64,000 bases of DNA from Eximiradius sp. (GTDB lineage Bacteria; Bacteroidota; Ignavibacteria; Kapaibacteriales; UBA2268): the NCBI GenBank assembly GCA_937127445.1, contig CAKZLY010000015.1, positions 231,766 through 295,765 of the forward strand. Reading direction: 5' to 3'. The position numbers were made by a program, and so were the translations under genes. A model generated the notes under the pieces. That model ran no database searches. It saw only the letters and a list, made by a program, of their open reading frames with translations, and was not told where the DNA came from. Below, piece after piece: positions 1-64,000 of the stretch (positions are counted from its first letter, which is position 1; the number at the start of each line of letters is the position of its first letter).

Positions 1-711
1 TATACAAAATATACTGATTCATATAAAAGTATTATCGAAGCATTTATCCACGCTGGTTCGATAAATAATTGTAAGGTAAACATTGATTTAATCAACAGCG
101 AAGAGATTACAGAAGAAAATGTAGAAAGCTTACTTGGACATTTAGACGGTATATTAGTTGGCCCTGGTTTTGGCTACCGTGGCATTGAGGGTAAAATTAC
201 TGCGATTAAATATGTGCGTACAAACAAAATACCATTTTTTGGTATTTGCCTTGGTATGCAATGCAGTGTTATTGAATTCGCAAGAAATGTATGTGGATTG
301 CCTCAAGCAACAAGTGGCGAATTTGAAACAAATGATTACTGCGTGATTGATTTGATGGATGAACAGAAGAACATCAAAGAAAAAGGCGGAACAATGAGGC
401 TTGGTGCTTATCCGTGCGTGCTTCAAGAGAATTCGCTTGCTTTCAAAGCATATGGTTCGAAAGAAATTTCAGAAAGGCACCGTCATCGCTATGAGTTGAA
501 TAATAAATTCAGATCTTTACTCGAAGAAAAAGGTATGGTTATGAGTGGAACTTCCCCCGACGGTAATCTTGTCGAAATAATTGAGTTTCCTGACCATCCC
601 TGGTTCTTAGGTGTGCAGTTCCATCCTGAACTAAAATCCAGAGCTGTTACAGGTCATCCTTTATTTATCAGTTTTATTAAAGCTGCACTAAATAACAAGA
701 ATAAAAAATAG
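1..711 (+). CDS. pyrG: CTP synthase, C-terminal part (5' end outside window)
   Basis: The frame is open from base 1, so only the last 236 residues are present; the family is usually about 535-545 residues. CTP synthase makes CTP from UTP, ATP and glutamine in the cytosol, and this part is the class I glutamine amidotransferase domain that releases ammonia. The nucleophile elbow GICLGMQ has its Cys codon at 247-249, and the His and Glu of the FHPEL motif are at codons 622 and 628. The catalytic triad is therefore complete. The stop is at 709-711, and a possible low-GC terminator follows. The synthetase half lies to the left of the window. Confidence 0.95.
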
Positions 712-740
712 TGTAATCTTTTAAGGAAATTTAATATTTT

Positions 741-775
741 ACAACAAAGTAGTTTGTTTTTTTGTTGTTTTTTTA
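741..775 (+). terminator. Possible low-GC terminator after pyrG
   Basis: An 8-bp stem (ACAACAAA at 741-748 with TTTGTTGT at 761-768) is followed by a T-run. The stem is AT-rich and weak, so this is tentative. Confidence 0.35.
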
Positions 776-821
776 TATTTTTTTAAATTATTTTTTGAAG
801 TGATTAGTTTCTTTTCATCAT

Positions 822-3113
822 ATGAGCAAATCTAAAGAAATAGATTACCGTACTAAGGAGAAAATTTCTGAATTGTGGGATACTATTAACAAAGCAGCAG
901 AGATAACTAATTATTCAAATTCTAAGTATTCTGAATTAATTGAAAAAATTGATGCTTTAAGCAAAGAGATAAGTGAAAAAGAAAAAATCATCGAAGAGGC
1001 GAACTCTAAAATTTTTGAAAACAACAAAGTTATCAACAACCTATCTAATCAAGTAACAGAACTCAACAAACGCTACGATGAACTTTATTCTCTATATTCA
1101 CAATATGATTACGTTTATAAAGAAAGAAATAAATTACTATTAGAAAATGAAGATCTTTCATCGCAAGTAAAAGAATTAAGTAATAAATTAGAGAATGCAG
1201 AAACAGAAATAAATGAATTAAAGATAATACAAGCAAATTATAATGATTTATTATCTGAAAACACAAAAAATTTGAGGAAAATTGATGAACTCACTAAAAT
1301 TGCTAATGACTTTCAATTTGCTCAAAAAGAAATCACACGAAAAAATTTAGAGTTAATCGAAAAACAGAAAGAAATTCAGAAGTTAAAAAATGAATATGCC
1401 GATGCACAAAATATTATTTTTAAATACCGTAATCTGGAAAATGATCTTCAAAATAAATCAACATTAGTAGATGATTTACAAACACAACTTACTGAAATTC
1501 AAAATAAAACCAATGATTATTTGCAAAAAATTGAACTGCTCGAAAATGAGAGTAATCAGCTAAAATCGAAGTTAGAAGAAGAACAGGTAATAATAAAGAA
1601 TTTTGAGCTGACAACAAATGAACTTTTGAAGCAAGCTTTCCAACACGAGACGCAAATTGCAAATGCGAACAATACTATTGCTGAATTATCAGAAAAATTA
1701 GATTATTCCAATAAAACTATTAACAATTTCAAAACTGAGAATTCTGCTTACAAAGAAAAAATTACAGATTTAGAAAATGAAATAATGCTGATTAAAGCTA
1801 ATAATTCAGAATTGCTTATTAAAAATGCTGATTTATTAAACAAGAATAATTTACTTGAAAAAGAGAACACAGAACTTCATAATATTAAATCAAAATATCA
1901 ACAAATTTCGCAGCAATTAGCAGAAGAAATATTAAAAAATGAGCAAATTAAACAGAAGTTGGACGATTATACAATAAGAAGTACGAAATTGCTCGACGAC
2001 ATTCAATTGCTAAACGATAGCGTTGCTTTAAAAGAGGAGTTAATTAATAGACAAGCGGATGAAATCTCAAGGTTGAAAGAACAAATTGATAATTTTCAGG
2101 ACAAGTTCATTACAATTCAGAGCGAAAATCTATCGCTTTCAGCACAAATTGAGGCATTGCAAATTGTTCAAAATAAATATGAAATTTTGTTCGAAGAGGT
2201 AAATCAATTAAAAATTCAAAACGACCAATTAATTGAACACAAAAGGTTATTATCCAATGAAATTTCAGAATTACAAAGAGATAAAGCCAAACTATCCTCT
2301 GAATTAGAATTTAAAAATAACATAATTAATGAAAAAGAGAATAAAGTATTAGAATTATCTGAAAAATACAACAAAGCAGTTGAGAAATCTCTCAAATTAA
2401 ATGATTTAGAGAAAGAATTGTTTGATATAAATACTGAAAATAATGAATTAAAAGCTAAATTAGAACAAAATATTCAATCAGTTCAAGAAAAAGATGCTAT
2501 TATTGATGATTTAACAAATAAATTGCAAGAGTCTGAGAATAGAGTAGCTGAATTAAGCGATAATATGTTCAATATTCCTATCAACAGTCAGCTTCAAGAA
2601 CTGAGGAATCAAATAATTGATCTCGAAAAAATAATCGAAGAAAAGGACAAAACAATAAACAGTTTGAATAAGAAAATTGAAAAGTTAAATATCAAAGCAA
2701 ATTATGGAAGGATGCCTGAACTATTTCCAGTAGAAGATGACGATAAAATAGAAAAATTATCAAAAGAAATAGAAAAGCTACAATATGAAATTCAACGAAA
2801 GGATGAAGAAATTGAAAAATTGAAGATTCAAACTGAAATGCAATTAGATGAAAATTTATATGCCGTTCGGGATAAATTAATAATGGATTTAAATACTGAA
2901 AAAACTCTCAAAGACTTACAGATAGTTACACTTAGAGAGAAAAATGAGGCTTTACGTGAGATATTAAAAAACCGTTACGAACAAATAAAGATATTAGAAG
3001 AAGATTTTAATGAACTAAATGAAAGCATAAAATTAAGTAAAAATCATAAAGAAAATCTTATAGCACAAATAGAGAGTTTAATTAACAAATTAGAAAGTTT
3101 AGAAGATGATTAA
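822..3113 (+). CDS. Long coiled-coil protein of unknown function
   Basis: The protein has 763 residues and is almost wholly heptad-patterned, rich in Glu, Lys, Asn, Leu and Ile, from about residue 10 to the end. A short break with Gly, Pro and acidic residues falls near residues 625-640. No signal peptide, membrane segment, Walker motif or SMC hinge is visible, so a cytosolic filament, scaffold or tether is more likely than an SMC ATPase. No clear Shine-Dalgarno precedes the ATG. Its stop overlaps the start of the sirtuin gene by 8 bases, so the two are probably translationally coupled. Coiled-coil sequence produces false database hits to myosin and SMC proteins, so no function is assigned. 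Confidence 0.8.
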   Translation: MSKSKEIDYRTKEKISELWDTINKAAEITNYSNSKYSELIEKIDALSKEISEKEKIIEEANSKIFENNKVINNLSNQVTELNKRYDELYSLYSQYDYVYKERNKLLLENEDLSSQVKELSNKLENAETEINELKIIQANYNDLLSENTKNLRKIDELTKIANDFQFAQKEITRKNLELIEKQKEIQKLKNEYADAQNIIFKYRNLENDLQNKSTLVDDLQTQLTEIQNKTNDYLQKIELLENESNQLKSKLEEEQVIIKNFELTTNELLKQAFQHETQIANANNTIAELSEKLDYSNKTINNFKTENSAYKEKITDLENEIMLIKANNSELLIKNADLLNKNNLLEKENTELHNIKSKYQQISQQLAEEILKNEQIKQKLDDYTIRSTKLLDDIQLLNDSVALKEELINRQADEISRLKEQIDNFQDKFITIQSENLSLSAQIEALQIVQNKYEILFEEVNQLKIQNDQLIEHKRLLSNEISELQRDKAKLSSELEFKNNIINEKENKVLELSEKYNKAVEKSLKLNDLEKELFDINTENNELKAKLEQNIQSVQEKDAIIDDLTNKLQESENRVAELSDNMFNIPINSQLQELRNQIIDLEKIIEEKDKTINSLNKKIEKLNIKANYGRMPELFPVEDDDKIEKLSKEIEKLQYEIQRKDEEIEKLKIQTEMQLDENLYAVRDKLIMDLNTEKTLKDLQIVTLREKNEALREILKNRYEQIKILEEDFNELNESIKLSKNHKENLIAQIESLINKLESLEDD

Positions 3114-3837
3114 TGAAGTAGCAAAAATTCTTAGAAAAGTTCGGAAAGTTGCCCTATTGACAGGTGCTGGTGTATCAGCTGAAAGTGGGATTGCGACTTT
3201 TCGGGATCCAGATGGACTATGGGCAAAGTTCAATCCAATGGAGCTTGCCAGTATGAAAGGCTTTACGTCGAACCCGCAGCTTGTATGGGAATGGTATCAA
3301 TATAGACGCAAAATTATCGCAAATGTTCAACCAAATGCGGGGCATTATGCAATTGCTGAAATGGAAAAAATGTTTGAATTTTTTAGTCTTGCTACTCAAA
3401 ATGTTGACCGATTGCATCACAGAGCAGGTTCGAGAAATGTTATCGAGTTGCACGGGAATATTATAGAAAATTATTGCATAAAATGTGGCGAGTATTATAA
3501 AAAAGAAATCAATGTCGAAGATAATAGTTTGCCGAAGTGTGAAAGCTGTGGTGGTCAGATAAGACCTGCAGTTGTATGGTTTGGCGAGATGTTACCAGAA
3601 GAAGCACTATCTAATGCTTATGATGCAAGTCAAATAGCGGAAGTATATTTTTCGATTGGCACTTCTGCCGAGGTATATCCTGCTGCTGACTTGCCCAGAC
3701 ACGCTAAAAGAAATGGTGCAGTGCTAATTGAGATTAACCCAAATCAAACTGTATTATCAGGATTTGTTGATTTCAAAATAGCTGAACCATCGGCCGTCGC
3801 TTTACCTAAATTACTAAAATTGTTAAAAGAGGAATGA
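3106..3837 (+). CDS. cobB: Sir2-family NAD-dependent protein deacylase (class III type)
   Basis: This 243-residue sirtuin removes acyl groups from lysine using NAD+. The NAD-binding motif GAGVSAESGI is at residues 20-29, followed by TFRDPDG. The TQNVDRLH motif is at 97-104 and the catalytic His is H116 in LHGN. Two CxxC pairs (near 127-130 and 147-150) should bind structural zinc. Residues Y64 and R67 form the YxxR motif that in class III sirtuins (SIRT5, E. coli CobB) favours succinyl and malonyl lysine, so desuccinylase activity is inferred. It lies in an operon with the coiled-coil gene upstream and acpS downstream. Confidence 0.93.
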   Translation: MINEVAKILRKVRKVALLTGAGVSAESGIATFRDPDGLWAKFNPMELASMKGFTSNPQLVWEWYQYRRKIIANVQPNAGHYAIAEMEKMFEFFSLATQNVDRLHHRAGSRNVIELHGNIIENYCIKCGEYYKKEINVEDNSLPKCESCGGQIRPAVVWFGEMLPEEALSNAYDASQIAEVYFSIGTSAEVYPAADLPRHAKRNGAVLIEINPNQTVLSGFVDFKIAEPSAVALPKLLKLLKEE

Positions 3838-3839
3838 GT

Positions 3840-4232
3840 ATGATTCTTGGAATTGGAACAGATATTATTGAAGTTGAGCGAATAAAAAGTGCAATTGAAA
3901 AGTATGGTGATAGATTTCTTCGAAGAATATTTACAAGCAAAGAAATTGAGTATTGCGAAGAATTCAAAGAAAAGAAATTTCTTCACTATGCTGCACGATT
4001 TGCTGTAAAAGAATCTTTTAGTAAGGCAATAGGGACAGGTATTACACAAGGTTTTAAGTTCAATGAAGTTGGTATAATAAACGAAACAAACGGCAAACCT
4101 GTCGTTGTGCTTGATGGTAGAATGAAAGAGAAATACGAAAAATATAGAATTGACGTTTCTATTTCACATACTGAGCATTATGCAGTTGCTTTTATTGTAA
4201 TGAGTGATGAATCTCAATCAGTTATCAACTAA
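3840..4232 (+). CDS. acpS: Holo-[acyl-carrier-protein] synthase
   Basis: AcpS transfers 4'-phosphopantetheine from CoA to apo-ACP, switching on fatty acid synthesis. The family motif GIGTDIIEVERI begins near residue 4, with the magnesium-binding Asp, and the second motif AARFAVKESFSKA carries the conserved Glu and Lys. The length, about 130 residues, is normal. An ATG at 3834 overlaps the sirtuin stop, but the ATG at 3840 has a GAGG sequence at a better distance and starts directly with MILGIG, so it was chosen. The use of 3834 would add two residues. Confidence 0.93.
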   Translation: MILGIGTDIIEVERIKSAIEKYGDRFLRRIFTSKEIEYCEEFKEKKFLHYAARFAVKESFSKAIGTGITQGFKFNEVGIINETNGKPVVVLDGRMKEKYEKYRIDVSISHTEHYAVAFIVMSDESQSVIN

Positions 4233-4246
4233 TAATTAATGAAAAA

Positions 4247-4879
4247 ATGCAAAAAATAAATATATATACTGATGGAGCTTGCTTGGGAAATCCAGGCCCA
4301 GGGGGTTGGGCATTTATAGCAGAGATTGATGGAAATATTATTGAAAAAAGCGGATTTCTGCCTGACACTACAAATAATAGGGCTGAATACCAGGCAGCGA
4401 TTGAAGCAATTAGTTTCGCAAGCCAATTTAGCAAAGAAATTCAAATCAATACAGACAGTGAATTACTGCTTAATACAATAACGAAGTGGATATATTCCTG
4501 GCAAAAGAAAAATTGGAAGAAATCTGATGGGAAGGTGGTTCAAAATCTTGATTTAGTGCAAAAGCTTTGGGAGTTAATCAATAAATATAAAGTATATTGG
4601 AACAAAGTTCCTGCTCATTCAGGAATTGTTTTGAACGAACGTTGCGATATGCTTGCAAAGGAAGCAGCTATAGGAGCAAGTTCCACCAATATAGAAGCAA
4701 AAAACAATTCCACCAATGTAAATTTGTTCGAATGCATTCAGGAAATTCATTCTACAGATGGAAAGTATAAATTAGTATTGAAAAATGATAATTCGTTAGA
4801 ATTATTCAGTAATAATCAAAAATTAGCTAACTTCAATTTTTCGCTTGATGTTTTATTAAAGTCGAGCAAAGAAAAATGA
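4247..4879 (+). CDS. rnhA: Ribonuclease HI with C-terminal extension
   Basis: RNase HI cuts the RNA strand of RNA-DNA hybrids in the cytosol. The four metal-binding acids are D9 (YTDGAC), E47 (NNRAEYQ), D70 (NTDSE) and D134 (ERCDMLA), and H124 is also present; the numbering almost matches the E. coli enzyme. The RNase fold ends near residue 145, and a further 65 residues follow that the standard enzyme lacks. The end of this extension contains beta-prone sequence (KYKLVLKNDNSLELF). The last four bases overlap the next gene (ATGA), which shows tight coupling. Confidence 0.93.
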   Translation: MQKINIYTDGACLGNPGPGGWAFIAEIDGNIIEKSGFLPDTTNNRAEYQAAIEAISFASQFSKEIQINTDSELLLNTITKWIYSWQKKNWKKSDGKVVQNLDLVQKLWELINKYKVYWNKVPAHSGIVLNERCDMLAKEAAIGASSTNIEAKNNSTNVNLFECIQEIHSTDGKYKLVLKNDNSLELFSNNQKLANFNFSLDVLLKSSKEK

Positions 4880-5790
4880 AAAGAAGAGATTTCATAAAAA
4901 AAATAACAGACTTTATCACATTTGGGGGTGTTTTTTTCTCTGCTAGTAATATCATAGCTAAAAAGAAGAAAAAAATCAGACCTAAGAAAAATAAGAGTTC
5001 AGAAATTATTTTAACAAATGAAAGTATGTTTGAAAAGATACTTAAGCAAGCTGAACAAAATAAGTGGAAAACAAAGAATATTGGTGAAGTTGTAATTGAA
5101 GTAGCAAAATGCTTTTTAGGCAGACCTTATGAGGGCGGAACACTAGAAGTAAGCGGCGAAAATGAAGAAATAGTCGTTAATTTGATTGAATTTGACTGCG
5201 TAACATTGATAGAAAGTTCGCTTGCATTTGCCCGGATGATTAAAAAGGGACTTGCAACAATGAATGATCTCACTCGCGAGCTTGAATTTATAAGATACCG
5301 GAAAGGAAAACTGGTAGATTATACTTCACGACTTCATTATACTTCCGATTGGATTACAGATAACGAAAGCAAAGGAGTTGTCTCAGATATTTCGAAGAGT
5401 TTAGGTGGAACACCTATTCAATTCAATGTGTTTTTTATGTCCGAGAATTCCGAACTCTATCCAGTGCTTCGAAAAGTTCCAAAAATGATTGCAGAAATTG
5501 AAGTTTATGAAGAACATATAAGAAAAAGAACTTATCATTATATTCCTAAAGAGCAATTCCAAAATATTGAGAGTAAATTCCGATCAGGCGATATAGTTGC
5601 CTTTGTAACAAACAAGCCAGGTTTGGATTTTTCGCACGTTGGGCTTATTGTTGTGGAAAATAATGCTGTTAAACTGCTACACGCTTCTTCGAACCAGAAA
5701 AAAGTGGTACTGGAAAACACTTTGCAAAATTATTTGACCAACAACACTGCTGCAACTGGTGTTTGCATAGTTAGACCACTCGAAATTTGA
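4876..5790 (+). CDS. DUF1460 family, N-acetylmuramoyl-alanine amidase-like exported protein
   Basis: The 304-residue product begins with a basic stretch and a hydrophobic segment (about residues 8-28) that could be a signal peptide. A very lysine-rich linker follows. The body matches the DUF1460 family, an NlpC/P60-like papain fold linked to peptidoglycan: the candidate nucleophile C108 lies in FDCVTLIES, a conserved HYTSDWI follows, and the C-terminal part has GDIVAFV, DFSHVGLIV and LLHASS, which should supply the catalytic His and an acid or amide. A role in cell wall peptide turnover or recycling is inferred. The start overlaps rnhA by four bases. Confidence 0.82.
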   Translation: MKRRDFIKKITDFITFGGVFFSASNIIAKKKKKIRPKKNKSSEIILTNESMFEKILKQAEQNKWKTKNIGEVVIEVAKCFLGRPYEGGTLEVSGENEEIVVNLIEFDCVTLIESSLAFARMIKKGLATMNDLTRELEFIRYRKGKLVDYTSRLHYTSDWITDNESKGVVSDISKSLGGTPIQFNVFFMSENSELYPVLRKVPKMIAEIEVYEEHIRKRTYHYIPKEQFQNIESKFRSGDIVAFVTNKPGLDFSHVGLIVVENNAVKLLHASSNQKKVVLENTLQNYLTNNTAATGVCIVRPLEI

Positions 5791-5885
5791 AAAAATATTT
5801 CAAAAGCAATAAAGAATAAAAATAATTAGAATATTTATGAAATTTTATTTAAATTTTGTTTATTTTCATTTCACTGTTTAGAAAA

Positions 5886-6599
5886 ATGAAAAAAATCTGT
5901 TTAATATTGTTAGTTCTATTCTTAGCTAATAATATTATTTATTGTCAATCTGAAAGGATATCATCTCTACTTAAATTAGTTGCACAAGGAAAAATGGAAG
6001 AAGTGCGTACAGCTATGCCTAAGCTGTTGGCTGATTATCCGAATGAGCCTGGAGTGCTTTTGCTCCAGGGTGTTTTGATGGAAGATGGAATGCGGGCTGT
6101 AAAAATATACAAAAACATAGTAAAAAATTACCCCAATAGCGAGTGGGCAGATGATGCTCAGTGGAGGATTGTACAATTTTATGCTGTTATTGGAGATACC
6201 CTTGAAGCCAAAAAGGAACTTGAATTTTTCAGAAAAAGTTATCCTAAATCTGAATTTTTAGCTCCTGCGACCGATGTTGTCCATTCATCGATTTCCTCTG
6301 TAAAATATGATTTCAAAAACAGAACTAATAATGAAAAATCTACACCAAAAGCTCAACCAGAGAACCAACGCTGGGGACTTCAGGTAGGTTTATACTCCAC
6401 AAAATCAGCAGCAGAATACGAAAAAAAGCGTTTTTTAGCAATGAAGCTGCGAACAGAAATTATCGAAAAAGAAGTTGATGGAGAAATAAAATACGCAGTT
6501 GTGATTGGGAATTATTCATCAAAGGAATCAGCCGAAGCAGCGAAAAAAGAAGTCGAGAAAAAGTGTGAATGTACCCCTTTTGTATTCCAAAAAGAATAG
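5886..6599 (+). CDS. Exported protein with TPR-like region and C-terminal SPOR domain
   Basis: The start at 5886 is preferred over an upstream in-frame ATG at 5856 because it gives a classic signal peptide (MKKICLILLVLFLANNIIYC) directly at the N-terminus. Residues of roughly 30-140 form helical, TPR-like repeats similar in spacing to YbgF/CpoB proteins. The last 75 residues, from WGLQVGLY onward, form a SPOR domain, a fold that binds peptidoglycan stripped of side chains at division sites. The Cys at residue 20 is followed by Gln, so a lipoprotein is possible but the lipobox is poor. A periplasmic role in wall maintenance or division is inferred. Confidence 0.8.
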   Translation: MKKICLILLVLFLANNIIYCQSERISSLLKLVAQGKMEEVRTAMPKLLADYPNEPGVLLLQGVLMEDGMRAVKIYKNIVKNYPNSEWADDAQWRIVQFYAVIGDTLEAKKELEFFRKSYPKSEFLAPATDVVHSSISSVKYDFKNRTNNEKSTPKAQPENQRWGLQVGLYSTKSAAEYEKKRFLAMKLRTEIIEKEVDGEIKYAVVIGNYSSKESAEAAKKEVEKKCECTPFVFQKE

Positions 6600-6602
6600 A
6601 GC

Positions 6603-6792
6603 ATGAAAAAAAAAAGAACAATTACTTTCAGACGAAAAAAAATATTCTCAGTTAAAAGTCAAAAATGGAAGCGTAAGTAATTTTCGCTTTTACGATGGGC
6701 AGTATCGCAAAAAAAATAATTCCCTGAGTCCAGAATTTATTCAAGCCTTCAAAAATTATTTGATTAATAAAAATAAACAAAATAAAAAGTAA
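6603..6792 (+). CDS. Small ORF with frame disruption in an A10 run
   Basis: An ATG lies 4 bases after the SPOR gene and is followed by ten A residues. Read as written, translation stops after 25 codons at 6678. If one A is skipped, the frame runs without a stop to TAA at 6790-6792, giving about 62 residues, basic, with segments such as NGSVSNFRFYDGQY and SLSPEFIQAFKNYL. It ends 7 bases before ade. It could be a real small gene expressed by slippage on the A-run, a recent pseudogene, or a homopolymer error in the assembly. No family is recognised. Confidence 0.45.
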
Positions 6793-6799
6793 CCTAATT

Positions 6800-8428
6800 A
6801 TGAGCACAATCTTAAAAGGCAACATTCTCGATATAATTAATAGAACCATTAAGAAAGGTTATATTCAAATTGATAATGGTATTATTAAAGATATTGTTTA
6901 TACCGATGAAGTAGATGACAATACATTCATTATGCCGGGGTTTATCGATGCTCATGTACATATCGAAAGTTCTATGCTGCCACCATCGGAGTTCGCTCGT
7001 GCAGTAGTTAAATTTGGAACAGTTGCAGTGGTTTCTGACCCCCACGAAATTGCGAATGTGCTTGGAGTAGAAGGCGTTGAGTATATGATAACGAATGCAC
7101 GGCGTGTTCCTCTGAAATTTTTCTTCGGGGTACCATCTTGTGTGCCTGCTACAAATTTCGAAACATCAGGAGCAAAGATAACATCTGAAGATATTGAAAT
7201 TCTTTTCAAGAAATATAACTTAAAATATTTAAGTGAAATGATGAACTATCCTGGAGTAATTTACGAAGATCCTGATGTAATAGATAAAATTGACATTGCT
7301 AGAAAGCTTAATAAAAAGATTGATGGACATTCACCGGGATTTATTGGAGATAATTTACAGAAGTATGCTTCGTTCGGAATTTCTACAGACCACGAATGTT
7401 TTACTTATTCCGAAGCATTGGAAAAAATCAAATATGGAATAAAAGTATTAATTAGGGAAGGTTCTGCTGCAAAAAATTTTGACGTTCTATCAAAGCTTAT
7501 TGCCGAGCACAATAATATGTGTATGTTGTGTTCGGATGATTTACATCCGGATGATTTGATAAAAGGTCATATTAATTTGTTGGTAAAGAAAGCATTGAAA
7601 ATGGGTTTTGATTTGTTCGACGTATTAAGTGTGGCTTGCTTGCGACCAATGGAACATTATGGACTAAATGTAGGATTACTGAGAATCGGCGATCCTGCTG
7701 ATATGATCATTGTTGATGATCTCCAAAATTTCAATATTTTGAGAACATACATTGATGGAAAATTAATTTTTGAAAATGGAGTGACATATATTAGTCCATT
7801 TATCTCTGAAAAATTGAATATTTTCGAAGCCGAAAGAATTACGCTTGAAGACATCCAAATAGAGGCAAGGAGCTCCCAAATTAATGTTATCAAAGCTCTT
7901 GATGGGGAGCTAATTACAGAAAAAATTATTTGCGATGCTAAAATTGTAAATAATTGTGTTGTCCCAAATATCGAAGATGATGTGTTGAAACTTGTAGTCT
8001 ATAATCGTTATAAAAAGGCAAAGCCAGCAATAGCATTTATTAATAATTTCAAGTTGAAAAAAGGAGCAATAGCTTCGACTGTTGCTCACGATAGTCATAA
8101 TATAATTGCTGTGGGTGCAGATGATATTTCATTGATTAATGCAATAAATGCAATTATTGATAGTAAAGGCGGTTTGTGTGTTGCTACATCGGCGGAAAGT
8201 ATTTTGCTTCCACTACCAATTGCAGGGCTTATGTCTGCAATGGATTATCCATCGACTGCTAATCTTTATAACAAACTCACAGAAAAAGCAAAGGAATTAG
8301 GTACTGACTTGCAAGCACCATTTATGACATTATCATTTATGGCTTTACTCGTAATACCAAAGCTAAAATTAAGCGATAAAGGATTGTTCGATGGTGAAAA
8401 ATTCGAATTTATTGATTTATTTGTATGA
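6800..8428 (+). CDS. ade: Adenine deaminase
   Basis: This 542-residue amidohydrolase converts adenine to hypoxanthine and ammonia in purine salvage. The metal site signature PGFIDAHVHIESSM is near residue 47, with further ligands in SDPHEIANV and the DGHSPG region. The family-specific C-terminal domain is complete, with TVAHDSHNIIAVG and the final LSFMALLVIPKLKLSDKGL. Full length agrees with the AdeC family. The intergenic gap to the small ORF is only 7 bases, so it is likely the last gene of the 822-8428 operon. No terminator is obvious in the 75 bases before the convergent DUF190 gene. Confidence 0.95.
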   Translation: MSTILKGNILDIINRTIKKGYIQIDNGIIKDIVYTDEVDDNTFIMPGFIDAHVHIESSMLPPSEFARAVVKFGTVAVVSDPHEIANVLGVEGVEYMITNARRVPLKFFFGVPSCVPATNFETSGAKITSEDIEILFKKYNLKYLSEMMNYPGVIYEDPDVIDKIDIARKLNKKIDGHSPGFIGDNLQKYASFGISTDHECFTYSEALEKIKYGIKVLIREGSAAKNFDVLSKLIAEHNNMCMLCSDDLHPDDLIKGHINLLVKKALKMGFDLFDVLSVACLRPMEHYGLNVGLLRIGDPADMIIVDDLQNFNILRTYIDGKLIFENGVTYISPFISEKLNIFEAERITLEDIQIEARSSQINVIKALDGELITEKIICDAKIVNNCVVPNIEDDVLKLVVYNRYKKAKPAIAFINNFKLKKGAIASTVAHDSHNIIAVGADDISLINAINAIIDSKGGLCVATSAESILLPLPIAGLMSAMDYPSTANLYNKLTEKAKELGTDLQAPFMTLSFMALLVIPKLKLSDKGLFDGEKFEFIDLFV

Positions 8429-8503
8429 TAGGAATACTTTCTAAAGCATAACTAAACTATAATCTTAAGCAAAGCCAGTTTGTTCAATTATTTTGTTCTT
8501 GAT

Positions 8504-8869
8504 TTATTTTTCTTCTTTACCTTTTTCGTGTGGTTGGTAGACAACAACATCAACCTCGAAAGTTGTGATCATTCCACCAAAATTATGCCCTGTAAAAATT
8601 TCGTCCAGATGATCTATGAACTCAAAAATTTTCTCTTTTTTATCTATTATTTCAATAACAATTGGTAAATCAGTTGATAGAGCTAGTATTTTAGCTGAAT
8701 GAATCATGCTATTTGCTCCGTACGAAAGTACACCACGAAAAACGGAAGCACCTGCCAATCCCTTACGTTTAGCTTCAAGAACCAAGAACTCATATGTGGG
8801 CTGGTGTTTGTATTTATCTTGTGAACCAATGTAAATGCGTAAAACTTGTGATTTCCCCTCTAATTTCAT
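8504..8869 (-). CDS. DUF190 protein, partner of the fluoride channel gene
   Basis: This 121-residue protein matches the DUF190 family, a small PII-like ferredoxin-fold protein often coded next to crcB. Typical features are the opening LRIYIGSQDKYKHQP, the AKRKGLAGASVFRG segment and the central LPIVIEIID strand. It starts 3 bases after crcB, so it is co-transcribed and should also depend on the fluoride riboswitch. A regulatory role for the channel or another fluoride-response step is an inference from context only. The acidic and basic tail (EKGKEEK) is variable. Confidence 0.88.
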   Translation of the reverse strand: MKLEGKSQVLRIYIGSQDKYKHQPTYEFLVLEAKRKGLAGASVFRGVLSYGANSMIHSAKILALSTDLPIVIEIIDKKEKIFEFIDHLDEIFTGHNFGGMITTFEVDVVVYQPHEKGKEEK

Positions 8870-8872
8870 TGC

Positions 8873-9256
8873 TTATCTCCATATATAATTAACTACTGTT
8901 TTGCCCAATAATGTAAGTGAAATACCTAAAAATATACTTACACCCATATACAACATCAAAAACAAAACTTCCCTATCATTTATCAAATTTATTGTATCGT
9001 TCGTAAAAGTAGAAAAAGTTGTTAGACCACCACAAAATCCAACTGAAAGCATTAACCTCATCTCAGGTGACAACACTTCTCCTTTCTCGAATAAACCAAG
9101 AATAATGCCAATTAAAAAGCATCCCACTAAGTTTACAATTAAAGTGCCTAACGGAAAGTTAGTTGGGAAAATTTTATGAACAAATACAGTTGTAACGTAT
9201 CTTGTGATGCTGCCGATAAAACCGCCTATTCCTGCTAACAGAACCCCTTTTAACAT
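8873..9256 (-). CDS. crcB: Fluoride ion channel CrcB/Fluc
   Basis: The 127-residue protein has four hydrophobic segments and the family motifs: GGFIGSITRY near the N-terminus, TLIVNLVGCFLIG in the second segment, and GFCGGLTTFSTF in the third, which holds the Phe and Ser/Thr residues that line the fluoride path. Fluc channels are dual-topology dimers in the inner membrane that let toxic fluoride leave the cell. The start has a strong ATAGGAGT ribosome site 4 bases upstream, which is part of the switch described for the leader. Full length. Confidence 0.96.
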   Translation of the reverse strand: MLKGVLLAGIGGFIGSITRYVTTVFVHKIFPTNFPLGTLIVNLVGCFLIGIILGLFEKGEVLSPEMRLMLSVGFCGGLTTFSTFTNDTINLINDREVLFLMLYMGVSIFLGISLTLLGKTVVNYIWR

Positions 9257-9258
9257 AA

Positions 9259-9336
9259 AACTCCTATAAAAAATTACTTATAATTTCTTATAGGAGTTAT
9301 CAGCCATTGCTGGCGGTTTTGGCGAACTCCATCACC
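9259..9336 (-). promoter_or_regulatory. Fluoride (crcB) riboswitch with translational switch
   Basis: On the minus strand the aptamer starts with GGTGATGGAGTTCGCC (9336-9321). A GCCA-GCAA-TGGC hairpin follows, then CTGATAACTCC (ending at 9293), which is the layout of the fluoride riboswitch class. GGAGTT (9330-9325) pairs with AACTCC (9298-9293), and GGTG can pair with CGCC as the pseudoknot. The same 3' strand, extended to AACTCCTATAA (9298-9288), is an 11-base perfect complement of TTATAGGAGTT (9269-9259), the crcB ribosome site. Fluoride binding should keep the strand in the aptamer and free the ribosome site; without fluoride it should be hidden. The fold was worked out by eye. Confidence 0.93.
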
Positions 9337-9345
9337 TTTTGATTG

Positions 9346-9379
9346 CAAAGTTATAAAAAAATTGTCATCGGTGCAAAAA
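9346..9379 (-). promoter_or_regulatory. Bacteroidota-type promoter for the riboswitch-crcB unit
   Basis: On the minus strand TTTTTG (9379-9374) is followed by 20 bases and then TAACTTTG (9353-9346). This fits the -33 TTG and -7 TAnnTTTG of the Bacteroidota primary sigma factor. Transcription would begin about 9340, just ahead of the aptamer's first G at 9336. Confidence 0.75.
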
Positions 9380-9442
9380 CATTCGAGAAAAAGATACAGG
9401 AATTGGATTGGTAACAACATAAAAATCAAGAGGATAGTACCT

Positions 9443-10171
9443 TTACAAATCACTTGCAATGAAACAAAATTCTTCGTTCAAGTTGAAATAATGTTCAAAC
9501 TGATGTTTGCTTATAGACTTGCGATTTGAAACAAAAGACTTAAGAGTAAAAATTTTTAATCCAATTTCGTCAGCAATAAACTCATATAAAGAATTTGCAT
9601 CAGTACCATAGAAATCGCTTGCACCGATACCAGACTCGAATAAAATAGTCGGCTTACTTGATTTAAGCAGATTTCTTGCTCCTTTCAATACGGGGAATTC
9701 ACCACCTTCGACATCAATTTTAAGGAAATCTATGCGAACATTTTGCGGGATAAGCGAATCTAAAGTCTTAACTTCTACTTGTATTTCTTCAATTTGGGGT
9801 GAAGCGATATCATAGCGTCTTCGTTTAATTCCACTATAAGCTGGAGCATTCTTCACGAACTGAAAAGTTGAGCGTCCTTCTTTATCCGAAAGTGCATAAG
9901 GATAAATTTTTGCTTTTGAACTGAATTTATTAACTAATTCAGTGTATAAATGCGGTAGTGGTTCGAATGCGTAATGAATTCCATCAGGAGCGTATTTATG
10001 AAACAGTTTTAGAATATCACCCTTGTGGCAACCAACATCTATGCAATTTGAGTTAGATTTAAGAATTTTTTTTAAAATAAATCTGGTAATTCTATCATAC
10101 TCAATATTTTTCGTGATATCAATTTTCGACAAGATTAATGCTTCGCGTAGAATGTTTTTTAGAAGTCCCAT
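9443..10171 (-). CDS. FkbM-family methyltransferase
   Basis: The product, about 242 residues from the preferred ATG at 10171 (an upstream ATG at 10195 adds eight residues), has the SAM-binding motif CIDVGCHKGD, then YAFEPLP, YALSDKEG, and the family's VKTLDSLI and FLKIDVEGGEFPVLKGA motifs. FkbM enzymes O-methylate sugars or small molecules, often cell-surface glycans. No signal peptide is seen, so it is cytosolic. It is a single gene, separated from sppA by a hairpin terminator and from crcB by the riboswitch promoter. Substrate unknown. Confidence 0.87.
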   Translation of the reverse strand: MGLLKNILREALILSKIDITKNIEYDRITRFILKKILKSNSNCIDVGCHKGDILKLFHKYAPDGIHYAFEPLPHLYTELVNKFSSKAKIYPYALSDKEGRSTFQFVKNAPAYSGIKRRRYDIASPQIEEIQVEVKTLDSLIPQNVRIDFLKIDVEGGEFPVLKGARNLLKSSKPTILFESGIGASDFYGTDANSLYEFIADEIGLKIFTLKSFVSNRKSISKHQFEHYFNLNEEFCFIASDL

Positions 10172-10264
10172 ATTCACTCTAAAATAAAAAAGCAATTTAC
10201 TATTATTATGAGTTATTTCAAAATACCTAATCGAAACAATTTTCGCAAGAACAAATAATAATAA

Positions 10265-10291
10265 TATGGGGCGTATTTCTTACGCCCCATA
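10265..10291 (-). terminator. Terminator after the SppA-like gene
   Basis: An 11-bp perfect stem (TATGGGGCGTA at 10265-10275 with TACGCCCCATA at 10281-10291) has a 5-base loop. On the minus strand it is followed by a T-rich stretch. Confidence 0.8.
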
Positions 10292-10320
10292 AAATCGATT
10301 AAAAATGGGTTTGAGAACTC

Positions 10321-12759
10321 TTATTTTATCAAATCGTAATAGTCAAATGGCAAAATGTGTAGCGGTTTGCCATTATTATTAATTCGGAACTTAACATCAT
10401 TGGAAATTTCTTTCGGGAAAATATTAATTTCTTCTGTTTTGGCTTCAAAACTAAAATCAAAAGGAATATTAGATTTTGGCCAGAATTCATCAATTTCAAG
10501 GACATCGTTTTTCTTGAAATTGATTTTCTTTTTTGCAATTTCAATTGCTTTATCAATGCCACCAATTTCGTCGACAAGTCCAATGGATTTACCTTTTGCA
10601 CCGGAATAGATACGGCCTTGTGCAATATTGCCAATAGCTACACTATCAGTATTTCTTCCTTTTGCAACTTTATTTACGAAGTCTCCGTAGAAATCGGATA
10701 TTAATCCTTTGAATTGGGATAGTTCTTCATCGGTGAAATTGCGTGCGGGAAGACCAATTCCAATGAATGGCAAAGAAATTGCATTTCCTAAATCAGAATG
10801 TTTTCCTCGTTTGACGACATCATAGGTAATACCCAAGCTGTCCATCAATCCTTTATTATAAATATAAGAAGCAATTACACCAATGGAACCAGTTATGGTA
10901 ATTGGTGTAGCCAATATTGTATCAGCATCCATCGAAAGCCAATAACCACCTGATGCAGCAACTGAACCTTGTGAGACAATAATAGGTTTTTTCCCTTTAT
11001 AGCGGCGCGTAACCTCGGCAACTAAATCGGATGCAAAGGCAGAACCACCAGGCGAATTTACTCGGAGAATAACTGCTTCGTATTTACTACTTCCAAGAAT
11101 ATTTTCCAGAACTTTTGATAATTTTCGTCCAGAAATACCAGTTTCTAAGTCGCAAACACCTTCGGCATAGACAATAGCAATTTTTCTATCTTGCTCGCTC
11201 CAGCGATTATCAATTGGGGTAAAATCTTCAAAGCGAACTGTTTCATTTGAAATTACATAATCTTTGTTATTTAACTTGATGAGAGTATCAATTTTGTCCC
11301 AGCGGTGAATTCTATCAATTAATTTTTTCTCTTTTGCTTTGTTTGCAGTAATAATTAATGAATTTAAGATGTCGTCAAATTCGTTTTCTGACAGATTTCT
11401 TGCTGTTTTAATGTCTGCTTTTGCTAAATTGAATAAGTCGTCGATGTATTCTTCACGCTGTTCTTTTTCTCCATCGGAGAAGTTTATTCTCGAAAAGCTT
11501 TCGGCAGCAGATTTATACTTGAAAAGGCGAATTTCTTCAAATCCCAAGCCATATTTTTCCATAAATTTTTTGTAGTAGCTTCTGCTCGACGAGAAACCTT
11601 CAATTGCGACTTCACCAAGAGGTTCGAGTATAATTTCATCTGCAACAGTTGCTAAATGGTAGTTTCTTATGTTGAAACTTTCAGAAAAAATCACAACTCT
11701 TTTACCGGTGGCTTTGAGCTGTGCAAGTTTTTCTCGAATTTCCCACATATCGGAATAGCTTGCAGTAAAATCAGTGATATTAAGATAAAGTTCTTTTATT
11801 TCCTTGTCGTTTTTAATTGCGTCAAGTTTTTTCAGCACATCATAAATTGTTGTATATTTTGATGAAATTGGGAAAAGAATAGATAAGAAAGAGGATTCGG
11901 GTTGGAGCGAACCAGTAAGTTCGAGTTTAGCAACTTTTTTCTTGCTAAGAAAAGCATCGTAGATAATTGAGCGGTCAAGTGGAGAAAATCTCACCAAATA
12001 GGCATTTGTTGCATCACTAAAGTTATCTTTTGAAGGTGCAGCAACAACTGAACCAATCCCAAGATAGCCAAAACTGATATCAAAACCAATTGAAAGACGT
12101 TCGTCTGAGAAGTAGCGTCCACCAATTCTAATTCCATCAAGAACTTCATAATTAGCGCCGGCGCTCCATTTTACCTCATTGTAGTCATCCAAGTTGCTGG
12201 CAGCAGCATCAATAAAGAAGGTAAGTGGGTAATTCTTAATCGGTCTAATGGCTAATTCACCAACGTGTTCTTCATTCAAATTTCTAAAATTACTTCGATA
12301 AATATATCCTGCAGAGACATAAGGCAATGGACGCCAAAGAAGACCGATGATATAAGAAGGCCTATAACCATAAGGATTGTCGCCACTTATTGCAGAATAT
12401 CCAAATCCTACCCCAAATGTTCTATCTCCAAATCCAATAGAATATCGCATATCATAGAAGGATTTACCAGAAAAATCGTAGCGAACAACTCCCGAACCAA
12501 AATATTTGCCTCCCATGAAAATTCCATAATCAGGCTTTTCAAAGTTCTTGTTTTTGTCGTTAATCATAAAAAGAGATTCATTACGGTTTGTCATCGCAAG
12601 AGTGGCAGGATTGATGAAGCCATAATTACCATAGCGGAAGGCACCTTCGCTTGACTGCGTCCAGAATGATTGCGAATAATATGGAATGAAGCCAACACTT
12701 TTTGCAAAAATTTCGGGGACAAAAATCACAAAAAGTAACAAAGTTATTATTTTTCTCAT
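10321..12759 (-). CDS. sppA: SppA-like S49 protease with N-terminal outer-membrane-barrel-like domain
   Basis: The 812-residue protein begins with a signal peptide (residues 1-19). Residues of about 25-270 are rich in alternating aromatic and Gly strands (GFGDRTFGVGFGYS, SAGYIYRSNF), with an NPATLAM motif as in FadL/PorV-like barrels. From about 280 on it is a double S49 domain of the 67-kDa SppA type: the general base Lys is K416 in KYKSAAESF and the nucleophile is S573 in NSPGGSAFASD. SppA usually cleaves leftover signal peptides in the inner membrane and is near 600 residues; here the N-terminal addition suggests an outer-membrane or periplasmic location. That location is inferred. Confidence 0.88.
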   Translation of the reverse strand: MRKIITLLLFVIFVPEIFAKSVGFIPYYSQSFWTQSSEGAFRYGNYGFINPATLAMTNRNESLFMINDKNKNFEKPDYGIFMGGKYFGSGVVRYDFSGKSFYDMRYSIGFGDRTFGVGFGYSAISGDNPYGYRPSYIIGLLWRPLPYVSAGYIYRSNFRNLNEEHVGELAIRPIKNYPLTFFIDAAASNLDDYNEVKWSAGANYEVLDGIRIGGRYFSDERLSIGFDISFGYLGIGSVVAAPSKDNFSDATNAYLVRFSPLDRSIIYDAFLSKKKVAKLELTGSLQPESSFLSILFPISSKYTTIYDVLKKLDAIKNDKEIKELYLNITDFTASYSDMWEIREKLAQLKATGKRVVIFSESFNIRNYHLATVADEIILEPLGEVAIEGFSSSRSYYKKFMEKYGLGFEEIRLFKYKSAAESFSRINFSDGEKEQREEYIDDLFNLAKADIKTARNLSENEFDDILNSLIITANKAKEKKLIDRIHRWDKIDTLIKLNNKDYVISNETVRFEDFTPIDNRWSEQDRKIAIVYAEGVCDLETGISGRKLSKVLENILGSSKYEAVILRVNSPGGSAFASDLVAEVTRRYKGKKPIIVSQGSVAASGGYWLSMDADTILATPITITGSIGVIASYIYNKGLMDSLGITYDVVKRGKHSDLGNAISLPFIGIGLPARNFTDEELSQFKGLISDFYGDFVNKVAKGRNTDSVAIGNIAQGRIYSGAKGKSIGLVDEIGGIDKAIEIAKKKINFKKNDVLEIDEFWPKSNIPFDFSFEAKTEEINIFPKEISNDVKFRINNNGKPLHILPFDYYDLIK

Positions 12760-12824
12760 ATAAACCTCATAAGAAATATGTTTAATGAACTCTCAATAAT
12801 TACGATAATTGATCAAATATGTTT

Positions 12825-12832
12825 CAAATTTA
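12825..12832 (-). promoter_or_regulatory. Possible -7 element for the SppA-like gene
   Basis: TAAATTTG on the minus strand fits TAnnTTTG, 66 bases before the start codon. No TTG is found at the usual distance upstream, so support is weak. Confidence 0.3.
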
Positions 12833-12835
12833 CAG

Positions 12836-12867
12836 TTTGAAGATTAATAATATTTGTTATAATTTTG
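12836..12867 (+). promoter_or_regulatory. Bacteroidota-type promoter for proS
   Basis: TTTG (12836-12839) is followed by exactly 20 bases and then TAATTTTG (12860-12867), matching TTTG-N20-TAnnTTTG. The proS start codon lies 38 bases downstream with an AAAGGA ribosome site. Confidence 0.7.
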
Positions 12868-12904
12868 TTATTTTTTGAATAGCAAAAATTAGCAAAGGAT
12901 AATT

Positions 12905-14605
12905 ATGAAACAATCACAATTATTTATACCAACTTTGAAAGAAAATTCTTCCGAAGCACAAATTCCATCGCATCAATTAATGTTGAGAACGGGTATAGTC
13001 AGACAGCTCGCATCAGGGGTTTTCTCATTTTTGCCACTGGGTTATAGAGTAATCAAAAAAATCATACAAATTCTGCGTGAGGAAATGGATGCTATCGGTG
13101 GGCAAGAATTTTTGCTGCCAGCACTTAATCCAATAGAAATCTGGGAACAAACCGGAAGAGTAGAAGCAATGGGAGATGTATTGTTTCACATAAAAAACCG
13201 CGAAGGGCTTGTGCTCGCTCCAACTCACGAAGAAATTATTACTTATCATGCAAAGCAACATATTAAATCATATCGCGATTTACCTCAAATCTGGTACCAA
13301 ATCCAAACAAAGTTTCGGAATGAACCACGCCCGAAATCAGGTGTATTACGTGGTCGTCAATTTATTATGAAGGATTCTTACTCGCTTGATTCATCCTGGG
13401 AAGGATTAGATGTTTCGTATCAGAAGCACCACGACGCATATTGCCGAATATTTGAACGCTGTGGTATCAAGTTCTTTGTAGTTGGTGCTTCCTCTGGTGC
13501 AATGGGTGGGAACAAAAGTGAAGAGTTTATGGTGGTATCTGATTCTGGCGAAGATGTTGTTGCAATTGCTGACGATGGTTATGCTGCAAATGTAGAGATA
13601 GCAACTTCTGCCCTATCTCCTGTGGGTAGAATTGAAATTGAATTGCCAATTGAAAAATTCCCTACTCCAAATGCAAAGACAATCGACGATTTGATTGCAC
13701 AATTTGGCATTCCAGAGGAAAGATGTGCCAAATCAGTTGTTTACATAGTCGAAGACAAACCTGTGCTTATTTTTATGAGAGGCAATGATGAGCTTAACGA
13801 AAGTAAACTGCAAAGTGTATTAGGCACTGGAACGTTTCGCCCTGCTGAGAGCGAAGAATTAATTCGTTATACAGGCGCAGACCACGGTTCTATTGGACCG
13901 ATTAATTTAAAAACTAATATAAGAATAATTGCGGATAAGCTGCTCAAAGATGCTAATGGGTTAGTTAGTGGTGCAAATGAAGATGGTTATCATTATAAGA
14001 ATATTGATTTTAGACGTGATTGTCCATTTATTACTGAATTTTATGATCTTAGAACAATTCGTGAAGGAGAGCCATCTCCAATATCAGGTGCACCAATTAA
14101 AGTAGTAAAAGCAATAGAGCTTGGTCATATCTTCAAACTTGGGACTAAGTATTCTGAAGCGCTGGAAGCAAAATTCCTGGATAAAAACGGGAAAGAGCAA
14201 CCAATTATTATGGGAAGCTACGGTATAGGTGTGGAAAGGATTATGGCTTGCTTTGTCGAACAAAACCACGACGAGAAAGGTATAGTCTGGGAACGTCCAC
14301 TTGCGCCATTTGATATACATTTGATTGCTGTTAATCAGCAAAAATTCCTGGGGGTTAAAGATAAGTCTGATGAACTTTACAGAGAATTAGGTAAAGTGGG
14401 TTATGAAGTTCTTTATGATGATCGCGATGAAACTCCTGGAGTAAAATTTAATGATGCAGATTTGATTGGTTTGCCACTGCAATTAATTGTTGGTCCGAAA
14501 AATTTAGAAAACAATAAAGTAGAAATCAAAATTAGAGCTACTGGCGAAAGAAAATTAGTTGAAATAGATAAACTTAAAGAAGAGTTGGCAAGCTTGATTA
14601 AATAA
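12905..14605 (+). CDS. proS: Prolyl-tRNA synthetase, bacterial type
   Basis: This 566-residue class II synthetase joins proline to tRNA-Pro. Motif 1 lies in RQLASGVFSFLPLGYRV, motif 2 in TKFRNEPRPKSGVLRGRQF, and motif 3 in IMGSYGIGVERIMA. The insertion between motifs 2 and 3 (about residues 225-395) holds the YbaK-like editing domain that removes wrongly attached alanine, so this is the bacterial rather than the archaeal/eukaryotic form. The anticodon-binding domain closes the protein. It is a single gene with its own promoter and a strong terminator. Confidence 0.96.
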   Translation: MKQSQLFIPTLKENSSEAQIPSHQLMLRTGIVRQLASGVFSFLPLGYRVIKKIIQILREEMDAIGGQEFLLPALNPIEIWEQTGRVEAMGDVLFHIKNREGLVLAPTHEEIITYHAKQHIKSYRDLPQIWYQIQTKFRNEPRPKSGVLRGRQFIMKDSYSLDSSWEGLDVSYQKHHDAYCRIFERCGIKFFVVGASSGAMGGNKSEEFMVVSDSGEDVVAIADDGYAANVEIATSALSPVGRIEIELPIEKFPTPNAKTIDDLIAQFGIPEERCAKSVVYIVEDKPVLIFMRGNDELNESKLQSVLGTGTFRPAESEELIRYTGADHGSIGPINLKTNIRIIADKLLKDANGLVSGANEDGYHYKNIDFRRDCPFITEFYDLRTIREGEPSPISGAPIKVVKAIELGHIFKLGTKYSEALEAKFLDKNGKEQPIIMGSYGIGVERIMACFVEQNHDEKGIVWERPLAPFDIHLIAVNQQKFLGVKDKSDELYRELGKVGYEVLYDDRDETPGVKFNDADLIGLPLQLIVGPKNLENNKVEIKIRATGERKLVEIDKLKEELASLIK

Positions 14606-14631
14606 AGATAAAGAGAATGGAAGATTAGATA

Positions 14632-14666
14632 AAAAAGAGGCTGCCCTTGAAAGACAGCCTCTTTTT
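14632..14666. terminator. Bidirectional terminator between proS and lpdA
   Basis: AAAAAGAGGCTG (14632-14643) pairs perfectly with CAGCCTCTTTTT (14655-14666). The A- and T-runs at both ends allow it to work for both convergent genes. The same stem occurs at 26773-26803. Confidence 0.9.
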
Positions 14667-14672
14667 ATTAAA

Positions 14673-16076
14673 TTAAAAGTTTACTGCTTCACCATATGCA
14701 GCCGCCGCTGCTTCCATAATAGCTTCGCTCAAAGTAGGATGAGCGTGAACAGTTTTGAAAATTGATTTTCCAGTTGCACCAACGCTACGAGCTAGTCCAA
14801 TTTCAGCAATAAGTTCTGTCACATCAGGACCAATCATATGAGCGCCTAACACTTCCCCATATTTGGCGTCAATAACCAACTTGACAAAACCGCGAGCTTC
14901 ACCGATACCGTGAGCTTTGCCACTGGCAGTGAATGGGAATTTTCCGATTTTCACTTCATAGCCTAATTTTTTTGCTTTTGCTTCAGTTAGTCCGACGCTG
15001 GCGACCTGCGGTTGGCAATAGGTGCAACCAGGAATATTGTTATAATCGACACCTTCAACTTCGTGACCTGCTATAAATTCAGCGGCAACAATGCCTTCTG
15101 CTGAGGCTTTATGTGCAAGCCAGGGTGCACCGGCAACATCACCTATTGCAAAAACACCTTCGACGTTTGTTCTAAGGAACTTATCTACCTTAATAAATCC
15201 TTTTTCTATTTCAACACCGATATTTTCGAGACCTATGTTTTCGATATTTGCTTGAATACCGATAGCATTTAATGCAATATCAGCTTGGAGGGTTTCTTCG
15301 GAACCATCTTTTTTCTGAACTTTAACTTCAACACCATCACCTGCTGCTTTGGCGGATAATACTCTTGTATTAGTTAATATTTTGATTTTATCTTTTCTGT
15401 AATTACGCTCTAATTCTTTTGAAATCTCTTCATCTTCAATAGGAAGCAGTCTATCCATCATTTCAATAATAGTAATTTCTGTTCCAAATGAGTTGTAGAA
15501 GTAAGCAAATTCGACACCAATAGCACCAGCCCCCATAATAATCATGGACTTAGGTGGTTCTTGCAGAATGAGTGCTTCTTTGCTAGTAATCACTTTTTTC
15601 CTATCGACTTCGATATCTGGGAACATACGTGGTCGAGCGCCAGTTGCAATAATAACATTTTTTGTTTCGATAGTGTCAGTAACTTTGCCATCCTTATCTT
15701 TTACTTCAATAATATTTTTGGTTTTGAATGACGCTTCTCCTTTAAGATGCTCGACTTTGTATTTTTTGAAAAGGAAGCCTATTCCGTTGGACATTTTGCT
15801 GGCAACATCACGGCTTCGCTTAATTACTTGATGGAAATCGACGTCAAATTTTTCGATATTGAAACCGTAGTTTTTAGATTCTTTCAAGAAGTGCATATAT
15901 TCAGCGTTTTTCAGCAAAGCTTTTGTTGGAATACAGCCCCAGTTCAGGCAAATACCGCCAAGATGCTCTCGCTCGATACAAATTGTTTTCAAACCAAGTT
16001 GCGATGCTCTAATTGCTGCAACATAGCCACCTGGTCCCGCACCAATTACGACAAGGTCAGCACTAATTTTATTCAT
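14673..16076 (-). CDS. lpdA: Dihydrolipoyl dehydrogenase
   Basis: This 467-residue flavoprotein (E3) reoxidises dihydrolipoamide in the pyruvate, 2-oxoglutarate and branched-chain dehydrogenase complexes or the glycine cleavage system. The FAD-binding GAGPGGY motif is at residues 12-18, the redox disulfide is C43/C48 in GGICLNWGCIPTKA, the NAD-binding motif is GAGAIGVEFA, and the catalytic His-Glu pair lies in HAHPTLSEAIME near the C-terminus. The ribosome site TGGAGAG precedes the ATG. No other complex subunit is nearby, so the partner cannot be told from this window. Confidence 0.96.
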   Translation of the reverse strand: MNKISADLVVIGAGPGGYVAAIRASQLGLKTICIEREHLGGICLNWGCIPTKALLKNAEYMHFLKESKNYGFNIEKFDVDFHQVIKRSRDVASKMSNGIGFLFKKYKVEHLKGEASFKTKNIIEVKDKDGKVTDTIETKNVIIATGARPRMFPDIEVDRKKVITSKEALILQEPPKSMIIMGAGAIGVEFAYFYNSFGTEITIIEMMDRLLPIEDEEISKELERNYRKDKIKILTNTRVLSAKAAGDGVEVKVQKKDGSEETLQADIALNAIGIQANIENIGLENIGVEIEKGFIKVDKFLRTNVEGVFAIGDVAGAPWLAHKASAEGIVAAEFIAGHEVEGVDYNNIPGCTYCQPQVASVGLTEAKAKKLGYEVKIGKFPFTASGKAHGIGEARGFVKLVIDAKYGEVLGAHMIGPDVTELIAEIGLARSVGATGKSIFKTVHAHPTLSEAIMEAAAAAYGEAVNF

Positions 16077-16194
16077 AATCTCTCCATAATGTGAAAAAAT
16101 ATTAACTAAATTAGTCGTTTAGACGTTTTAATGTTCATAAATATTTAATGATTGTTGTTTTTGTCAAGATTATAATTAATGAAATGGGGAAAAC

Positions 16195-17802
16195 ATGAGA
16201 AGAGTGTCGATGCAGTTCGTACTATTTATGGTAATTTTGAATTATACGATAAATTTATCTGCAAATGATGTCAATAATTTAATAGAATTTAATGCACAAA
16301 AGTTCAAGTTCATACTGGAAACAGCTGTTCAAAATCATTTAGACACATTTGATATTGAGCAAGCATCGGAAAGTGCATTCCGTGCAATGCTCACGTTTTT
16401 AGATAATCAAAGCAATTATTATTCAGCCAAACAACTAAAAGAATATCAAGAAAAGAACACGGGTAAAGCAGAAGGGATTGGGATTAATATTGCAACACTA
16501 AACGATTCGATTGTAGTTGGGTCAGTGCAAAAGAATTCACCAGCAGAAAAAGTAGGAATAAAGCGGGGCGATATTTTGTTGTTTGTTGATAATCAAGCAG
16601 TTACAGGGAAATCACAGCAAGAGGTAAACGAACTACTTGCCGACGATACTGGTACAGTGGTTAATTTGATACTAAAAAACACAATAGGTGAATTAAAGAA
16701 TTATGTTGTAGGAAGAGAAATTTTCAAAGTGTCCAGCATTGCGACATCATTTTACTTGAAATCGCGTAAAATTGGCTACATTGCATCTTCTCGTTTCACT
16801 TCTTATGTGTATGAGGACTTGACGAATGCTATTGATAATTTTCTAAAAAAAGGAATAGAATGCTTAATTATCGATTTAAGAGGAAACCCTGGAGGTTTTC
16901 TTGACGAGGTGGTGAAAGTTACAGCAGAATTTCTTCCCAAAAATAGTCTTATTGTTTACACAAATTCAAAAAATAGCGATTTTATTTTGAATTTTAGAAC
17001 AGAAAAAGACGGTAAATATCTGAAAATACCATTAATTTTATTGGTAGATGGGCAAACAGCTTCTGCGGCAGAAATATTTGTAGCAGCTTTGCAAGACTAT
17101 GATCGAGCAATAGTGTTTGGCGAAAATACATTTGGCAAAGGCACAGTGCAACGATTATGGACGTTGAAAGATGGTTCTGGCTTCCGATTGACTGTTGCTG
17201 AGTATTTTTCTCCGATTGGTCGCCGTATAGACAAAGGAATTTTGAAAAAAAATATTGAAAAAACTGAACTTGACGAAAGCCTAAAATTATCTATTGGTGA
17301 AGAAGCATTCAAAGAAATATCCAAGGCGTTTGAAGAAACAGGTGGCGCAACTCGTTTGCCAACTTTTACAACAAAGAAAGGGAGAACGCTTATTTCAAAA
17401 GGAGGTGTTTTCCCGAATGAATTAGTTCGAAGCGATACATTAACTTTACTCTCAAAAGTGCTTATGAATAAGGGAATTTTTTTAGAATTTACACGTAAGA
17501 TTTATTTTGCTCTATATCAAAAGAAAATAGCAAATGAATACAGAGACTTAGAAAATTATCTACAAAATTTCAGTGTTGATGAGTATTTGTATAATGATTT
17601 TCACCAATTTTCGTTATCAAAGAATATTTGGAATGCAGATATGGCAAAAATAGACGAGCACAACATCAAAAATTTAATAAAGTCTTATTTAGCACTCTGG
17701 AATTGGGATAATCCTGGATTCTTAGCATCCCGTGTTTTCGACGATAAAGTATTCAATAAAGCAATTTCAAACTTAGAAAAAGCAAAATCACTAATAAATT
17801 AG
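16195..17802 (+). CDS. C-terminal processing protease (S41, CtpA/Prc-like) with PDZ domain
   Basis: The 535-residue protein has a signal peptide (about residues 1-23), a PDZ domain near 90-165 (GIGINIATLNDSIVVGSV, then SPAEKVGIKRGDILLFVD), and the S41 protease core. The catalytic Ser is S290 in DGQTASAAEIF and the Lys is K315 in FGKGTVQ; the 25-residue spacing equals that of E. coli Prc. Such proteases trim or degrade periplasmic proteins by their C-termini. A helical region of about 130 residues follows the core. The next gene starts 9 bases later with its own ribosome site, so they form an operon. Confidence 0.92.
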   Translation: MRRVSMQFVLFMVILNYTINLSANDVNNLIEFNAQKFKFILETAVQNHLDTFDIEQASESAFRAMLTFLDNQSNYYSAKQLKEYQEKNTGKAEGIGINIATLNDSIVVGSVQKNSPAEKVGIKRGDILLFVDNQAVTGKSQQEVNELLADDTGTVVNLILKNTIGELKNYVVGREIFKVSSIATSFYLKSRKIGYIASSRFTSYVYEDLTNAIDNFLKKGIECLIIDLRGNPGGFLDEVVKVTAEFLPKNSLIVYTNSKNSDFILNFRTEKDGKYLKIPLILLVDGQTASAAEIFVAALQDYDRAIVFGENTFGKGTVQRLWTLKDGSGFRLTVAEYFSPIGRRIDKGILKKNIEKTELDESLKLSIGEEAFKEISKAFEETGGATRLPTFTTKKGRTLISKGGVFPNELVRSDTLTLLSKVLMNKGIFLEFTRKIYFALYQKKIANEYRDLENYLQNFSVDEYLYNDFHQFSLSKNIWNADMAKIDEHNIKNLIKSYLALWNWDNPGFLASRVFDDKVFNKAISNLEKAKSLIN

Positions 17803-17811
17803 GAGTTTTCT

Positions 17812-18624
17812 ATGAAAAAAAGCACAAACATAATAATATGGATTTTATCATTTGTAATTATGATAGCAAGCGCGATATACCAGAGAATGACAGGCCCAAC
17901 TTATCCGATGAGGGGAAAAACTGAAATCAATGGAAAAGAGATAAAATTCAAGCTACCACGCAGTCACGACGGAAGCGGCAGTGAATTGGTTAAAATTGAA
18001 GTGCCGGATGAAGCAATTAGTGGGCAAATGACTTTGAAACGTTATAAAAGCTATGATGAATGGACAACACAAGCAATGAAACGCGATGGGAAGTTTTTGC
18101 TTGGAGATATTCCAGAGCAACCGCCTGCAGGCAAAGTTATCTATTATGTTGATTTGATTACAGAAAATGGCGAAAAAATAAGGTTGAACGATGAACCGGC
18201 AATAATCAGATTCAAAGGAGTTGTCCCGAAGTGGTTGTTAATTCCCCACGTAATTTTTATGTTCTTTGCAATGGTGCTGTCAGTTAAAACTGGGTTGCAC
18301 ACTGCTTTCGGTGGAGGCAATTTATATAAGTACGCACTGTGGACAACTGTATTATTTTTCATAGGAGGAATGATATTAGGCCCACTGGTACAAAAATTTG
18401 CTTTTGATGCATATTGGACTGGTTGGCCCTTCGGGCACGATTTAACGGACAATAAAACGTTGGTTGCATTAATTTTCTGGGTTATTGCATTATTCAAGCT
18501 ACGGAAAAATCCAGATAATAAAACTTGGCCAATTATTGCTGCAATCGTAATGCTTGCTGTATATCTTATACCGCATAGCGTTTTGGGTTCTGAAATTGAT
18601 TACACAAAAACCCAAAATCCATAG
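17812..18624 (+). CDS. Integral membrane protein of unknown function
   Basis: The 270-residue protein has one N-terminal membrane segment (about 7-25), then about 110 residues that should be outside the cytosol and beta-rich, resembling an immunoglobulin-like domain (KIEVPDEAISGQMTLKRY, GKVIYYVDLITENG). Four further membrane segments follow from about residue 140 to 260. Conserved-looking polar residues lie between them: VKTGLHTAFGGG and FDAYWTGWPFGHDLTDNKT. A His-rich membrane pattern of this sort could bind heme or metal, but this is not shown. It sits between the protease and a flavin reductase in one operon. The family is not recognised. Confidence 0.75.
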   Translation: MKKSTNIIIWILSFVIMIASAIYQRMTGPTYPMRGKTEINGKEIKFKLPRSHDGSGSELVKIEVPDEAISGQMTLKRYKSYDEWTTQAMKRDGKFLLGDIPEQPPAGKVIYYVDLITENGEKIRLNDEPAIIRFKGVVPKWLLIPHVIFMFFAMVLSVKTGLHTAFGGGNLYKYALWTTVLFFIGGMILGPLVQKFAFDAYWTGWPFGHDLTDNKTLVALIFWVIALFKLRKNPDNKTWPIIAAIVMLAVYLIPHSVLGSEIDYTKTQNP

Positions 18625-18635
18625 GAGGAAATAAA

Positions 18636-19199
18636 ATGAAGAAATCAATTGGACCGAAAACACTAATTTATCCAAACCCTGTTTTGCTTGTAGGGAGTTA
18701 CGACGAGCAAAATGTTCCAAATCTTATGGCTGTATCCTGGGGAAGTATTTGTTGCAGTGACCCGCCTTGTGTTGCAGTTTCTATAAGAAAAGCAAGATAT
18801 ACATATAACAACATAATGCAGCGAAAGGCGTTTACAGTGTGTATTCCATCGGAAAAGCACGTCAATGTTGCTGACTATTGTGGTATATATTCAGGTAAGC
18901 AAGAGAATAAGTTTGCAAGAAATAATCTAACGGAAGTTAAATCAAGTGTAGTAGATGCACCTTTTGCTGATGAATTCCCAGTAGTGCTGCATTGCAAGCT
19001 TCGAGAAATAAATGATTTAGGCGTACATACGCAGTTTATTGGTGAAATATTGGATGTTACAGTTGATGAAGAAATTTTGAATGAAAAAGGCACCCCAAAT
19101 ATTGAAAAAGTGCTACCAATAATTTATGATTATGGAACAAAAACATATTACGGTATAGGACAAAAATTGATTGATAGTTTTACTAACATTAAAAGATAG
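18636..19199 (+). CDS. Flavin reductase-like FMN-binding protein
   Basis: This 187-residue protein matches the flavin reductase/flavoredoxin family: a split-barrel FMN fold with VLLVGSYDEQNVPNLMAVSWGSICCSDPP near the start, then SIRKARYTYNNI and FTVCIPSEKHV. It binds FMN and passes electrons to other proteins or oxygen in the cytosol. The GTPNIEKVLPIIYDYGTKTYYGIGQ ending is usual for the family. The start has a strong TAGGAGGA ribosome site, 11 bases after the preceding gene. It probably works with the neighbouring dehydrogenase in redox metabolism, though the substrate is unknown. Confidence 0.88.
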   Translation: MKKSIGPKTLIYPNPVLLVGSYDEQNVPNLMAVSWGSICCSDPPCVAVSIRKARYTYNNIMQRKAFTVCIPSEKHVNVADYCGIYSGKQENKFARNNLTEVKSSVVDAPFADEFPVVLHCKLREINDLGVHTQFIGEILDVTVDEEILNEKGTPNIEKVLPIIYDYGTKTYYGIGQKLIDSFTNIKR

Positions 19200-19207
19200 G
19201 AGACAAT

Positions 19208-20347
19208 ATGCAGAACTTTGTTTTTCATAATCCGACGAAACTAATTTTCGGCGAGAACACAATTGAAATAATTGGGAAAGAAATATCAAAGAATAGTATT
19301 AAAAGAGTTCTTTTGCTTTATGGAGGAGGTTCGATAAAGAAAAATGGCGTATACGACGCAGTTGTAAAATCACTCAAAGAGAATCATATTGAGTTTGTTG
19401 AGCATTCAGGGGTTGTCCCAAATCCAGTGCTTTCACACGCAAATGAAGGAATTAGCTTATGCAAAAGGAATAATTTAGAAGCAATATTGGCTGTTGGCGG
19501 TGGATCAGTAATAGATGAAGCAAAATCTATTGCAGCAGGCTATTATCTTAATAATTTGTGGGACGCATTCGAAAGAAAAGCGGAGATCAAAGACGCTTTG
19601 CCAATTTTTACAATACTTACAATTTCAGGGACTGGTTCAGAAATGAATCCGTTCGCTGTTCTGACAAATGAGTTGGATAAAAAGAAGTGGAATATTGGTG
19701 CTGCTTGTCTTTACCCGAAAGTAACAATAATAGACCCCAGAATTCAGATGAGCTTGCCATGGTCTCAAACTGTTAATGGCGGGATCGATGCAATTAGCCA
19801 TATTCTTGAATATTACTTTAATTCGACTGTTCAGGAAGTTTCTATTTCTGTTTCTGAAGCGTTGATAAAAACGATTGTATTATGTTTGGACAAATTACAG
19901 GTTAATCAAAATAATTATCCAGCAAGAGCAAATTTGGCGTGGGCAGCAACTTTGGCATTGAATGGATTTGTTGGAGCATCTACTCTTGGTGAATGGACAG
20001 CACATAGAATAGAACACGGGATAAGTGCAATTTATCCGGAAATTGCTCACGGTGCGGGACTCGCTGTGGTCTTCCCTGCCTGGATTTCTTACACAAAAAA
20101 CACAAATCCATCACAATACGAGCGCTTCGCAAAAAATGTGTGGAACTGCTACTCGCTTGATGAGGCTTTAGTTGCGATGAAATCGAAATACAGTTCTTGG
20201 GGAGCTCCAGTTTCATTAAGAGATTTAAACATTCCCAAAGAAAAAATTGGTGAGATTGCCCATAATGCATCACGGCTTGGAGTGGTTGGGAATTTGCTTC
20301 CACTAACGGAAAAAGAAATGGCAGAGATTTTGGATCTGGCGTATTAG
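19208..20347 (+). CDS. Iron-containing alcohol dehydrogenase
   Basis: The 379-residue enzyme belongs to the type III (Fe-ADH) family, close to the butanol dehydrogenase BdhA/YqhD group. NAD(P)-binding AVGGGSVIDEAKSIAAG lies near residues 95-112. The metal ligands come from GGIDAISHILEYY (Asp and His), RIEHGISAIYPEIAHGAG (two His). Such enzymes reduce aldehydes to alcohols, often with NADPH. It is the last gene of the operon starting at 16195 and is followed by a good terminator. The natural substrate cannot be read from the sequence. Confidence 0.9.
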   Translation: MQNFVFHNPTKLIFGENTIEIIGKEISKNSIKRVLLLYGGGSIKKNGVYDAVVKSLKENHIEFVEHSGVVPNPVLSHANEGISLCKRNNLEAILAVGGGSVIDEAKSIAAGYYLNNLWDAFERKAEIKDALPIFTILTISGTGSEMNPFAVLTNELDKKKWNIGAACLYPKVTIIDPRIQMSLPWSQTVNGGIDAISHILEYYFNSTVQEVSISVSEALIKTIVLCLDKLQVNQNNYPARANLAWAATLALNGFVGASTLGEWTAHRIEHGISAIYPEIAHGAGLAVVFPAWISYTKNTNPSQYERFAKNVWNCYSLDEALVAMKSKYSSWGAPVSLRDLNIPKEKIGEIAHNASRLGVVGNLLPLTEKEMAEILDLAY

Positions 20348-20373
20348 TATTGAGTAAAGTGGAAAAACATTCG

Positions 20374-20405
20374 TGGGTAGGGTTTGAATACCTTACCCAT
20401 TTTTC
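20374..20405 (+). terminator. Terminator after the alcohol dehydrogenase operon
   Basis: TGGGTAGGG (20374-20382) pairs with CCTTACCCA (20391-20399) with one G-T pair, followed directly by a run of T. Confidence 0.8.
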
Positions 20406-20526
20406 TAAAATAATTGCTGAATTGAGAATAATAAATAAAGAAACTTACTGAGAATAAGTTCAATTAGAGGAACACATATAAAAAACTATTTACTGCTGTG
20501 ATAATAAAAAAAGTAAAATGAAGTTG

Positions 20527-20599
20527 TGGTCAGGGACGGAATCGAACCGCCGACACAAGGATTTTCAGTCCTTTGCTCTACCAACTGAGCTACCTGACC
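20527..20599 (-). tRNA. tRNA-Phe (anticodon GAA)
   Basis: On the minus strand the acceptor stem GGTCAGG pairs with CCTGACC. The D-arm (TAGCTCAGTTGGTAGAGC), an anticodon stem-loop with GAA between GGACT and AATCC, and the T-loop GTTCGATTC are all present. The length is 73 bases with discriminator A. The 3' CCA is not encoded, so it must be added by the CCA enzyme. Confidence 0.97.
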
Positions 20600-20656
20600 A
20601 AAGAGCAAATTAGAGTTACAAAAATAACTGTTTTTTTTAAATTACACAAATATTTT

Positions 20657-21352
20657 TTACATTTCGCTCAACAATTTTTTGACTTCTTCCCAGGTTCGAG
20701 CCATCAAATCGCTTTCTTCTGCACGAGTTTGAGGAATTTCTCTTATAGGTTTTCCTATTTTTACTTTTACCTGTCGAGGACGAATGCCGTTAATACCCTG
20801 ACTTAATATTTCATAAGTTCCTTTAATAGCGACTGGGACAATAGGTTTGTGGCTTTTTGCAGCGATAATGAAAGCACCCCGTTTTGGTTCGGATAGGTTA
20901 CCGTTTTTGGTACGTGTCCCTTCTGGGAAAACAAGGACGGAAGAACCTTTCTGAACACTTTTAATTGCAAGTTCCATACTGTTCATAGATTTGCGTGGAT
21001 CTTCGCGGACAATCCCAATATATGGCGATTTTTTCAAACCATAGCCAAAAACAGGTATTTTTTCTAGTTCTTTTTTGTAAATTATTCGGAAATCATTCTC
21101 AATTGATGCTTGTAACACAGGAATATCAAACAAACTTGAATGATTTGCTACGAAAACATATGTTTCCTGTTTTTGTAAATTACCAGCACCTTCGACAATA
21201 ACTTCAATACCTGCAATTTTTAGAATTCGTCGAGCCCAACGACGTGCGCAAGCAGAGAAACCGGGTGATTTAGCAAAAGCCATATGAAGAATTACAGCAA
21301 CAGAATCAAAAAGCGTAACAAGTATAATTAGCAAAAGTCTTACGAAATACAT
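20657..21352 (-). CDS. plsC: 1-acyl-sn-glycerol-3-phosphate acyltransferase
   Basis: PlsC makes phosphatidic acid from lysophosphatidic acid at the inner membrane. The catalytic HX4D motif is in NHSSLFD and the substrate motif in FPEGTRTKNG. An N-terminal hydrophobic segment (about residues 3-27) anchors it. The ATG at 21352 is preferred; a TTG at 21367 would add five residues. Length, about 231, is normal. It is a single gene between tRNA-Phe and the divergent efflux operon. Confidence 0.92.
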   Translation of the reverse strand: MYFVRLLLIILVTLFDSVAVILHMAFAKSPGFSACARRWARRILKIAGIEVIVEGAGNLQKQETYVFVANHSSLFDIPVLQASIENDFRIIYKKELEKIPVFGYGLKKSPYIGIVREDPRKSMNSMELAIKSVQKGSSVLVFPEGTRTKNGNLSEPKRGAFIIAAKSHKPIVPVAIKGTYEILSQGINGIRPRQVKVKIGKPIREIPQTRAEESDLMARTWEEVKKLLSEM

Positions 21353-21425
21353 TATTTTCTCACACAAGTTTCATAGTGAACAAAAATAACTTATTTCAAT
21401 ATTTTTTTCAAAATTTTGAAACAAA

Positions 21426-21433
21426 TATATTTG
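21426..21433 (+). promoter_or_regulatory. Possible -7 element for the efflux operon
   Basis: TATATTTG fits TAnnTTTG and lies within the perfect palindrome ACAAATATATTTGT (21422-21435). No TTG lies 20 bases upstream, so promoter function is uncertain; the palindrome could also be an operator. Confidence 0.35.
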
Positions 21434-21481
21434 TATAACGTAATAACAAAAGAAAATATAAGAATTATAGACGGAGAAGTA

Positions 21482-22795
21482 ATGAGAAAGCTTTGGTATA
21501 TGGTATTTTTTTTATTAATAGTAACAAATATATATTCGCAGTATTCATCAAAGCAAGTGTATGGATTACGTGAAGTTCTTCAAATAGCGCTACAAAACAA
21601 TTATGATTTGAGATTGAGCAATGCCTCAGTTGAATTCTCGGAAGTCGATATGAAAAATGCTTTTGGTCAGTATTTGCCAAACATCTCGGTTAGTTCATCG
21701 TACTCGCGTCAGTTGAACAATCCGGATGAAATTCGCGATGAACTGCTCAATCAATATAATGCTCGGATAGGTGCTAATCTTGTATTATTCGATGGGTTTG
21801 GACGTGAAGCAAATTACACAAGAGCTCAAAAAACAATGCAATCTGCTGTTAAAACAGTTGATTTTCAAAAGCAGACTGTATTTCTGGATGCTTACAATGC
21901 TTATATTAATGTTGTTCGTTCATATCAAATAGTACGTGCCAGAAGAGAGAATCTTTCGCTCGGAGAAGCTGAACTTTCTCGTATTAGAGCCCGTTATGAG
22001 GCAGGAGTGCTACCCGCAACCGCTGTTTACGCGCAAGAAGCGGATTTAGGCAATCGTACACTGGAACTAATAACAGCAGAAAATGAGTTAAACATTGCAA
22101 AAGCCCAACTTCTAACAATTATGGGTATGCCACCCACAATGGATGTTGAATTTAGAATAGATGATTTGCCATCATTTTTGCCGGGAGAGGAAATCAAAGC
22201 ATTTCGCAATGAAATAGGCAACATCAATAACGCTGTTAATATTGCATTGAACAACAGATTGGACTGGAAGTCGTCGAAACTTCGGTTAGAAGCAACACAG
22301 GAAAATCTTGAAATTGCTAAATCTTATTATTATCCACAGATTTCTGCTAATTCGTATTGGTCGTGGATGAATACTTCACTAAAAGGTTTCGACAAAAGTA
22401 ATTATTATTTTGGATTGTCTTTGAGCGTTCCGATTTTTAATAATTTCAGCACTGATCTACGAGTACAATCGGGCAAGTTGGAGCTTACCCGAATTTCGGT
22501 TGAATTGCAAAAGCTCGAACAGCAAATACTTTCATCAGTTCAAATTGCATTTTTAAATTTGCAAACAGCTGAAAAACAAATAGAAATAGCCAGCAAAACC
22601 GTTCTCTCAGCACAAGAGAATTACCAAAGCACACAGGAACGCCTAAATGTCGGAGCAGCGACAACGAATGATTTAATTCAGGCGAATACACAGCTTATTT
22701 CATCCCAAATTAACCAAATCAATGCCATATATAATTATATAAAGGCACGAAATGATTTGAAATATTCCATTGGCACGCTTAGTTTTGAACAATAA
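21482..22795 (+). CDS. TolC-family outer-membrane efflux protein
   Basis: The protein, about 437 residues from the ATG at 21482, has a signal peptide ending near IYSQ. Two copies of the outer-membrane efflux repeat follow, each with a long helical hairpin (for example AELSRIRARYEAGVLPATAVYAQEADL and NYQSTQERLNVGAATTNDLIQANTQL). TolC proteins trimerise into a channel-tunnel through the outer membrane. The start was chosen because GGAG lies 5 bases before it; an upstream TTG at 21416 has no such signal. It heads an operon with an RDD protein, a MacA-like adaptor and a MacB-like ABC transporter. Confidence 0.93.
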   Translation: MRKLWYMVFFLLIVTNIYSQYSSKQVYGLREVLQIALQNNYDLRLSNASVEFSEVDMKNAFGQYLPNISVSSSYSRQLNNPDEIRDELLNQYNARIGANLVLFDGFGREANYTRAQKTMQSAVKTVDFQKQTVFLDAYNAYINVVRSYQIVRARRENLSLGEAELSRIRARYEAGVLPATAVYAQEADLGNRTLELITAENELNIAKAQLLTIMGMPPTMDVEFRIDDLPSFLPGEEIKAFRNEIGNINNAVNIALNNRLDWKSSKLRLEATQENLEIAKSYYYPQISANSYWSWMNTSLKGFDKSNYYFGLSLSVPIFNNFSTDLRVQSGKLELTRISVELQKLEQQILSSVQIAFLNLQTAEKQIEIASKTVLSAQENYQSTQERLNVGAATTNDLIQANTQLISSQINQINAIYNYIKARNDLKYSIGTLSFEQ

Positions 22796-22807
22796 ATAGG
22801 AGGTATT

Positions 22808-23461
22808 ATGAACGAGCATAACGATTTTCAACAAGAAATGCAAGACAAATACAGAAATTTAGTCCCTGATTATTCACAGCCGCCCAGCCCCGTTGATTTT
22901 CGGATTGGTTTTGGGCGCCGATTAGGTGCATATATGATTGATTTTGTAATTTATACGTTCTTGCTTGTTCTTGCAATGAGTTTTTTTGGGATACTTGATG
23001 ATTTTGCATCATTGATGACAATGGGGCAAGACTTTGGAAGCAACCATGAAGAATTACAAATTTTTATGAAAGATTTATATGCTCGGTTTTATCCGTTGGT
23101 ACTTGTAATTGCGTTTGCATATTACTCAATGGAGATATTTTTTGCACAAACAGTAGGTAAAATGGTACTAGGCATAAAAATAGCAAATTCGGATCGCACA
23201 CAAGCAAGTCTAGGAACGCTTATAAAAAGATTTGTAGCGAAGTATTTTAACTACTTTTTGCTATTGTTGTATATTTTAACAAACGTTGAAATATTCTCGA
23301 CTTTGCAATCAATATTTGGCATAGTAATTTTTATTGGTTTTTTTCTTGTACTTTCAGAATCTAAGATGGCGTTACACGACCGCATTGCAAAAACAGCAGT
23401 ATTTTTTAAAGATGAGATTTTACTGGATGAAATTAAAGAAGAAAATAGTATTAATATATAA
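22808..23461 (+). CDS. RDD-family membrane protein
   Basis: The 217-residue protein has the RDD signature: an Arg-containing FGRRLGAYMIDFVIYTFLL segment, with the first membrane helix near residues 42-62. A second helix lies near 100-120 with the GKMVLGIKI motif, and a third pair lies near 145-190 before the conserved Asp in ALHDRIAKTAV. The RDD family is of uncertain function; some members act in ion transport or membrane stress. It has the strong ribosome site AGGAGGT and sits inside the efflux operon between the tolC-like and macA-like genes, which is unusual. Confidence 0.85.
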   Translation: MNEHNDFQQEMQDKYRNLVPDYSQPPSPVDFRIGFGRRLGAYMIDFVIYTFLLVLAMSFFGILDDFASLMTMGQDFGSNHEELQIFMKDLYARFYPLVLVIAFAYYSMEIFFAQTVGKMVLGIKIANSDRTQASLGTLIKRFVAKYFNYFLLLLYILTNVEIFSTLQSIFGIVIFIGFFLVLSESKMALHDRIAKTAVFFKDEILLDEIKEENSINI

Positions 23462-23473
23462 TTGGGAAGATCA

Positions 23474-24751
23474 ATGGCAAAGCGAAAGAACAACAAAAAA
23501 GGTATTATTATTGGAATAACAATTGCTATTCTGGCAATAGTGGGAATAGTATTAGTTATTTTTGGACGTGGTGAGCAAGCAATTGCAGTTACGGTAGAAG
23601 AAGTAAGTAAAAGAACAATAACACAAACAGTTTCGGCGGTGGGAAAAATCCAACCTGAAACCGAAGTCAAAATTTCCTCGCAGACATCAGGAGAAGTTAT
23701 TTTCCTTGGAGTTAAGGAAGGCGAAACAGTTAAAGCACGTCAGTTGCTTGCACGTATTAATCCCGATATTGTCGAAACTCAGCTTGAGCAAGTAAAAGCA
23801 AGTGTCGAAGCTGCAAAAATCGATATTGACGCACGTGTTTCCGAGAAAGAAAGAGCAACAAATGATTTCTACCGTGCGAAAGAATTGTTCGATAAGAAGT
23901 ATATTTCGAAACAGGAATTTGATAATTACAAAGCATCGTATGATTTAGCTATGAGTTCGTATAGATCTGCGATGGCTCGCTACGAACAAGCAAAAGCGAC
24001 ATTGCGACAGTATGAAAGGTCTTTGGCTCGCACCTCAATATACTCACCTATTGACGGCGTTGTTACTTCGCTTTCAGTTGAGCTTGGTGAAAAAGTGGTC
24101 GGAACAGAAATGATGATGGGGACGGAGATGATGCGAATAGCAGACCTGAATGTAATGAATGCCGTTGTTGATGTTGACGAGAACGATATTGTGTATGTAA
24201 AGCTTGGAGATACTGCCTATGTTGAGCTGGATGCAATACCTGATAGAAAATTTAAAGGAGTAGTACTTGAAATTAGTCATTCTGCTAAAGTATCGAGTGT
24301 AGGTACACAAAACGAAGTAACTAACTTTGAGGTTAAGATACGACTATTGGAGCGAGACACACGTTTTCGTCCAGGTATGAGCTGCAATGTGGAAATTCAA
24401 ACAGAAACACGTCAAAACGTTCTTTCTGTTCCTTTGCAATCAGTAACCATAAGAGATTTAGGAATGAATTCGTTTAATGAGAACGAAACTGGACCTGATG
24501 AAAAACCAACACAAAGCAAATCTCGTCCTCAACAAATTGTATTTACACTCGAAGGCAACAAAGCAAAAATGCGAAAAGTTGAAACAGGCATAAGCGATAA
24601 AGGTTATATAGAAATTATTTCTGGGTTATCATTAGGCGAAAAAGTTATTTCTGGAAGTTATCAGGCAGTAAGTAAATTACTAACAGACGGGACAAAAGTA
24701 AAAGTAGATTCATTATTTGGAAAAGGACCTAAAAAATCTGGGAAAAAATAA
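23474..24751 (+). CDS. Periplasmic adaptor of ABC efflux pump (MacA/HlyD-like)
   Basis: The protein, about 425 residues, starts with a short basic tail and a single inner-membrane anchor (about residues 8-30). The split lipoyl domain follows ([20 protein letters not shown] and [12 protein letters not shown]) around a helical hairpin of about residues 95-185. Beta-barrel and membrane-proximal domains come after (VRDLGM region, then [16 protein letters not shown]). The ATG at 23474 fits the anchor better than the TTG at 23462. It links the MacB-like transporter to the TolC channel. Stop and the next start overlap by one base. Confidence 0.92.
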
Positions 24752-25461
24752 TGAAGGAAAATGATTTGCTCATAGAGATAGAACACATTTCAAAAGTATA
24801 TGAAATAGGAGTAGAAAAAGTATTTGCTCTGAGAGATGTTTCACTACGTATTCATCGCAATGAATATGTAGCTATAATGGGACCATCAGGTAGTGGAAAA
24901 TCCACTTTGATGAATATTATTGGATGCTTGGACACTCCTACTTCGGGCAAATATATTTTTGAAGGCGTAGATGTAAGTTCGCTTACAGATAATGAACTTG
25001 CAGAAATCCGTAATAGAAAAATAGGATTTGTTTTTCAAACATTTAATTTGCTTGCACGAGCAACAGCTTTAAAGAATGTTGAATTGCCACTCATATATGC
25101 TGGGATAAGCAAAAATGAACGCATTGAACGTGCAAAGAAGGCACTTTCCGACGTTGGGCTTGAGGACCGAATGAGCCACAAGCCAAACGAACTATCCGGT
25201 GGACAACGTCAAAGAGTAGCAATAGCTCGAGCTTTAATTACAAATCCATCAATAATACTTGCGGATGAACCTACGGGAAATTTAGATACAAAGACAGGCG
25301 AAGACATTATGAGGCTGTTTGCTGATCTCTGGAAATCAGGCAACACAATAATTCTGGTTACTCACGAAGAAGACATTGCACGACACGCACATAGAATAAT
25401 ACGAATTCGTGATGGACTAATCGAAAAGGAAGTACAAAATCCAAATCCGATTTATCTATAA
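24751..25461 (+). CDS. ABC transporter ATP-binding protein (MacB/LolD type)
   Basis: The 236-residue ATPase has Walker [10 protein letters not shown], the signature [15 protein letters not shown], Walker [13 protein letters not shown] and the switch His in LVTHEEDIA. The [11 protein letters not shown] sequence is typical of the MacB/LolD/FtsE group that pairs with FtsX-like permeases. It powers the permease encoded next to it; in MacB the two are one polypeptide, whereas here they are separate genes. It overlaps the adaptor gene by one base. Confidence 0.94.
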
Positions 25462-25475
25462 TTGATGAGAATATT

Positions 25476-26729
25476 ATGTTACTGCTCGAAATAAAAGAAT
25501 CTATAAAAATCGCATTTGAATCTATGAAGGCGACGAAGCTTCGTTCGGGACTTGCATCGCTTGGTGTAGTAATTGGAATTTCTTTTGTAATAATAATGGG
25601 TTGGATATTAGCCGGACTGGACAAAGCAGTAGAAGACACCTTTAATATTATTGGGAAAGATATGCTGTATGTTGATAAATGGGATTGGGCAGGCGGAAAA
25701 AACTGGAAAGAAGTGCAAGCGCGTAAAAATATCACTTACGAGCAAGCATTACGCTTCAAAGAACTAATTCGCTCAGCAGAAGTAGTTGTTCCCAATGCTC
25801 GATATTGGGGCGGACAGGTGAAATATGAAGGTGAAATATACTCTGGGATATCAATAGAAGGCGTTACTTATGAATATGCACGAACTCCTATGGGGAATAT
25901 TGAACGTGGCAGATTCTTCAGCGAGTTCGAAGATAGAAACGGCGAGAATGTATGTGTAATTGGTTCCATACCTGCAGCTCGTATTTTCCCAGATAGCAAT
26001 GGAATAGGCAAAACAATCAAAATTAACGGAAGAAACTTTCTAATAGTTGGTCAAATTACAAAGCAAGGCACAATGATGTTAGATTTTGTTGATAATATTA
26101 TTTATATACCAATGAAAAGTTTCTTCTCTACATTTGGATATACAAATAGAAGTTTTACAATTTGTGTAAAAGCCGGCAGTATCAATGCGATGGATGAAGT
26201 TCGAACCGAAACCGAAGGAGTAATGAGAACAGTCAGGAATATTCTACCGGGAAAGGAAAACGACTTTTCGATAAACGAAAGTCAGGCGTTCGAAAAATCG
26301 TTTACAACAATAAGAGCAGCAGTTTGGGGTATTGGGATTGGAATGACTTTTCTATCGTTTTTAGTAGGTATGATTGGGATAATGAACATAATGTTTGTTT
26401 CGGTAACCGAGCGAACAAAAGAAATAGGGATACGCAAAGCAGTTGGGGCAAAGAAACGCTCTATATTGTTTCAGTTTCTTGTAGAGGCAGCAGTTTTGTG
26501 TATGATTGGTGCAATAACATCATTCATATTTTGTTCCGTATTAGTATATTTTGTAGCAACATATTTACCGTTATGGAACGAAAGTTTCAACTTCCTATCG
26601 CCAATAATACCGCTTAATTTGTTAATCATAGCAACGATTGTATCAATAATTGTTGGAGTGTTAGCTGGACTTATTCCAGCAATGCGGGCGGCTAATTTAG
26701 ACCCAATAGAAGCGTTAAGGTATGAGTAG
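25476..26729 (+). CDS. ABC transporter permease (MacB/FtsX type)
   Basis: The 417-residue protein has one N-terminal membrane helix (about 22-47), a large periplasmic MacB-type domain (about 50-285), and three C-terminal helices forming the FtsX domain. The conserved FVSVTERTKEIGIRKAVGAKKRSI loop, which contacts the ATPase, lies after the second helix. The C-terminus AANLDPIEALRYE is a hallmark of this family. With the ATPase, adaptor and TolC-like channel it forms a complete tripartite mechanotransmission efflux pump for drugs, peptides or siderophores. Substrate unknown. Confidence 0.94.
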   Translation: MLLLEIKESIKIAFESMKATKLRSGLASLGVVIGISFVIIMGWILAGLDKAVEDTFNIIGKDMLYVDKWDWAGGKNWKEVQARKNITYEQALRFKELIRSAEVVVPNARYWGGQVKYEGEIYSGISIEGVTYEYARTPMGNIERGRFFSEFEDRNGENVCVIGSIPAARIFPDSNGIGKTIKINGRNFLIVGQITKQGTMMLDFVDNIIYIPMKSFFSTFGYTNRSFTICVKAGSINAMDEVRTETEGVMRTVRNILPGKENDFSINESQAFEKSFTTIRAAVWGIGIGMTFLSFLVGMIGIMNIMFVSVTERTKEIGIRKAVGAKKRSILFQFLVEAAVLCMIGAITSFIFCSVLVYFVATYLPLWNESFNFLSPIIPLNLLIIATIVSIIVGVLAGLIPAMRAANLDPIEALRYE

Positions 26730-26772
26730 CTTTGATTAGTAGTGATAATTAAGATTGTATTTTAATAAAACG

Positions 26773-26804
26773 AAAAGAGGCTGATAAATGGACAGCCTCT
26801 TTTT
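26773..26804. terminator. Bidirectional terminator between efflux operon and lpxA
   Basis: AAAAGAGGCTG (26773-26783) pairs with CAGCCTCTTTT (26793-26803) around a 9-base loop, flanked by A- and T-runs. The stem is the same as that at 14632-14666. Confidence 0.9.
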
Positions 26805-26823
26805 GTATAAATAAGTATACTCA

Positions 26824-27603
26824 CTATCTATGAATACCACGGGAAGAATTTCGGATAAAATCGATGCAATATTGGACATCATCAGAAAATTGTGGGTGAT
26901 TTTTAATAAATTCCTCAATACCTTGCTTATTATTAAAGCCAGAAAATAGAACAGTATCGTAGAAAATTTGAAGTTCGTTAATCACATCTTCCGAAAAGCC
27001 TCTTCGACGCAAGCCAATTTTATTGACTTTTTCAACACGGGGTGGATTTCGACCAATAAGTACAAACGGCGGAACATCCATAACAATTTTAATATCGGCA
27101 CCGATCATAGCATGTTTGCCAACGGTTACAAATTGATGAATTTTAGCAAAACCACCAAGAATCACAAAATCTTCGAGATGCACGTGCCCGGCAATTTGAG
27201 CAACATTGGACATAATTACGTTATCACCGACAATGCAATCGTGAGCTACGTGGCAATAAGCCATAATTAAGCAATTAGAGCCAACGGAAGTTTTACCGGT
27301 GGATGCTGTTCCACGGTGGATAGTTGCGAACTCGTGAATTACAGTATTATCACCAATAATAGTGAGAGTATCTTCGCCGGCATATTTTAAATCTTGCGGC
27401 TCGGTTCCAACGATGGAGTAAGGGAAAAGCCTACAATTACTGCCAATGGTAGTTCTACCATCGATGTAAGCACCAGCCATTAGAACTGAGCCGTCGCCGA
27501 TTGTAACTTTGTCGCCGACGAAGCAATTTTGGTGTATAATAACATTCTCACCTAATTGAGCATTAGGCGAGACAACAGCTGAGGGATGAATTTGTACTGC
27601 CAT
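26824..27603 (-). CDS. lpxA: Acyl-ACP--UDP-N-acetylglucosamine O-acyltransferase
   Basis: LpxA adds a 3-hydroxyacyl chain to UDP-GlcNAc, the first step of lipid A synthesis, in the cytosol. The 259-residue protein is built of hexapeptide repeats forming a left-handed beta-helix (VSPNAQLGENVIIHQNCFVG) and a helical C-terminal domain. The catalytic His lies in AYCHVAHDCIVGDN. It starts 3 bases after lpxC/fabZ, so the two are co-translated, which fits the chemistry: FabZ and LpxA use the same hydroxyacyl-ACP pool. Confidence 0.96.
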   Translation of the reverse strand: MAVQIHPSAVVSPNAQLGENVIIHQNCFVGDKVTIGDGSVLMAGAYIDGRTTIGSNCRLFPYSIVGTEPQDLKYAGEDTLTIIGDNTVIHEFATIHRGTASTGKTSVGSNCLIMAYCHVAHDCIVGDNVIMSNVAQIAGHVHLEDFVILGGFAKIHQFVTVGKHAMIGADIKIVMDVPPFVLIGRNPPRVEKVNKIGLRRRGFSEDVINELQIFYDTVLFSGFNNKQGIEEFIKNHPQFSDDVQYCIDFIRNSSRGIHR

Positions 27604-27606
27604 ATA

Positions 27607-29010
27607 TTACCTATCAACAATTGCTGCTTGAAATTCTGCTTCTGCAACGGGGACGCCGTCGACATAAGCAATACCTTTAAACATAAGAGTATTAAGTTTT
27701 TTGTGAACAAGTTCAACTTCCATAACCAATTGGTCTCCTGGAAGCACTGGCTTTTTGAAACGAGCGTTTTTAATTCCCATAAAGAAGAGTAGTTTATTGC
27801 CAACTTCTTCTGGAGCGAGTTGACTCCAAACTATTAAACCACCAGTTTGAGCCAGGGCTTCACAAATGAGCACGCCCGGCATAACGGGTCGTTCGGGGAA
27901 GTGACCAAGGAAAAATGGTTCGTTAAAAGTAATGTTTTTATATCCAATAATTTTAGTTTTTTCTTCATTGAAATGTATAATTCTATCTATAAGCAAAAAC
28001 GGGTAACGGTGCGGCATAATTTTAAGAAGCCCGTTTATATCAAGAACAACATCAGGGGCTTTTGATGGATTAAGTCGCTCTAATTCAAGTTGTTTGAGAT
28101 ATTTTTTGCGGAGAAGCTTAACAAACTCAAAATTGCTTGCGTGGCCAGGACGAGCAGCAAGGATTTGAGCTTTGATTGGAGCACCAACAAGAGTCAAATC
28201 GCCAATCATATCAAGCAATTTATGGCGAGCAGGTTCATTTTTGAAACGTAAAGAAGAATTGTTGAGAATACCACCATTAACAAGTGAATCAGGGACGTCT
28301 GAAGTTTTGAAAGTCTCTTTGACCCATTGTTTTTTTTCTTCGGAAAGCTCGCAATCAATAATAACAATAGCACTATCAAGGCTGCCACCTTTAATCAAAC
28401 CATTTTTATAAAGCATTTCAACTTCTGTAAGGAAGCAAAAAGTGCGCGCTGGTGCGAATTCTGTTTCAAATTCCTGCTCTAAATTAAATAGACCAGTATG
28501 TTGACTGCCTAATGCTGGATTGAAATAATCTACCATAACAGTAATTCGATAGTCATCGAGAGGCAGGGCAACAATATCGACTTGTTTGGCTTCGTTTGTA
28601 TAGCGAACAGTATCATCAATAACAAGGTATTTTCGTTCAGCATTTTGCTCGACAACACCAGCTTGCTTCAATGCTTCAACATAAGGCAAGGAACTACCAT
28701 CGACAACAGGTGGTTCGTTTGCGGATAGTTCAATGATACAGTTGTCAATTCGCATACCAGCAAGGGCAGCAAGAACGTGCTCAACAGTATGAACACGGAC
28801 ATCGTCTATACCAAGAGTAGTTCCACGAGAAAGGTCAACGACATAGTCGACAAGTGCAGGAATTTCTACCCTTTTCTCTAAATCTGTGCGGATAAACTTA
28901 TATCCATAATTTGCAGGTGCCGGCTTAAAAGTGATAGTAGAAGGGTTGCCTGTATGCAGGCCAATACCGGAAAAGGATACCTCTTTTAAAATAGTTCTTT
29001 GTTTTTCCAT
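27607..29010 (-). CDS. lpxC/fabZ: Bifunctional LpxC deacetylase / FabZ dehydratase
   Basis: The 467-residue fusion has an N-terminal LpxC (about 1-305), the zinc deacetylase that commits to lipid A synthesis, with HTVEHVLAALAG and RHKLLDMIGDL carrying zinc ligands and catalytic His, and GHASNFEFV near its end. A FabZ domain (about 320-467) follows, with LLKIMPHRYPFLLIDRI and the active site His and Glu in GHFPERPVMPGVLICEALAQTGG. This fusion is well known in the Bacteroidota/Chlorobiota lineage. It couples lipid A and fatty acid synthesis, which compete for hydroxyacyl-ACP. Confidence 0.96.
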   Translation of the reverse strand: MEKQRTILKEVSFSGIGLHTGNPSTITFKPAPANYGYKFIRTDLEKRVEIPALVDYVVDLSRGTTLGIDDVRVHTVEHVLAALAGMRIDNCIIELSANEPPVVDGSSLPYVEALKQAGVVEQNAERKYLVIDDTVRYTNEAKQVDIVALPLDDYRITVMVDYFNPALGSQHTGLFNLEQEFETEFAPARTFCFLTEVEMLYKNGLIKGGSLDSAIVIIDCELSEEKKQWVKETFKTSDVPDSLVNGGILNNSSLRFKNEPARHKLLDMIGDLTLVGAPIKAQILAARPGHASNFEFVKLLRKKYLKQLELERLNPSKAPDVVLDINGLLKIMPHRYPFLLIDRIIHFNEEKTKIIGYKNITFNEPFFLGHFPERPVMPGVLICEALAQTGGLIVWSQLAPEEVGNKLLFFMGIKNARFKKPVLPGDQLVMEVELVHKKLNTLMFKGIAYVDGVPVAEAEFQAAIVDR

Positions 29011-29111
29011 TTAACTTATTACTTTAGTTTATACTAAATTTTGCACAAAACATAAATTCAAAACTACAAATTATTTAGGTATAAAAAAAATAAAATAAGG
29101 GTGCCCATTAG

Positions 29112-30605
29112 TTATATAGACATAATATAAAGATAAAGATCTTGGTGTGTATTCAGTTTGAGTTTTTTCTTAAGGCGGAGACGAGCCTTTTGCACACTGG
29201 AAGGAGCAACATTTAGAATTCGAGCAATTTCTTTCGTTGTGTAGTTCATACGAATATAAGCACAATGTCGGAGTTCATTTTGAGTAAGATTTGGGAATTT
29301 ATTCTTCAAGTTCGTAAAGAAATTTTTATGAACAGCTTCGAAGTGCTTTTTAGATATTTCCCAATCACGTTCAGGCAAGAAATATGAATTGAGTAATTTA
29401 TTAAGCCGGCGAACATCATCATCGGAAATATTATATTTTTTAGCAAGAAGTTTATGACGTTTATTGAGTTCTTCAATAAGTTTATTTTTTTCATTAAGAT
29501 AAACAGTTTCAACAGCAAGTTTTCTTTGAATGGCAGATAGTTCTGCTAGCTCAGTATTATCCAGAATGATTATCTGGTAGTAGTTTTTATCAAGCACATT
29601 AAAAAAAGAAACAGTTAAAATAATATATTTTATTTTATTATTCCTTTCTATTCTAAACTTGATAGAAACATTTTCATCTTTCAGTTTATACTCTTTCATC
29701 ATTTCGATAAAATTCTGGAAGTATTCATAATCATCAGCGTAGATGTAATTCAATAGTTCAGAAATGCTTAATTCCTCAACATTTTGGAGTTCCAAAATAT
29801 CCAAAGCTTTTGGATTTGCAAACACAGGAACAAGATTGTCGAGAACAATTATTCCGACAGGTGCGTATTTAGCGAGCGTTCTATACTGGGCCTCGTTTTC
29901 TGCAATAATTTTTTCTTGTTCTTTTTTTTGAGTAATGTTTTCAGCAACTTCCAAAATTCTATGCAATTTTCCGTCCTTGTTAAAAATAGGAGATGCTTTT
30001 ATTAACCAATAAGTGCCATTTCGTGTTTTACGGATAAATTCTTCTGGTTTTAAGGATTGTTTGACGCGAAAAACTGAGCAATTCTCGCAGGGTGAATTAT
30101 CGTCTGCCCAAATTTCGTAACATTTGCGGTTGAGCATTTCTTTTAGTGTCAGGTTAGATCCTTCAACAGCACTTTTATTTGCCCAAAGAATGTTATAATC
30201 AAGGTCTTGGACAATCACAAAGTCGCTTTGGTAGTCAAGAATGGCTTCTTTTTCGATTTCAGCATCTTGGAGGGCATATTCTTTCAATAACTTTTCAGTA
30301 TTATCTTCGAAGAAAACACAAAATAGCCTTTTCCCCATTTGGTTTAATGTTAAACAAGAAACTTCGAGATAATATGTTTCGTGTTTAGCATTTTCGTATT
30401 TAATATTAATTTTAATTTTGTTATTATCAAATGAGGCAAAATTTAATGGCAAGTTTGTAATTTTCTCGAAAGATTTGCCTTTGCAAGAGTCATCACAGAC
30501 AAAAATTTTTGAAAATGCAGAATTAAAAGCAACAATTTGAAAATTTTCGTCTAAAATACATTTGGCATCGAGACTATTATTAAATATTTCTTCGTAAATA
30601 TTCAT
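29112..30605 (-). CDS. PAS-domain regulator with C-terminal LuxR-type HTH
   Basis: The protein, about 497 residues from the ATG at 30605 (an upstream frame extends to 30677), has three PAS-like sensor domains (roughly 1-100, 110-225 and 230-340). A short coiled coil comes next, and a C-terminal helix-turn-helix has the pattern LTQNELRHCAYIRMNYTTKEIARILNVAPSSVQKARLRLKKKL. The second PAS domain carries CYEIWADDNSPCENCSVF, a Cys cluster that could sense redox state or bind a metal. No kinase or receiver domain is present, so it is a one-component cytosolic regulator. Target genes unknown; it diverges from the RelA/SpoT homologue. Confidence 0.82.
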   Translation of the reverse strand: MNIYEEIFNNSLDAKCILDENFQIVAFNSAFSKIFVCDDSCKGKSFEKITNLPLNFASFDNNKIKINIKYENAKHETYYLEVSCLTLNQMGKRLFCVFFEDNTEKLLKEYALQDAEIEKEAILDYQSDFVIVQDLDYNILWANKSAVEGSNLTLKEMLNRKCYEIWADDNSPCENCSVFRVKQSLKPEEFIRKTRNGTYWLIKASPIFNKDGKLHRILEVAENITQKKEQEKIIAENEAQYRTLAKYAPVGIIVLDNLVPVFANPKALDILELQNVEELSISELLNYIYADDYEYFQNFIEMMKEYKLKDENVSIKFRIERNNKIKYIILTVSFFNVLDKNYYQIIILDNTELAELSAIQRKLAVETVYLNEKNKLIEELNKRHKLLAKKYNISDDDVRRLNKLLNSYFLPERDWEISKKHFEAVHKNFFTNLKNKFPNLTQNELRHCAYIRMNYTTKEIARILNVAPSSVQKARLRLKKKLKLNTHQDLYLYIMSI

Positions 30606-30766
30606 TGCAACAAAATAGAAAACAACGACTATAAATTTACAATTAATTTGAAATTTATCATAACTTAAATATATCAATAAGCACTAATTTTTTTGAATTG
30701 TCAATAAATTTAATTAATTTTCATTGAAGAAATATATTTTATTGTGTTATTAAAACAAAGCAAAAG

Positions 30767-32578
30767 ATGGAGCAATTATACGAATTCCCAGATGAATATG
30801 ATGAGCAGGGTCTATTTGGAGGAAATGAAAATAAAGATTTAGAGTTATTTTTAGAAAAAGTAATTGAAACCGGCAATACATTAAACATAGAGTTAATCAC
30901 AAAGGCGTATTGGTTCTGCGTAAATTATCATCGAGGAGTAAAGCGAAAGAGTGGGTATCCATACTACACGCATCCACTAAATGTTACATTAATTTTGATT
31001 AAAGAATTAGGTATATTCGATGAGCAATCTATTATTGCATCGTTGTTGCATGATGTTATTGAAGATGTTGAATCGGTTACAAAGGGAATAATTGCAGAAG
31101 AATTTTCAGAAGAAATATCTGAGATAGTCGATGCTGTAACGAAGATAGACGAACCCGACGAGGAATTAATAAGCTTAGTAAAAAGTGAAAAAGAATTAAT
31201 AAAAATAAAGAAAGCGGAAACTTATAGGAAGTTGTTTTTGTCGCTTGTTAAAGATGTAAGAGTTATACTTATTAAGCTTGCAGACAGGTTGCACAACTTG
31301 CGAACGCTGCACTATTTAGGGCAGCAAAAACAGTATGAAGTTGCCGTTGAGACGCTGAATTTCTATGTTCCGTTTGCACATAGACTTGGTCTGAACAAAG
31401 TTAGAATGGAGATGGAAAATAGAGCATTTTATTATTCTGATAGGAAAACATACGAAGCAATCAAAGACGCTCTCAATAGCAAACGGAGAGATTTTATTGA
31501 ATATATAAAGGTATTTGTTAATCTAATTCAAAAAAGTTTAAAAGAAAAAGGAATAGAAGCGACTATTACAATAGTGCATAAGTATGAGTATGAAATTTTT
31601 CAAATGATAAAAGATGGCAAGAGTTTAGAGGATATAGATAATTTTTATTCGATAGTTTTAATACTACGAACAAATGATGTCGCAGAGTGTTATCGTGCTC
31701 ACGGGATATTGGCAAATGTTTTTAATGCAATTAGTTTTGCCGATTATGTTGCAAATCCGAAGTTGGACTGGTATAGGTCATTGAATACAGAGCTTTTCGG
31801 TCCAGATGGGAAGCGCGTGGAGATTTTAATTAGAACAGAAGAGATGGAAAAAATTGCTGAGGGAGGTTTTGCAGCAAAATTTTCTTTGAAATCAGGACGA
31901 ATCAGAGCCTTAGCCTTGAACGACACAGATGTGCAAAACTGGGGTATCTGGATGCGTGATATGATTCTGACAGAAGGAGAACGAGCAACACAAATTATTT
32001 GGGATTCTATAAAAACTAATCTATTCGATAGCGAACTTACTGTATATTCAAAAGAAGGTCATCCTATCAAGCTACCTGAAGGAGCTACAATTATTGATTT
32101 CGCATTTAATATTAGTCAGGAAACGGGTTTGCATTGTATTTCAGGAAAGGTGAATGGAATTGTGCGAGAATTAAAATATAAGCTTCGAAACGGAGATCAG
32201 ATTGAAGTTATCTCTTCGCCAAATAGTTTTCCATCTGTCGAGTGGATAGAATATGTTGTATCCTTCAAAGCTGTCTTTCATCTTCATAATTACTTTAAGA
32301 ATAATTCAACTCTTCAGAATCGTTCCAAAACTATGAAAAAAAATTATGAAGTGAAACTTTTGATAAAAGGCGAGGATCGAGAGGGAATGCTTATGGACAT
32401 AACTATGGCAATTGGTTCAAACAATATCAGAAGAGTTAATCTTGATGCTTCAGGGTCAATGTTTGAAGGAGCTATCACAGTATACGTGAAGGACGAAAAT
32501 CAATTAAATGAGATTTTTGGGAAGTTGCTATTAATCAAAGGTATTCGTGGAGTTGAAAAAATAGAAGAAATAGAGTAA
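30767..32578 (+). CDS. RelA/SpoT homologue, probably (p)ppGpp hydrolase only
   Basis: The 603-residue protein has an HD hydrolase domain with all expected residues: R60, H69 (YYTHP), H95-D96 and E99-D100 (LLHDVIED), D173 and N177 (LADRLHNLRT). The synthetase region (about 255-380) is recognisable but altered: the basic ATP-binding motif is replaced by VHKYEYEIFQM, the position of the catalytic Asp reads N292 in NFYSIVLI, and NGYQSLHT reads DWYRSLN. E352 in VEILIRT remains. TGS (about 425-487) and ACT (about 525-603) domains follow. It should break down the alarmone; inability to make it is inferred. Confidence 0.85.
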   Translation: MEQLYEFPDEYDEQGLFGGNENKDLELFLEKVIETGNTLNIELITKAYWFCVNYHRGVKRKSGYPYYTHPLNVTLILIKELGIFDEQSIIASLLHDVIEDVESVTKGIIAEEFSEEISEIVDAVTKIDEPDEELISLVKSEKELIKIKKAETYRKLFLSLVKDVRVILIKLADRLHNLRTLHYLGQQKQYEVAVETLNFYVPFAHRLGLNKVRMEMENRAFYYSDRKTYEAIKDALNSKRRDFIEYIKVFVNLIQKSLKEKGIEATITIVHKYEYEIFQMIKDGKSLEDIDNFYSIVLILRTNDVAECYRAHGILANVFNAISFADYVANPKLDWYRSLNTELFGPDGKRVEILIRTEEMEKIAEGGFAAKFSLKSGRIRALALNDTDVQNWGIWMRDMILTEGERATQIIWDSIKTNLFDSELTVYSKEGHPIKLPEGATIIDFAFNISQETGLHCISGKVNGIVRELKYKLRNGDQIEVISSPNSFPSVEWIEYVVSFKAVFHLHNYFKNNSTLQNRSKTMKKNYEVKLLIKGEDREGMLMDITMAIGSNNIRRVNLDASGSMFEGAITVYVKDENQLNEIFGKLLLIKGIRGVEKIEEIE

Positions 32579-32596
32579 ACGGCACTAATTGAATTA

Positions 32597-33694
32597 TCAG
32601 AAGAATATAATTTTATTTGGATTGACACCTATGGAATAAGTTTTTATTGGTATAGAATCGAAATTATTTTTGAAAATCAAGAGTTCTCCATTTGAAGTAA
32701 ATCTTTTTGCATTACCAACTAAAACAAGAGAAGCATCAGGACTAATTGAAAGCGAATACCAAATTGAATTTGGATTTTTATTTATAGTTTTTGGTTCAAT
32801 TTGAGCGAATGATTTATTTAATTGGATGAAGAACACACCAGAAATTGCATCAGTATTTCCTTGAAGAAAATAAAGAGTGTCCAAAGAGGGAGAAAGCGTC
32901 AGATCAGTCGGGCGTGTACGCCATTGGCGAGTGATTTGATGTGTAGAAGCATCAATTTCTACGATCCCACCAAGGGAATCAGGAAGCGAAGGAAGATTAT
33001 AGTAGGCAGCGTAAATACGATTGTATTTGCTATTTGCAACTACTTCGATAAGATTTTTCCCGCAAAAGATGTTTTTGAACTCTTTGGAACTGTTAATATC
33101 AACAATGGACAGAGAGCCGGCTTTCGGAGCATTGTGGAAAAAATCGCCATAGCCAGAATTAGCAACATAAAGATAATTACCAAGTCTTGTTGCACCCTCA
33201 GGAAAAGGGCCGACATCAATTGTTTCGCCTTCATATGTTAGAGTTTTTGGGTTGAATATTGCAACTTGGTTTTTAAAAAGTAAAGTAACGTAGGCGGTAG
33301 TATCGTTGATAACAACAATATCGCGTGGCATTGAATTTTGAGGAAGAAATATTCTGCCAATAGATTTTCCATTAATTTTATTAAAAACTTCTATTGTTGA
33401 ACTGGTAGAAACAGACACGAAAACAGTATCACCTTTGATTTCAATGTCGGAGGCAGTATCGCCAATTCTAAGTTCTGGATTAGCTCTTCTGAAATATTGA
33501 TTAATAATTATCCCATTCATTAAATCTAAACGAGAAATAGATGCATTATCGCTTCCCCAAAGCCCTTCGCAAAGAATGAAAACGCCATTTTCCCCAATAA
33601 TAAAATCTGAGGTTTCTGGTGAATTTGGTGTTCTAATACAAGAAACACACAAAATTAAAATTAGAATTGACAATGTAATTTTTTGAAAAATCAT
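32597..33694 (-). CDS. Beta-propeller lipoprotein (YncE-like)
   Basis: The 365-residue protein has a lipoprotein signal with Cys in LCVSC near residue 19, so it should be lipid-anchored in the periplasm or on the outer membrane. The rest is made of about seven repeats typical of a beta-propeller (DIVVINDTTAYVTLLFKNQVAIFNP, then TRLGNYLYVANSGYG), as in YncE. Such proteins bind ligands or partners; no enzyme motif is seen. The start overlaps the waaA stop by four bases (ATGA), so both are made together. Confidence 0.82.
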   Translation of the reverse strand: MIFQKITLSILILILCVSCIRTPNSPETSDFIIGENGVFILCEGLWGSDNASISRLDLMNGIIINQYFRRANPELRIGDTASDIEIKGDTVFVSVSTSSTIEVFNKINGKSIGRIFLPQNSMPRDIVVINDTTAYVTLLFKNQVAIFNPKTLTYEGETIDVGPFPEGATRLGNYLYVANSGYGDFFHNAPKAGSLSIVDINSSKEFKNIFCGKNLIEVVANSKYNRIYAAYYNLPSLPDSLGGIVEIDASTHQITRQWRTRPTDLTLSPSLDTLYFLQGNTDAISGVFFIQLNKSFAQIEPKTINKNPNSIWYSLSISPDASLVLVGNAKRFTSNGELLIFKNNFDSIPIKTYSIGVNPNKIIFF

Positions 33695-34953
33695 TGTAGA
33701 GAATGAGATAAAAATTCAACAAATTTATCAGAAGAACCAACTTTGGAATAAACATAATCTCGGGAAGCTTTGGAACGGGAGTTATATGTAGATTTATCAA
33801 TCGTTAATTCTGTTATCCAGCGGTGGAGATCTTTAGAATTATGTATTATTGATAGCGCATTGCCTTCAAGCATAGGCTTGGCATCAGGTGAATTAAAGCA
33901 ATTCGGACCACAGGCAACAGGGATGCCGTATCCCGCAGGTTCTGTGAGAGAATGAACACCCACTCCAAAAGCACCACCAACATAAGCAAAATGAGCGTTT
34001 GAATATAGCATCAAGAGCTTTCCAACGTTATCGACAAGGACAACGCCACCAGGTTGAACAGTCTGCGGTTCAGACAGAAGTTTTGACAATCTAATTGAAT
34101 TTGGGAAAACAGTTTCGATGGATTGGAGAAAAGTTTCGTTTGGCTCGTGAGGAACCAGAATAGATGTAATTTTATTTAAATTACTGAAATTATATTTGAT
34201 TAGAGCGTTTGCAATTATTTCAAAATCTTTTTCCCAAATGCTTCCTGCAACAAAAATAAATTTATCTGAGAAAGAAGAAGTTGAAATAATCGGTTTAGAT
34301 TTAGCGGTCTTGACTTTTTGAACAATTCTATCGAAACGGGTATCTGGAAGAACTTTAATATCAGTTTTTATTTTTAATTGTTGAAAGTAATGGAGATGTT
34401 CGGAATTGACAACAAAAATTGCATTAAAAAGCGAAAAAACGAATCTATAAAATTTCTTCATTAAGAGTGTTTTATTAAAGAAGTTCTGATTTGGTGCAGT
34501 AGCATTAACAAGAAAAGTAGGGACATTGTATTTTTTCAAAAGCAATAGATAATTAGCCCAGAGTTCGTAACGAACGAAAACAACTGCATCTGGTTTGATT
34601 TTATTAATTACAAGCTTTGAGTTTGTTGGTAAATCAAGCGGAAGATAGAATATAGCGTCGGCGTATTCATATTCTGCTTGGGTTTTATATGCAGAAGGTG
34701 AAAAAAAAGAACAAACGATTTGTACATCAGGGAATTTTGTTTTCAGAGTTTCGATAATAGGTTTTGCTTGTTCGAATTCACCCACAGAAGCGGCGTGGAA
34801 CCAAATTATTTTTCTTGTATGGTTAAGTTTATTTAGAGATTGAAGTGATAAATTAACATTTTTTTCTCTTTCTTTAAATTTTAGGAAGAATGGTTTCAAA
34901 ATAAAAGAGAAAAAATAGAGAATAAGCAGTGCAATATTATAAAGAATAATCAT
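33691..34953 (-). CDS. waaA: 3-deoxy-D-manno-octulosonic acid (Kdo) transferase
   Basis: This 420-residue GT30 glycosyltransferase adds Kdo to lipid IVA on the cytosolic face of the inner membrane. An N-terminal anchor (about 1-20) precedes the family motif WFHAASVGEFEQAKPII with its catalytic Glu. The N-terminal domain has VRYELWANYL and LVNA, and the C-terminal domain has AGSIWEKDFEIIANAL, VPHEPNE and AYVGGAFGVGVHSLTEPAGYGIPV, the CMP-Kdo binding region. Presence with lpxA and lpxC nearby shows the cell makes lipid A with a Kdo core. Confidence 0.95.
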   Translation of the reverse strand: MIILYNIALLILYFFSFILKPFFLKFKEREKNVNLSLQSLNKLNHTRKIIWFHAASVGEFEQAKPIIETLKTKFPDVQIVCSFFSPSAYKTQAEYEYADAIFYLPLDLPTNSKLVINKIKPDAVVFVRYELWANYLLLLKKYNVPTFLVNATAPNQNFFNKTLLMKKFYRFVFSLFNAIFVVNSEHLHYFQQLKIKTDIKVLPDTRFDRIVQKVKTAKSKPIISTSSFSDKFIFVAGSIWEKDFEIIANALIKYNFSNLNKITSILVPHEPNETFLQSIETVFPNSIRLSKLLSEPQTVQPGGVVLVDNVGKLLMLYSNAHFAYVGGAFGVGVHSLTEPAGYGIPVACGPNCFNSPDAKPMLEGNALSIIHNSKDLHRWITELTIDKSTYNSRSKASRDYVYSKVGSSDKFVEFLSHSLQ

Positions 34954-34968
34954 ATTTAGTTAAATAGA

Positions 34969-35000
34969 AAGATGCCGCCTACGGATGTAAACGGCATCTT
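34969..35000 (-). terminator. Terminator after the PorV-like gene
   Basis: AAGATGCCG (34969-34977) pairs with CGGCATCTT (34992-35000); on the minus strand it is followed by TTCTATTTAA. It would end the operon that begins near 46.0 kb. Confidence 0.75.
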
Positions 35001-35016
35001 ACTAATAGAGCAATAA

Positions 35017-36054
35017 TTACAAACCTATTTGGATTGTAATACGATTTACTAAACCAATATCAAAAGTTGGGCTGATAGAATAATCAATTTTTCCGTAGAA
35101 TTGGTCAGTCAAATAGGAATAACCCACACCACCCGAGAAACCAAATTGGTCAGTGTTGAATACATAACCAGCACGGAAAGAAATCATATTTTTCCAGGTG
35201 TATTCGGCACCGATTGAGAACTGTTCAGGAGTATCGGAAAGAGTGGTAAATCCAACACCAGCATCAACTTTGTGTTGTTCATCTTTGTAGACATTGCCAG
35301 AGAGACCAGCACGGAAAATGATAGGAATATTATGGTAATAAGAGAGATAATCTACATCAATTGGTGCTGCCCAAAGAGCATCATTATATTTTTTTGAAGA
35401 GCGAAGTCCGCGACCAGTATATTTTTGTTCAGTTCCGAGATTGTGAATAGAGAAACCGAGTTTAATGTCATTAATACCAGTATTATACATTGTACCGACA
35501 TCGAAAGCGATACCGTTAGCATCCATTTCAGCAAATGAATTATTAACATATTTTGCAGTAATTCCGAATGAGAACTGGTCAGTAAGATAACCGGCAAAAG
35601 TGATACCAACGGCAACATCAGAAGCTTGGTATTCATAGCCAGTTCCTTCTGGTCGTTCAACAGTAGTAATTTCAATATCGCTACTGTTTAGAGAAGTAAC
35701 ATTTGCAGCAATTACAAAATTTTCACCAATTGGCATTGAAGCTGCAGCAAAGTTGTGGCTAAAATCGAATAGCCATTGAGTGTAGGAAAATTCGCCAGCC
35801 ATAGCACGGACATCTGCTAAACCAGCAGGATTCCAATAGATTGCAGAGAGGTCGTTAACCATAGAGGAATAAGCGGCTCCGATGGCGCTTCCTCTTGCAC
35901 CAACAGGGATTTTTAAGAATTGAGCACCAGCGGCACCTACTTTACGAAGTTCTTTTCCACCTTTGGACGAACCGTAAGTATTTTCCAATGCGAAAAGATT
36001 GTTGGTGCTCATCAAGACTAAACAAGCTGCGATAAGATATACTATTTTTTTCAT
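35017..36054 (-). CDS. PorV/PorQ-family outer-membrane protein
   Basis: The protein, about 345 residues, starts at the ATG at 36054 with GGAG upstream; a TTG 12 bases earlier is not needed. A signal peptide (about 1-23) precedes a FadL-like beta-barrel. The family opening AAGAQFLKIPVGARGSAIG and the SMVNDLSAIYWNPAGLA motif are clear, and the chain ends in a strand (GLVNRITIQIGL). In type IX secretion PorV carries cargo from the translocon to the PorU sortase, while PorQ and other paralogues have less clear roles. The paralogue type cannot be settled here. It is the last gene of the apparent four-gene operon. Confidence 0.9.
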   Translation of the reverse strand: MKKIVYLIAACLVLMSTNNLFALENTYGSSKGGKELRKVGAAGAQFLKIPVGARGSAIGAAYSSMVNDLSAIYWNPAGLADVRAMAGEFSYTQWLFDFSHNFAAASMPIGENFVIAANVTSLNSSDIEITTVERPEGTGYEYQASDVAVGITFAGYLTDQFSFGITAKYVNNSFAEMDANGIAFDVGTMYNTGINDIKLGFSIHNLGTEQKYTGRGLRSSKKYNDALWAAPIDVDYLSYYHNIPIIFRAGLSGNVYKDEQHKVDAGVGFTTLSDTPEQFSIGAEYTWKNMISFRAGYVFNTDQFGFSGGVGYSYLTDQFYGKIDYSISPTFDIGLVNRITIQIGL

Positions 36055-36088
36055 TTTATTCTCCAATTATCAAGTAATTAAACATTCA

Positions 36089-36115
36089 CGGTGGAGGGTA
36101 AAGCCCCTCACACCG
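36089..36115 (-). terminator. Hairpin between the 1533-residue protein gene and the PorV-like gene
   Basis: CGGTG-GAGGG (36089-36098) pairs with CCCTC-A-CACCG (36105-36115) with one bulged base. There is no long T-run on either side, so it may be an attenuator or RNA-processing or stability element rather than a full terminator. Confidence 0.45.
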
Positions 36116-36126
36116 CAAGTTATTAA

Positions 36127-39100
36127 TTATTCAGTAGTAATTCTGAAACCACCAACAACTACTGAGAAATTCTTAATAGTCTGTGCACCGTCTGGTGTAG
36201 TAATAACAGCCGCTAAAGTTTGGCTTGCAATACGTTGTCCGTTCTTAGTGAGTAAGTCCCAAATATTTAGAGCGTAACGGTCTTTTTCAGATGAAGTATT
36301 TTCGTCGTGCTTAATCGAAATCACAAGGTCGCCAGTGATAGTGTAAATATCAATTGTACAGACTTTTGGCAAGCGAGTGAAATAGATTTTAGCATCATAA
36401 GGTGAACGTTGACCTTGATGAGTTACGTAATATGGATTAGGCACAACCTGAATTTGGTCAAGAAGTTTATCTGTATATTTTTCGCCTTCTTCCATTGATT
36501 TGGAGATTTTAACACGAACTTTAGCACCGGGCATTGGTAGCCCCAAAGCACCACCGAATGTGCTGAGAACAATTTTATCTCCTGGTTTGAAGTCTTCGCC
36601 GAAAGTATAATCAGATGCTCTACCCCATTCGTTTTCGTTCGGGAAGCGACCGCCACGATTTACATAGTCGAGGCCAAACAGGACGCCGGAGATATCCAAT
36701 CCGTGGCAGAAATCAACTGTATCACGACCATCTTCCGAAATACCGGTTAAATAATATTTTCCTTGGCCAACGTATGTTTTAGCTTTTTTAGCAAGTTCAG
36801 TTCCATAAGGACGAGCGAATACACGAGGAGCTTGCAAAGCAGTAGCGCGACGACCGTTTATCCAGCCGTATGCTGCAATATTATACTTGCCAATGTATTC
36901 ATTAGTATTAATACCGTGATAAGCAAGATTGCGAGGATCTGGATAGTAACGTGCAGGGAATTGGAAATAAGAGGTAGTGTGAGCCGGAATAGTATCGATA
37001 AACATATGTTTGATTTCATCAGGATAAGTTACTTTCTCAGTTGCGTTTGGTCCTTTTTCAGGAGCTGGACGTTCGTAGCTGATGCGGTTTGTAATGCGAA
37101 GGTTTAGATAAGGCACTCTGAAACGCTTGTTTTGTTTTTGACCATCAGGTCCCCATTCTAAGTGCATAATTTCTTCGCCACCTGGTAAGAATTCAACAAG
37201 ATATTCACCAGGACCATTATTGAACGAACCATAAGTAACACCACCAGCAACTCTGTCATATGTTTGATATGTAAAGTATGAATTTACTGGCTGTGTTGTT
37301 AGAACAATATCTTGATTTGGTTTTCTATCGAGATTGCGCTTAATTCCAATATGAGTTGAAGCATTAGTAGTACGGTTGGAACCGCCGTCGGCAAATTTAG
37401 CTTTGTGGATAGTCATTGTATCTGGACGGAAGTTGCCACCAAATTGTTGGATAGCGAAATCAAAATCAAAACCCAAAGTTCCGTAAGCAGGTGGAAGCAT
37501 TGCATAAGTGTAGCAATATCCCATCTCTTTGAAATTACCGCTTGAGAATTTACCAGAGCGAGTAATTATTTCTCGGCTTTCAGGAGTACCGAATGTTACA
37601 GTTTTATTCGAAATACTGTCAAGAACCAGTGTATCTGAGAGTACATAAGAGAAAGCATTTTCAGTGAACAATCCTCTATATGATTCAAGATAGCATGGTT
37701 GAACTTCAAAGAATGTGATACCATCAAATAATGTTTGATTTTTATTGATATTTCTCAAAGTCATTCTTCTTTGATATAATCCGAATTTATTAACATCAGT
37801 TTCAGGGCGACCCATAAAACGCAGCTCACGTTGGTACCAGTATGGCTGAAATTCTAATTCGAGAGTGTCGCCACCGAATAGCTGCATAGCGCGTTCAGGA
37901 TCTAATGCATAGAAGTTGAAATTATATAGACCACCAATGTTTTTGTCAACATCAATTACTTCAAACTTTAGGCGTTTTTCAGCGCGAGGAGCAGCAGGAT
38001 ATACTTCAGTGAAGTTTGGAAGTCCAGGGTTACCATCATTATATTTACCAGGTGTTGGTTGGTTGAAGTCACCTTCGTCCAAAGCTAAAATTTTGTAGTA
38101 ATAAGGTATGTTATTGATTAGTTTCTCTGTTTTTGTTGGGTCGTCGTTAGTAGTAATAACACCATCATTATTATCGTCGCCAATGTCAGTAAATGTACGG
38201 TTATTTGTGATTTTTGTCATATAAGGAAGAATTACCTTTTGCTGAACTTCAGAAGTGCTTTCGAACTCACGGAAATGGTAGTCTGATACTTTACCTTCAA
38301 GGATTAATTTATAGATTTCTTGCAAAGCATTGTTTACTTGAGCATCATTTTGCATCCATTGATTTTTTGGAAGCGGAACGTAGGCATCGACAATAAATGT
38401 AAGTTTTCCATCTATATATGCAGAACGTAAAGTATTTTTCAAATAAGCAGTATCAACAGTTTGGGTTAAATTCCCGTTATTTTTCAAATAGACTAAACCA
38501 TCTGCTGGAATTGAGTTAAGGTAAGCAGTATCAACGTTTATAGATTTCTTTTGATAGAGAAGTGGATTGTATTTCATTAATGCACGGTTTATATAAATCA
38601 AACCAGTAAGTATACTATCAGCAAAGAAATTTCTTTCTTTAACGTTATAGCTAACATATGGGAAGTCAATTAATTCTCCAGTCTGAGAATTAGTTAAAGT
38701 AATTTTTTTGAAATTAGCAATACTGTTGAAGTAAGGTCCCCAAGGCTGTGAGTAGTAACTTGTATCAAAGTTTGCTACAACAGGAGCTGTAGGATAAGGA
38801 TTGTTCGCTTTAAATGTTGGGTCTATATAAAGCGTATTTCTAACAACTGAAGTAGGATAGAGATTACAGCCACGTGGAATGCGCATAACACGAACAACCA
38901 TCGAATCCACAATATTATAATTAGCATCAACGTATGGACCAACAATTCTCAATGAATCGATTGCAGGATAATTAGTATTATTTTCATCGCCTGTTTTTAT
39001 GTATGATTTTTGGAACGGAGTAGGCATCATCCATCTGCGCAAGAGTTTCCAACCAAGAGGACCTTTGCCACGAGGAAATTCGCTGGTTGGAGCAATAGTA

Positions 39101-40728
39101 TTTTGGTCATAAGCATCTAAATCAGTGCGGCGAGCACGGTACAGAGCATACCCCATAAAGTCCATACCACGTTCTAATGGGTCAACGGAAACTTCGGCAG
39201 TAGAATCCCAGGTAATACGAACTGCATTATTCATACCTTCGGCTTTCAAGAAGACGGTTCTATTAGGTGGCTTTGGAGCAGCAAAATTTTTATTATAAAC
39301 GTCGATAGCAAATTTTGTTTTTCTTACAAGATCTTGAACGTCTTCTTCTGAACCATCAGCATCTCCACCTTTCGAGGTATTTGCAAGAATGATACCAACG
39401 ACAACACGAACGGTATCCATAGGACGCATATTGAATGGGCCTGTTGCCATCATAAAACGTTTATCACCAGGACCGGTATCACCTTCGCGAATACCAGCAG
39501 CAATAAATGAATATCTTTCATCATCTTCTTTTGGATCGTAGTCAATAGACCAGTTTCTGAAAGTACGCAAACCGAGCTGGTTGCTATAAGCATAATAAGC
39601 GCTATCTTTGCGAATAAAATCGCTATCTTCTTTAATAACAAGGTCTAATCTTTCGATTTTCTTTTCACCTGTTTGAGGATCGGTTGTCCAAACGGTATCA
39701 TAATGCTGAATTACAGCAGGACTCTCGAGGAATGTATAACCAAGGTAGCCAAAACCTTGTCCGCGTTCACCACGATCGGTATTAGTCCATTGGAAAGCAA
39801 GGTTAAGTGTGGTATCAGTGTTATAGAATTTTACTCTATCGTTTGCTGCACCAGCACTCAAATTAGAAGAGATAGCCATATCAACGTCCATAACAGGTGC
39901 GAGCCAGCATTCTCTCAAAGTATCAGTAGAATGATTTGTAATGTTATAAGCTAAGAAAACAATATCACGATAATCGCCGAATCCCCAAGAATATATCATT
40001 TGTTCAAATTGAAGGCGAAGAGGATAACCTTCTTGACGGCGTTGAGCTGTACCACCTTCGTAGCGGCTTAAATCAGTATCTTTGAATGTAGCAAAAATAT
40101 CTTCGCCAGAAATGAAAGCAGGACCTTTCGGATAAGTGTTGGTATTGCGCATGCCAACATCAGGAATATACCATCCAAAATATCTATCCTTTGTTACAAC
40201 AGCGTTTGGATCAGGATTAGCATCCCAGATAGGCCAGTTGGGACCATCATTTTCGTTAATTGGCTTTCCATCGTTAGTGTAGAAGTCAGTTGAGAAATAA
40301 ACTCTATATTTTTTTGCAGCTTCGTTATCAACTAAATCACCATCAGCAATTCTACCAGGTACCATCCAGGAAGCGCCTGAATTTGGGTTATAAGTAACAC
40401 TAACATAGTTTCTGAATTGATCTGTGCCAGGTCTTTTTTTCTTGGCAGCAAACCAAACACCACCTCCGAAAATGTAGTGATTTTGTGAACCACGAGGCCA
40501 AATACCACTACCTTGGCTAAGAGCGGTATTCAATGCAAAAATACCGTAGTTAGTAGTGTAAAATTCAAGGTTGCTTACAGTATTTTTTTGCAAATCGAAG
40601 ACACCACGAGCTGCTCTTTGAACTTCGTAGAGAGGCTTGCCTTGCGCATCACGAGCAACGTCAGCAAAAAGCGAACCGGCAGAAAGCCCCAGAGCAACAA
40701 GTATTAGCAGAAATTTTTTAGGATTCAT
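36127..40728 (-). CDS. Large secreted protein with FlgD-like C-terminal domain, probable type IX cargo
   Basis: The 1533-residue protein has a signal peptide (about 1-22). Many Tyr, Asn, Asp and Pro residues in long beta-rich stretches follow. A fibronectin-like segment lies near 500 (NNAVRITWDSTAEVSVDPLE), and the C-terminus is a FlgD/Ig-like fold: QVVPNPYYVTHQG, KIYFTRLPKVCTIDIYTITGDLV and LLTKNGQRIASQTL. That closing domain is the one used by many Ignavibacteria-type surface proteins and likely guides type IX export, though its last residues (FRITTE) differ from the usual ending. The middle is unlike any family I recognise. It lies between a TonB receptor gene and the PorV-like gene. Confidence 0.8.
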   Translation of the reverse strand: MNPKKFLLILVALGLSAGSLFADVARDAQGKPLYEVQRAARGVFDLQKNTVSNLEFYTTNYGIFALNTALSQGSGIWPRGSQNHYIFGGGVWFAAKKKRPGTDQFRNYVSVTYNPNSGASWMVPGRIADGDLVDNEAAKKYRVYFSTDFYTNDGKPINENDGPNWPIWDANPDPNAVVTKDRYFGWYIPDVGMRNTNTYPKGPAFISGEDIFATFKDTDLSRYEGGTAQRRQEGYPLRLQFEQMIYSWGFGDYRDIVFLAYNITNHSTDTLRECWLAPVMDVDMAISSNLSAGAANDRVKFYNTDTTLNLAFQWTNTDRGERGQGFGYLGYTFLESPAVIQHYDTVWTTDPQTGEKKIERLDLVIKEDSDFIRKDSAYYAYSNQLGLRTFRNWSIDYDPKEDDERYSFIAAGIREGDTGPGDKRFMMATGPFNMRPMDTVRVVVGIILANTSKGGDADGSEEDVQDLVRKTKFAIDVYNKNFAAPKPPNRTVFLKAEGMNNAVRITWDSTAEVSVDPLERGMDFMGYALYRARRTDLDAYDQNTIAPTSEFPRGKGPLGWKLLRRWMMPTPFQKSYIKTGDENNTNYPAIDSLRIVGPYVDANYNIVDSMVVRVMRIPRGCNLYPTSVVRNTLYIDPTFKANNPYPTAPVVANFDTSYYSQPWGPYFNSIANFKKITLTNSQTGELIDFPYVSYNVKERNFFADSILTGLIYINRALMKYNPLLYQKKSINVDTAYLNSIPADGLVYLKNNGNLTQTVDTAYLKNTLRSAYIDGKLTFIVDAYVPLPKNQWMQNDAQVNNALQEIYKLILEGKVSDYHFREFESTSEVQQKVILPYMTKITNNRTFTDIGDDNNDGVITTNDDPTKTEKLINNIPYYYKILALDEGDFNQPTPGKYNDGNPGLPNFTEVYPAAPRAEKRLKFEVIDVDKNIGGLYNFNFYALDPERAMQLFGGDTLELEFQPYWYQRELRFMGRPETDVNKFGLYQRRMTLRNINKNQTLFDGITFFEVQPCYLESYRGLFTENAFSYVLSDTLVLDSISNKTVTFGTPESREIITRSGKFSSGNFKEMGYCYTYAMLPPAYGTLGFDFDFAIQQFGGNFRPDTMTIHKAKFADGGSNRTTNASTHIGIKRNLDRKPNQDIVLTTQPVNSYFTYQTYDRVAGGVTYGSFNNGPGEYLVEFLPGGEEIMHLEWGPDGQKQNKRFRVPYLNLRITNRISYERPAPEKGPNATEKVTYPDEIKHMFIDTIPAHTTSYFQFPARYYPDPRNLAYHGINTNEYIGKYNIAAYGWINGRRATALQAPRVFARPYGTELAKKAKTYVGQGKYYLTGISEDGRDTVDFCHGLDISGVLFGLDYVNRGGRFPNENEWGRASDYTFGEDFKPGDKIVLSTFGGALGLPMPGAKVRVKISKSMEEGEKYTDKLLDQIQVVPNPYYVTHQGQRSPYDAKIYFTRLPKVCTIDIYTITGDLVISIKHDENTSSEKDRYALNIWDLLTKNGQRIASQTLAAVITTPDGAQTIKNFSVVVGGFRITTE

Positions 40729-40768
40729 ATTCTTTTTACATCCTTTATATTATTAATCATAAACTCAA

Positions 40769-43700
40769 TTAGAAATACATATTAAATCCGAGCCAAATTC
40801 TAAATGGCGTACGGAATAAGGAACGGAATTTCATTGATGTTTCAGCATTTTTTAAGTACTGTTGGTATTTTTCGAGCTGAGTAACAATTCCATTGCCATC
40901 TAAATCAGCAATGGGATTGTATAATCTATTTCCATAAGAGTCATATTGGTCAGAACGGAAGCTTTCAGCTTGAGCATAATTTGCTTCTTTATAAAGAGGC
41001 ACTTCCGAGAAAGTACCAATTTCACGATCTAATGTACGTCCATCATCAATTGGGTCACCAGTTGTCGTATAGAAACCAGCAGGACCACGCATATTTAGGA
41101 TATTACGCATATCAGCAAAGAATTCGATGCGAGAATTTTTCATACCTTGCCCGAACCAATTACGGAGGAAGAAAGATTTAGCAACTCTACCATCTAAGCT
41201 CCAATATGATGGACCGCGTTCAGCATTACGTTCTGAAATTGGTCTACCATTAAGGTCAACTCGAGTATATGGGGAGCCGGACTCATAGCCACCTGTGAAT
41301 GAGAATGTAGTATTTTCAAGAGGATAAATACCACCGATTGAAGGACCTTCTCCTTTTTGCCAATAGAAGAAAATGTTATAGTTAATTACGTGGCGAACAT
41401 CGTTATCAAGAGGATAAGTAGCCAGTGGGAAAGTTGGTTTTTGAGAATATGGGTCAATATCGATTCCTGCGTTATCAAATGCACTCGAAGAAGTACCATC
41501 AGAATAGGACAACGTATAATTTATCTGAAAACCTAAATTATTGGAAGCACGCTTATAAAGTTCGAATTCGATACCGCGAGAATTACTGTATTCAGTAACG
41601 TCGAGCAAATAGAAAGGATCGGGAGTAGCAGCAACATAGATAACCCCTAATTGATTATATGTATCTTTGAAATATGAAGTAATAGTCATCGAGAAGTCTT
41701 CCGACAATTGATTTCTATAAGCGACTTCGTATTGACGACTCTTTTCAGCTTCCATATTAGGATTTCCTAAACTACTGCCGGAGCGAATTCTTGAAACATT
41801 AAAGTTATCGTAGATGTTCGAAAGAAGGGGCGTTTTAAAATACATACCGTAAGCAATAGAAAGGTTTGATTTTTCAGTAATTGGATAAGTAATGTTAATT
41901 CTTGGGCTAACCTGATATTTCATTTCAGAATCTTTGAATGTATTTCTATCAGTTACGATAGAAGTAAATCTGGAAAGGTCAGTTCTATAGAGTGAATTAG
42001 AATTAAACATATCCAATCTCAAACCAGCAGAAAGGATTATGCCTTTGTAAGAAAATTGGTCTTGAGCATAAGCAGCAAATTTGAATGGTTTGAAAGGTTT
42101 ACTGGATTCTTTGTATAGTTGTTCATTATCAGCATAGATATTACCACCCCAGCGGTCAGTATAAATATCGTAGAATGGATTACCATCCCAAGGATTTGAG
42201 TTTTGATGACGATGAAGCTCAACAAAACGCATTTCGAAACCAGCTTTAGCATTATGGTCGAAATCACCAGTTTTGAAAACGTTAGTATAGCTACCATCTA
42301 TTTGTATATAGGAACCTTCACGAAATTCAAAGCCGCTTGAATTACCATGAGTGTAATAAGCATTAGGCAAACCATAAGCATTGTTTGAACCAGTTGCATT
42401 TCCACTACCTTCGTAATATCCAGTCAAAGGATTTTTCGCAATAAAATCTTTTTTAATATATCCGTCTTCGGATGTACGAATTTCTGTAAGTGATTGATAA
42501 ATATCAATAATCTTGTCACCAACACCTTGTGGTGCAGGAACTAATTTATTTAAAATACCATCATATATGTATTTATCTTCTGGTTCATAAAGTTCGAAGC
42601 CGCTGAAATAACCTGGATCTTCCCATTTCTTTCTTCTTGAACCTGCCTCATTTTGAATATTTTGGGATACTGTAAGCTGATAATAGCTACTTTCAGTTAA
42701 TGTATGATTAATACGAGCATATATATTCGATAGTTGAATGTTTACAACATTTTGTTTTGCAATGCGTTCAGGAATACCGTTAGGAGTGGGGACTCCATTA
42801 ACAATATCAACTTTACCGTTCTTCATCAGAGGCGTTCCTTCATCATTTGCATAAAGCCAAGAACGAGAAGAAACTTCATAATTAGTCATACCGAACATAC
42901 CGCCGGTGATAAGTTTAATGTCGTTAGTAATAGCAAAAGACAATACACTAGTAATGTTTTTTCTCCATAATTGGTTATCAGGCATGTGTCCTAAATTATT
43001 ACCAAGAGGATCAAATATTTTATAGCTTGCGTTGCGATATTTTTCATAAAGATAGTTTGTTGAGATATAGAAAGTAGAACCATCGATTAAAGGAAGTGGA
43101 CCGCCAACACCGAATTCGACAAGATGCTCGTTTTTGCCTTGAAGTTTGTGACCTTCACCATAGTCAATAGCTTTATATCGAGTACCATCTTGAATTACTT
43201 TAAGTCCATTTTTTTGACGTCCCCAGAGAGCAGCAGCGTCAGTTCTATAGCGCAAGAAACCTTCGTAGCGGTCAGTGCGTCCAGTTTTAGGAACAGTATT
43301 GACAACACCACCTAATGCTTCGCCAACTTCTGCGGAGAAACTCCCTTTGAGTACTTGAACTTCTTCGGTAGCGTTAGTAGAAACGATAGGAGCATAGTAT
43401 GAACCAGCAGCACCGAAACCACCAGTGAACTGATTACCAATATCAAGACCATTGTAACGAATTTGAGATTCAGAAGCACGGCTGCCGCGAATTGCGAAAC
43501 CGCCACCAGTATTTGTAACACCGGCACTCATACCAACAACGCTTGCTAAACCTTCGCGAGCAATATTGGTGAGATCTTCGCCAGAAAGAACGTTTTTCGA
43601 GCCTATAGCGGTTTTATCAACCAATTCTTTCTTGGCAATTACTTCGATTACTTCTGTTTGAACGCCTTCATCACGAAGTCTTACGTTAATTTCTGTAACC

Positions 43701-43981
43701 TGGTCGGCAACGATACGCACTTCGACAACATATTCGGCTTTGCCGACAGCGGTAACTCGAACTTTGTAAGTTCCAGCAACAATGTTTGCAATTGTAAATT
43801 CACCATTCGGACTACGAACAACCGCACCACGCGTTGTTCCTTCGATACGAACACTTGCACCAATAACACCTTTGCCATCAGTATCCACAACGCGTCCTTT
43901 TAAAACACCGTGAATACTTGCGAAAGCATCTGTTGGCAGTGCTATTGCTACAAGTAGAAGCAATAGAATAATTTTCCGCAT
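40769..43981 (-). CDS. TonB-dependent receptor with carboxypeptidase-regulatory-like domain
   Basis: The 1070-residue protein has a signal peptide (about 1-22). A CarboxypepD_reg-like beta-sandwich (about 25-110; GVLKGRVVDTDGKGVIGASVRIEGTTRGA) is followed by the plug domain (about 115-240; IGSKNVLSGEDLTN and GGVVNTVPKTG). A 22-strand barrel then runs to the C-terminal Phe (IWLGFNMYF). This is the SusC-like layout used for uptake of large nutrients across the outer membrane with TonB energy. No SusD-like lipoprotein is present; the next gene instead codes for the 1533-residue protein. The ligand is unknown. An AGGAG ribosome site precedes the start. Confidence 0.92.
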   Translation of the reverse strand: MRKIILLLLLVAIALPTDAFASIHGVLKGRVVDTDGKGVIGASVRIEGTTRGAVVRSPNGEFTIANIVAGTYKVRVTAVGKAEYVVEVRIVADQVTEINVRLRDEGVQTEVIEVIAKKELVDKTAIGSKNVLSGEDLTNIAREGLASVVGMSAGVTNTGGGFAIRGSRASESQIRYNGLDIGNQFTGGFGAAGSYYAPIVSTNATEEVQVLKGSFSAEVGEALGGVVNTVPKTGRTDRYEGFLRYRTDAAALWGRQKNGLKVIQDGTRYKAIDYGEGHKLQGKNEHLVEFGVGGPLPLIDGSTFYISTNYLYEKYRNASYKIFDPLGNNLGHMPDNQLWRKNITSVLSFAITNDIKLITGGMFGMTNYEVSSRSWLYANDEGTPLMKNGKVDIVNGVPTPNGIPERIAKQNVVNIQLSNIYARINHTLTESSYYQLTVSQNIQNEAGSRRKKWEDPGYFSGFELYEPEDKYIYDGILNKLVPAPQGVGDKIIDIYQSLTEIRTSEDGYIKKDFIAKNPLTGYYEGSGNATGSNNAYGLPNAYYTHGNSSGFEFREGSYIQIDGSYTNVFKTGDFDHNAKAGFEMRFVELHRHQNSNPWDGNPFYDIYTDRWGGNIYADNEQLYKESSKPFKPFKFAAYAQDQFSYKGIILSAGLRLDMFNSNSLYRTDLSRFTSIVTDRNTFKDSEMKYQVSPRINITYPITEKSNLSIAYGMYFKTPLLSNIYDNFNVSRIRSGSSLGNPNMEAEKSRQYEVAYRNQLSEDFSMTITSYFKDTYNQLGVIYVAATPDPFYLLDVTEYSNSRGIEFELYKRASNNLGFQINYTLSYSDGTSSSAFDNAGIDIDPYSQKPTFPLATYPLDNDVRHVINYNIFFYWQKGEGPSIGGIYPLENTTFSFTGGYESGSPYTRVDLNGRPISERNAERGPSYWSLDGRVAKSFFLRNWFGQGMKNSRIEFFADMRNILNMRGPAGFYTTTGDPIDDGRTLDREIGTFSEVPLYKEANYAQAESFRSDQYDSYGNRLYNPIADLDGNGIVTQLEKYQQYLKNAETSMKFRSLFRTPFRIWLGFNMYF

Positions 43982-44026
43982 TTTTTTACTCCTATAACAA
44001 ACTTAGCTAAAAAATAAACAAAACAT

Positions 44027-45985
44027 TTATTTAACAATTGTTATTACTTTTGTATCTCGTTTACCGCCACTGTAAATATCTAAATAATAAGTTCCTGTTT
44101 GCAAATTCTTTCCAGAAATATCAATTTCGATAGTATTAGGTCCGAATTGATATGTATTATCGAATTTTTTCAGATCGTCAACTATTCTACCTGTGGCATC
44201 AAAAATTGTCAAATTAGCTTTATCTTCTTTGGGCATATAGAAAGTAACAGACAAAGACCCATTAGAAGAGATAGGATTTGGTTTAACGTGAAGAATTTTC
44301 ACTTCACAATTGCAAGGTTCTTCATCTTCGACGCTTGAAGCAAGAATATCGAAATTGCCGACTAGCAAATATTGATCTTTGCCACCGTAGAATTGTTCAT
44401 TGAATTTTTGTTGTTCGGTCATACCAGGAGTAGTAATTGTTGCCATTTTGAAAATAGGAACATTTTTCAGGTCGTTTGGGATTAAATCTGGCAACATTGT
44501 CATTCTATCTAATTCATCAGATTGAGTAATATTTATTGGGGCAGACCAGGAATTTTCTGAAGTATTTCTGATAGAAACAAAAACGTCTGTTGTTCTGAAT
44601 GTACTATTTTCAGGGTCGTAATCAATTAATCCGACCCATTTAGCTAAAAGATAGCGTCCATCGACAGTACGAGCAACGTCGAGTTCGTTATCATTCCAGT
44701 TAGTGCGTTGATTATTAGCATCTGTAATATCCTGATAAAGAATCCATCCGCCAATATCTTGTGCGATTGGATAAATATTCCATACGCCTGTATTATAATT
44801 ATAATTGATTTCAACAACATAAGAAATAGTCTCGCCGGTGCCATAAGCGTGAAGCTTTGCAACAAAGGACATAAAAGTAGTGTTGTTCAATTCATAAGTT
44901 GTAAAAGCTTTATTGTCGTAAATAAACACAGCACTATCAGCAGGGTGTCCTTTGGAGGTAATAAAATTATTCACAACACTCCAAGGAAGCAAAATAAATT
45001 CAGACCAAGTGCGACCTTTATCAGTTGAAAGAGAAATACCAAAGGTATTTCTTTGAATTGAATAAGCTTCGAAACCACCAAAAACAGCAAGACATAGATT
45101 ACCATTCCCAAATTCTTTGAAATCAACAACTTCATTTGAACGATAACCGGGATTGACAGTCCTGAATTTAGAGCTCGACCAAGCATCAGGGATTATATGT
45201 TGGATTGAAGATTCGCTAAGTTCAATAACTTTTCTCAATCCAATATGGTTGGCATTAGCAACATCCTGGTTGTTGGTTGGAGAAATACGGCTAACAATTA
45301 GGTGATAAAAGCCTTCACCATCTTCGGTAGTATTTGCATAAACACGAGAATCAATTCCCCATTCCAAGCCAGAATAGCCGGCAACATCTTTTGAATGGCG
45401 AATTGGAATAGAGCCGTAGCTATCGTTCCAGAAACCTACAATATGTCCAGTCCAAACACTTTGTTTTTCGATTACTCTTGAAGCATTAAAGCCAACAGCT
45501 AATTCATTTTCAAATACAAACGGATGGAAACTCGGGTAGCGAGCTTCATCAAAATTGGATACAGTTTTATCGTAAGCAATTTTAGCAGGTTCCCAAGTTT
45601 TGCCCCAATCGCTTGAAACGCGTATAAACAAGTTATTTTTAGTATTGTTGCCTGAGTAGTTTGGATAGCGATCATTATCAATGAAACCACGTTTAATTGT
45701 TACCAATTTATTTGTTTTAGGCTCATATTTGATAGCTTTGTTAGTCATCATATTCCCGTAAGAATAGACGTTAGCAAGCGAATCAAAAACGACGAATTTA
45801 GAATTAGCTTGCACTTTGTAATTAGATTTTACATACTTGACATTCTCAACTCCTACGGTAGGCAAATTAATACTGCGTTCAGGAGAAGGAAGAAGTTGTT
45901 TAGACATAACTTCTGCAAATAACGAATTAGTCATTAAAGCAGAAGCAATAATCAAAAACAAAAATACAGTAGATTTTTTCATCAT
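44027..45985 (-). CDS. Type IX-secreted BNR/sialidase-like repeat protein
   Basis: The 652-residue protein has a signal peptide (about 1-24). A propeller-like body has Asp-box-type motifs (SSDWGKTWEPAK near residue 105; STDKGRTWSEF near 325), as in sialidases and other BNR proteins. A type A C-terminal sorting domain comes last (VKPNPISSNGSLSVTFYMP, LTIFDATGRIV, then LQTGTYYLDIYSGG and VITIVK). Asp-boxes are structural and do not prove enzyme activity; the Arg triad of sialidases is not clear. It is the first gene of the apparent operon that continues with the TonB receptor. Confidence 0.85.
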   Translation of the reverse strand: MMKKSTVFLFLIIASALMTNSLFAEVMSKQLLPSPERSINLPTVGVENVKYVKSNYKVQANSKFVVFDSLANVYSYGNMMTNKAIKYEPKTNKLVTIKRGFIDNDRYPNYSGNNTKNNLFIRVSSDWGKTWEPAKIAYDKTVSNFDEARYPSFHPFVFENELAVGFNASRVIEKQSVWTGHIVGFWNDSYGSIPIRHSKDVAGYSGLEWGIDSRVYANTTEDGEGFYHLIVSRISPTNNQDVANANHIGLRKVIELSESSIQHIIPDAWSSSKFRTVNPGYRSNEVVDFKEFGNGNLCLAVFGGFEAYSIQRNTFGISLSTDKGRTWSEFILLPWSVVNNFITSKGHPADSAVFIYDNKAFTTYELNNTTFMSFVAKLHAYGTGETISYVVEINYNYNTGVWNIYPIAQDIGGWILYQDITDANNQRTNWNDNELDVARTVDGRYLLAKWVGLIDYDPENSTFRTTDVFVSIRNTSENSWSAPINITQSDELDRMTMLPDLIPNDLKNVPIFKMATITTPGMTEQQKFNEQFYGGKDQYLLVGNFDILASSVEDEEPCNCEVKILHVKPNPISSNGSLSVTFYMPKEDKANLTIFDATGRIVDDLKKFDNTYQFGPNTIEIDISGKNLQTGTYYLDIYSGGKRDTKVITIVK

Positions 45986-46018
45986 TATCTACCTCTTAAA
46001 TTATTGGTAAAAGTATTG

Positions 46019-46036
46019 AATGTATTTTTATACATT
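46019..46036. repeat. Inverted repeat at the start of the type IX cargo operon
   Basis: AATGTAT-TTTT-ATACATT is a perfect 7-bp inverted repeat placed just downstream of the -7 element at 46040-46047. It could be an operator or a leader hairpin. Confidence 0.4.
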
Positions 46037-46039
46037 TTT

Positions 46040-46047
46040 CAAATATA
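46040..46047 (-). promoter_or_regulatory. Possible -7 promoter element for the 46.0-35.0 kb operon
   Basis: TATATTTG on the minus strand fits TAnnTTTG, about 55 bases before the start codon at 45985. A TTTG lies only 14 bases further upstream, shorter than the usual 19-21, so the -33 part is doubtful. Confidence 0.45.
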
Positions 46048-46087
46048 CAAAAAAAATTCATCAAACATAAAAAATGTGAAATATTTG

Positions 46088-47458
46088 TTAATAAAGTTTT
46101 AATTTAATTCCATAAATCAAAGAACCAGTAGTAATATATTTTGTTTTAGCATTGAGAACAAGTCCTTCGAACGATTTTATTTCACCGCCAAATTTCAAAT
46201 AAACACCGTTGAAAAGTTCGACATCTGAAATAAGCCTTGAATAAAACATAGCTCCATTGCCAGATAATCCCGCACCAATTCTTGTATTTAGAGAAATACG
46301 TTCGTAATCAAAAACATCATAATCCATAAATGTGGAGACCCAATATTGTTTGTAGTTTTGAGCTAAATTTATTGGTATATAGACATACTCACTTGATTGG
46401 TCGTGATTATTCCCAATTTCGACTTTTGAGTTAAGAGAACCATTTGTAAAAGGAACTTTAATCATAGTTGTTCTGTCGTAATTATATTCTGTATAGCCAA
46501 ACTCTATACCCAAAGCTACATCCTCGGTGCAATTATAAGCAATACTCTGTGACAGAGAGGAAATGGTTTTAGCATTTTTATTAATAGAGTTTGCGGTATA
46601 AAGTGTTGATAATATAACAGGAGTGGTGAAATTTTCAAGGAATGATAAATTTATGTTAGCATTAGGATTCAGTTTAATTTGATTATTTTGATTTGCAAAA
46701 TTTGAAGAAAGCAACCGAGATGAAAATAAAGTAAACGAAGAAGCATTAGAAGTAGTTAAAAGTTTTTCGTTAGAATAATTATTACTACTTAAAGCCTTTG
46801 AAATATTTTCTGAATCTTCAACAATTTTAGAATTAATGGCAGGTTGATATAAATTATATGATATTGCATCTGAAAGAATATCATTTGAGGAAAAGCTTTC
46901 AGATAATTTAGAATTACTTTCTGATAAAATCTGAGCGATTTGAGAATCTTTGTTATATTTGGAAACAAAAACTTTCGGTGAATGAGATTTTGGTGTAGAG
47001 GTATTCTGTTTTGTAGTATCAGAAAAATCATCAGATAAATTTGGGTTATTTTGCTGTTGCTGACTGCTCGGATTATTAAGTGATAGAGCACGGGAATTGC
47101 TAACAGAATCTGTATTTGAAGTATTTGTAATAAAATAAAGAGTAGCAATCATAAACAAAGCGAACATAAAAGAAAGTCCGGGCAACCATAGAGGAAGTTT
47201 TCTTTTTTCTTTTTGAGCGACAGCAGGTTCATTAGCCGACAGGATACGCATCAGGACTAAGTCTTCTGTATTTTTGAGAAAATCCTGTGACGCCTGAATA
47301 GATTGAGCATCTTCGCGAATTGCAGAATTGATAAGCACAGCAGAATCAAACTCTGCCTTGGTATCTGGATTGTTTTTCAGCAAATTGCGAAGATGAATAT
47401 CCTCGTCGTAAGAAAGTTCACCATCAAGGTATTTAGATATTAAATCGTCAAGTTTCAT
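46088..47458 (-). CDS. Anti-sigma factor spanning both membranes (Dma-like)
   Basis: The 456-residue protein has three parts. Residues 1-85 are a small cytosolic anti-sigma-like domain (LISKYLDGELSYDEDIHLRNLL), without zinc ligands. After KEKRK, residues of about 90-110 form one membrane helix. Residues 111-265 are Ser, Asn and Gln-rich and probably unstructured. Residues of about 285-456 are alternating beta strands ending in GSLIYGIKLKLY, as in small outer-membrane barrels. Such proteins, which run from the inner to the outer membrane, have been reported in Bacteroides as dual membrane-spanning anti-sigma factors. Its start overlaps the sigma gene end by 11 bases. Confidence 0.78.
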   Translation of the reverse strand: MKLDDLISKYLDGELSYDEDIHLRNLLKNNPDTKAEFDSAVLINSAIREDAQSIQASQDFLKNTEDLVLMRILSANEPAVAQKEKRKLPLWLPGLSFMFALFMIATLYFITNTSNTDSVSNSRALSLNNPSSQQQQNNPNLSDDFSDTTKQNTSTPKSHSPKVFVSKYNKDSQIAQILSESNSKLSESFSSNDILSDAISYNLYQPAINSKIVEDSENISKALSSNNYSNEKLLTTSNASSFTLFSSRLLSSNFANQNNQIKLNPNANINLSFLENFTTPVILSTLYTANSINKNAKTISSLSQSIAYNCTEDVALGIEFGYTEYNYDRTTMIKVPFTNGSLNSKVEIGNNHDQSSEYVYIPINLAQNYKQYWVSTFMDYDVFDYERISLNTRIGAGLSGNGAMFYSRLISDVELFNGVYLKFGGEIKSFEGLVLNAKTKYITTGSLIYGIKLKLY

Positions 47459-48011
47459 GTATTTCCTTCATAATTGGTTGCAACATTCTACGAAGAAGAA
47501 GCCTTGCTCGGTGTACTCTAACTTTTGCAAGAGAGAGTTCGATGCCTAGTATATCGGCAATTTCCTGGTAAGAGCGTTCTTCGTATTCGCGTAGTATTAG
47601 CGCTTCCCGCAAAGTAACTGGCAATTGGGCAACTGATTTTTCGATAAATTCACGCATACCAACATCACTACTTGGCATACGCAATTGACCGTGATAGACT
47701 TCGTCGAAAATTTCGTGTTCTTTGCGAGCTCTGATATAATTCAAGCAAGTATTGCGAGCGATAGTATAAAGCCAAGCAGCAAAATTATTTCCTTTAAAAT
47801 TAGTCCGGTGTTCATAAACTTTTATAAAAATTTCTTGAAAGGCATCTTTTGCAATTACAGAATCGCCAAGCATACGCAAACAGAAGCGATAAATATTTTG
47901 TTGGTATTTATTATACAAAATATGAAATGCTTCTGCACTACCTTTCTTGAAATTTTCAGCAGCTTCGATAATCTCGCTATCACTTGCAATATGTTTGCTA
48001 CTTTTAAACAT
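47448..48011 (-). CDS. ECF RNA polymerase sigma factor
   Basis: The 187-residue protein has sigma region 2 (about 20-90; YNKYQQNIYRFCLRMLGDSVIAKDAFQEIFIKVYEH, then FAAWLYTIARNTCLNYIR) and region 4 (about 130-180; LREALILREYEERSYQEIADILGIELSLAKVRVHRAR). It directs transcription of envelope genes when released by the anti-sigma factor encoded immediately after it, with which it overlaps. A TAnnTTTG element lies at 48042-48049. The regulon is unknown. Confidence 0.93.
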   Translation of the reverse strand: MFKSSKHIASDSEIIEAAENFKKGSAEAFHILYNKYQQNIYRFCLRMLGDSVIAKDAFQEIFIKVYEHRTNFKGNNFAAWLYTIARNTCLNYIRARKEHEIFDEVYHGQLRMPSSDVGMREFIEKSVAQLPVTLREALILREYEERSYQEIADILGIELSLAKVRVHRARLLLRRMLQPIMKEIHET

Positions 48012-48041
48012 TTATTAAGCACATTACACTTGAACGTAAGA

Positions 48042-48049
48042 CAAAAATA
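48042..48049 (-). promoter_or_regulatory. Possible -7 element for the sigma/anti-sigma operon
   Basis: TATTTTTG on the minus strand fits TAnnTTTG, 31 bases before the sigma start codon. No TTG is seen at the expected upstream distance. Confidence 0.35.
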
Positions 48050-48097
48050 GTTTTCATAAAGTTACAGATTTTTTTGAATTATTTCATTTATTTAAAA

Positions 48098-48131
48098 ACA
48101 AGGATGTTAGAAAAAAAACTAACATCCTTGT
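48098..48131 (-). terminator. Terminator after the MFS transporter gene
   Basis: ACAAGGATGTTAG (48098-48110) pairs perfectly with CTAACATCCTTGT (48119-48131) over 13 bp. On the minus strand TTTTTAAAT follows. It separates the transporter from the sigma operon. Confidence 0.88.
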
Positions 48132-48152
48132 AAAAATATCATTAAATATTCT

Positions 48153-49574
48153 TTATTTATTGTTGTTTGTATCACGAGTTCCAATAAGTTTTTCATAGAG
48201 GAAGAGGCTGATAATACATAAAATTCCAATACCAGCAAAAATCAACCAAAGTTCTGATGGATGTGCATATTGGGCAACTTGTTCCTTGGTGAGACCAATT
48301 TGCTCTGCAGCGGCTAAGGCTTCGTTTATGGTAACTCTTGCGGGGAGAACAATATCGGAGCCGCTTGCAGCTAATCTATCTTTTATGAAAGCAATCATTG
48401 GATTATCAATAAAAGCAACATAGAGAAAAGCACCAACTATACCTCCAATTGAGGAACCGAAGAACCCATAGAGGAAGCCAAATCCCATATAGGTAGCCTT
48501 TTTGTCTGGTGGTGCTATTAGTCCAAGATAAGAAATGTATTTTGGGTGAGCGGTCATTTCACCGATTGAAAAGATGAAAATACCCGCGATAAACACCCAA
48601 ATGCTGGTGCTTAATGAAAGGATAGCCATACCAAGAGTAGCAATAGAAATACCTGTTATCATAGTTGGGAAAGCTCGTGCATTTCGGACAAGTGCCGAAA
48701 TAACAATTTGAAGTAAAATAATAGTAAGAGCATTAATAACGGTAACGTGTTCGACATCAAAGCTCCATTTAATTCCAAAAGTATTATAAACAAAATTATT
48801 AAGTGGAGTTGGATCGACAAATGCTTTAACATACCAAAGAACGCTATCGAACATTTGGAAGTAGAGAATCCAAAAGAGCGAATAAAGGAAAATAAATAGG
48901 ATAAATCTCCAATCCATAAAAACGATAGCGATTTTGCTGAAAATTGCTTTAATAGCAGTGCCTAAAGATTCTTTTGGTTTTTCTTCTCGTTTTGGTTCAC
49001 GGAAAAACAGTAAAGTAGGGATAACCATAACACCAGTAAAAATTGCAGAAGCTATCATTACATAGCTCCAATCAATAGATTTTAAGTATGGGACTAAAAA
49101 CATTGGAAAGAGGAAAGCACCAAGGTTAATAGACCAGTAGAATATTCCAAATCCAACGGAAGAAGTATTCTCGTCTGTTACTTTGGCAATAGTTCCTGAA
49201 ATAATTGGTTTAAATGTTCCCGCGCCAAGTCCCATAATGACTAATGAGAAGAAGACAGCTGAATATGCCGTGGTCTGACTTGTGAGAAAATAGCCAATTC
49301 CGAGCAAAGAAAAAGCTACCATAAGGGTGCGACGATAACCCATTCTATCGGCAATTGCTCCGGCAAGAATCGGAAGGAAATAAAGTAGCGGTTGGATTGT
49401 ACTTTTAATAAGTCCAACGCTTTCTTTTGTAAAATTAAGTTGGTCTGTAAGATAAACGGAGAGAATGCTCATCATACCATAGTATGAACCTCTCTCGAAA
49501 AATTCAAAAAGGATAACCAACCAAAACATTGGTGGAAAATCTTTTAAACTTACTTTTTTCTTTTCTTCTGCCAT
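48153..49574 (-). CDS. MFS transporter, peptide (POT)-like
   Basis: The 473-residue protein has 12 or more membrane helices. The opening FEFFERGSYYGMMSIL contains the ExxER signature of proton-coupled oligopeptide transporters (POT/PTR2), and GAIADRMGYRRTL is the MFS loop motif after the second helix. The fifth-helix region reads FYWSINLGAFLFP, similar to the FYxxINxG motif of POT proteins. Di- or tripeptide uptake with protons is therefore likely but not certain, since the sequence departs from classic POT members elsewhere. It lies 92 bases after porU and ends at a strong terminator. Confidence 0.82.
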   Translation of the reverse strand: MAEEKKKVSLKDFPPMFWLVILFEFFERGSYYGMMSILSVYLTDQLNFTKESVGLIKSTIQPLLYFLPILAGAIADRMGYRRTLMVAFSLLGIGYFLTSQTTAYSAVFFSLVIMGLGAGTFKPIISGTIAKVTDENTSSVGFGIFYWSINLGAFLFPMFLVPYLKSIDWSYVMIASAIFTGVMVIPTLLFFREPKREEKPKESLGTAIKAIFSKIAIVFMDWRFILFIFLYSLFWILYFQMFDSVLWYVKAFVDPTPLNNFVYNTFGIKWSFDVEHVTVINALTIILLQIVISALVRNARAFPTMITGISIATLGMAILSLSTSIWVFIAGIFIFSIGEMTAHPKYISYLGLIAPPDKKATYMGFGFLYGFFGSSIGGIVGAFLYVAFIDNPMIAFIKDRLAASGSDIVLPARVTINEALAAAEQIGLTKEQVAQYAHPSELWLIFAGIGILCIISLFLYEKLIGTRDTNNNK

Positions 49575-49666
49575 AAATCATTCTAATATTATTAACAAAA
49601 ACTTACTAAAAGCTCAAGATAATAATAATTTTGCTTAATAAAAAATTATTTTTTGATGAAAAAAAA

Positions 49667-52600
49667 TCAATAATTAATCAGAAACTTACCAAATACTGAT
49701 TCATAATAAATTGAGTTATTGCTGATAATTGAGTAGAAATAAACACCATTGGGCAACAAATTCCTCTGGTCGTCAACATTATCGAAACTTAGAATATTTT
49801 CTCCAATTGTAGCTATAAAACTGAATTGACGAATTTTTTGTCCAAAAGAGTTGTAGAAATAGATCGTAAACGATTGATTGTTTTCGGGAGAAAGCAAGTA
49901 GAATTTAAGATTAGTTTTATATTTTGAAGGATTTGGATAAATCAAATTATCTTTAATTTCACCATTTTTGGAAATTTTCAGGAAATATTTTACGGTATCA
50001 CGGTTAGAGGAAGCGTCAGAAAAATAAATAAGTACCGAATTATCTAATTCTCTAAGAGTATCAGGTATAATTGTAAGCTTGGCTTTGAGCGGACGAGTAT
50101 TTCCAAAAGTTTCGAGTTGGTAGTATTTGCAGCGTTCGGGTGTTTGCATAACGCCATTGATACGGACTCGCAAATCATTTTGTCTGACAACAGGCAAAAG
50201 TGAATTATCATAGAGTTCAACAGAAATTAGGGGGGAATTTGAGATATAATCGCCGTTTTTTACGATTTTATCATCAAATTTAGCAATAATCCAAGGACGA
50301 ACTGTATCTTCTCGCGTATTGAAGTTAGTCTGACGAATGTTGTTGAATAGAAAGCGTTCTGTATGAGATGAAGTAATTGATGACTGTATCGAAATTGTCC
50401 CGCTAAAATTATCAGTTGGGATTTTAGCAACAAAGGGAAGCGTTTCATTTACTTTGATTGTATCAAGAGTAAATTGATATTGAGCGCTAGCATTAAATTG
50501 GTCCTTAATAGCGATTTGAGCTTTGATATTACCTGAATTTGAACGTAAAGATAAGTTTTTAATGTTGAGTTGGATTTCGTTAGTATCGCCACGCAAAATG
50601 TTTGGAAAAGAAATATGTGAATTTGGCAAAAGTAGCAATTCTTCTGATGGCTCTAAATCAATGGTAACATCATCAATAAAAATGTCGTCTAAATAATGCG
50701 ATTTCTTTAAAGATAAATTGATCTTTAAGAATGGGAATTTTTCGGAAGAAACGTTGGAAAGACTAAATAAACCTGTTCCCAGAAGTGTAGTATCCAAGGA
50801 AAGTGAGTTATCAGAAGAAAAAAATGTTAATTGTGTTTCAATATTTTCAGGTTCATCATAGTAACCAGTTATTTTGATACTGCCCCACCTTTTAGCAGGA
50901 GAAACACAAGAATAAGTTGCATTACCATTAAGCGAGTAAAATTCAAGGTAACCTTCGACCATTGCACTATCAAAATCATTGATACTTTCCCAAATTTGAT
51001 TACTGCTTTTTCCACCTGCATAAACAAAAGATTTATTGGAAGCTAATTGTTCTGCAAGATTAGAGTGATACAAATCTTTGAGAAGCAAACGAAGGCTATC
51101 GATATAAGCAAAATCGGTATTGGGAACAAGTTCTTCGAAAGCACGGAAAGATTGATTGCAAGTAGCAATCAGAACATAATCATCATTTGTTACGCTATCG
51201 CGGAGAAGCCTAACCAAGTTGCGAGCATCATCAGGCAGTTCCCATGTATCAAATCTATAATAGCGACCTTTCGGCAATCGTTGATTTTTAGGCACGACAA
51301 CAACGTTGAAACCACGGTAATACCGGTGGTCAATATACACATCGTTGCCAAGAGTAATATTCACCCAGGAATCGAGTTCGCCAGTAGGATAGCCGTTTAG
51401 CCCGAGCAACGAAAAGTGTATTTTTGGATTTTTGATTTTTATTTTATCATCAGATATTTCAGTGCCGTCGAATTGAAAATTAGAAAAATCTGAATAATCT
51501 GTAATTTTAATTTGGGTTTTACTTAATTGGTTATCCGAAGTATAAAACGGTAAAAACGAATAATAGCTCGATGTTCCAGTGGATAAATTAAGAACTTTAT
51601 ACCGTAAAACATAAGATTTATTGGCTTCCAACTCAATTTCAGGTTTCCAATCCAAATATCCATCATAAACAAAAATCTGTCGACCTTCTGAACTTGCAAT
51701 AATATTAGTATCTTTATCATTAACTGAAAGAATATCTAAATAAAAAGCAGCCTGTTCCTTGTCGAAAAAATTAATAAAACGAAAAACTAGATTATGAGGA
51801 GTAACATTCCAATTAGCTTGTGGGTCGATTGGAATAATATTTTGGGAATACACAAAGAAAGTAGAATTCACTGAATTATCAGAAAAATTTTTATCCACAA
51901 AGAAATCGCTTTGTGCTAATATTTCAATTGAATGTTCTCCGGGTAAATTTTCGATTGGAAGTTGGAATTCGAACTCGGCTATATTGCAGATTAGATTAAA
52001 ATGCTGGAATAAAGTATCTGCTTGATTTTCGTATTTTCGAATTAGGCGAACATACAAAGGATTGTTCTGGGCATAACCATTGTTATAAACTCGACCTTTA
52101 ACAGTGGCATATTTTTCAGTTTCGGAGAGAACAGTCTCGTTGTTTTGGTTTGAAATGGAAATCTCATTGCGAGGTATAAACAGATCAGGTTCATAACCTA
52201 ATCGAATAGAAAGAGTTGGGTCGCCAAGAAGGCTGACTAAATCACGAGTTACATAATACACCCATTGAGAAGGATCGAGACGAGAGGTTCCATATAGCAA
52301 AATATCACCAGCACGTCGAAGTGCTATGCGGTAGTCCGAAAAACCATCAACCATATAAGTCATCAGTGAAAGGGCACCTTCGACCATACCAACACCAGTT
52401 GAACCATAAGTAATAACAAAGCCATTATCTTTCGCAAGGACGTAAGATTCATTTCTACCGTGAAAATCAAGAGGTTCGGCAAATGCACCAGCATTGCAAG
52501 AGAGAGTGGAAAGAAAGCCTGTCCTTCCTTTATTGTTCATATATTCGACGTGCCAGCCATCTAAATCGAACACCTGCGAAGAAGCGTGTCCGAAAAAGAA

Positions 52601-55309
52601 AGTCCAGATAGTTCCAGAATTTAGGTGAGACAATATTTCATTTTTTTGTTCTTCGCTACCAGCATTGAAATTTTTTATTCCCACCCACGCTGTTTCGGCA
52701 CAAATCGGGTATGGCTCAACCTTGTCGAAAACATTATAACGGTATGATGCGAATGAACGGCGTTGCAATTCGCTATCTCCGCCAGAAAGAAATAAGAATT
52801 TTTTCATCCAGCGGGCATTTGGTTGGTTTTCGAAAGCAATTGCTTTTTCAATATAGTTAGCAACTTCTTGTTTTGTTTGGGCTGGAATACGCCCGACTAT
52901 TACTTCTGGATCGAAATCCTCTCCGTCCAAAAGTCCGAACCAATAGTCTGAAACTGGCCAACCAAAAGATGGAATAAAGCAATCGCTACGGCTACCTGCA
53001 AGGACTTTCCTGCTGTCCCAGGAGGCGTCTCCAATCAAGAGTAAATATTTGGGTCTAATCTCCCAATTCTGGTAGGCATATAGTAAATATTTTTTAATGG
53101 CAAGTGGAGAAATTTTACCATAATTAAATTCTTTGTATATATCATCAACATCAACTAAAATGTTTGAAACACCTTTGCTTGCTTTGTATTCTGAATACTG
53201 CTTAGCTTTCTCGAAAAATTTATTATGAGAAACAATTATTAGCTCAGCGCCTTTATTTTCATTAGGTAAATCTGTTTCATTAGATAAACTGACAACTGGA
53301 ATTTGAATAGAGTTAAATGAATTCAAGAAAATAGAATAATTCTTATCTGCTTCGAAATCAAAATTAATTTGAAACGATCCAGCATTTTTCTGTGCAAAGA
53401 AACCATTAATAGATGCAATATTATTGCTTAATTTTTCAAATTTTTCGGATTTTCCTTTTAACGATGCAAAGACCCAATTTTTGTCGGAAGAGTAATTGGA
53501 CATTTCGTTGCTACCAATGCTTTGGAAGAAGGAACGTACATCAGAAGGTAAAGTTTTGCGCATATTATTTGCAAAAAGCACTAATGAATTATCTGGCAAT
53601 TGATTATAAATTGAAGAAAGAACATTAGAACTGATGTTATCATTGAAAATTAAAACTCTTATTTCTGAGAAATTATGATAAGCAAAAACAAATCCACTAT
53701 CAATATAAACACAAGTATCATTTATCACTAATGTGTTAGCTTGCGAACCAGCAGAAGCAGCAAATCGGAACCCTTCCACACCGTTAGAGAATGAAATCAA
53801 TTTATTTATAGTGTCGAGCAAAACAACATTGGAAGAGTTAAATCCGGGAATTGTTAGATTACTTGGTTGCTGTAGTTTTTTTATATCAAACTGAATAAAA
53901 CCTTTTGTCGGAAATGGCTTGACCTTGCCCTGGAAGCGAAAGAAATCCACTCCGAGCAATCCATTTGAAGAATCAACTCTACGATTGAGTATTTTAAGCT
54001 CGTTAAGTCCATTATAAATATTATTGCCGGCGACTGAGAAACTAATAATTGAATCTGTCCATTGATTGACAAAAGTAGCATTAGCAGTGTCTTTGTTGAA
54101 AATTGTATGGAAAAAATATTTTTGAAGGGGATCTTTTCCACGATATTGAAGCCCAATGCCAGGTAGAGAAATATTTAGAGTAGCAAATCGATATAAGATA
54201 CGAAGAGAATCATTTTCGGAAGGCAAAATCGGGAAATAATGCTTAAAGCCGAACAGTTGCTCTTCCCACCACTCCTTAAAACGATGAATTTTTGCCCAAT
54301 ACCACCCTTCAAGATAATCTTGACGAGAATAAATATCATTAGTCCCACCGAAATATTCTTTATCAAGTTCGATGTGATAATCAATTTCAACAATTTGTAT
54401 AGAATTTGTTGCAGTTACTTCTGGGAATAAAGATAGCCGAACTGGTGTTTTATTATCATCTACGAACAGATAGAACACAGCTTTATCAGTGTAGAAATCT
54501 AAATAAGTCGTATCTCCCTGGGCTGCTCTACTTAAAAAATAAATTTTTGATTTAGAATTAAAGAATTGATTATCAGAACTAATATAAATTGGATAGTCCA
54601 TCCCCATATAAAGCAGATGAAAAGCGTCAACTGGTTTATTTTCCCATTCGGGTATTAAACTAAGTATCTGCAAGCCATCAATTGCAGCAATTGAAAATTT
54701 ATTGGTCTCTATTTTTAAATACTTTTGTTTAGGATTATACCAATTTGCGGACTGAGGATATATCTGCTGCTTAATCGAAGAATTGTCTAATATCGCTGGC
54801 AAATGTTCAGGATTTATTATATCCCTGAAAAATGATTTTTCGTATTCAAATAGTTTTTTATTGCTTTTTGAGAAAGTATTTATTGGATAAGTAAAAGAAA
54901 TCTTGATTTCTAAACTATCAGCGATGAGTGGAGTACCGTTTTCGAAAAGAAAAGGATTTAGCTTAAGTCGAGCAATTTTAACGTTTCGTCGTATTGAGGA
55001 ATGTATTTTCTCTAATAATGCAAGATTAGATTGAGTTTCAAATTCAATAACAGTTGCTTTGTAGGAATACACTTTGTAAGATAAATGGAAATCATTATCC
55101 TTCTGCAAAGCAATTGGGAAAATTAAACTATTAAAATTACCGAGAGTGTCGAACGATGTAAATAGTTTCAACTGATCATAATTATTAATGACCATTTTTT
55201 CAAGATTATTCAGCTTGATAATTATTTCATTTTGGTTTGAGTTTATTATTAATTCAGAAAAAAGCGAAAAAGTCGAGAGAAAATAAAGCAATATTATTGT
55301 TTTTTTCAT
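49667..55309 (-). CDS. porU: Type IX secretion system sortase PorU, very large
   Basis: The 1880-residue protein has a signal peptide (about 1-18) and an N-terminal propeptide-like half. A C25 gingipain-like peptidase follows (about 690-1080) with the catalytic His H908 in FFFGHASSQ and the nucleophile C938 in LSTLSCNAGAFAEP. Long beta-rich domains come next, and the last 90 residues form a type A sorting domain (IYPNPSKYKTNL, TIYFYNSFGQKIRQF, LLPNGVYFYSI). PorU cuts off the sorting domain of cargo proteins at the cell surface and links them to lipopolysaccharide. Porphyromonas PorU is about 1150 residues, so this one has about 700 extra. Confidence 0.9.
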   Translation of the reverse strand: MKKTIILLYFLSTFSLFSELIINSNQNEIIIKLNNLEKMVINNYDQLKLFTSFDTLGNFNSLIFPIALQKDNDFHLSYKVYSYKATVIEFETQSNLALLEKIHSSIRRNVKIARLKLNPFLFENGTPLIADSLEIKISFTYPINTFSKSNKKLFEYEKSFFRDIINPEHLPAILDNSSIKQQIYPQSANWYNPKQKYLKIETNKFSIAAIDGLQILSLIPEWENKPVDAFHLLYMGMDYPIYISSDNQFFNSKSKIYFLSRAAQGDTTYLDFYTDKAVFYLFVDDNKTPVRLSLFPEVTATNSIQIVEIDYHIELDKEYFGGTNDIYSRQDYLEGWYWAKIHRFKEWWEEQLFGFKHYFPILPSENDSLRILYRFATLNISLPGIGLQYRGKDPLQKYFFHTIFNKDTANATFVNQWTDSIISFSVAGNNIYNGLNELKILNRRVDSSNGLLGVDFFRFQGKVKPFPTKGFIQFDIKKLQQPSNLTIPGFNSSNVVLLDTINKLISFSNGVEGFRFAASAGSQANTLVINDTCVYIDSGFVFAYHNFSEIRVLIFNDNISSNVLSSIYNQLPDNSLVLFANNMRKTLPSDVRSFFQSIGSNEMSNYSSDKNWVFASLKGKSEKFEKLSNNIASINGFFAQKNAGSFQINFDFEADKNYSIFLNSFNSIQIPVVSLSNETDLPNENKGAELIIVSHNKFFEKAKQYSEYKASKGVSNILVDVDDIYKEFNYGKISPLAIKKYLLYAYQNWEIRPKYLLLIGDASWDSRKVLAGSRSDCFIPSFGWPVSDYWFGLLDGEDFDPEVIVGRIPAQTKQEVANYIEKAIAFENQPNARWMKKFLFLSGGDSELQRRSFASYRYNVFDKVEPYPICAETAWVGIKNFNAGSEEQKNEILSHLNSGTIWTFFFGHASSQVFDLDGWHVEYMNNKGRTGFLSTLSCNAGAFAEPLDFHGRNESYVLAKDNGFVITYGSTGVGMVEGALSLMTYMVDGFSDYRIALRRAGDILLYGTSRLDPSQWVYYVTRDLVSLLGDPTLSIRLGYEPDLFIPRNEISISNQNNETVLSETEKYATVKGRVYNNGYAQNNPLYVRLIRKYENQADTLFQHFNLICNIAEFEFQLPIENLPGEHSIEILAQSDFFVDKNFSDNSVNSTFFVYSQNIIPIDPQANWNVTPHNLVFRFINFFDKEQAAFYLDILSVNDKDTNIIASSEGRQIFVYDGYLDWKPEIELEANKSYVLRYKVLNLSTGTSSYYSFLPFYTSDNQLSKTQIKITDYSDFSNFQFDGTEISDDKIKIKNPKIHFSLLGLNGYPTGELDSWVNITLGNDVYIDHRYYRGFNVVVVPKNQRLPKGRYYRFDTWELPDDARNLVRLLRDSVTNDDYVLIATCNQSFRAFEELVPNTDFAYIDSLRLLLKDLYHSNLAEQLASNKSFVYAGGKSSNQIWESINDFDSAMVEGYLEFYSLNGNATYSCVSPAKRWGSIKITGYYDEPENIETQLTFFSSDNSLSLDTTLLGTGLFSLSNVSSEKFPFLKINLSLKKSHYLDDIFIDDVTIDLEPSEELLLLPNSHISFPNILRGDTNEIQLNIKNLSLRSNSGNIKAQIAIKDQFNASAQYQFTLDTIKVNETLPFVAKIPTDNFSGTISIQSSITSSHTERFLFNNIRQTNFNTREDTVRPWIIAKFDDKIVKNGDYISNSPLISVELYDNSLLPVVRQNDLRVRINGVMQTPERCKYYQLETFGNTRPLKAKLTIIPDTLRELDNSVLIYFSDASSNRDTVKYFLKISKNGEIKDNLIYPNPSKYKTNLKFYLLSPENNQSFTIYFYNSFGQKIRQFSFIATIGENILSFDNVDDQRNLLPNGVYFYSIISNNSIYYESVFGKFLINY

Positions 55310-55408
55310 TTTATTTCGATAAAAATATTCAACAAAATAGAATTAATAAAGACAAAATATACGCAAAAAGATTTCTTAAATTAAAAAAATAATTATATTT
55401 TTAGAATT

Positions 55409-56026
55409 ATGGATGAGAGAAAAAAAGATATTATTAGAAATAAAAGTCAAGATGACAAAGAATTAATCATACTCATTTTAGAAAAAAATGATGAAAAGGC
55501 GTATAAAATTCTCGAAAAGAGATACTCGAAAATTTTGGCAAATTTAATCAGAAAAATGATAAAGGATGAAGATGATGTAGCGGATTTGGTGCAGGAGACT
55601 TTTATAAAAGCATTTAACTCACTAAGCAGTTTCAAATTTGAGTATTCATTTTCATCGTGGTTATATAGGATAGCATCAAATAACTGTATTGATTTTATCA
55701 GAAAGAAAAAATTCAATACTGTTTCAATTAATGCTGAAAGCAACAAATCGAATGAAGCATTATATATTGAGATTGAGGATACCGATAAAACTATTGATAC
55801 AAAATTAATTGAACAAGAGAGATTTGAAATAATTAAAAAAGCTGTTGAAGAATTGCCTGAAAAATTCAGAGAAATTATTTCATTGCGTCATTTTGAAGAA
55901 CTTGATTATAGCGAAATAGCAGAAAGATTAAATATGCCGCTGGGGACAGTGAAAGCGAATTTATTTCGCGCTCGCAAGATACTACAATTAAAATTAAAAC
56001 GTTATAAACATATCTTATTAAATTAA
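55409..56026 (+). CDS. ECF RNA polymerase sigma factor
   Basis: The 205-residue protein has region 2 (about 25-95; LEKRYSKILANLIRKMIKDEDDVADLVQETFIKAFNSL and FSSWLYRIASNNCIDFIRKKK) and region 4 (about 140-195; LPEKFREIISLRHFEELDYSEIAERLNMPLGTVKANLFRARKIL). No anti-sigma gene adjoins it, so it may be constitutive or controlled by another means. It diverges from porU with 99 bases between, and precedes cinA by 11 bases. A link to porU control is only a positional hint. Confidence 0.93.
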   Translation: MDERKKDIIRNKSQDDKELIILILEKNDEKAYKILEKRYSKILANLIRKMIKDEDDVADLVQETFIKAFNSLSSFKFEYSFSSWLYRIASNNCIDFIRKKKFNTVSINAESNKSNEALYIEIEDTDKTIDTKLIEQERFEIIKKAVEELPEKFREIISLRHFEELDYSEIAERLNMPLGTVKANLFRARKILQLKLKRYKHILLN

Positions 56027-56037
56027 TTTGAAAGTTT

Positions 56038-57288
56038 ATGTTGAAAGTATCTATTCTATCGATTGGCGATGAGATATGTATTGGTCAGATTCTCAATTCA
56101 AATGCCCAATGGATAGCAGAAAAATGTACAGAAATTGGGACAGAAATTATATTTCACCTGACTGTTGGAGATAATAAATTTAGATTAATAGAATCGCTTA
56201 AATATCTTGAAAAAAGTTCAGATGTAATAATAATGACGGGTGGACTTGGTCCGACAAGTGATGATATAACAAAATCAATTCTACTGGAGTATTTCGGCGA
56301 CCAGCTATTGCTAAATAAAGATGCTTATTCGGATATAGAAGAATTTCATAGAAAAAGAGAAAGGGAGATATCAAAATTATCGCTTTCTCAGGCAGAAGTG
56401 CCATCAAAATGCCAGGTTATACGTAATAAGTTAGGAACTGCTCCTGGGATGGTATTCTACGAGAATGGAAGATATTACATATCGTTGCCGGGAGTACCTT
56501 ATGAGATGAAAGAAATGATGGTAAATTTTATCATTCCGTTACTCATAAATGAAATTGAAAAAAGGCACGAATCGGTAGTAAAATATAAAACCATCCACAC
56601 ATCAGGAATACCTGAATCGAACTTGGCAGAATTAATCGGAGACGAAAGAAAGTTCATGAAAGAAGGCGAATCGCTTGCTTACCTTCCATCGACAAAGGGT
56701 GTTAGGTTAAGAATTGGGGTCACAGGTATGGATTTTTCTTCGTGCGACAAAAGATTATACGAGATTGAAAAAACACTAATTAGTAAAATCGCTAATTTTG
56801 TTCTGCCACTGGGAAATAAAGAACTAACAGAAACAGTTTGTGAATTACTCAAAACAAAGAATAAAACTTTGTCGGTAGCAGAATCTTGCACGGGCGGGAT
56901 GCTTGGTGCAGAAATAACCTCAGTAAGTGGAGCAAGCGAATTTTTCATTGGAGGTGAAATTACCTATTCGAACTGGGCAAAAACTATACGACTAAATGTT
57001 CAAGAGAAGACATTGCTCGAATTTGGCGCAGTAAGCGAGCAAACAGCTTGTGAAATGGCTGAAAATGTAAGAAAAATCTTTAATACTGACTTTGGAATTA
57101 GTATTACGGGGATTGCCGGCCCGACAGGTGGAACTCCTGAAAAACCTGCTGGCACAGTATGGATTGGTTTATCAAGCCGAGAAAAGACATATGCAAAGAA
57201 GTTTATTTTTGGTGGGAATAGAAATATCAATAGAGAAAGAGCAGTATTTACGGCATTAAATGAGCTCAAAAAGGTATTAGTTGAATAG
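56038..57288 (+). CDS. cinA: CinA-family protein (nicotinamide-nucleotide amidohydrolase)
   Basis: The 416-residue protein joins an N-terminal MoCF/CinA domain (about 1-250; MLKVSILSIGDEICIGQILNSN, MTGGLGPTSDDITK, LPGVPYEMKEMM) to a C-terminal amidohydrolase (about 255-416; SVAESCTGGMLGAEITSVSGAS, GITGIAGPTGGTPEKPAGTVWIG). The enzyme turns NMN into nicotinate mononucleotide, recycling NAD; the N-terminal half can have ADP-ribose pyrophosphatase activity. Full length. The stop overlaps the next gene by 8 bases. Confidence 0.94.
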   Translation: MLKVSILSIGDEICIGQILNSNAQWIAEKCTEIGTEIIFHLTVGDNKFRLIESLKYLEKSSDVIIMTGGLGPTSDDITKSILLEYFGDQLLLNKDAYSDIEEFHRKREREISKLSLSQAEVPSKCQVIRNKLGTAPGMVFYENGRYYISLPGVPYEMKEMMVNFIIPLLINEIEKRHESVVKYKTIHTSGIPESNLAELIGDERKFMKEGESLAYLPSTKGVRLRIGVTGMDFSSCDKRLYEIEKTLISKIANFVLPLGNKELTETVCELLKTKNKTLSVAESCTGGMLGAEITSVSGASEFFIGGEITYSNWAKTIRLNVQEKTLLEFGAVSEQTACEMAENVRKIFNTDFGISITGIAGPTGGTPEKPAGTVWIGLSSREKTYAKKFIFGGNRNINRERAVFTALNELKKVLVE

Positions 57289-58096
57289 GATTGCGAAAAT
57301 ATTAATCTATCTTGTGCTAATCTTGACATCAATAGGTATGATAGTGCCTATGCTACTGATGGTATTTTATTCTTTGAAAGAATATCCCGAAGGCAAAACG
57401 CTAATTCAATTACTAACATCAGACTTTACTTTGAAAAACTATATAGATGCTTTTAAAAGTGATAGATTTGATATATATTTTTTCAACTCAATATTGGTTG
57501 CAAGCATTGTAACGTTAAGCAATTTGCTTTTTTGTCTGATGGTAGGATATGCTTTGGCAAGATGGAAATCGCTTACAAGTAAAATAATATTTTCGAGTGT
57601 AATAGCAGTTTTGTTTATTCCTTCGCACGTGATAATGGTACCATTATATAGGTTAATGGTAGAATTAGGTTGGATAAATACATATTTTGCATTGACAGTT
57701 CCGTGGATGGTAACTCCGTTTGGAATTTTTTTGGTAAGGCAGTATATATTGAATCTGCCGAATGATATTGAAGATGCGGCACGAATAGATGGAGCGAGTG
57801 AGTGGCAGATATTATTTACGATAGTAGCACCACTTGCAAAACCAATTTTGTTTGTTTTAGGAATATATACATTTCTATCAAATTGGAATTCTTTTTTATT
57901 TCCTTTTCTTTTCACAAATGAAGAATCATTCAGAACGCTTCCGGTTGGTTTGGCATTTTACCTTGGAAAACAATCAATAGATTGGGGGCATTTGTTTGCA
58001 GGCGCAGCAATTTCGGGTCTGCCAATAATCATATTATTCATCATATTCCAAAAGCAAATCATTCGTGGGCTCACCTCCGGAGCACTCAAAGAGTAA
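57281..58096 (+). CDS. Sugar-type ABC transporter permease (MalG-like), orphan
   Basis: The 271-residue protein has six membrane helices and the EAA loop EDAARIDGASEWQILFTIVAPLAKP that contacts the ATPase, matching the CUT1 MalG-like permeases. The TTG at 57281 is taken as the start because it keeps the first helix whole and AAAGG lies upstream; the next ATG at 57338 would cut the helix. No partner permease, ATPase or binding protein gene is near, so its partners must be elsewhere. Overlap with cinA suggests they are translated together. Confidence 0.85.
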   Translation: MNRIAKILIYLVLILTSIGMIVPMLLMVFYSLKEYPEGKTLIQLLTSDFTLKNYIDAFKSDRFDIYFFNSILVASIVTLSNLLFCLMVGYALARWKSLTSKIIFSSVIAVLFIPSHVIMVPLYRLMVELGWINTYFALTVPWMVTPFGIFLVRQYILNLPNDIEDAARIDGASEWQILFTIVAPLAKPILFVLGIYTFLSNWNSFLFPFLFTNEESFRTLPVGLAFYLGKQSIDWGHLFAGAAISGLPIIILFIIFQKQIIRGLTSGALKE

Positions 58097-58211
58097 TCTT
58101 AAATAAATATCTATCGCATTTTTTCTTTACAATTAAACATTTTTTTCTTATCTTATGCTTTTTTTAGATAATTAATTATCATTTATTAATAATTATTAAT
58201 GTTTATGTATT

Positions 58212-58508
58212 ATGAATGAGATATACTTTTCTGACAGCGATTTAAAGTTGATGACTGAAAAATTCAAGATGTTATCGAAACATTCGCGATTAAAAATCAT
58301 TAGAGCACTTTTTGACGGTGAAAAAAATGTAACTGAAATCATCAATGCAACTGGGCTTATGCAAGCAAATGTCTCGAAGCAATTAAAACTACTGCAAAAC
58401 GCTGGAATAGTTCAATGCCGTCCGGAAGGTCTATTGAGATATTATAGAATATCCGACCCGACAATAAAGAATATTTGTACGGCAATATGCGATAAAAATA
58501 AGCATTAA
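58212..58508 (+). CDS. ArsR-family transcriptional regulator
   Basis: This 98-residue winged-helix protein has the ArsR pattern: MLSKHSRLKIIRALFDGEKNVTEIINATGLMQANVSKQLKLLQNAGIVQCRPEGLLRYYRI, with the recognition helix in LMQANVSKQLKLL. The usual metal-binding ELCVCD motif is not seen; Cys residues occur only near 78 and in the C-terminal ICTAIC. It may sense redox or something other than metal. It lies 20 bases ahead of the sodium-pump genes and may control them. Confidence 0.88.
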   Translation: MNEIYFSDSDLKLMTEKFKMLSKHSRLKIIRALFDGEKNVTEIINATGLMQANVSKQLKLLQNAGIVQCRPEGLLRYYRISDPTIKNICTAICDKNKH

Positions 58509-58528
58509 AATAAAATTAAGGAGTTAAA

Positions 58529-58873
58529 ATGTTTTGGGATAACATTTTTGAAGGATTATTAGTATTGACAGTAGGAATGACAGGTGTTTTATCAGTACTT
58601 TTTCTGTTTTATTTAATCATTGAGGGAGTGAACAAATTAGAGATTTTTCTTGTAGAAAAACAGAAAAATAAGGCAGAAAGGGCTAAAACAATTATTGAAT
58701 CAGAAAATGAAGACGATTTAGTAGCAATACTGACAGCAGCAGCATCGGTTACATTATCAAGTAAGATTAGAATTAAACAAATAAGATTTATCAAATCACA
58801 GCCTGTTTCACCGTGGGCAACATTAGGAAGAATGAATTTGATAAGTTCCCACAATATTCAGAAGAATCAATAA
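58529..58873 (+). CDS. Sodium-pumping decarboxylase gamma subunit (OadG-like)
   Basis: The 114-residue protein has one N-terminal membrane helix (about 7-31; GLLVLTVGMTGVLSVLFLFYLII), then a charged linker. The C-terminus contains VSPWATLGRMNLISSHN, similar to the closing part of OadG/MmdD. The gamma subunit holds the alpha and beta subunits together and binds zinc. A strong AAGGAG ribosome site precedes the start. The beta subunit gene follows 12 bases later. Confidence 0.82.
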   Translation: MFWDNIFEGLLVLTVGMTGVLSVLFLFYLIIEGVNKLEIFLVEKQKNKAERAKTIIESENEDDLVAILTAAASVTLSSKIRIKQIRFIKSQPVSPWATLGRMNLISSHNIQKNQ

Positions 58874-58885
58874 TGGAGTGATGAA

Positions 58886-60043
58886 ATGTTTGAACATTTG
58901 ATGAGATTTGTAGAACAAATGGGATTTTGGTCAATTGGTTATCCCCAATTGATTATGTTTGCAATTAGTGGAATATTAATGTATCTGGCTATAGTAAAAG
59001 GATTTGAGCCTTTGCTACTATTACCAATATCATTTGGGGCAATACTTGCAAATTTACCTAATTCTGGTTTGCTTGTAGCGCCTGTAATTGAAATGATTAA
59101 TGGGGAACCAGTGTTTCACGAAGCAGGTGGGTTATATTATTGGATTTCGAAAGGCATAAAATTAGAGATATTTCCGCCGTTGATATTTTTAGGGATTGGA
59201 GCGATGACAGATTTTGGTCCGTTGCTATCTAATCCAAAAACTTTCTTGCTTGGGGCAGCGGCACAGCTTGGTGTATTTGCCGCATTTATTTTTGCAGTAG
59301 CACTTGGCTTTACATTCAAGGAAGCGGCTTCGATTGGTATTATAGGTGGTGCAGATGGACCGACTGCAATTTATTTGACATCGAAATTAGCACCGCATTT
59401 GTTGGGACCAATAGCTGTGGCAGCATATTCATATATGGCGTTAGTTCCGTTAATTCAGCCTCCGATAATGAAATTGCTAACAACAGATACAGAAAGAAAA
59501 GTAGTAATGGAACCACCTAAGAAAGTATCGAAACGTGTTAAAATTTTATTCCCAATAATCGTAATGGTTTTCAGTATTCTGGTAGTTCCACCGACAGCTC
59601 CACTTATTGCAATGCTAATGGGTGGGAATCTTTTAAGAGAAAGCGGCGTTGTAGAACGTCTTGCTAAAATGGCTTCTAACGAACTAATAAACATTGTAAC
59701 GTTTTTCTTAGGGACAGCTGTTGGGATTACAATGGCGGCAGAATCATTTTTAAGATTGCAGACAATTTTTATTATAATTTTGGGTGTAATTGCATTTGGA
59801 ATGTCAACGGTTGGTGGAGTGTTAATGGGGAAAATAATGTATAGATTAACTGGTGGAAAAGTAAATCCATTAATTGGTTCTGCTGGTGTATCGGCTGTGC
59901 CAATGGCAGCGAGAGTATCTCATAACGTTGGTCTTGAATACAACAAACACAACTATTTGCTAATGCACGCTATGGGACCAAATGTAGCAGGTGTTATTGG
60001 TTCTGCAATTGCAGCCGGCATTTTGTTAGCAATATTTAAATAA
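58886..60043 (+). CDS. Sodium-pumping decarboxylase beta subunit (OadB/GcdB/MmdB)
   Basis: The 385-residue protein has about ten membrane helices. The sodium-site motif GIIGGADGPTAIYLTSKLAP with its essential Asp lies near residue 153, and PLIQPPIMKLLTT is also typical. SAGVSAVPMAARVSHNVG near the end is the second half-site. It couples decarboxylation of a biotin-bound carboxyl to sodium export across the inner membrane. The carboxyltransferase and biotin subunits are not in this window, so oxaloacetate, methylmalonyl-CoA or glutaconyl-CoA could be the substrate. A good terminator follows. Confidence 0.93.
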   Translation: MFEHLMRFVEQMGFWSIGYPQLIMFAISGILMYLAIVKGFEPLLLLPISFGAILANLPNSGLLVAPVIEMINGEPVFHEAGGLYYWISKGIKLEIFPPLIFLGIGAMTDFGPLLSNPKTFLLGAAAQLGVFAAFIFAVALGFTFKEAASIGIIGGADGPTAIYLTSKLAPHLLGPIAVAAYSYMALVPLIQPPIMKLLTTDTERKVVMEPPKKVSKRVKILFPIIVMVFSILVVPPTAPLIAMLMGGNLLRESGVVERLAKMASNELINIVTFFLGTAVGITMAAESFLRLQTIFIIILGVIAFGMSTVGGVLMGKIMYRLTGGKVNPLIGSAGVSAVPMAARVSHNVGLEYNKHNYLLMHAMGPNVAGVIGSAIAAGILLAIFK

Positions 60044-60067
60044 AGGTAAACATCATAAATTATTATT

Positions 60068-60097
60068 AAAGAGACGCTATAATGCGTCTCTTTTTTT
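60068..60097 (+). terminator. Terminator after the decarboxylase operon
   Basis: AAAGAGACGC (60068-60077) pairs with GCGTCTCTTT (60084-60093), followed by more T. A clear rho-independent terminator. Confidence 0.92.
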
Positions 60098-60636
60098 ATG
60101 AAGCTTGACAAAAAGAAAGGAATAAATTAAAAATATTATATAGTTTATCTTTTTATTGTTACCTACAAAAAATAGTCAGAAATAAATACAAGAAGAATAA
60201 ATACCTTTGCGGTATTGAACAATAATAGTCATAATAATGAATTTAAATAATTGTTATTCACAGTATATAGATTAATAACAATTTTGCAATTGATACTATC
60301 AATTATTACTGGTTTAGGATAATTTCGTCAAATTAGGCATTGATTAAATATTTATTAGATTTAGTCTTTTCACTATTTGGTTTACAGTAGAAACAATAAT
60401 TAAATATTTGAGAATATATTTTTGTAATCTGAAGTATTTAGAAATATTAATCAGTAAGTAATCGTATAAGTAAATTAATTGAAATACAAGCGTTATTCTA
60501 TTAAGTATTTCAATAAAAGAAATGTTTTTATGATTATACATACAATTGCTACAAATTAATATTGAGATGAAAAGTCACTTTCTCAACATTAAACATAATA
60601 GTCTATGCGCCATATTCAAATGTAAATTTATTAATA
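60098..60636. other. Intergenic stretch, no recognisable gene
   Basis: These very AT-rich 540 bases lie between two convergent genes, each with its own terminator. A 65-codon ORF on the minus strand (60344-60541) has only low-complexity Ile, Leu, Asn, Tyr content and no ribosome site, so it was not called. A perfect inverted repeat, AATTGATA-C-TATCAATT, is at 60288-60304. No tRNA, riboswitch or mobile element remnant was recognised. Confidence 0.6.
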
Positions 60637-60669
60637 AAAAAGCCCCGGAATTGCTCTCCGAGGCTTTTT
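60637..60669 (-). terminator. Terminator after the repeat-rich cargo gene
   Basis: AAAAAGCC (60637-60644) pairs with GGCTTTTT (60662-60669), with an inner CGG/CCG stem after one mismatch. The A-run reads as T on the minus strand. Confidence 0.88.
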
Positions 60670-60688
60670 ATTGTAAGGTTAAGTAGCG

Positions 60689-63600
60689 TTATTTGATTAC
60701 AACTACTTTCTGAGTTTGAGCGTAACCGTTAGATACAAGTCTCAACATATAAGTACCGTCAGCAAGGCGACCAGTAGCGTCCATAGTTGGAATGCTCATT
60801 GGCCAAGTGCCTTCTGAAAGGTTTAAGTTAGTAGCGAATACAACCTCACCCAAAGTATTGACAAGTTCTAAGCGGAAAGAAGCAGCTTCGTAAGCTTCGA
60901 TGTTGAAGTAGATGTTGTCAGAAGCAGGATTTGGAGAAACACTGCTTAGAGCAAATGGAGCGTCTAAGTAGCGAGTGTCGTTATTAAATTCACCTTCTTT
61001 GAGCGCTGTTTTACGGCTACGTGGGTTGTTAACTGTCGAAGTAGTGTTGTAGAGAATACCAGCAGATGTTTGATTGTATTCGAATACGTGGAATGCATAG
61101 TTAGTGTTGCGAGTAAGACCAGTAACATTTAAGGAATTACCGTTCCCTGCATAAACAATCTTAACACCTAATGTTTGATCAACAAAAGCAGCTGAAGCAA
61201 AGTTAGCGTTAGCAACACTTGCATAGTTGTGGTTTTGGGTCGGTGTCCAGTTCGGGAATGTAGTTGAGTTTTCAACAGCAGCAACGATTCTACCGTTTCC
61301 ATTACCATTAGCCCAGTTCATATTAATGTTTGTACGTCCCCAGCTGAGCCAGTTGATATTGCTTGCTTGAACAGTTGGAACAACAAGAGGTTGTTCAACA
61401 TTCAAAGTAGCAGCATTACTAATGACTGTTCCACAATTACCAACAACAACACGATAACGATTGCCATTCATTGATAGATCTACATTATTGAGGACTAATG
61501 TAGCACTATTAGCACCAACGATATTATTCCAAGGACCATTGTTAACAGAAACTTGCCACTGATATGATGTAGCATTTTGTGCAACAACAGAGAAAGTAGC
61601 ATTTTGACCTGCTAAAACAGTTACATCGGTTGGCTGCTGAGTAATTACGACCGCAGGAGTAACAACGATGACAAAGTTAGCGCTGTTTGTACAACCAAAA
61701 TTATCAGTGTATGTATATGTAATTGTATGGCTACCAACACCAGCAACAGATGGATTGAACATACCATTGGCAACACCTGCACCGGAGAATGTTCCACCAA
61801 TAGGAGAAGCTGTTAGTGCAAATGGATTGTCAAGAACACAAACTGGTTGATAAGTTGGGATAGTAATTTCTGGAAGAGGTTTAACTGAAATAGTAAATGT
61901 TCCAGTTGCTATACATCCAAGAGCTTGATAAGTGTAAGTAATAATGTGATTGCCTACACCTGCTTGAGCTGGATAGAATACACCATTAACAACTCCATTA
62001 CCAGTGTAAGTACCACCAGTAGGTGTAGCACCAGACAATGTAATAGGATTGGCATCAATACAAACGATCATATCAGCAGGAACGGTTACAACTGGAGTAG
62101 GAACAACTGTAATAGTAAACTGAGCAGAGTTAGTGCAGCCATTTGCGTCTGTATAAGTATAGGTGATTGTATGGTTACCAACGCCAGCAACAGCTGGATT
62201 AAACATATTATTGGAAACGCCTGTGCCACTGTAAACACCACCTGCTGGTGTTGCTACATTAAGTTGGAACGGAGAAGCAGATACACAAACTTCAAATCCG
62301 TTAACTGTAATTTCTGGCAATGGATTGACAGTAATTGTAAAGTAGTCTGAATTAGTGCAACCATTTGCATTTGTATAGCGATATTCAATTTCGTATTCGC
62401 CTGGATTCATATTTGAAGGATTAAATGTCGTAATTGCAACTCCATTCAAATAGTATGTGCCACCTACTGGCAATCCACCAGTAAGAGTGAACTGCGGAGA
62501 ATTAGCACAAACAAACATATCGTTTGGAGCTATAACATTTGGAAGCGGATTTACAGTAATTTCAAATTCGCAATAGTTATCACATCCGGTTTGTGAATTC
62601 TGATAAGCGTAAATGATTGTATGTACACCAACACCGGCTTCAGCTGGATCAAAGTTACCATTATCATCAACTCCTTCACCAAAGAAAATACCACCAACAG
62701 GAGTTGCACCTTGCAATTGATACAAATTAATTAAACCTGCATCAACGCAAACATCAAATGAATTTGGACAAGTAACTTCTGGAGCAGGATTAATATTAAT
62801 TGAAACTGTATGTGAACCAGTATTGCCATAAGCATCAGTGATATATGCTGTTACATCATAATTGCCATCAGTTTCCCAAATTGCAGTTAAACTATTCCCC
62901 CAATCATATGCTTCATCAGCATCTTCAGCATACCACTGAATGCTAACATTAGTTAGATTAACTGTAAATACATTTGGATTGAATTGGCAACCTGTTTCAG
63001 GACCCGTAACAACATTCAAAGGATAAGTGGTCACAGTACGAACGTTAGACCAAGCACTAGTATTATTGTTGTATATAGTTCGAACTTTATATTGGTAAGT
63101 TGTATTTGGATCGGCAGAGAAGCCAAAAGTAAATCCATTAGCGGTTGGGAATGCACCAACATCAACGATTTCGCCGTTAACATCTGCTTCAAAATAGTCA
63201 TATTGACTAGAAGCAAGAGTCCAATTAGCAAAAAATGAGTTTGTAGTAACATTTGTTGCGGCAATTGCAACAGGAGCAACTACACCAAGTAAGGTTTCTT
63301 TGCTGCGTGGGTTAAGTGATGCTTGATTAACATTGTAAACGGCTGGATTTGAACCGTTGTATTCGGTAACGTGGAAGTAGTAAGTTGTGCCGGGCGTAAG
63401 ACCAGTAACATCGACAGAACGAGCTGTTCCAGTTGTTCTACCGACAACATAAGCAGTTTTGCCTGCAGCAGTAACAGGTACTTTATTATTCCAGTTACCA
63501 TTTACTCCTGCATAAGCTGCAACGTTAGCATTTAATGCATTAAGAATTGCATTCCATTGGGCAGGATTAAGGCTCTCTACTGCAACCAAAAGCAAGCGAC

Positions 63601-64000
63601 CAACACCATTACCATTCAACCAAGTAACTTTCATAGAGTTAGGTGTAACTTGAGAGAAAGTAATGAACGAAGCTTGGTTTGGAGCACCTACAGTAGCCTG
63701 TTGAACGGTTGTGAATGACCATACTGATGACCATGGACCTTGTTCACTGCCACGCAATGCTCTTACTCGCCAGTAGTACGTTGTATTGTAGCTCAAACCA
63801 CTCAATGCTTGGGTTAAATTGCTTGTTGTACCACTGAATACTGTCGTACCAAATGTACTGCTTGTCGATACTTCTACCTGATACCCTGTTGCTGTTGCTA
63901 CTGCCTGCCATTCTAATGTCGGTGTCAATGTTACGTTTGTTGATCCATCTAATGGCATATATAATACTACTGCTGTCAATGGCTGCATCATCGTTGTGAA
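60689..64000 (-). CDS. Repeat-rich type IX-secreted surface protein (N-terminus outside window)
   Basis: At least 1103 residues are visible and the frame is open through base 64000, where FTT precedes MMQPLT just as the internal fibronectin repeat ends in SFTTVQQ; the true start lies to the right. In order: a fibronectin III domain (about 15-95), a GRLLLV-type domain with the NPRSKETL ending, a second fibronectin domain, a PKD-like part, five tandem repeats of about 75 residues, an immunoglobulin-like domain (ITQQPTDVTVLAGQNATF), a second NPRSRKTAL-type domain, and a type A sorting domain (VSPNPASDNIYF, then GRLADGTYMLRLVSNGYAQ). An adhesin-like surface role is likely. Confidence 0.88.
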   Translation of the reverse strand, partial: FTTMMQPLTAVVLYMPLDGSTNVTLTPTLEWQAVATATGYQVEVSTSSTFGTTVFSGTTSNLTQALSGLSYNTTYYWRVRALRGSEQGPWSSVWSFTTVQQATVGAPNQASFITFSQVTPNSMKVTWLNGNGVGRLLLVAVESLNPAQWNAILNALNANVAAYAGVNGNWNNKVPVTAAGKTAYVVGRTTGTARSVDVTGLTPGTTYYFHVTEYNGSNPAVYNVNQASLNPRSKETLLGVVAPVAIAATNVTTNSFFANWTLASSQYDYFEADVNGEIVDVGAFPTANGFTFGFSADPNTTYQYKVRTIYNNNTSAWSNVRTVTTYPLNVVTGPETGCQFNPNVFTVNLTNVSIQWYAEDADEAYDWGNSLTAIWETDGNYDVTAYITDAYGNTGSHTVSININPAPEVTCPNSFDVCVDAGLINLYQLQGATPVGGIFFGEGVDDNGNFDPAEAGVGVHTIIYAYQNSQTGCDNYCEFEITVNPLPNVIAPNDMFVCANSPQFTLTGGLPVGGTYYLNGVAITTFNPSNMNPGEYEIEYRYTNANGCTNSDYFTITVNPLPEITVNGFEVCVSASPFQLNVATPAGGVYSGTGVSNNMFNPAVAGVGNHTITYTYTDANGCTNSAQFTITVVPTPVVTVPADMIVCIDANPITLSGATPTGGTYTGNGVVNGVFYPAQAGVGNHIITYTYQALGCIATGTFTISVKPLPEITIPTYQPVCVLDNPFALTASPIGGTFSGAGVANGMFNPSVAGVGSHTITYTYTDNFGCTNSANFVIVVTPAVVITQQPTDVTVLAGQNATFSVVAQNATSYQWQVSVNNGPWNNIVGANSATLVLNNVDLSMNGNRYRVVVGNCGTVISNAATLNVEQPLVVPTVQASNINWLSWGRTNINMNWANGNGNGRIVAAVENSTTFPNWTPTQNHNYASVANANFASAAFVDQTLGVKIVYAGNGNSLNVTGLTRNTNYAFHVFEYNQTSAGILYNTTSTVNNPRSRKTALKEGEFNNDTRYLDAPFALSSVSPNPASDNIYFNIEAYEAASFRLELVNTLGEVVFATNLNLSEGTWPMSIPTMDATGRLADGTYMLRLVSNGYAQTQKVVVIK
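61650..62775 (-). repeat. Five tandem repeats of about 225 bp inside the surface protein gene
   Basis: Five units of about 75 residues follow one plan: VCV near the start, GGTYSG-like Gly-rich turn, VGNHTITYTYTDANGC in the middle, and FTITVxPLPEI at the end. Two Cys per unit could form a disulfide. Units 3 and 5 are closest; the others have diverged, so this is an old expansion. Confidence 0.85.

Follow-up and report, generated by a model that had tools for sequence, protein, structure and literature searches.

The TonB-dependent receptor, giant secreted protein and PorV-family barrel encoded side by side on the minus strand of a 64,000-nucleotide stretch of Eximiradius sp. DNA (hereafter the window; source assembly of 2.45 Mb) form a real and widely conserved unit, a predicted operon that is undescribed as far as the searched papers go (no description of the triad was found in the part of the literature covered). 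Conservation of the trio points to a complex of a kind not described before, put together at the cell surface with the help of type IX secretion. The trio combines a TonB receptor with a variation on the known pairing of a sorting domain and a barrel. The chances are judged about even that the giant protein is exported by SprA, held on the surface by its own barrel, and acts as the outer partner of the receptor. If true, type IX secretion and TonB-dependent uptake, which have been treated as separate, would be joined in a single conserved operon.

Gene order and its conservation

The four minus-strand open reading frames (35017-45985) listed in an earlier note on this DNA were found as described. 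From 5' to 3', they encode a BNR/Asp-box protein with a type IX type A sorting domain (44027-45985; Por_Secre_tail 35.6 bits, above cut-off) and two Asp boxes, the TonB-dependent receptor (40769-43981; CarboxypepD_reg, plug and barrel Pfam domains above cut-off), the giant protein, a member of a conserved family (36127-40728; 1533 aa), and the barrel (35017-36054). The note had given gaps of 45, 40 and about 70 bases: the first two were exact, and the third was 60 bases, or 72 if translation of the barrel begins with the ATG at 36054 and not as in its ORF form (35017-36066). This ATG, with GGAG six bases 5' of it, is most likely the start of the gene, and was used to set its coordinates.

When the giant protein was searched against 395 genomes of the phylum, almost every genome of its order gave a strong relative, and most of the class a weak one. 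The nearest named records to the source genome were Candidatus Kapabacteria and Ignavibacteria MAGs, and the giant of one locus (L079) had 96% identity to that of the window. A plain ORF caller and profiles made from the loci themselves served to annotate the neighbourhoods. At the order-level, class-to-phylum-level and named-genome loci, respectively, the gene immediately 5' of the giant was the receptor in 20/20, 13/15 and 65/66 cases, and the gene immediately 3' was the barrel in 20/20, 13/16 and 73/77, the order-level and named-genome sets being partly overlapping. As the loci were picked by the giant alone, these neighbours are no selection effect. The four barrel misses in the named-genome set comprised two opposite-strand ORF calls (L124, L139), a 195-residue intervening ORF (L157) and a fragment whose neighbours are unrelated (L158). 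The triad was also present in three WOR-3 records (L150, L151, L153).

Chance is excluded for the receptor-giant-barrel core, because its order is kept across deep divergence. The distances of the three proteins correlated at 0.95-0.97 over 89 loci, as expected for co-inherited genes. The earlier note had named uniqueness of the order to this genome among its refuting conditions; the order was found in Kapabacteria, many Ignavibacteria and WOR-3, and the grouping of receptor, giant and barrel as one unit holds well beyond the source genome.

Members of the giant family also occurred without receptor or barrel neighbours (L072, L074 and the short forms L076-L078). The latter are paralogues of the giant N-domain of 516-564 aa, and an ECF sigma-like gene was present near the short paralogue in L076 and L077. 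In another locus (L064), giant-like and PorV-like genes, three of each, surround one receptor, an arrangement that suggests repeated duplication of the protein-barrel module.

Type IX secretion in the genomes carrying the giant

The source genome encoded SprA (732 bits, cut-off 200) and contained 66 type A sorting-domain matches. SprA was encoded by each of the 183 genomes that had the giant N-region, and the 91 genomes lacking SprA also lacked this region, a co-occurrence that is partly due to phylogeny. Matches to SprA were likewise obtained for four genomes from which WOR-3-like loci come, three of them above cut-off. A further 121 SprA genomes had no giant, which is thus not a general part of the type IX system.

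The giant secreted protein

The giant possessed a signal peptide with no lipobox after it. None of 22 giant homologues had a Pfam match, NCBIfam gave only noise for the giant, and sequence searches against the PDB, singly or as profiles, returned nothing; with the Pfam and PDB searches empty, only folds helped. The protein had earlier been described as being of unknown fold; modelling now points to a beta-supersandwich N-part and a sorting domain at the C-terminal end.

The AlphaFold2 model of residues 24-640 (pLDDT 85.5) was mostly beta, and residues ~42-485 (39274-40605, minus strand) were modelled as a beta-supersandwich domain similar to those of GH94, GH15 and GH116 (Z 15-19 over ~250 residues, 6-11% identity), with structural matches including 9ju0 (Z 19.3), 1ug9 and 1lf6 (both Z 18.2). 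As no catalytic (alpha/alpha)6 barrel was present in this model or in that of residues 820-1533, the giant is unlikely to be an enzyme of these families. The shared fold shows no function, and glycan binding by this domain is a guess.

The model of residues 820-1533 (pLDDT 83) was also mostly beta. Its last domain (residues ~1416-1529; 36142-36483, minus strand) was structurally nearest to that of PorZ (5m11; Z 11.8, rmsd 2.1 Å over 90 residues, 24% identity) and then to PorU (Z 9.8), while the cargo domains of NucA (7.3) and RgpB (7.1) were within the range of unrelated Ig-like domains, the gap above generic Ig folds being moderate except for PorZ and PorU. At the sequence level, the giant itself had no match to the type A models (PF18962/TIGR04183). 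The NCBIfam PorZ model weakly matched 9 of the 22 homologues, the match being confined to the C-terminal ~110 residues in the three scanned singly. A profile of the giant C-terminus aligned with type A sorting domains from its own genome (hhalign probability 74, E 2.7e-5; at most 1.2 for five other giant segments as controls), and among 17 sorting tails of the same genome the PorU tail was the best match. The last ~110 residues form a diverged type IX sorting domain, recognised both as a fold and as a remote homologue.

PorU and PorZ keep their sorting domains and are anchored by PorV and PorQ (PMC5562754, PMC10202324). The likeness of the giant domain to precisely these retained domains argues against the reading that the barrel is a transient shuttle, from which the giant would be released after cleavage of its sorting domain or attached to lipopolysaccharide by PorU. 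Such delivery would fit the use of cognate PorP/SprF shuttles by type B cargo (PMC12618676), the relationship of the giant domain to those of type A, and the presence of a PorU sortase in the genome; however, all type A cargo are reported to share a single PorV (PMC12618676), so that ordinary cargo should need no barrel of its own. Cognate delivery of this kind is considered very improbable.

With its sorting domain, mostly beta fold and lack of a lipobox, the giant bore no sign of likeness to SusD. Four class-level homologues (L066, L067, L068 and L069) had a CxxCH heme-binding motif in their first 40 residues, which suggests a heme-bearing version of the protein.

The PorV-family barrel

The product of the last gene matched the PorV/PorQ family model (NF033709; 171 bits, cut-off 90) and scored under the equivalog cut-offs for PorV (68/250 bits), PorQ (85/220) and PorV2 (52/325). 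Identification as a FadL-like BamG was rejected, the BamG model being matched weakly by only 1 of 17 family members. The source genome encoded four PorV-family members: a true PorV directly after a PorU gene, a PorQ-like gene beside SprA, a lone divergent member, and the triad barrel. The lone member (L162:3245-4330) belonged to a well-supported clade of its own across the order.

In a maximum-likelihood tree of 82 barrel sequences, which resolved four separate groups, the triad barrels formed one clade (support 100/99) spanning the phylum and WOR-3. This clade included eight sequences without a triad label: in five cases (L202, L204, L206, L208 and L209) the preceding gene has a giant-type domain at its end, L229 is an additional paralogue, and two could not be judged. 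Two genomes of an order-mate family lacking the giant had PorV- and PorQ-clade genes, and no triad-clade barrel was seen in them. These sequence relationships indicate that the triad barrel is a separate PorV-family paralogue and no housekeeping shuttle, and that it is probably dedicated to the giant. The earlier assignment to the PorV/PorQ type is borne out at the family level.

It has been proposed that cognate PorV-like barrels protect sorting domains (PMC10202324). With PorZ and PorU as the closest relatives of the giant domain and the barrel a separate paralogue, delivery or anchoring of the giant by the barrel, as suggested in the earlier note, is now favoured; the note had the unit right, and probably the anchoring too. 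The evidence from sorting domain and barrel concerns these two genes only, which would suit a giant and barrel that form a PorZ-PorQ-like pair by themselves, serving as an adhesin, scaffold or coat, with a co-regulated receptor that imports something else. The repetition of giant-like and PorV-like genes around a single receptor in L064 is in keeping with such a pair. The receptor is nevertheless directly upstream in nearly all loci, WOR-3 included, and its distances track those of the giant (r 0.97), although vertical inheritance alone could suffice for the latter. A pair acting without the receptor is regarded as rather unlikely, while still deserving serious consideration.

The TonB-dependent receptor

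The earlier note had called the receptor SusC-type, which holds for its CarboxypepD_reg-Plug-barrel layout but not for its family, as it scored 29.6 bits against the SusC/RagA model (TIGR04056; cut-off 368). A true SusC (590 bits) was encoded elsewhere in the genome, whose only true SusC-SusD pair was located on contig C18 together with its sole SusD_RagB match, confirming that the locus has no SusD partner. The low SusC score and the lack of a SusD-family lipoprotein beside the receptor rule out membership of the SusCD systems, and with a receptor that is not SusC and a giant without SusD features, the label "SusCD-like" was not retained. A heme receptor was not adopted either, because the match to PhuR, the best PDB sequence, was partial and the score against the hemin model was low (34 vs 317 bits).

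The barrel and receptor might instead aid the export or assembly of the giant or of other surface proteins, the receptor then being no importer. PorV-like barrels do work in export, and surface proteins are held by FadL-family barrels in the BAM complex of Bacteroidota, where a FadL/PorV-like barrel holds a surface protein next to another barrel. The plug and barrel domains of the receptor are ordinary, though, and the true PorV, PorQ and SprA are already there for export, which makes an assembly device improbable.

A candidate surface complex

In the preferred arrangement of export by SprA, retention by the barrel and partnership with the receptor, the giant would cross the inner membrane via its signal peptide and, as its C-terminal domain and the presence of SprA suggest, the outer membrane through SprA. 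The PorV-family barrel would then take its sorting domain and keep it bound, by analogy with PorQ-PorZ and PorV-PorU. Since the domain would stay bound, the giant would remain on the surface, uncleaved and without a lipid anchor, a step for which the observed paralogy of the barrel and likeness of the domain argue. The barrel may lie beside the TonB receptor and the giant, with its glycosidase-like beta-supersandwich N-part, may be the outer capture part or lid of the latter; gene order is what points to this contact between giant and receptor. Where present, the Asp-box protein would be an exported helper cargo. A glycan or glycoconjugate as ligand is a guess.

A large secreted protein carrying a sorting domain and its PorV/PorQ-family barrel are also found in the PorZ-PorQ and PorU-PorV pairs of the Porphyromonas gingivalis attachment complex, the PorU and PorV genes being adjacent in the source genome as well, and it is the PorZ and PorU domains that are structurally nearest to that of the giant. 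The triad differs from these pairs in its other N-terminal domains, its own barrel clade, and the TonB receptor in the unit. It shares with SusC-SusD a TonB receptor with CarboxypepD_reg and a large surface protein next door, whereas its receptor is not SusC, its partner protein is a non-lipoprotein with a sorting domain, and it has a dedicated barrel besides. The functional precedent for such dedicated barrels is type B cargo, encoded together with a cognate shuttle or anchor barrel (SprB-SprF, PG1035-PorP-PorE; PMC9143113, PMC12618676), but the triad has a C-terminal domain related to type A, a barrel related to PorV and not to PorP, and a TonB receptor in place of PorE. Finally, BamA-BamG-BamH of the Bacteroidota BAM provides a structural precedent, in that it also combines a FadL/PorV-like barrel, a large surface protein and a second barrel alongside; the triad has no BamA, its surface protein is no lipoprotein, and its barrel is only distantly related to BamG.

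These comparisons leave room for a tentative reading, with chances a little short of even, in which the triad represents a third route to a surface partner for a receptor, one that uses not a lipoprotein (SusD, BtuG) but a type IX-exported protein clamped by its own PorV paralogue, the resulting receptor-barrel-lid complex being widespread in the non-Bacteroidia FCB group. If true, permanent PorV-like anchoring of uncleaved sorting domains would extend past PorU and PorZ, the cases known so far, with many natural examples for testing it, and a function would be provided for a large family of giant proteins outside Pfam and NCBIfam.

Upstream genes

A protein of 550-760 residues was encoded directly before the receptor in 59 of 84 loci; of these 59 proteins, 56 contained an Asp box, and the tail was sorting-domain-like in 58. 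The BNR protein, counted in the unit by the earlier note, is nonetheless a common but optional component and no fixed core member, since several loci have an ECF/anti-sigma pair directly before the receptor.

In the window, an ECF sigma factor gene (47448-48011, minus strand; Sigma70_r2 and r4_2 above cut-off) is accompanied by an anti-sigma-like gene (46088-47458, minus strand), the product of which has a weak zf-HC2-like N-terminus (PF13490 only at E 0.058) and a likely single membrane span with a periplasmic C-part. Among the five genes preceding the giant, an ECF sigma gene was present at 12/17 order-level loci and at 0/8 class-level loci with enough sequence. In relatives, the anti-sigma gene adjoins the ECF gene at the same place, and in other loci it occupies the position before the receptor. 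The two genes (46088-48011, same strand) belong to the conserved neighbourhood, and in Kapabacteria expression is probably under their control.

The window also encodes, two genes before the ECF sigma factor, a C25-type protease of 1880 residues with a type A sorting domain (49667-55309, minus strand), which is PorU2-like yet under cut-off (235.6 of 450 bits).

Non-coding elements and downstream genes

Two copies of TAnnTTTG, TATATTTG (46040-46047) and TATGTTTG (46062-46069), were present 5' of the BNR gene on the minus strand, where the earlier note had reported one such element. As the motif is frequent in the AT-rich window (124 occurrences vs 94 expected) and the two-part TTTG-N17-23-TAnnTTTG pattern was absent at both copies, which had no -33 partner, they are only plausible as a promoter of the four-gene unit, and a promoter call from TAnnTTTG by itself was dropped as weak. 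A sigma-70-like scan showed no excess above shuffles. The terminator placed after the last gene corresponds to a hairpin of 14 pairs with a T-rich tail (34969-35000, minus strand), although terminator-like sites were no more numerous in the region than in its shuffles.

Downstream of the barrel, the window contains a KDO-transferase-like gene. The first gene after the barrel in another locus (L045:12888-14375) encodes a GWxTD-domain protein, and similar-sized genes follow the barrel in many other loci and not in the window. The gap between the giant and barrel genes contains a strong RNA hairpin (36055-36126, minus strand; -24.1 kcal/mol, z -4.7) with no T-run after it, which may perhaps set the relative dose of the two products.
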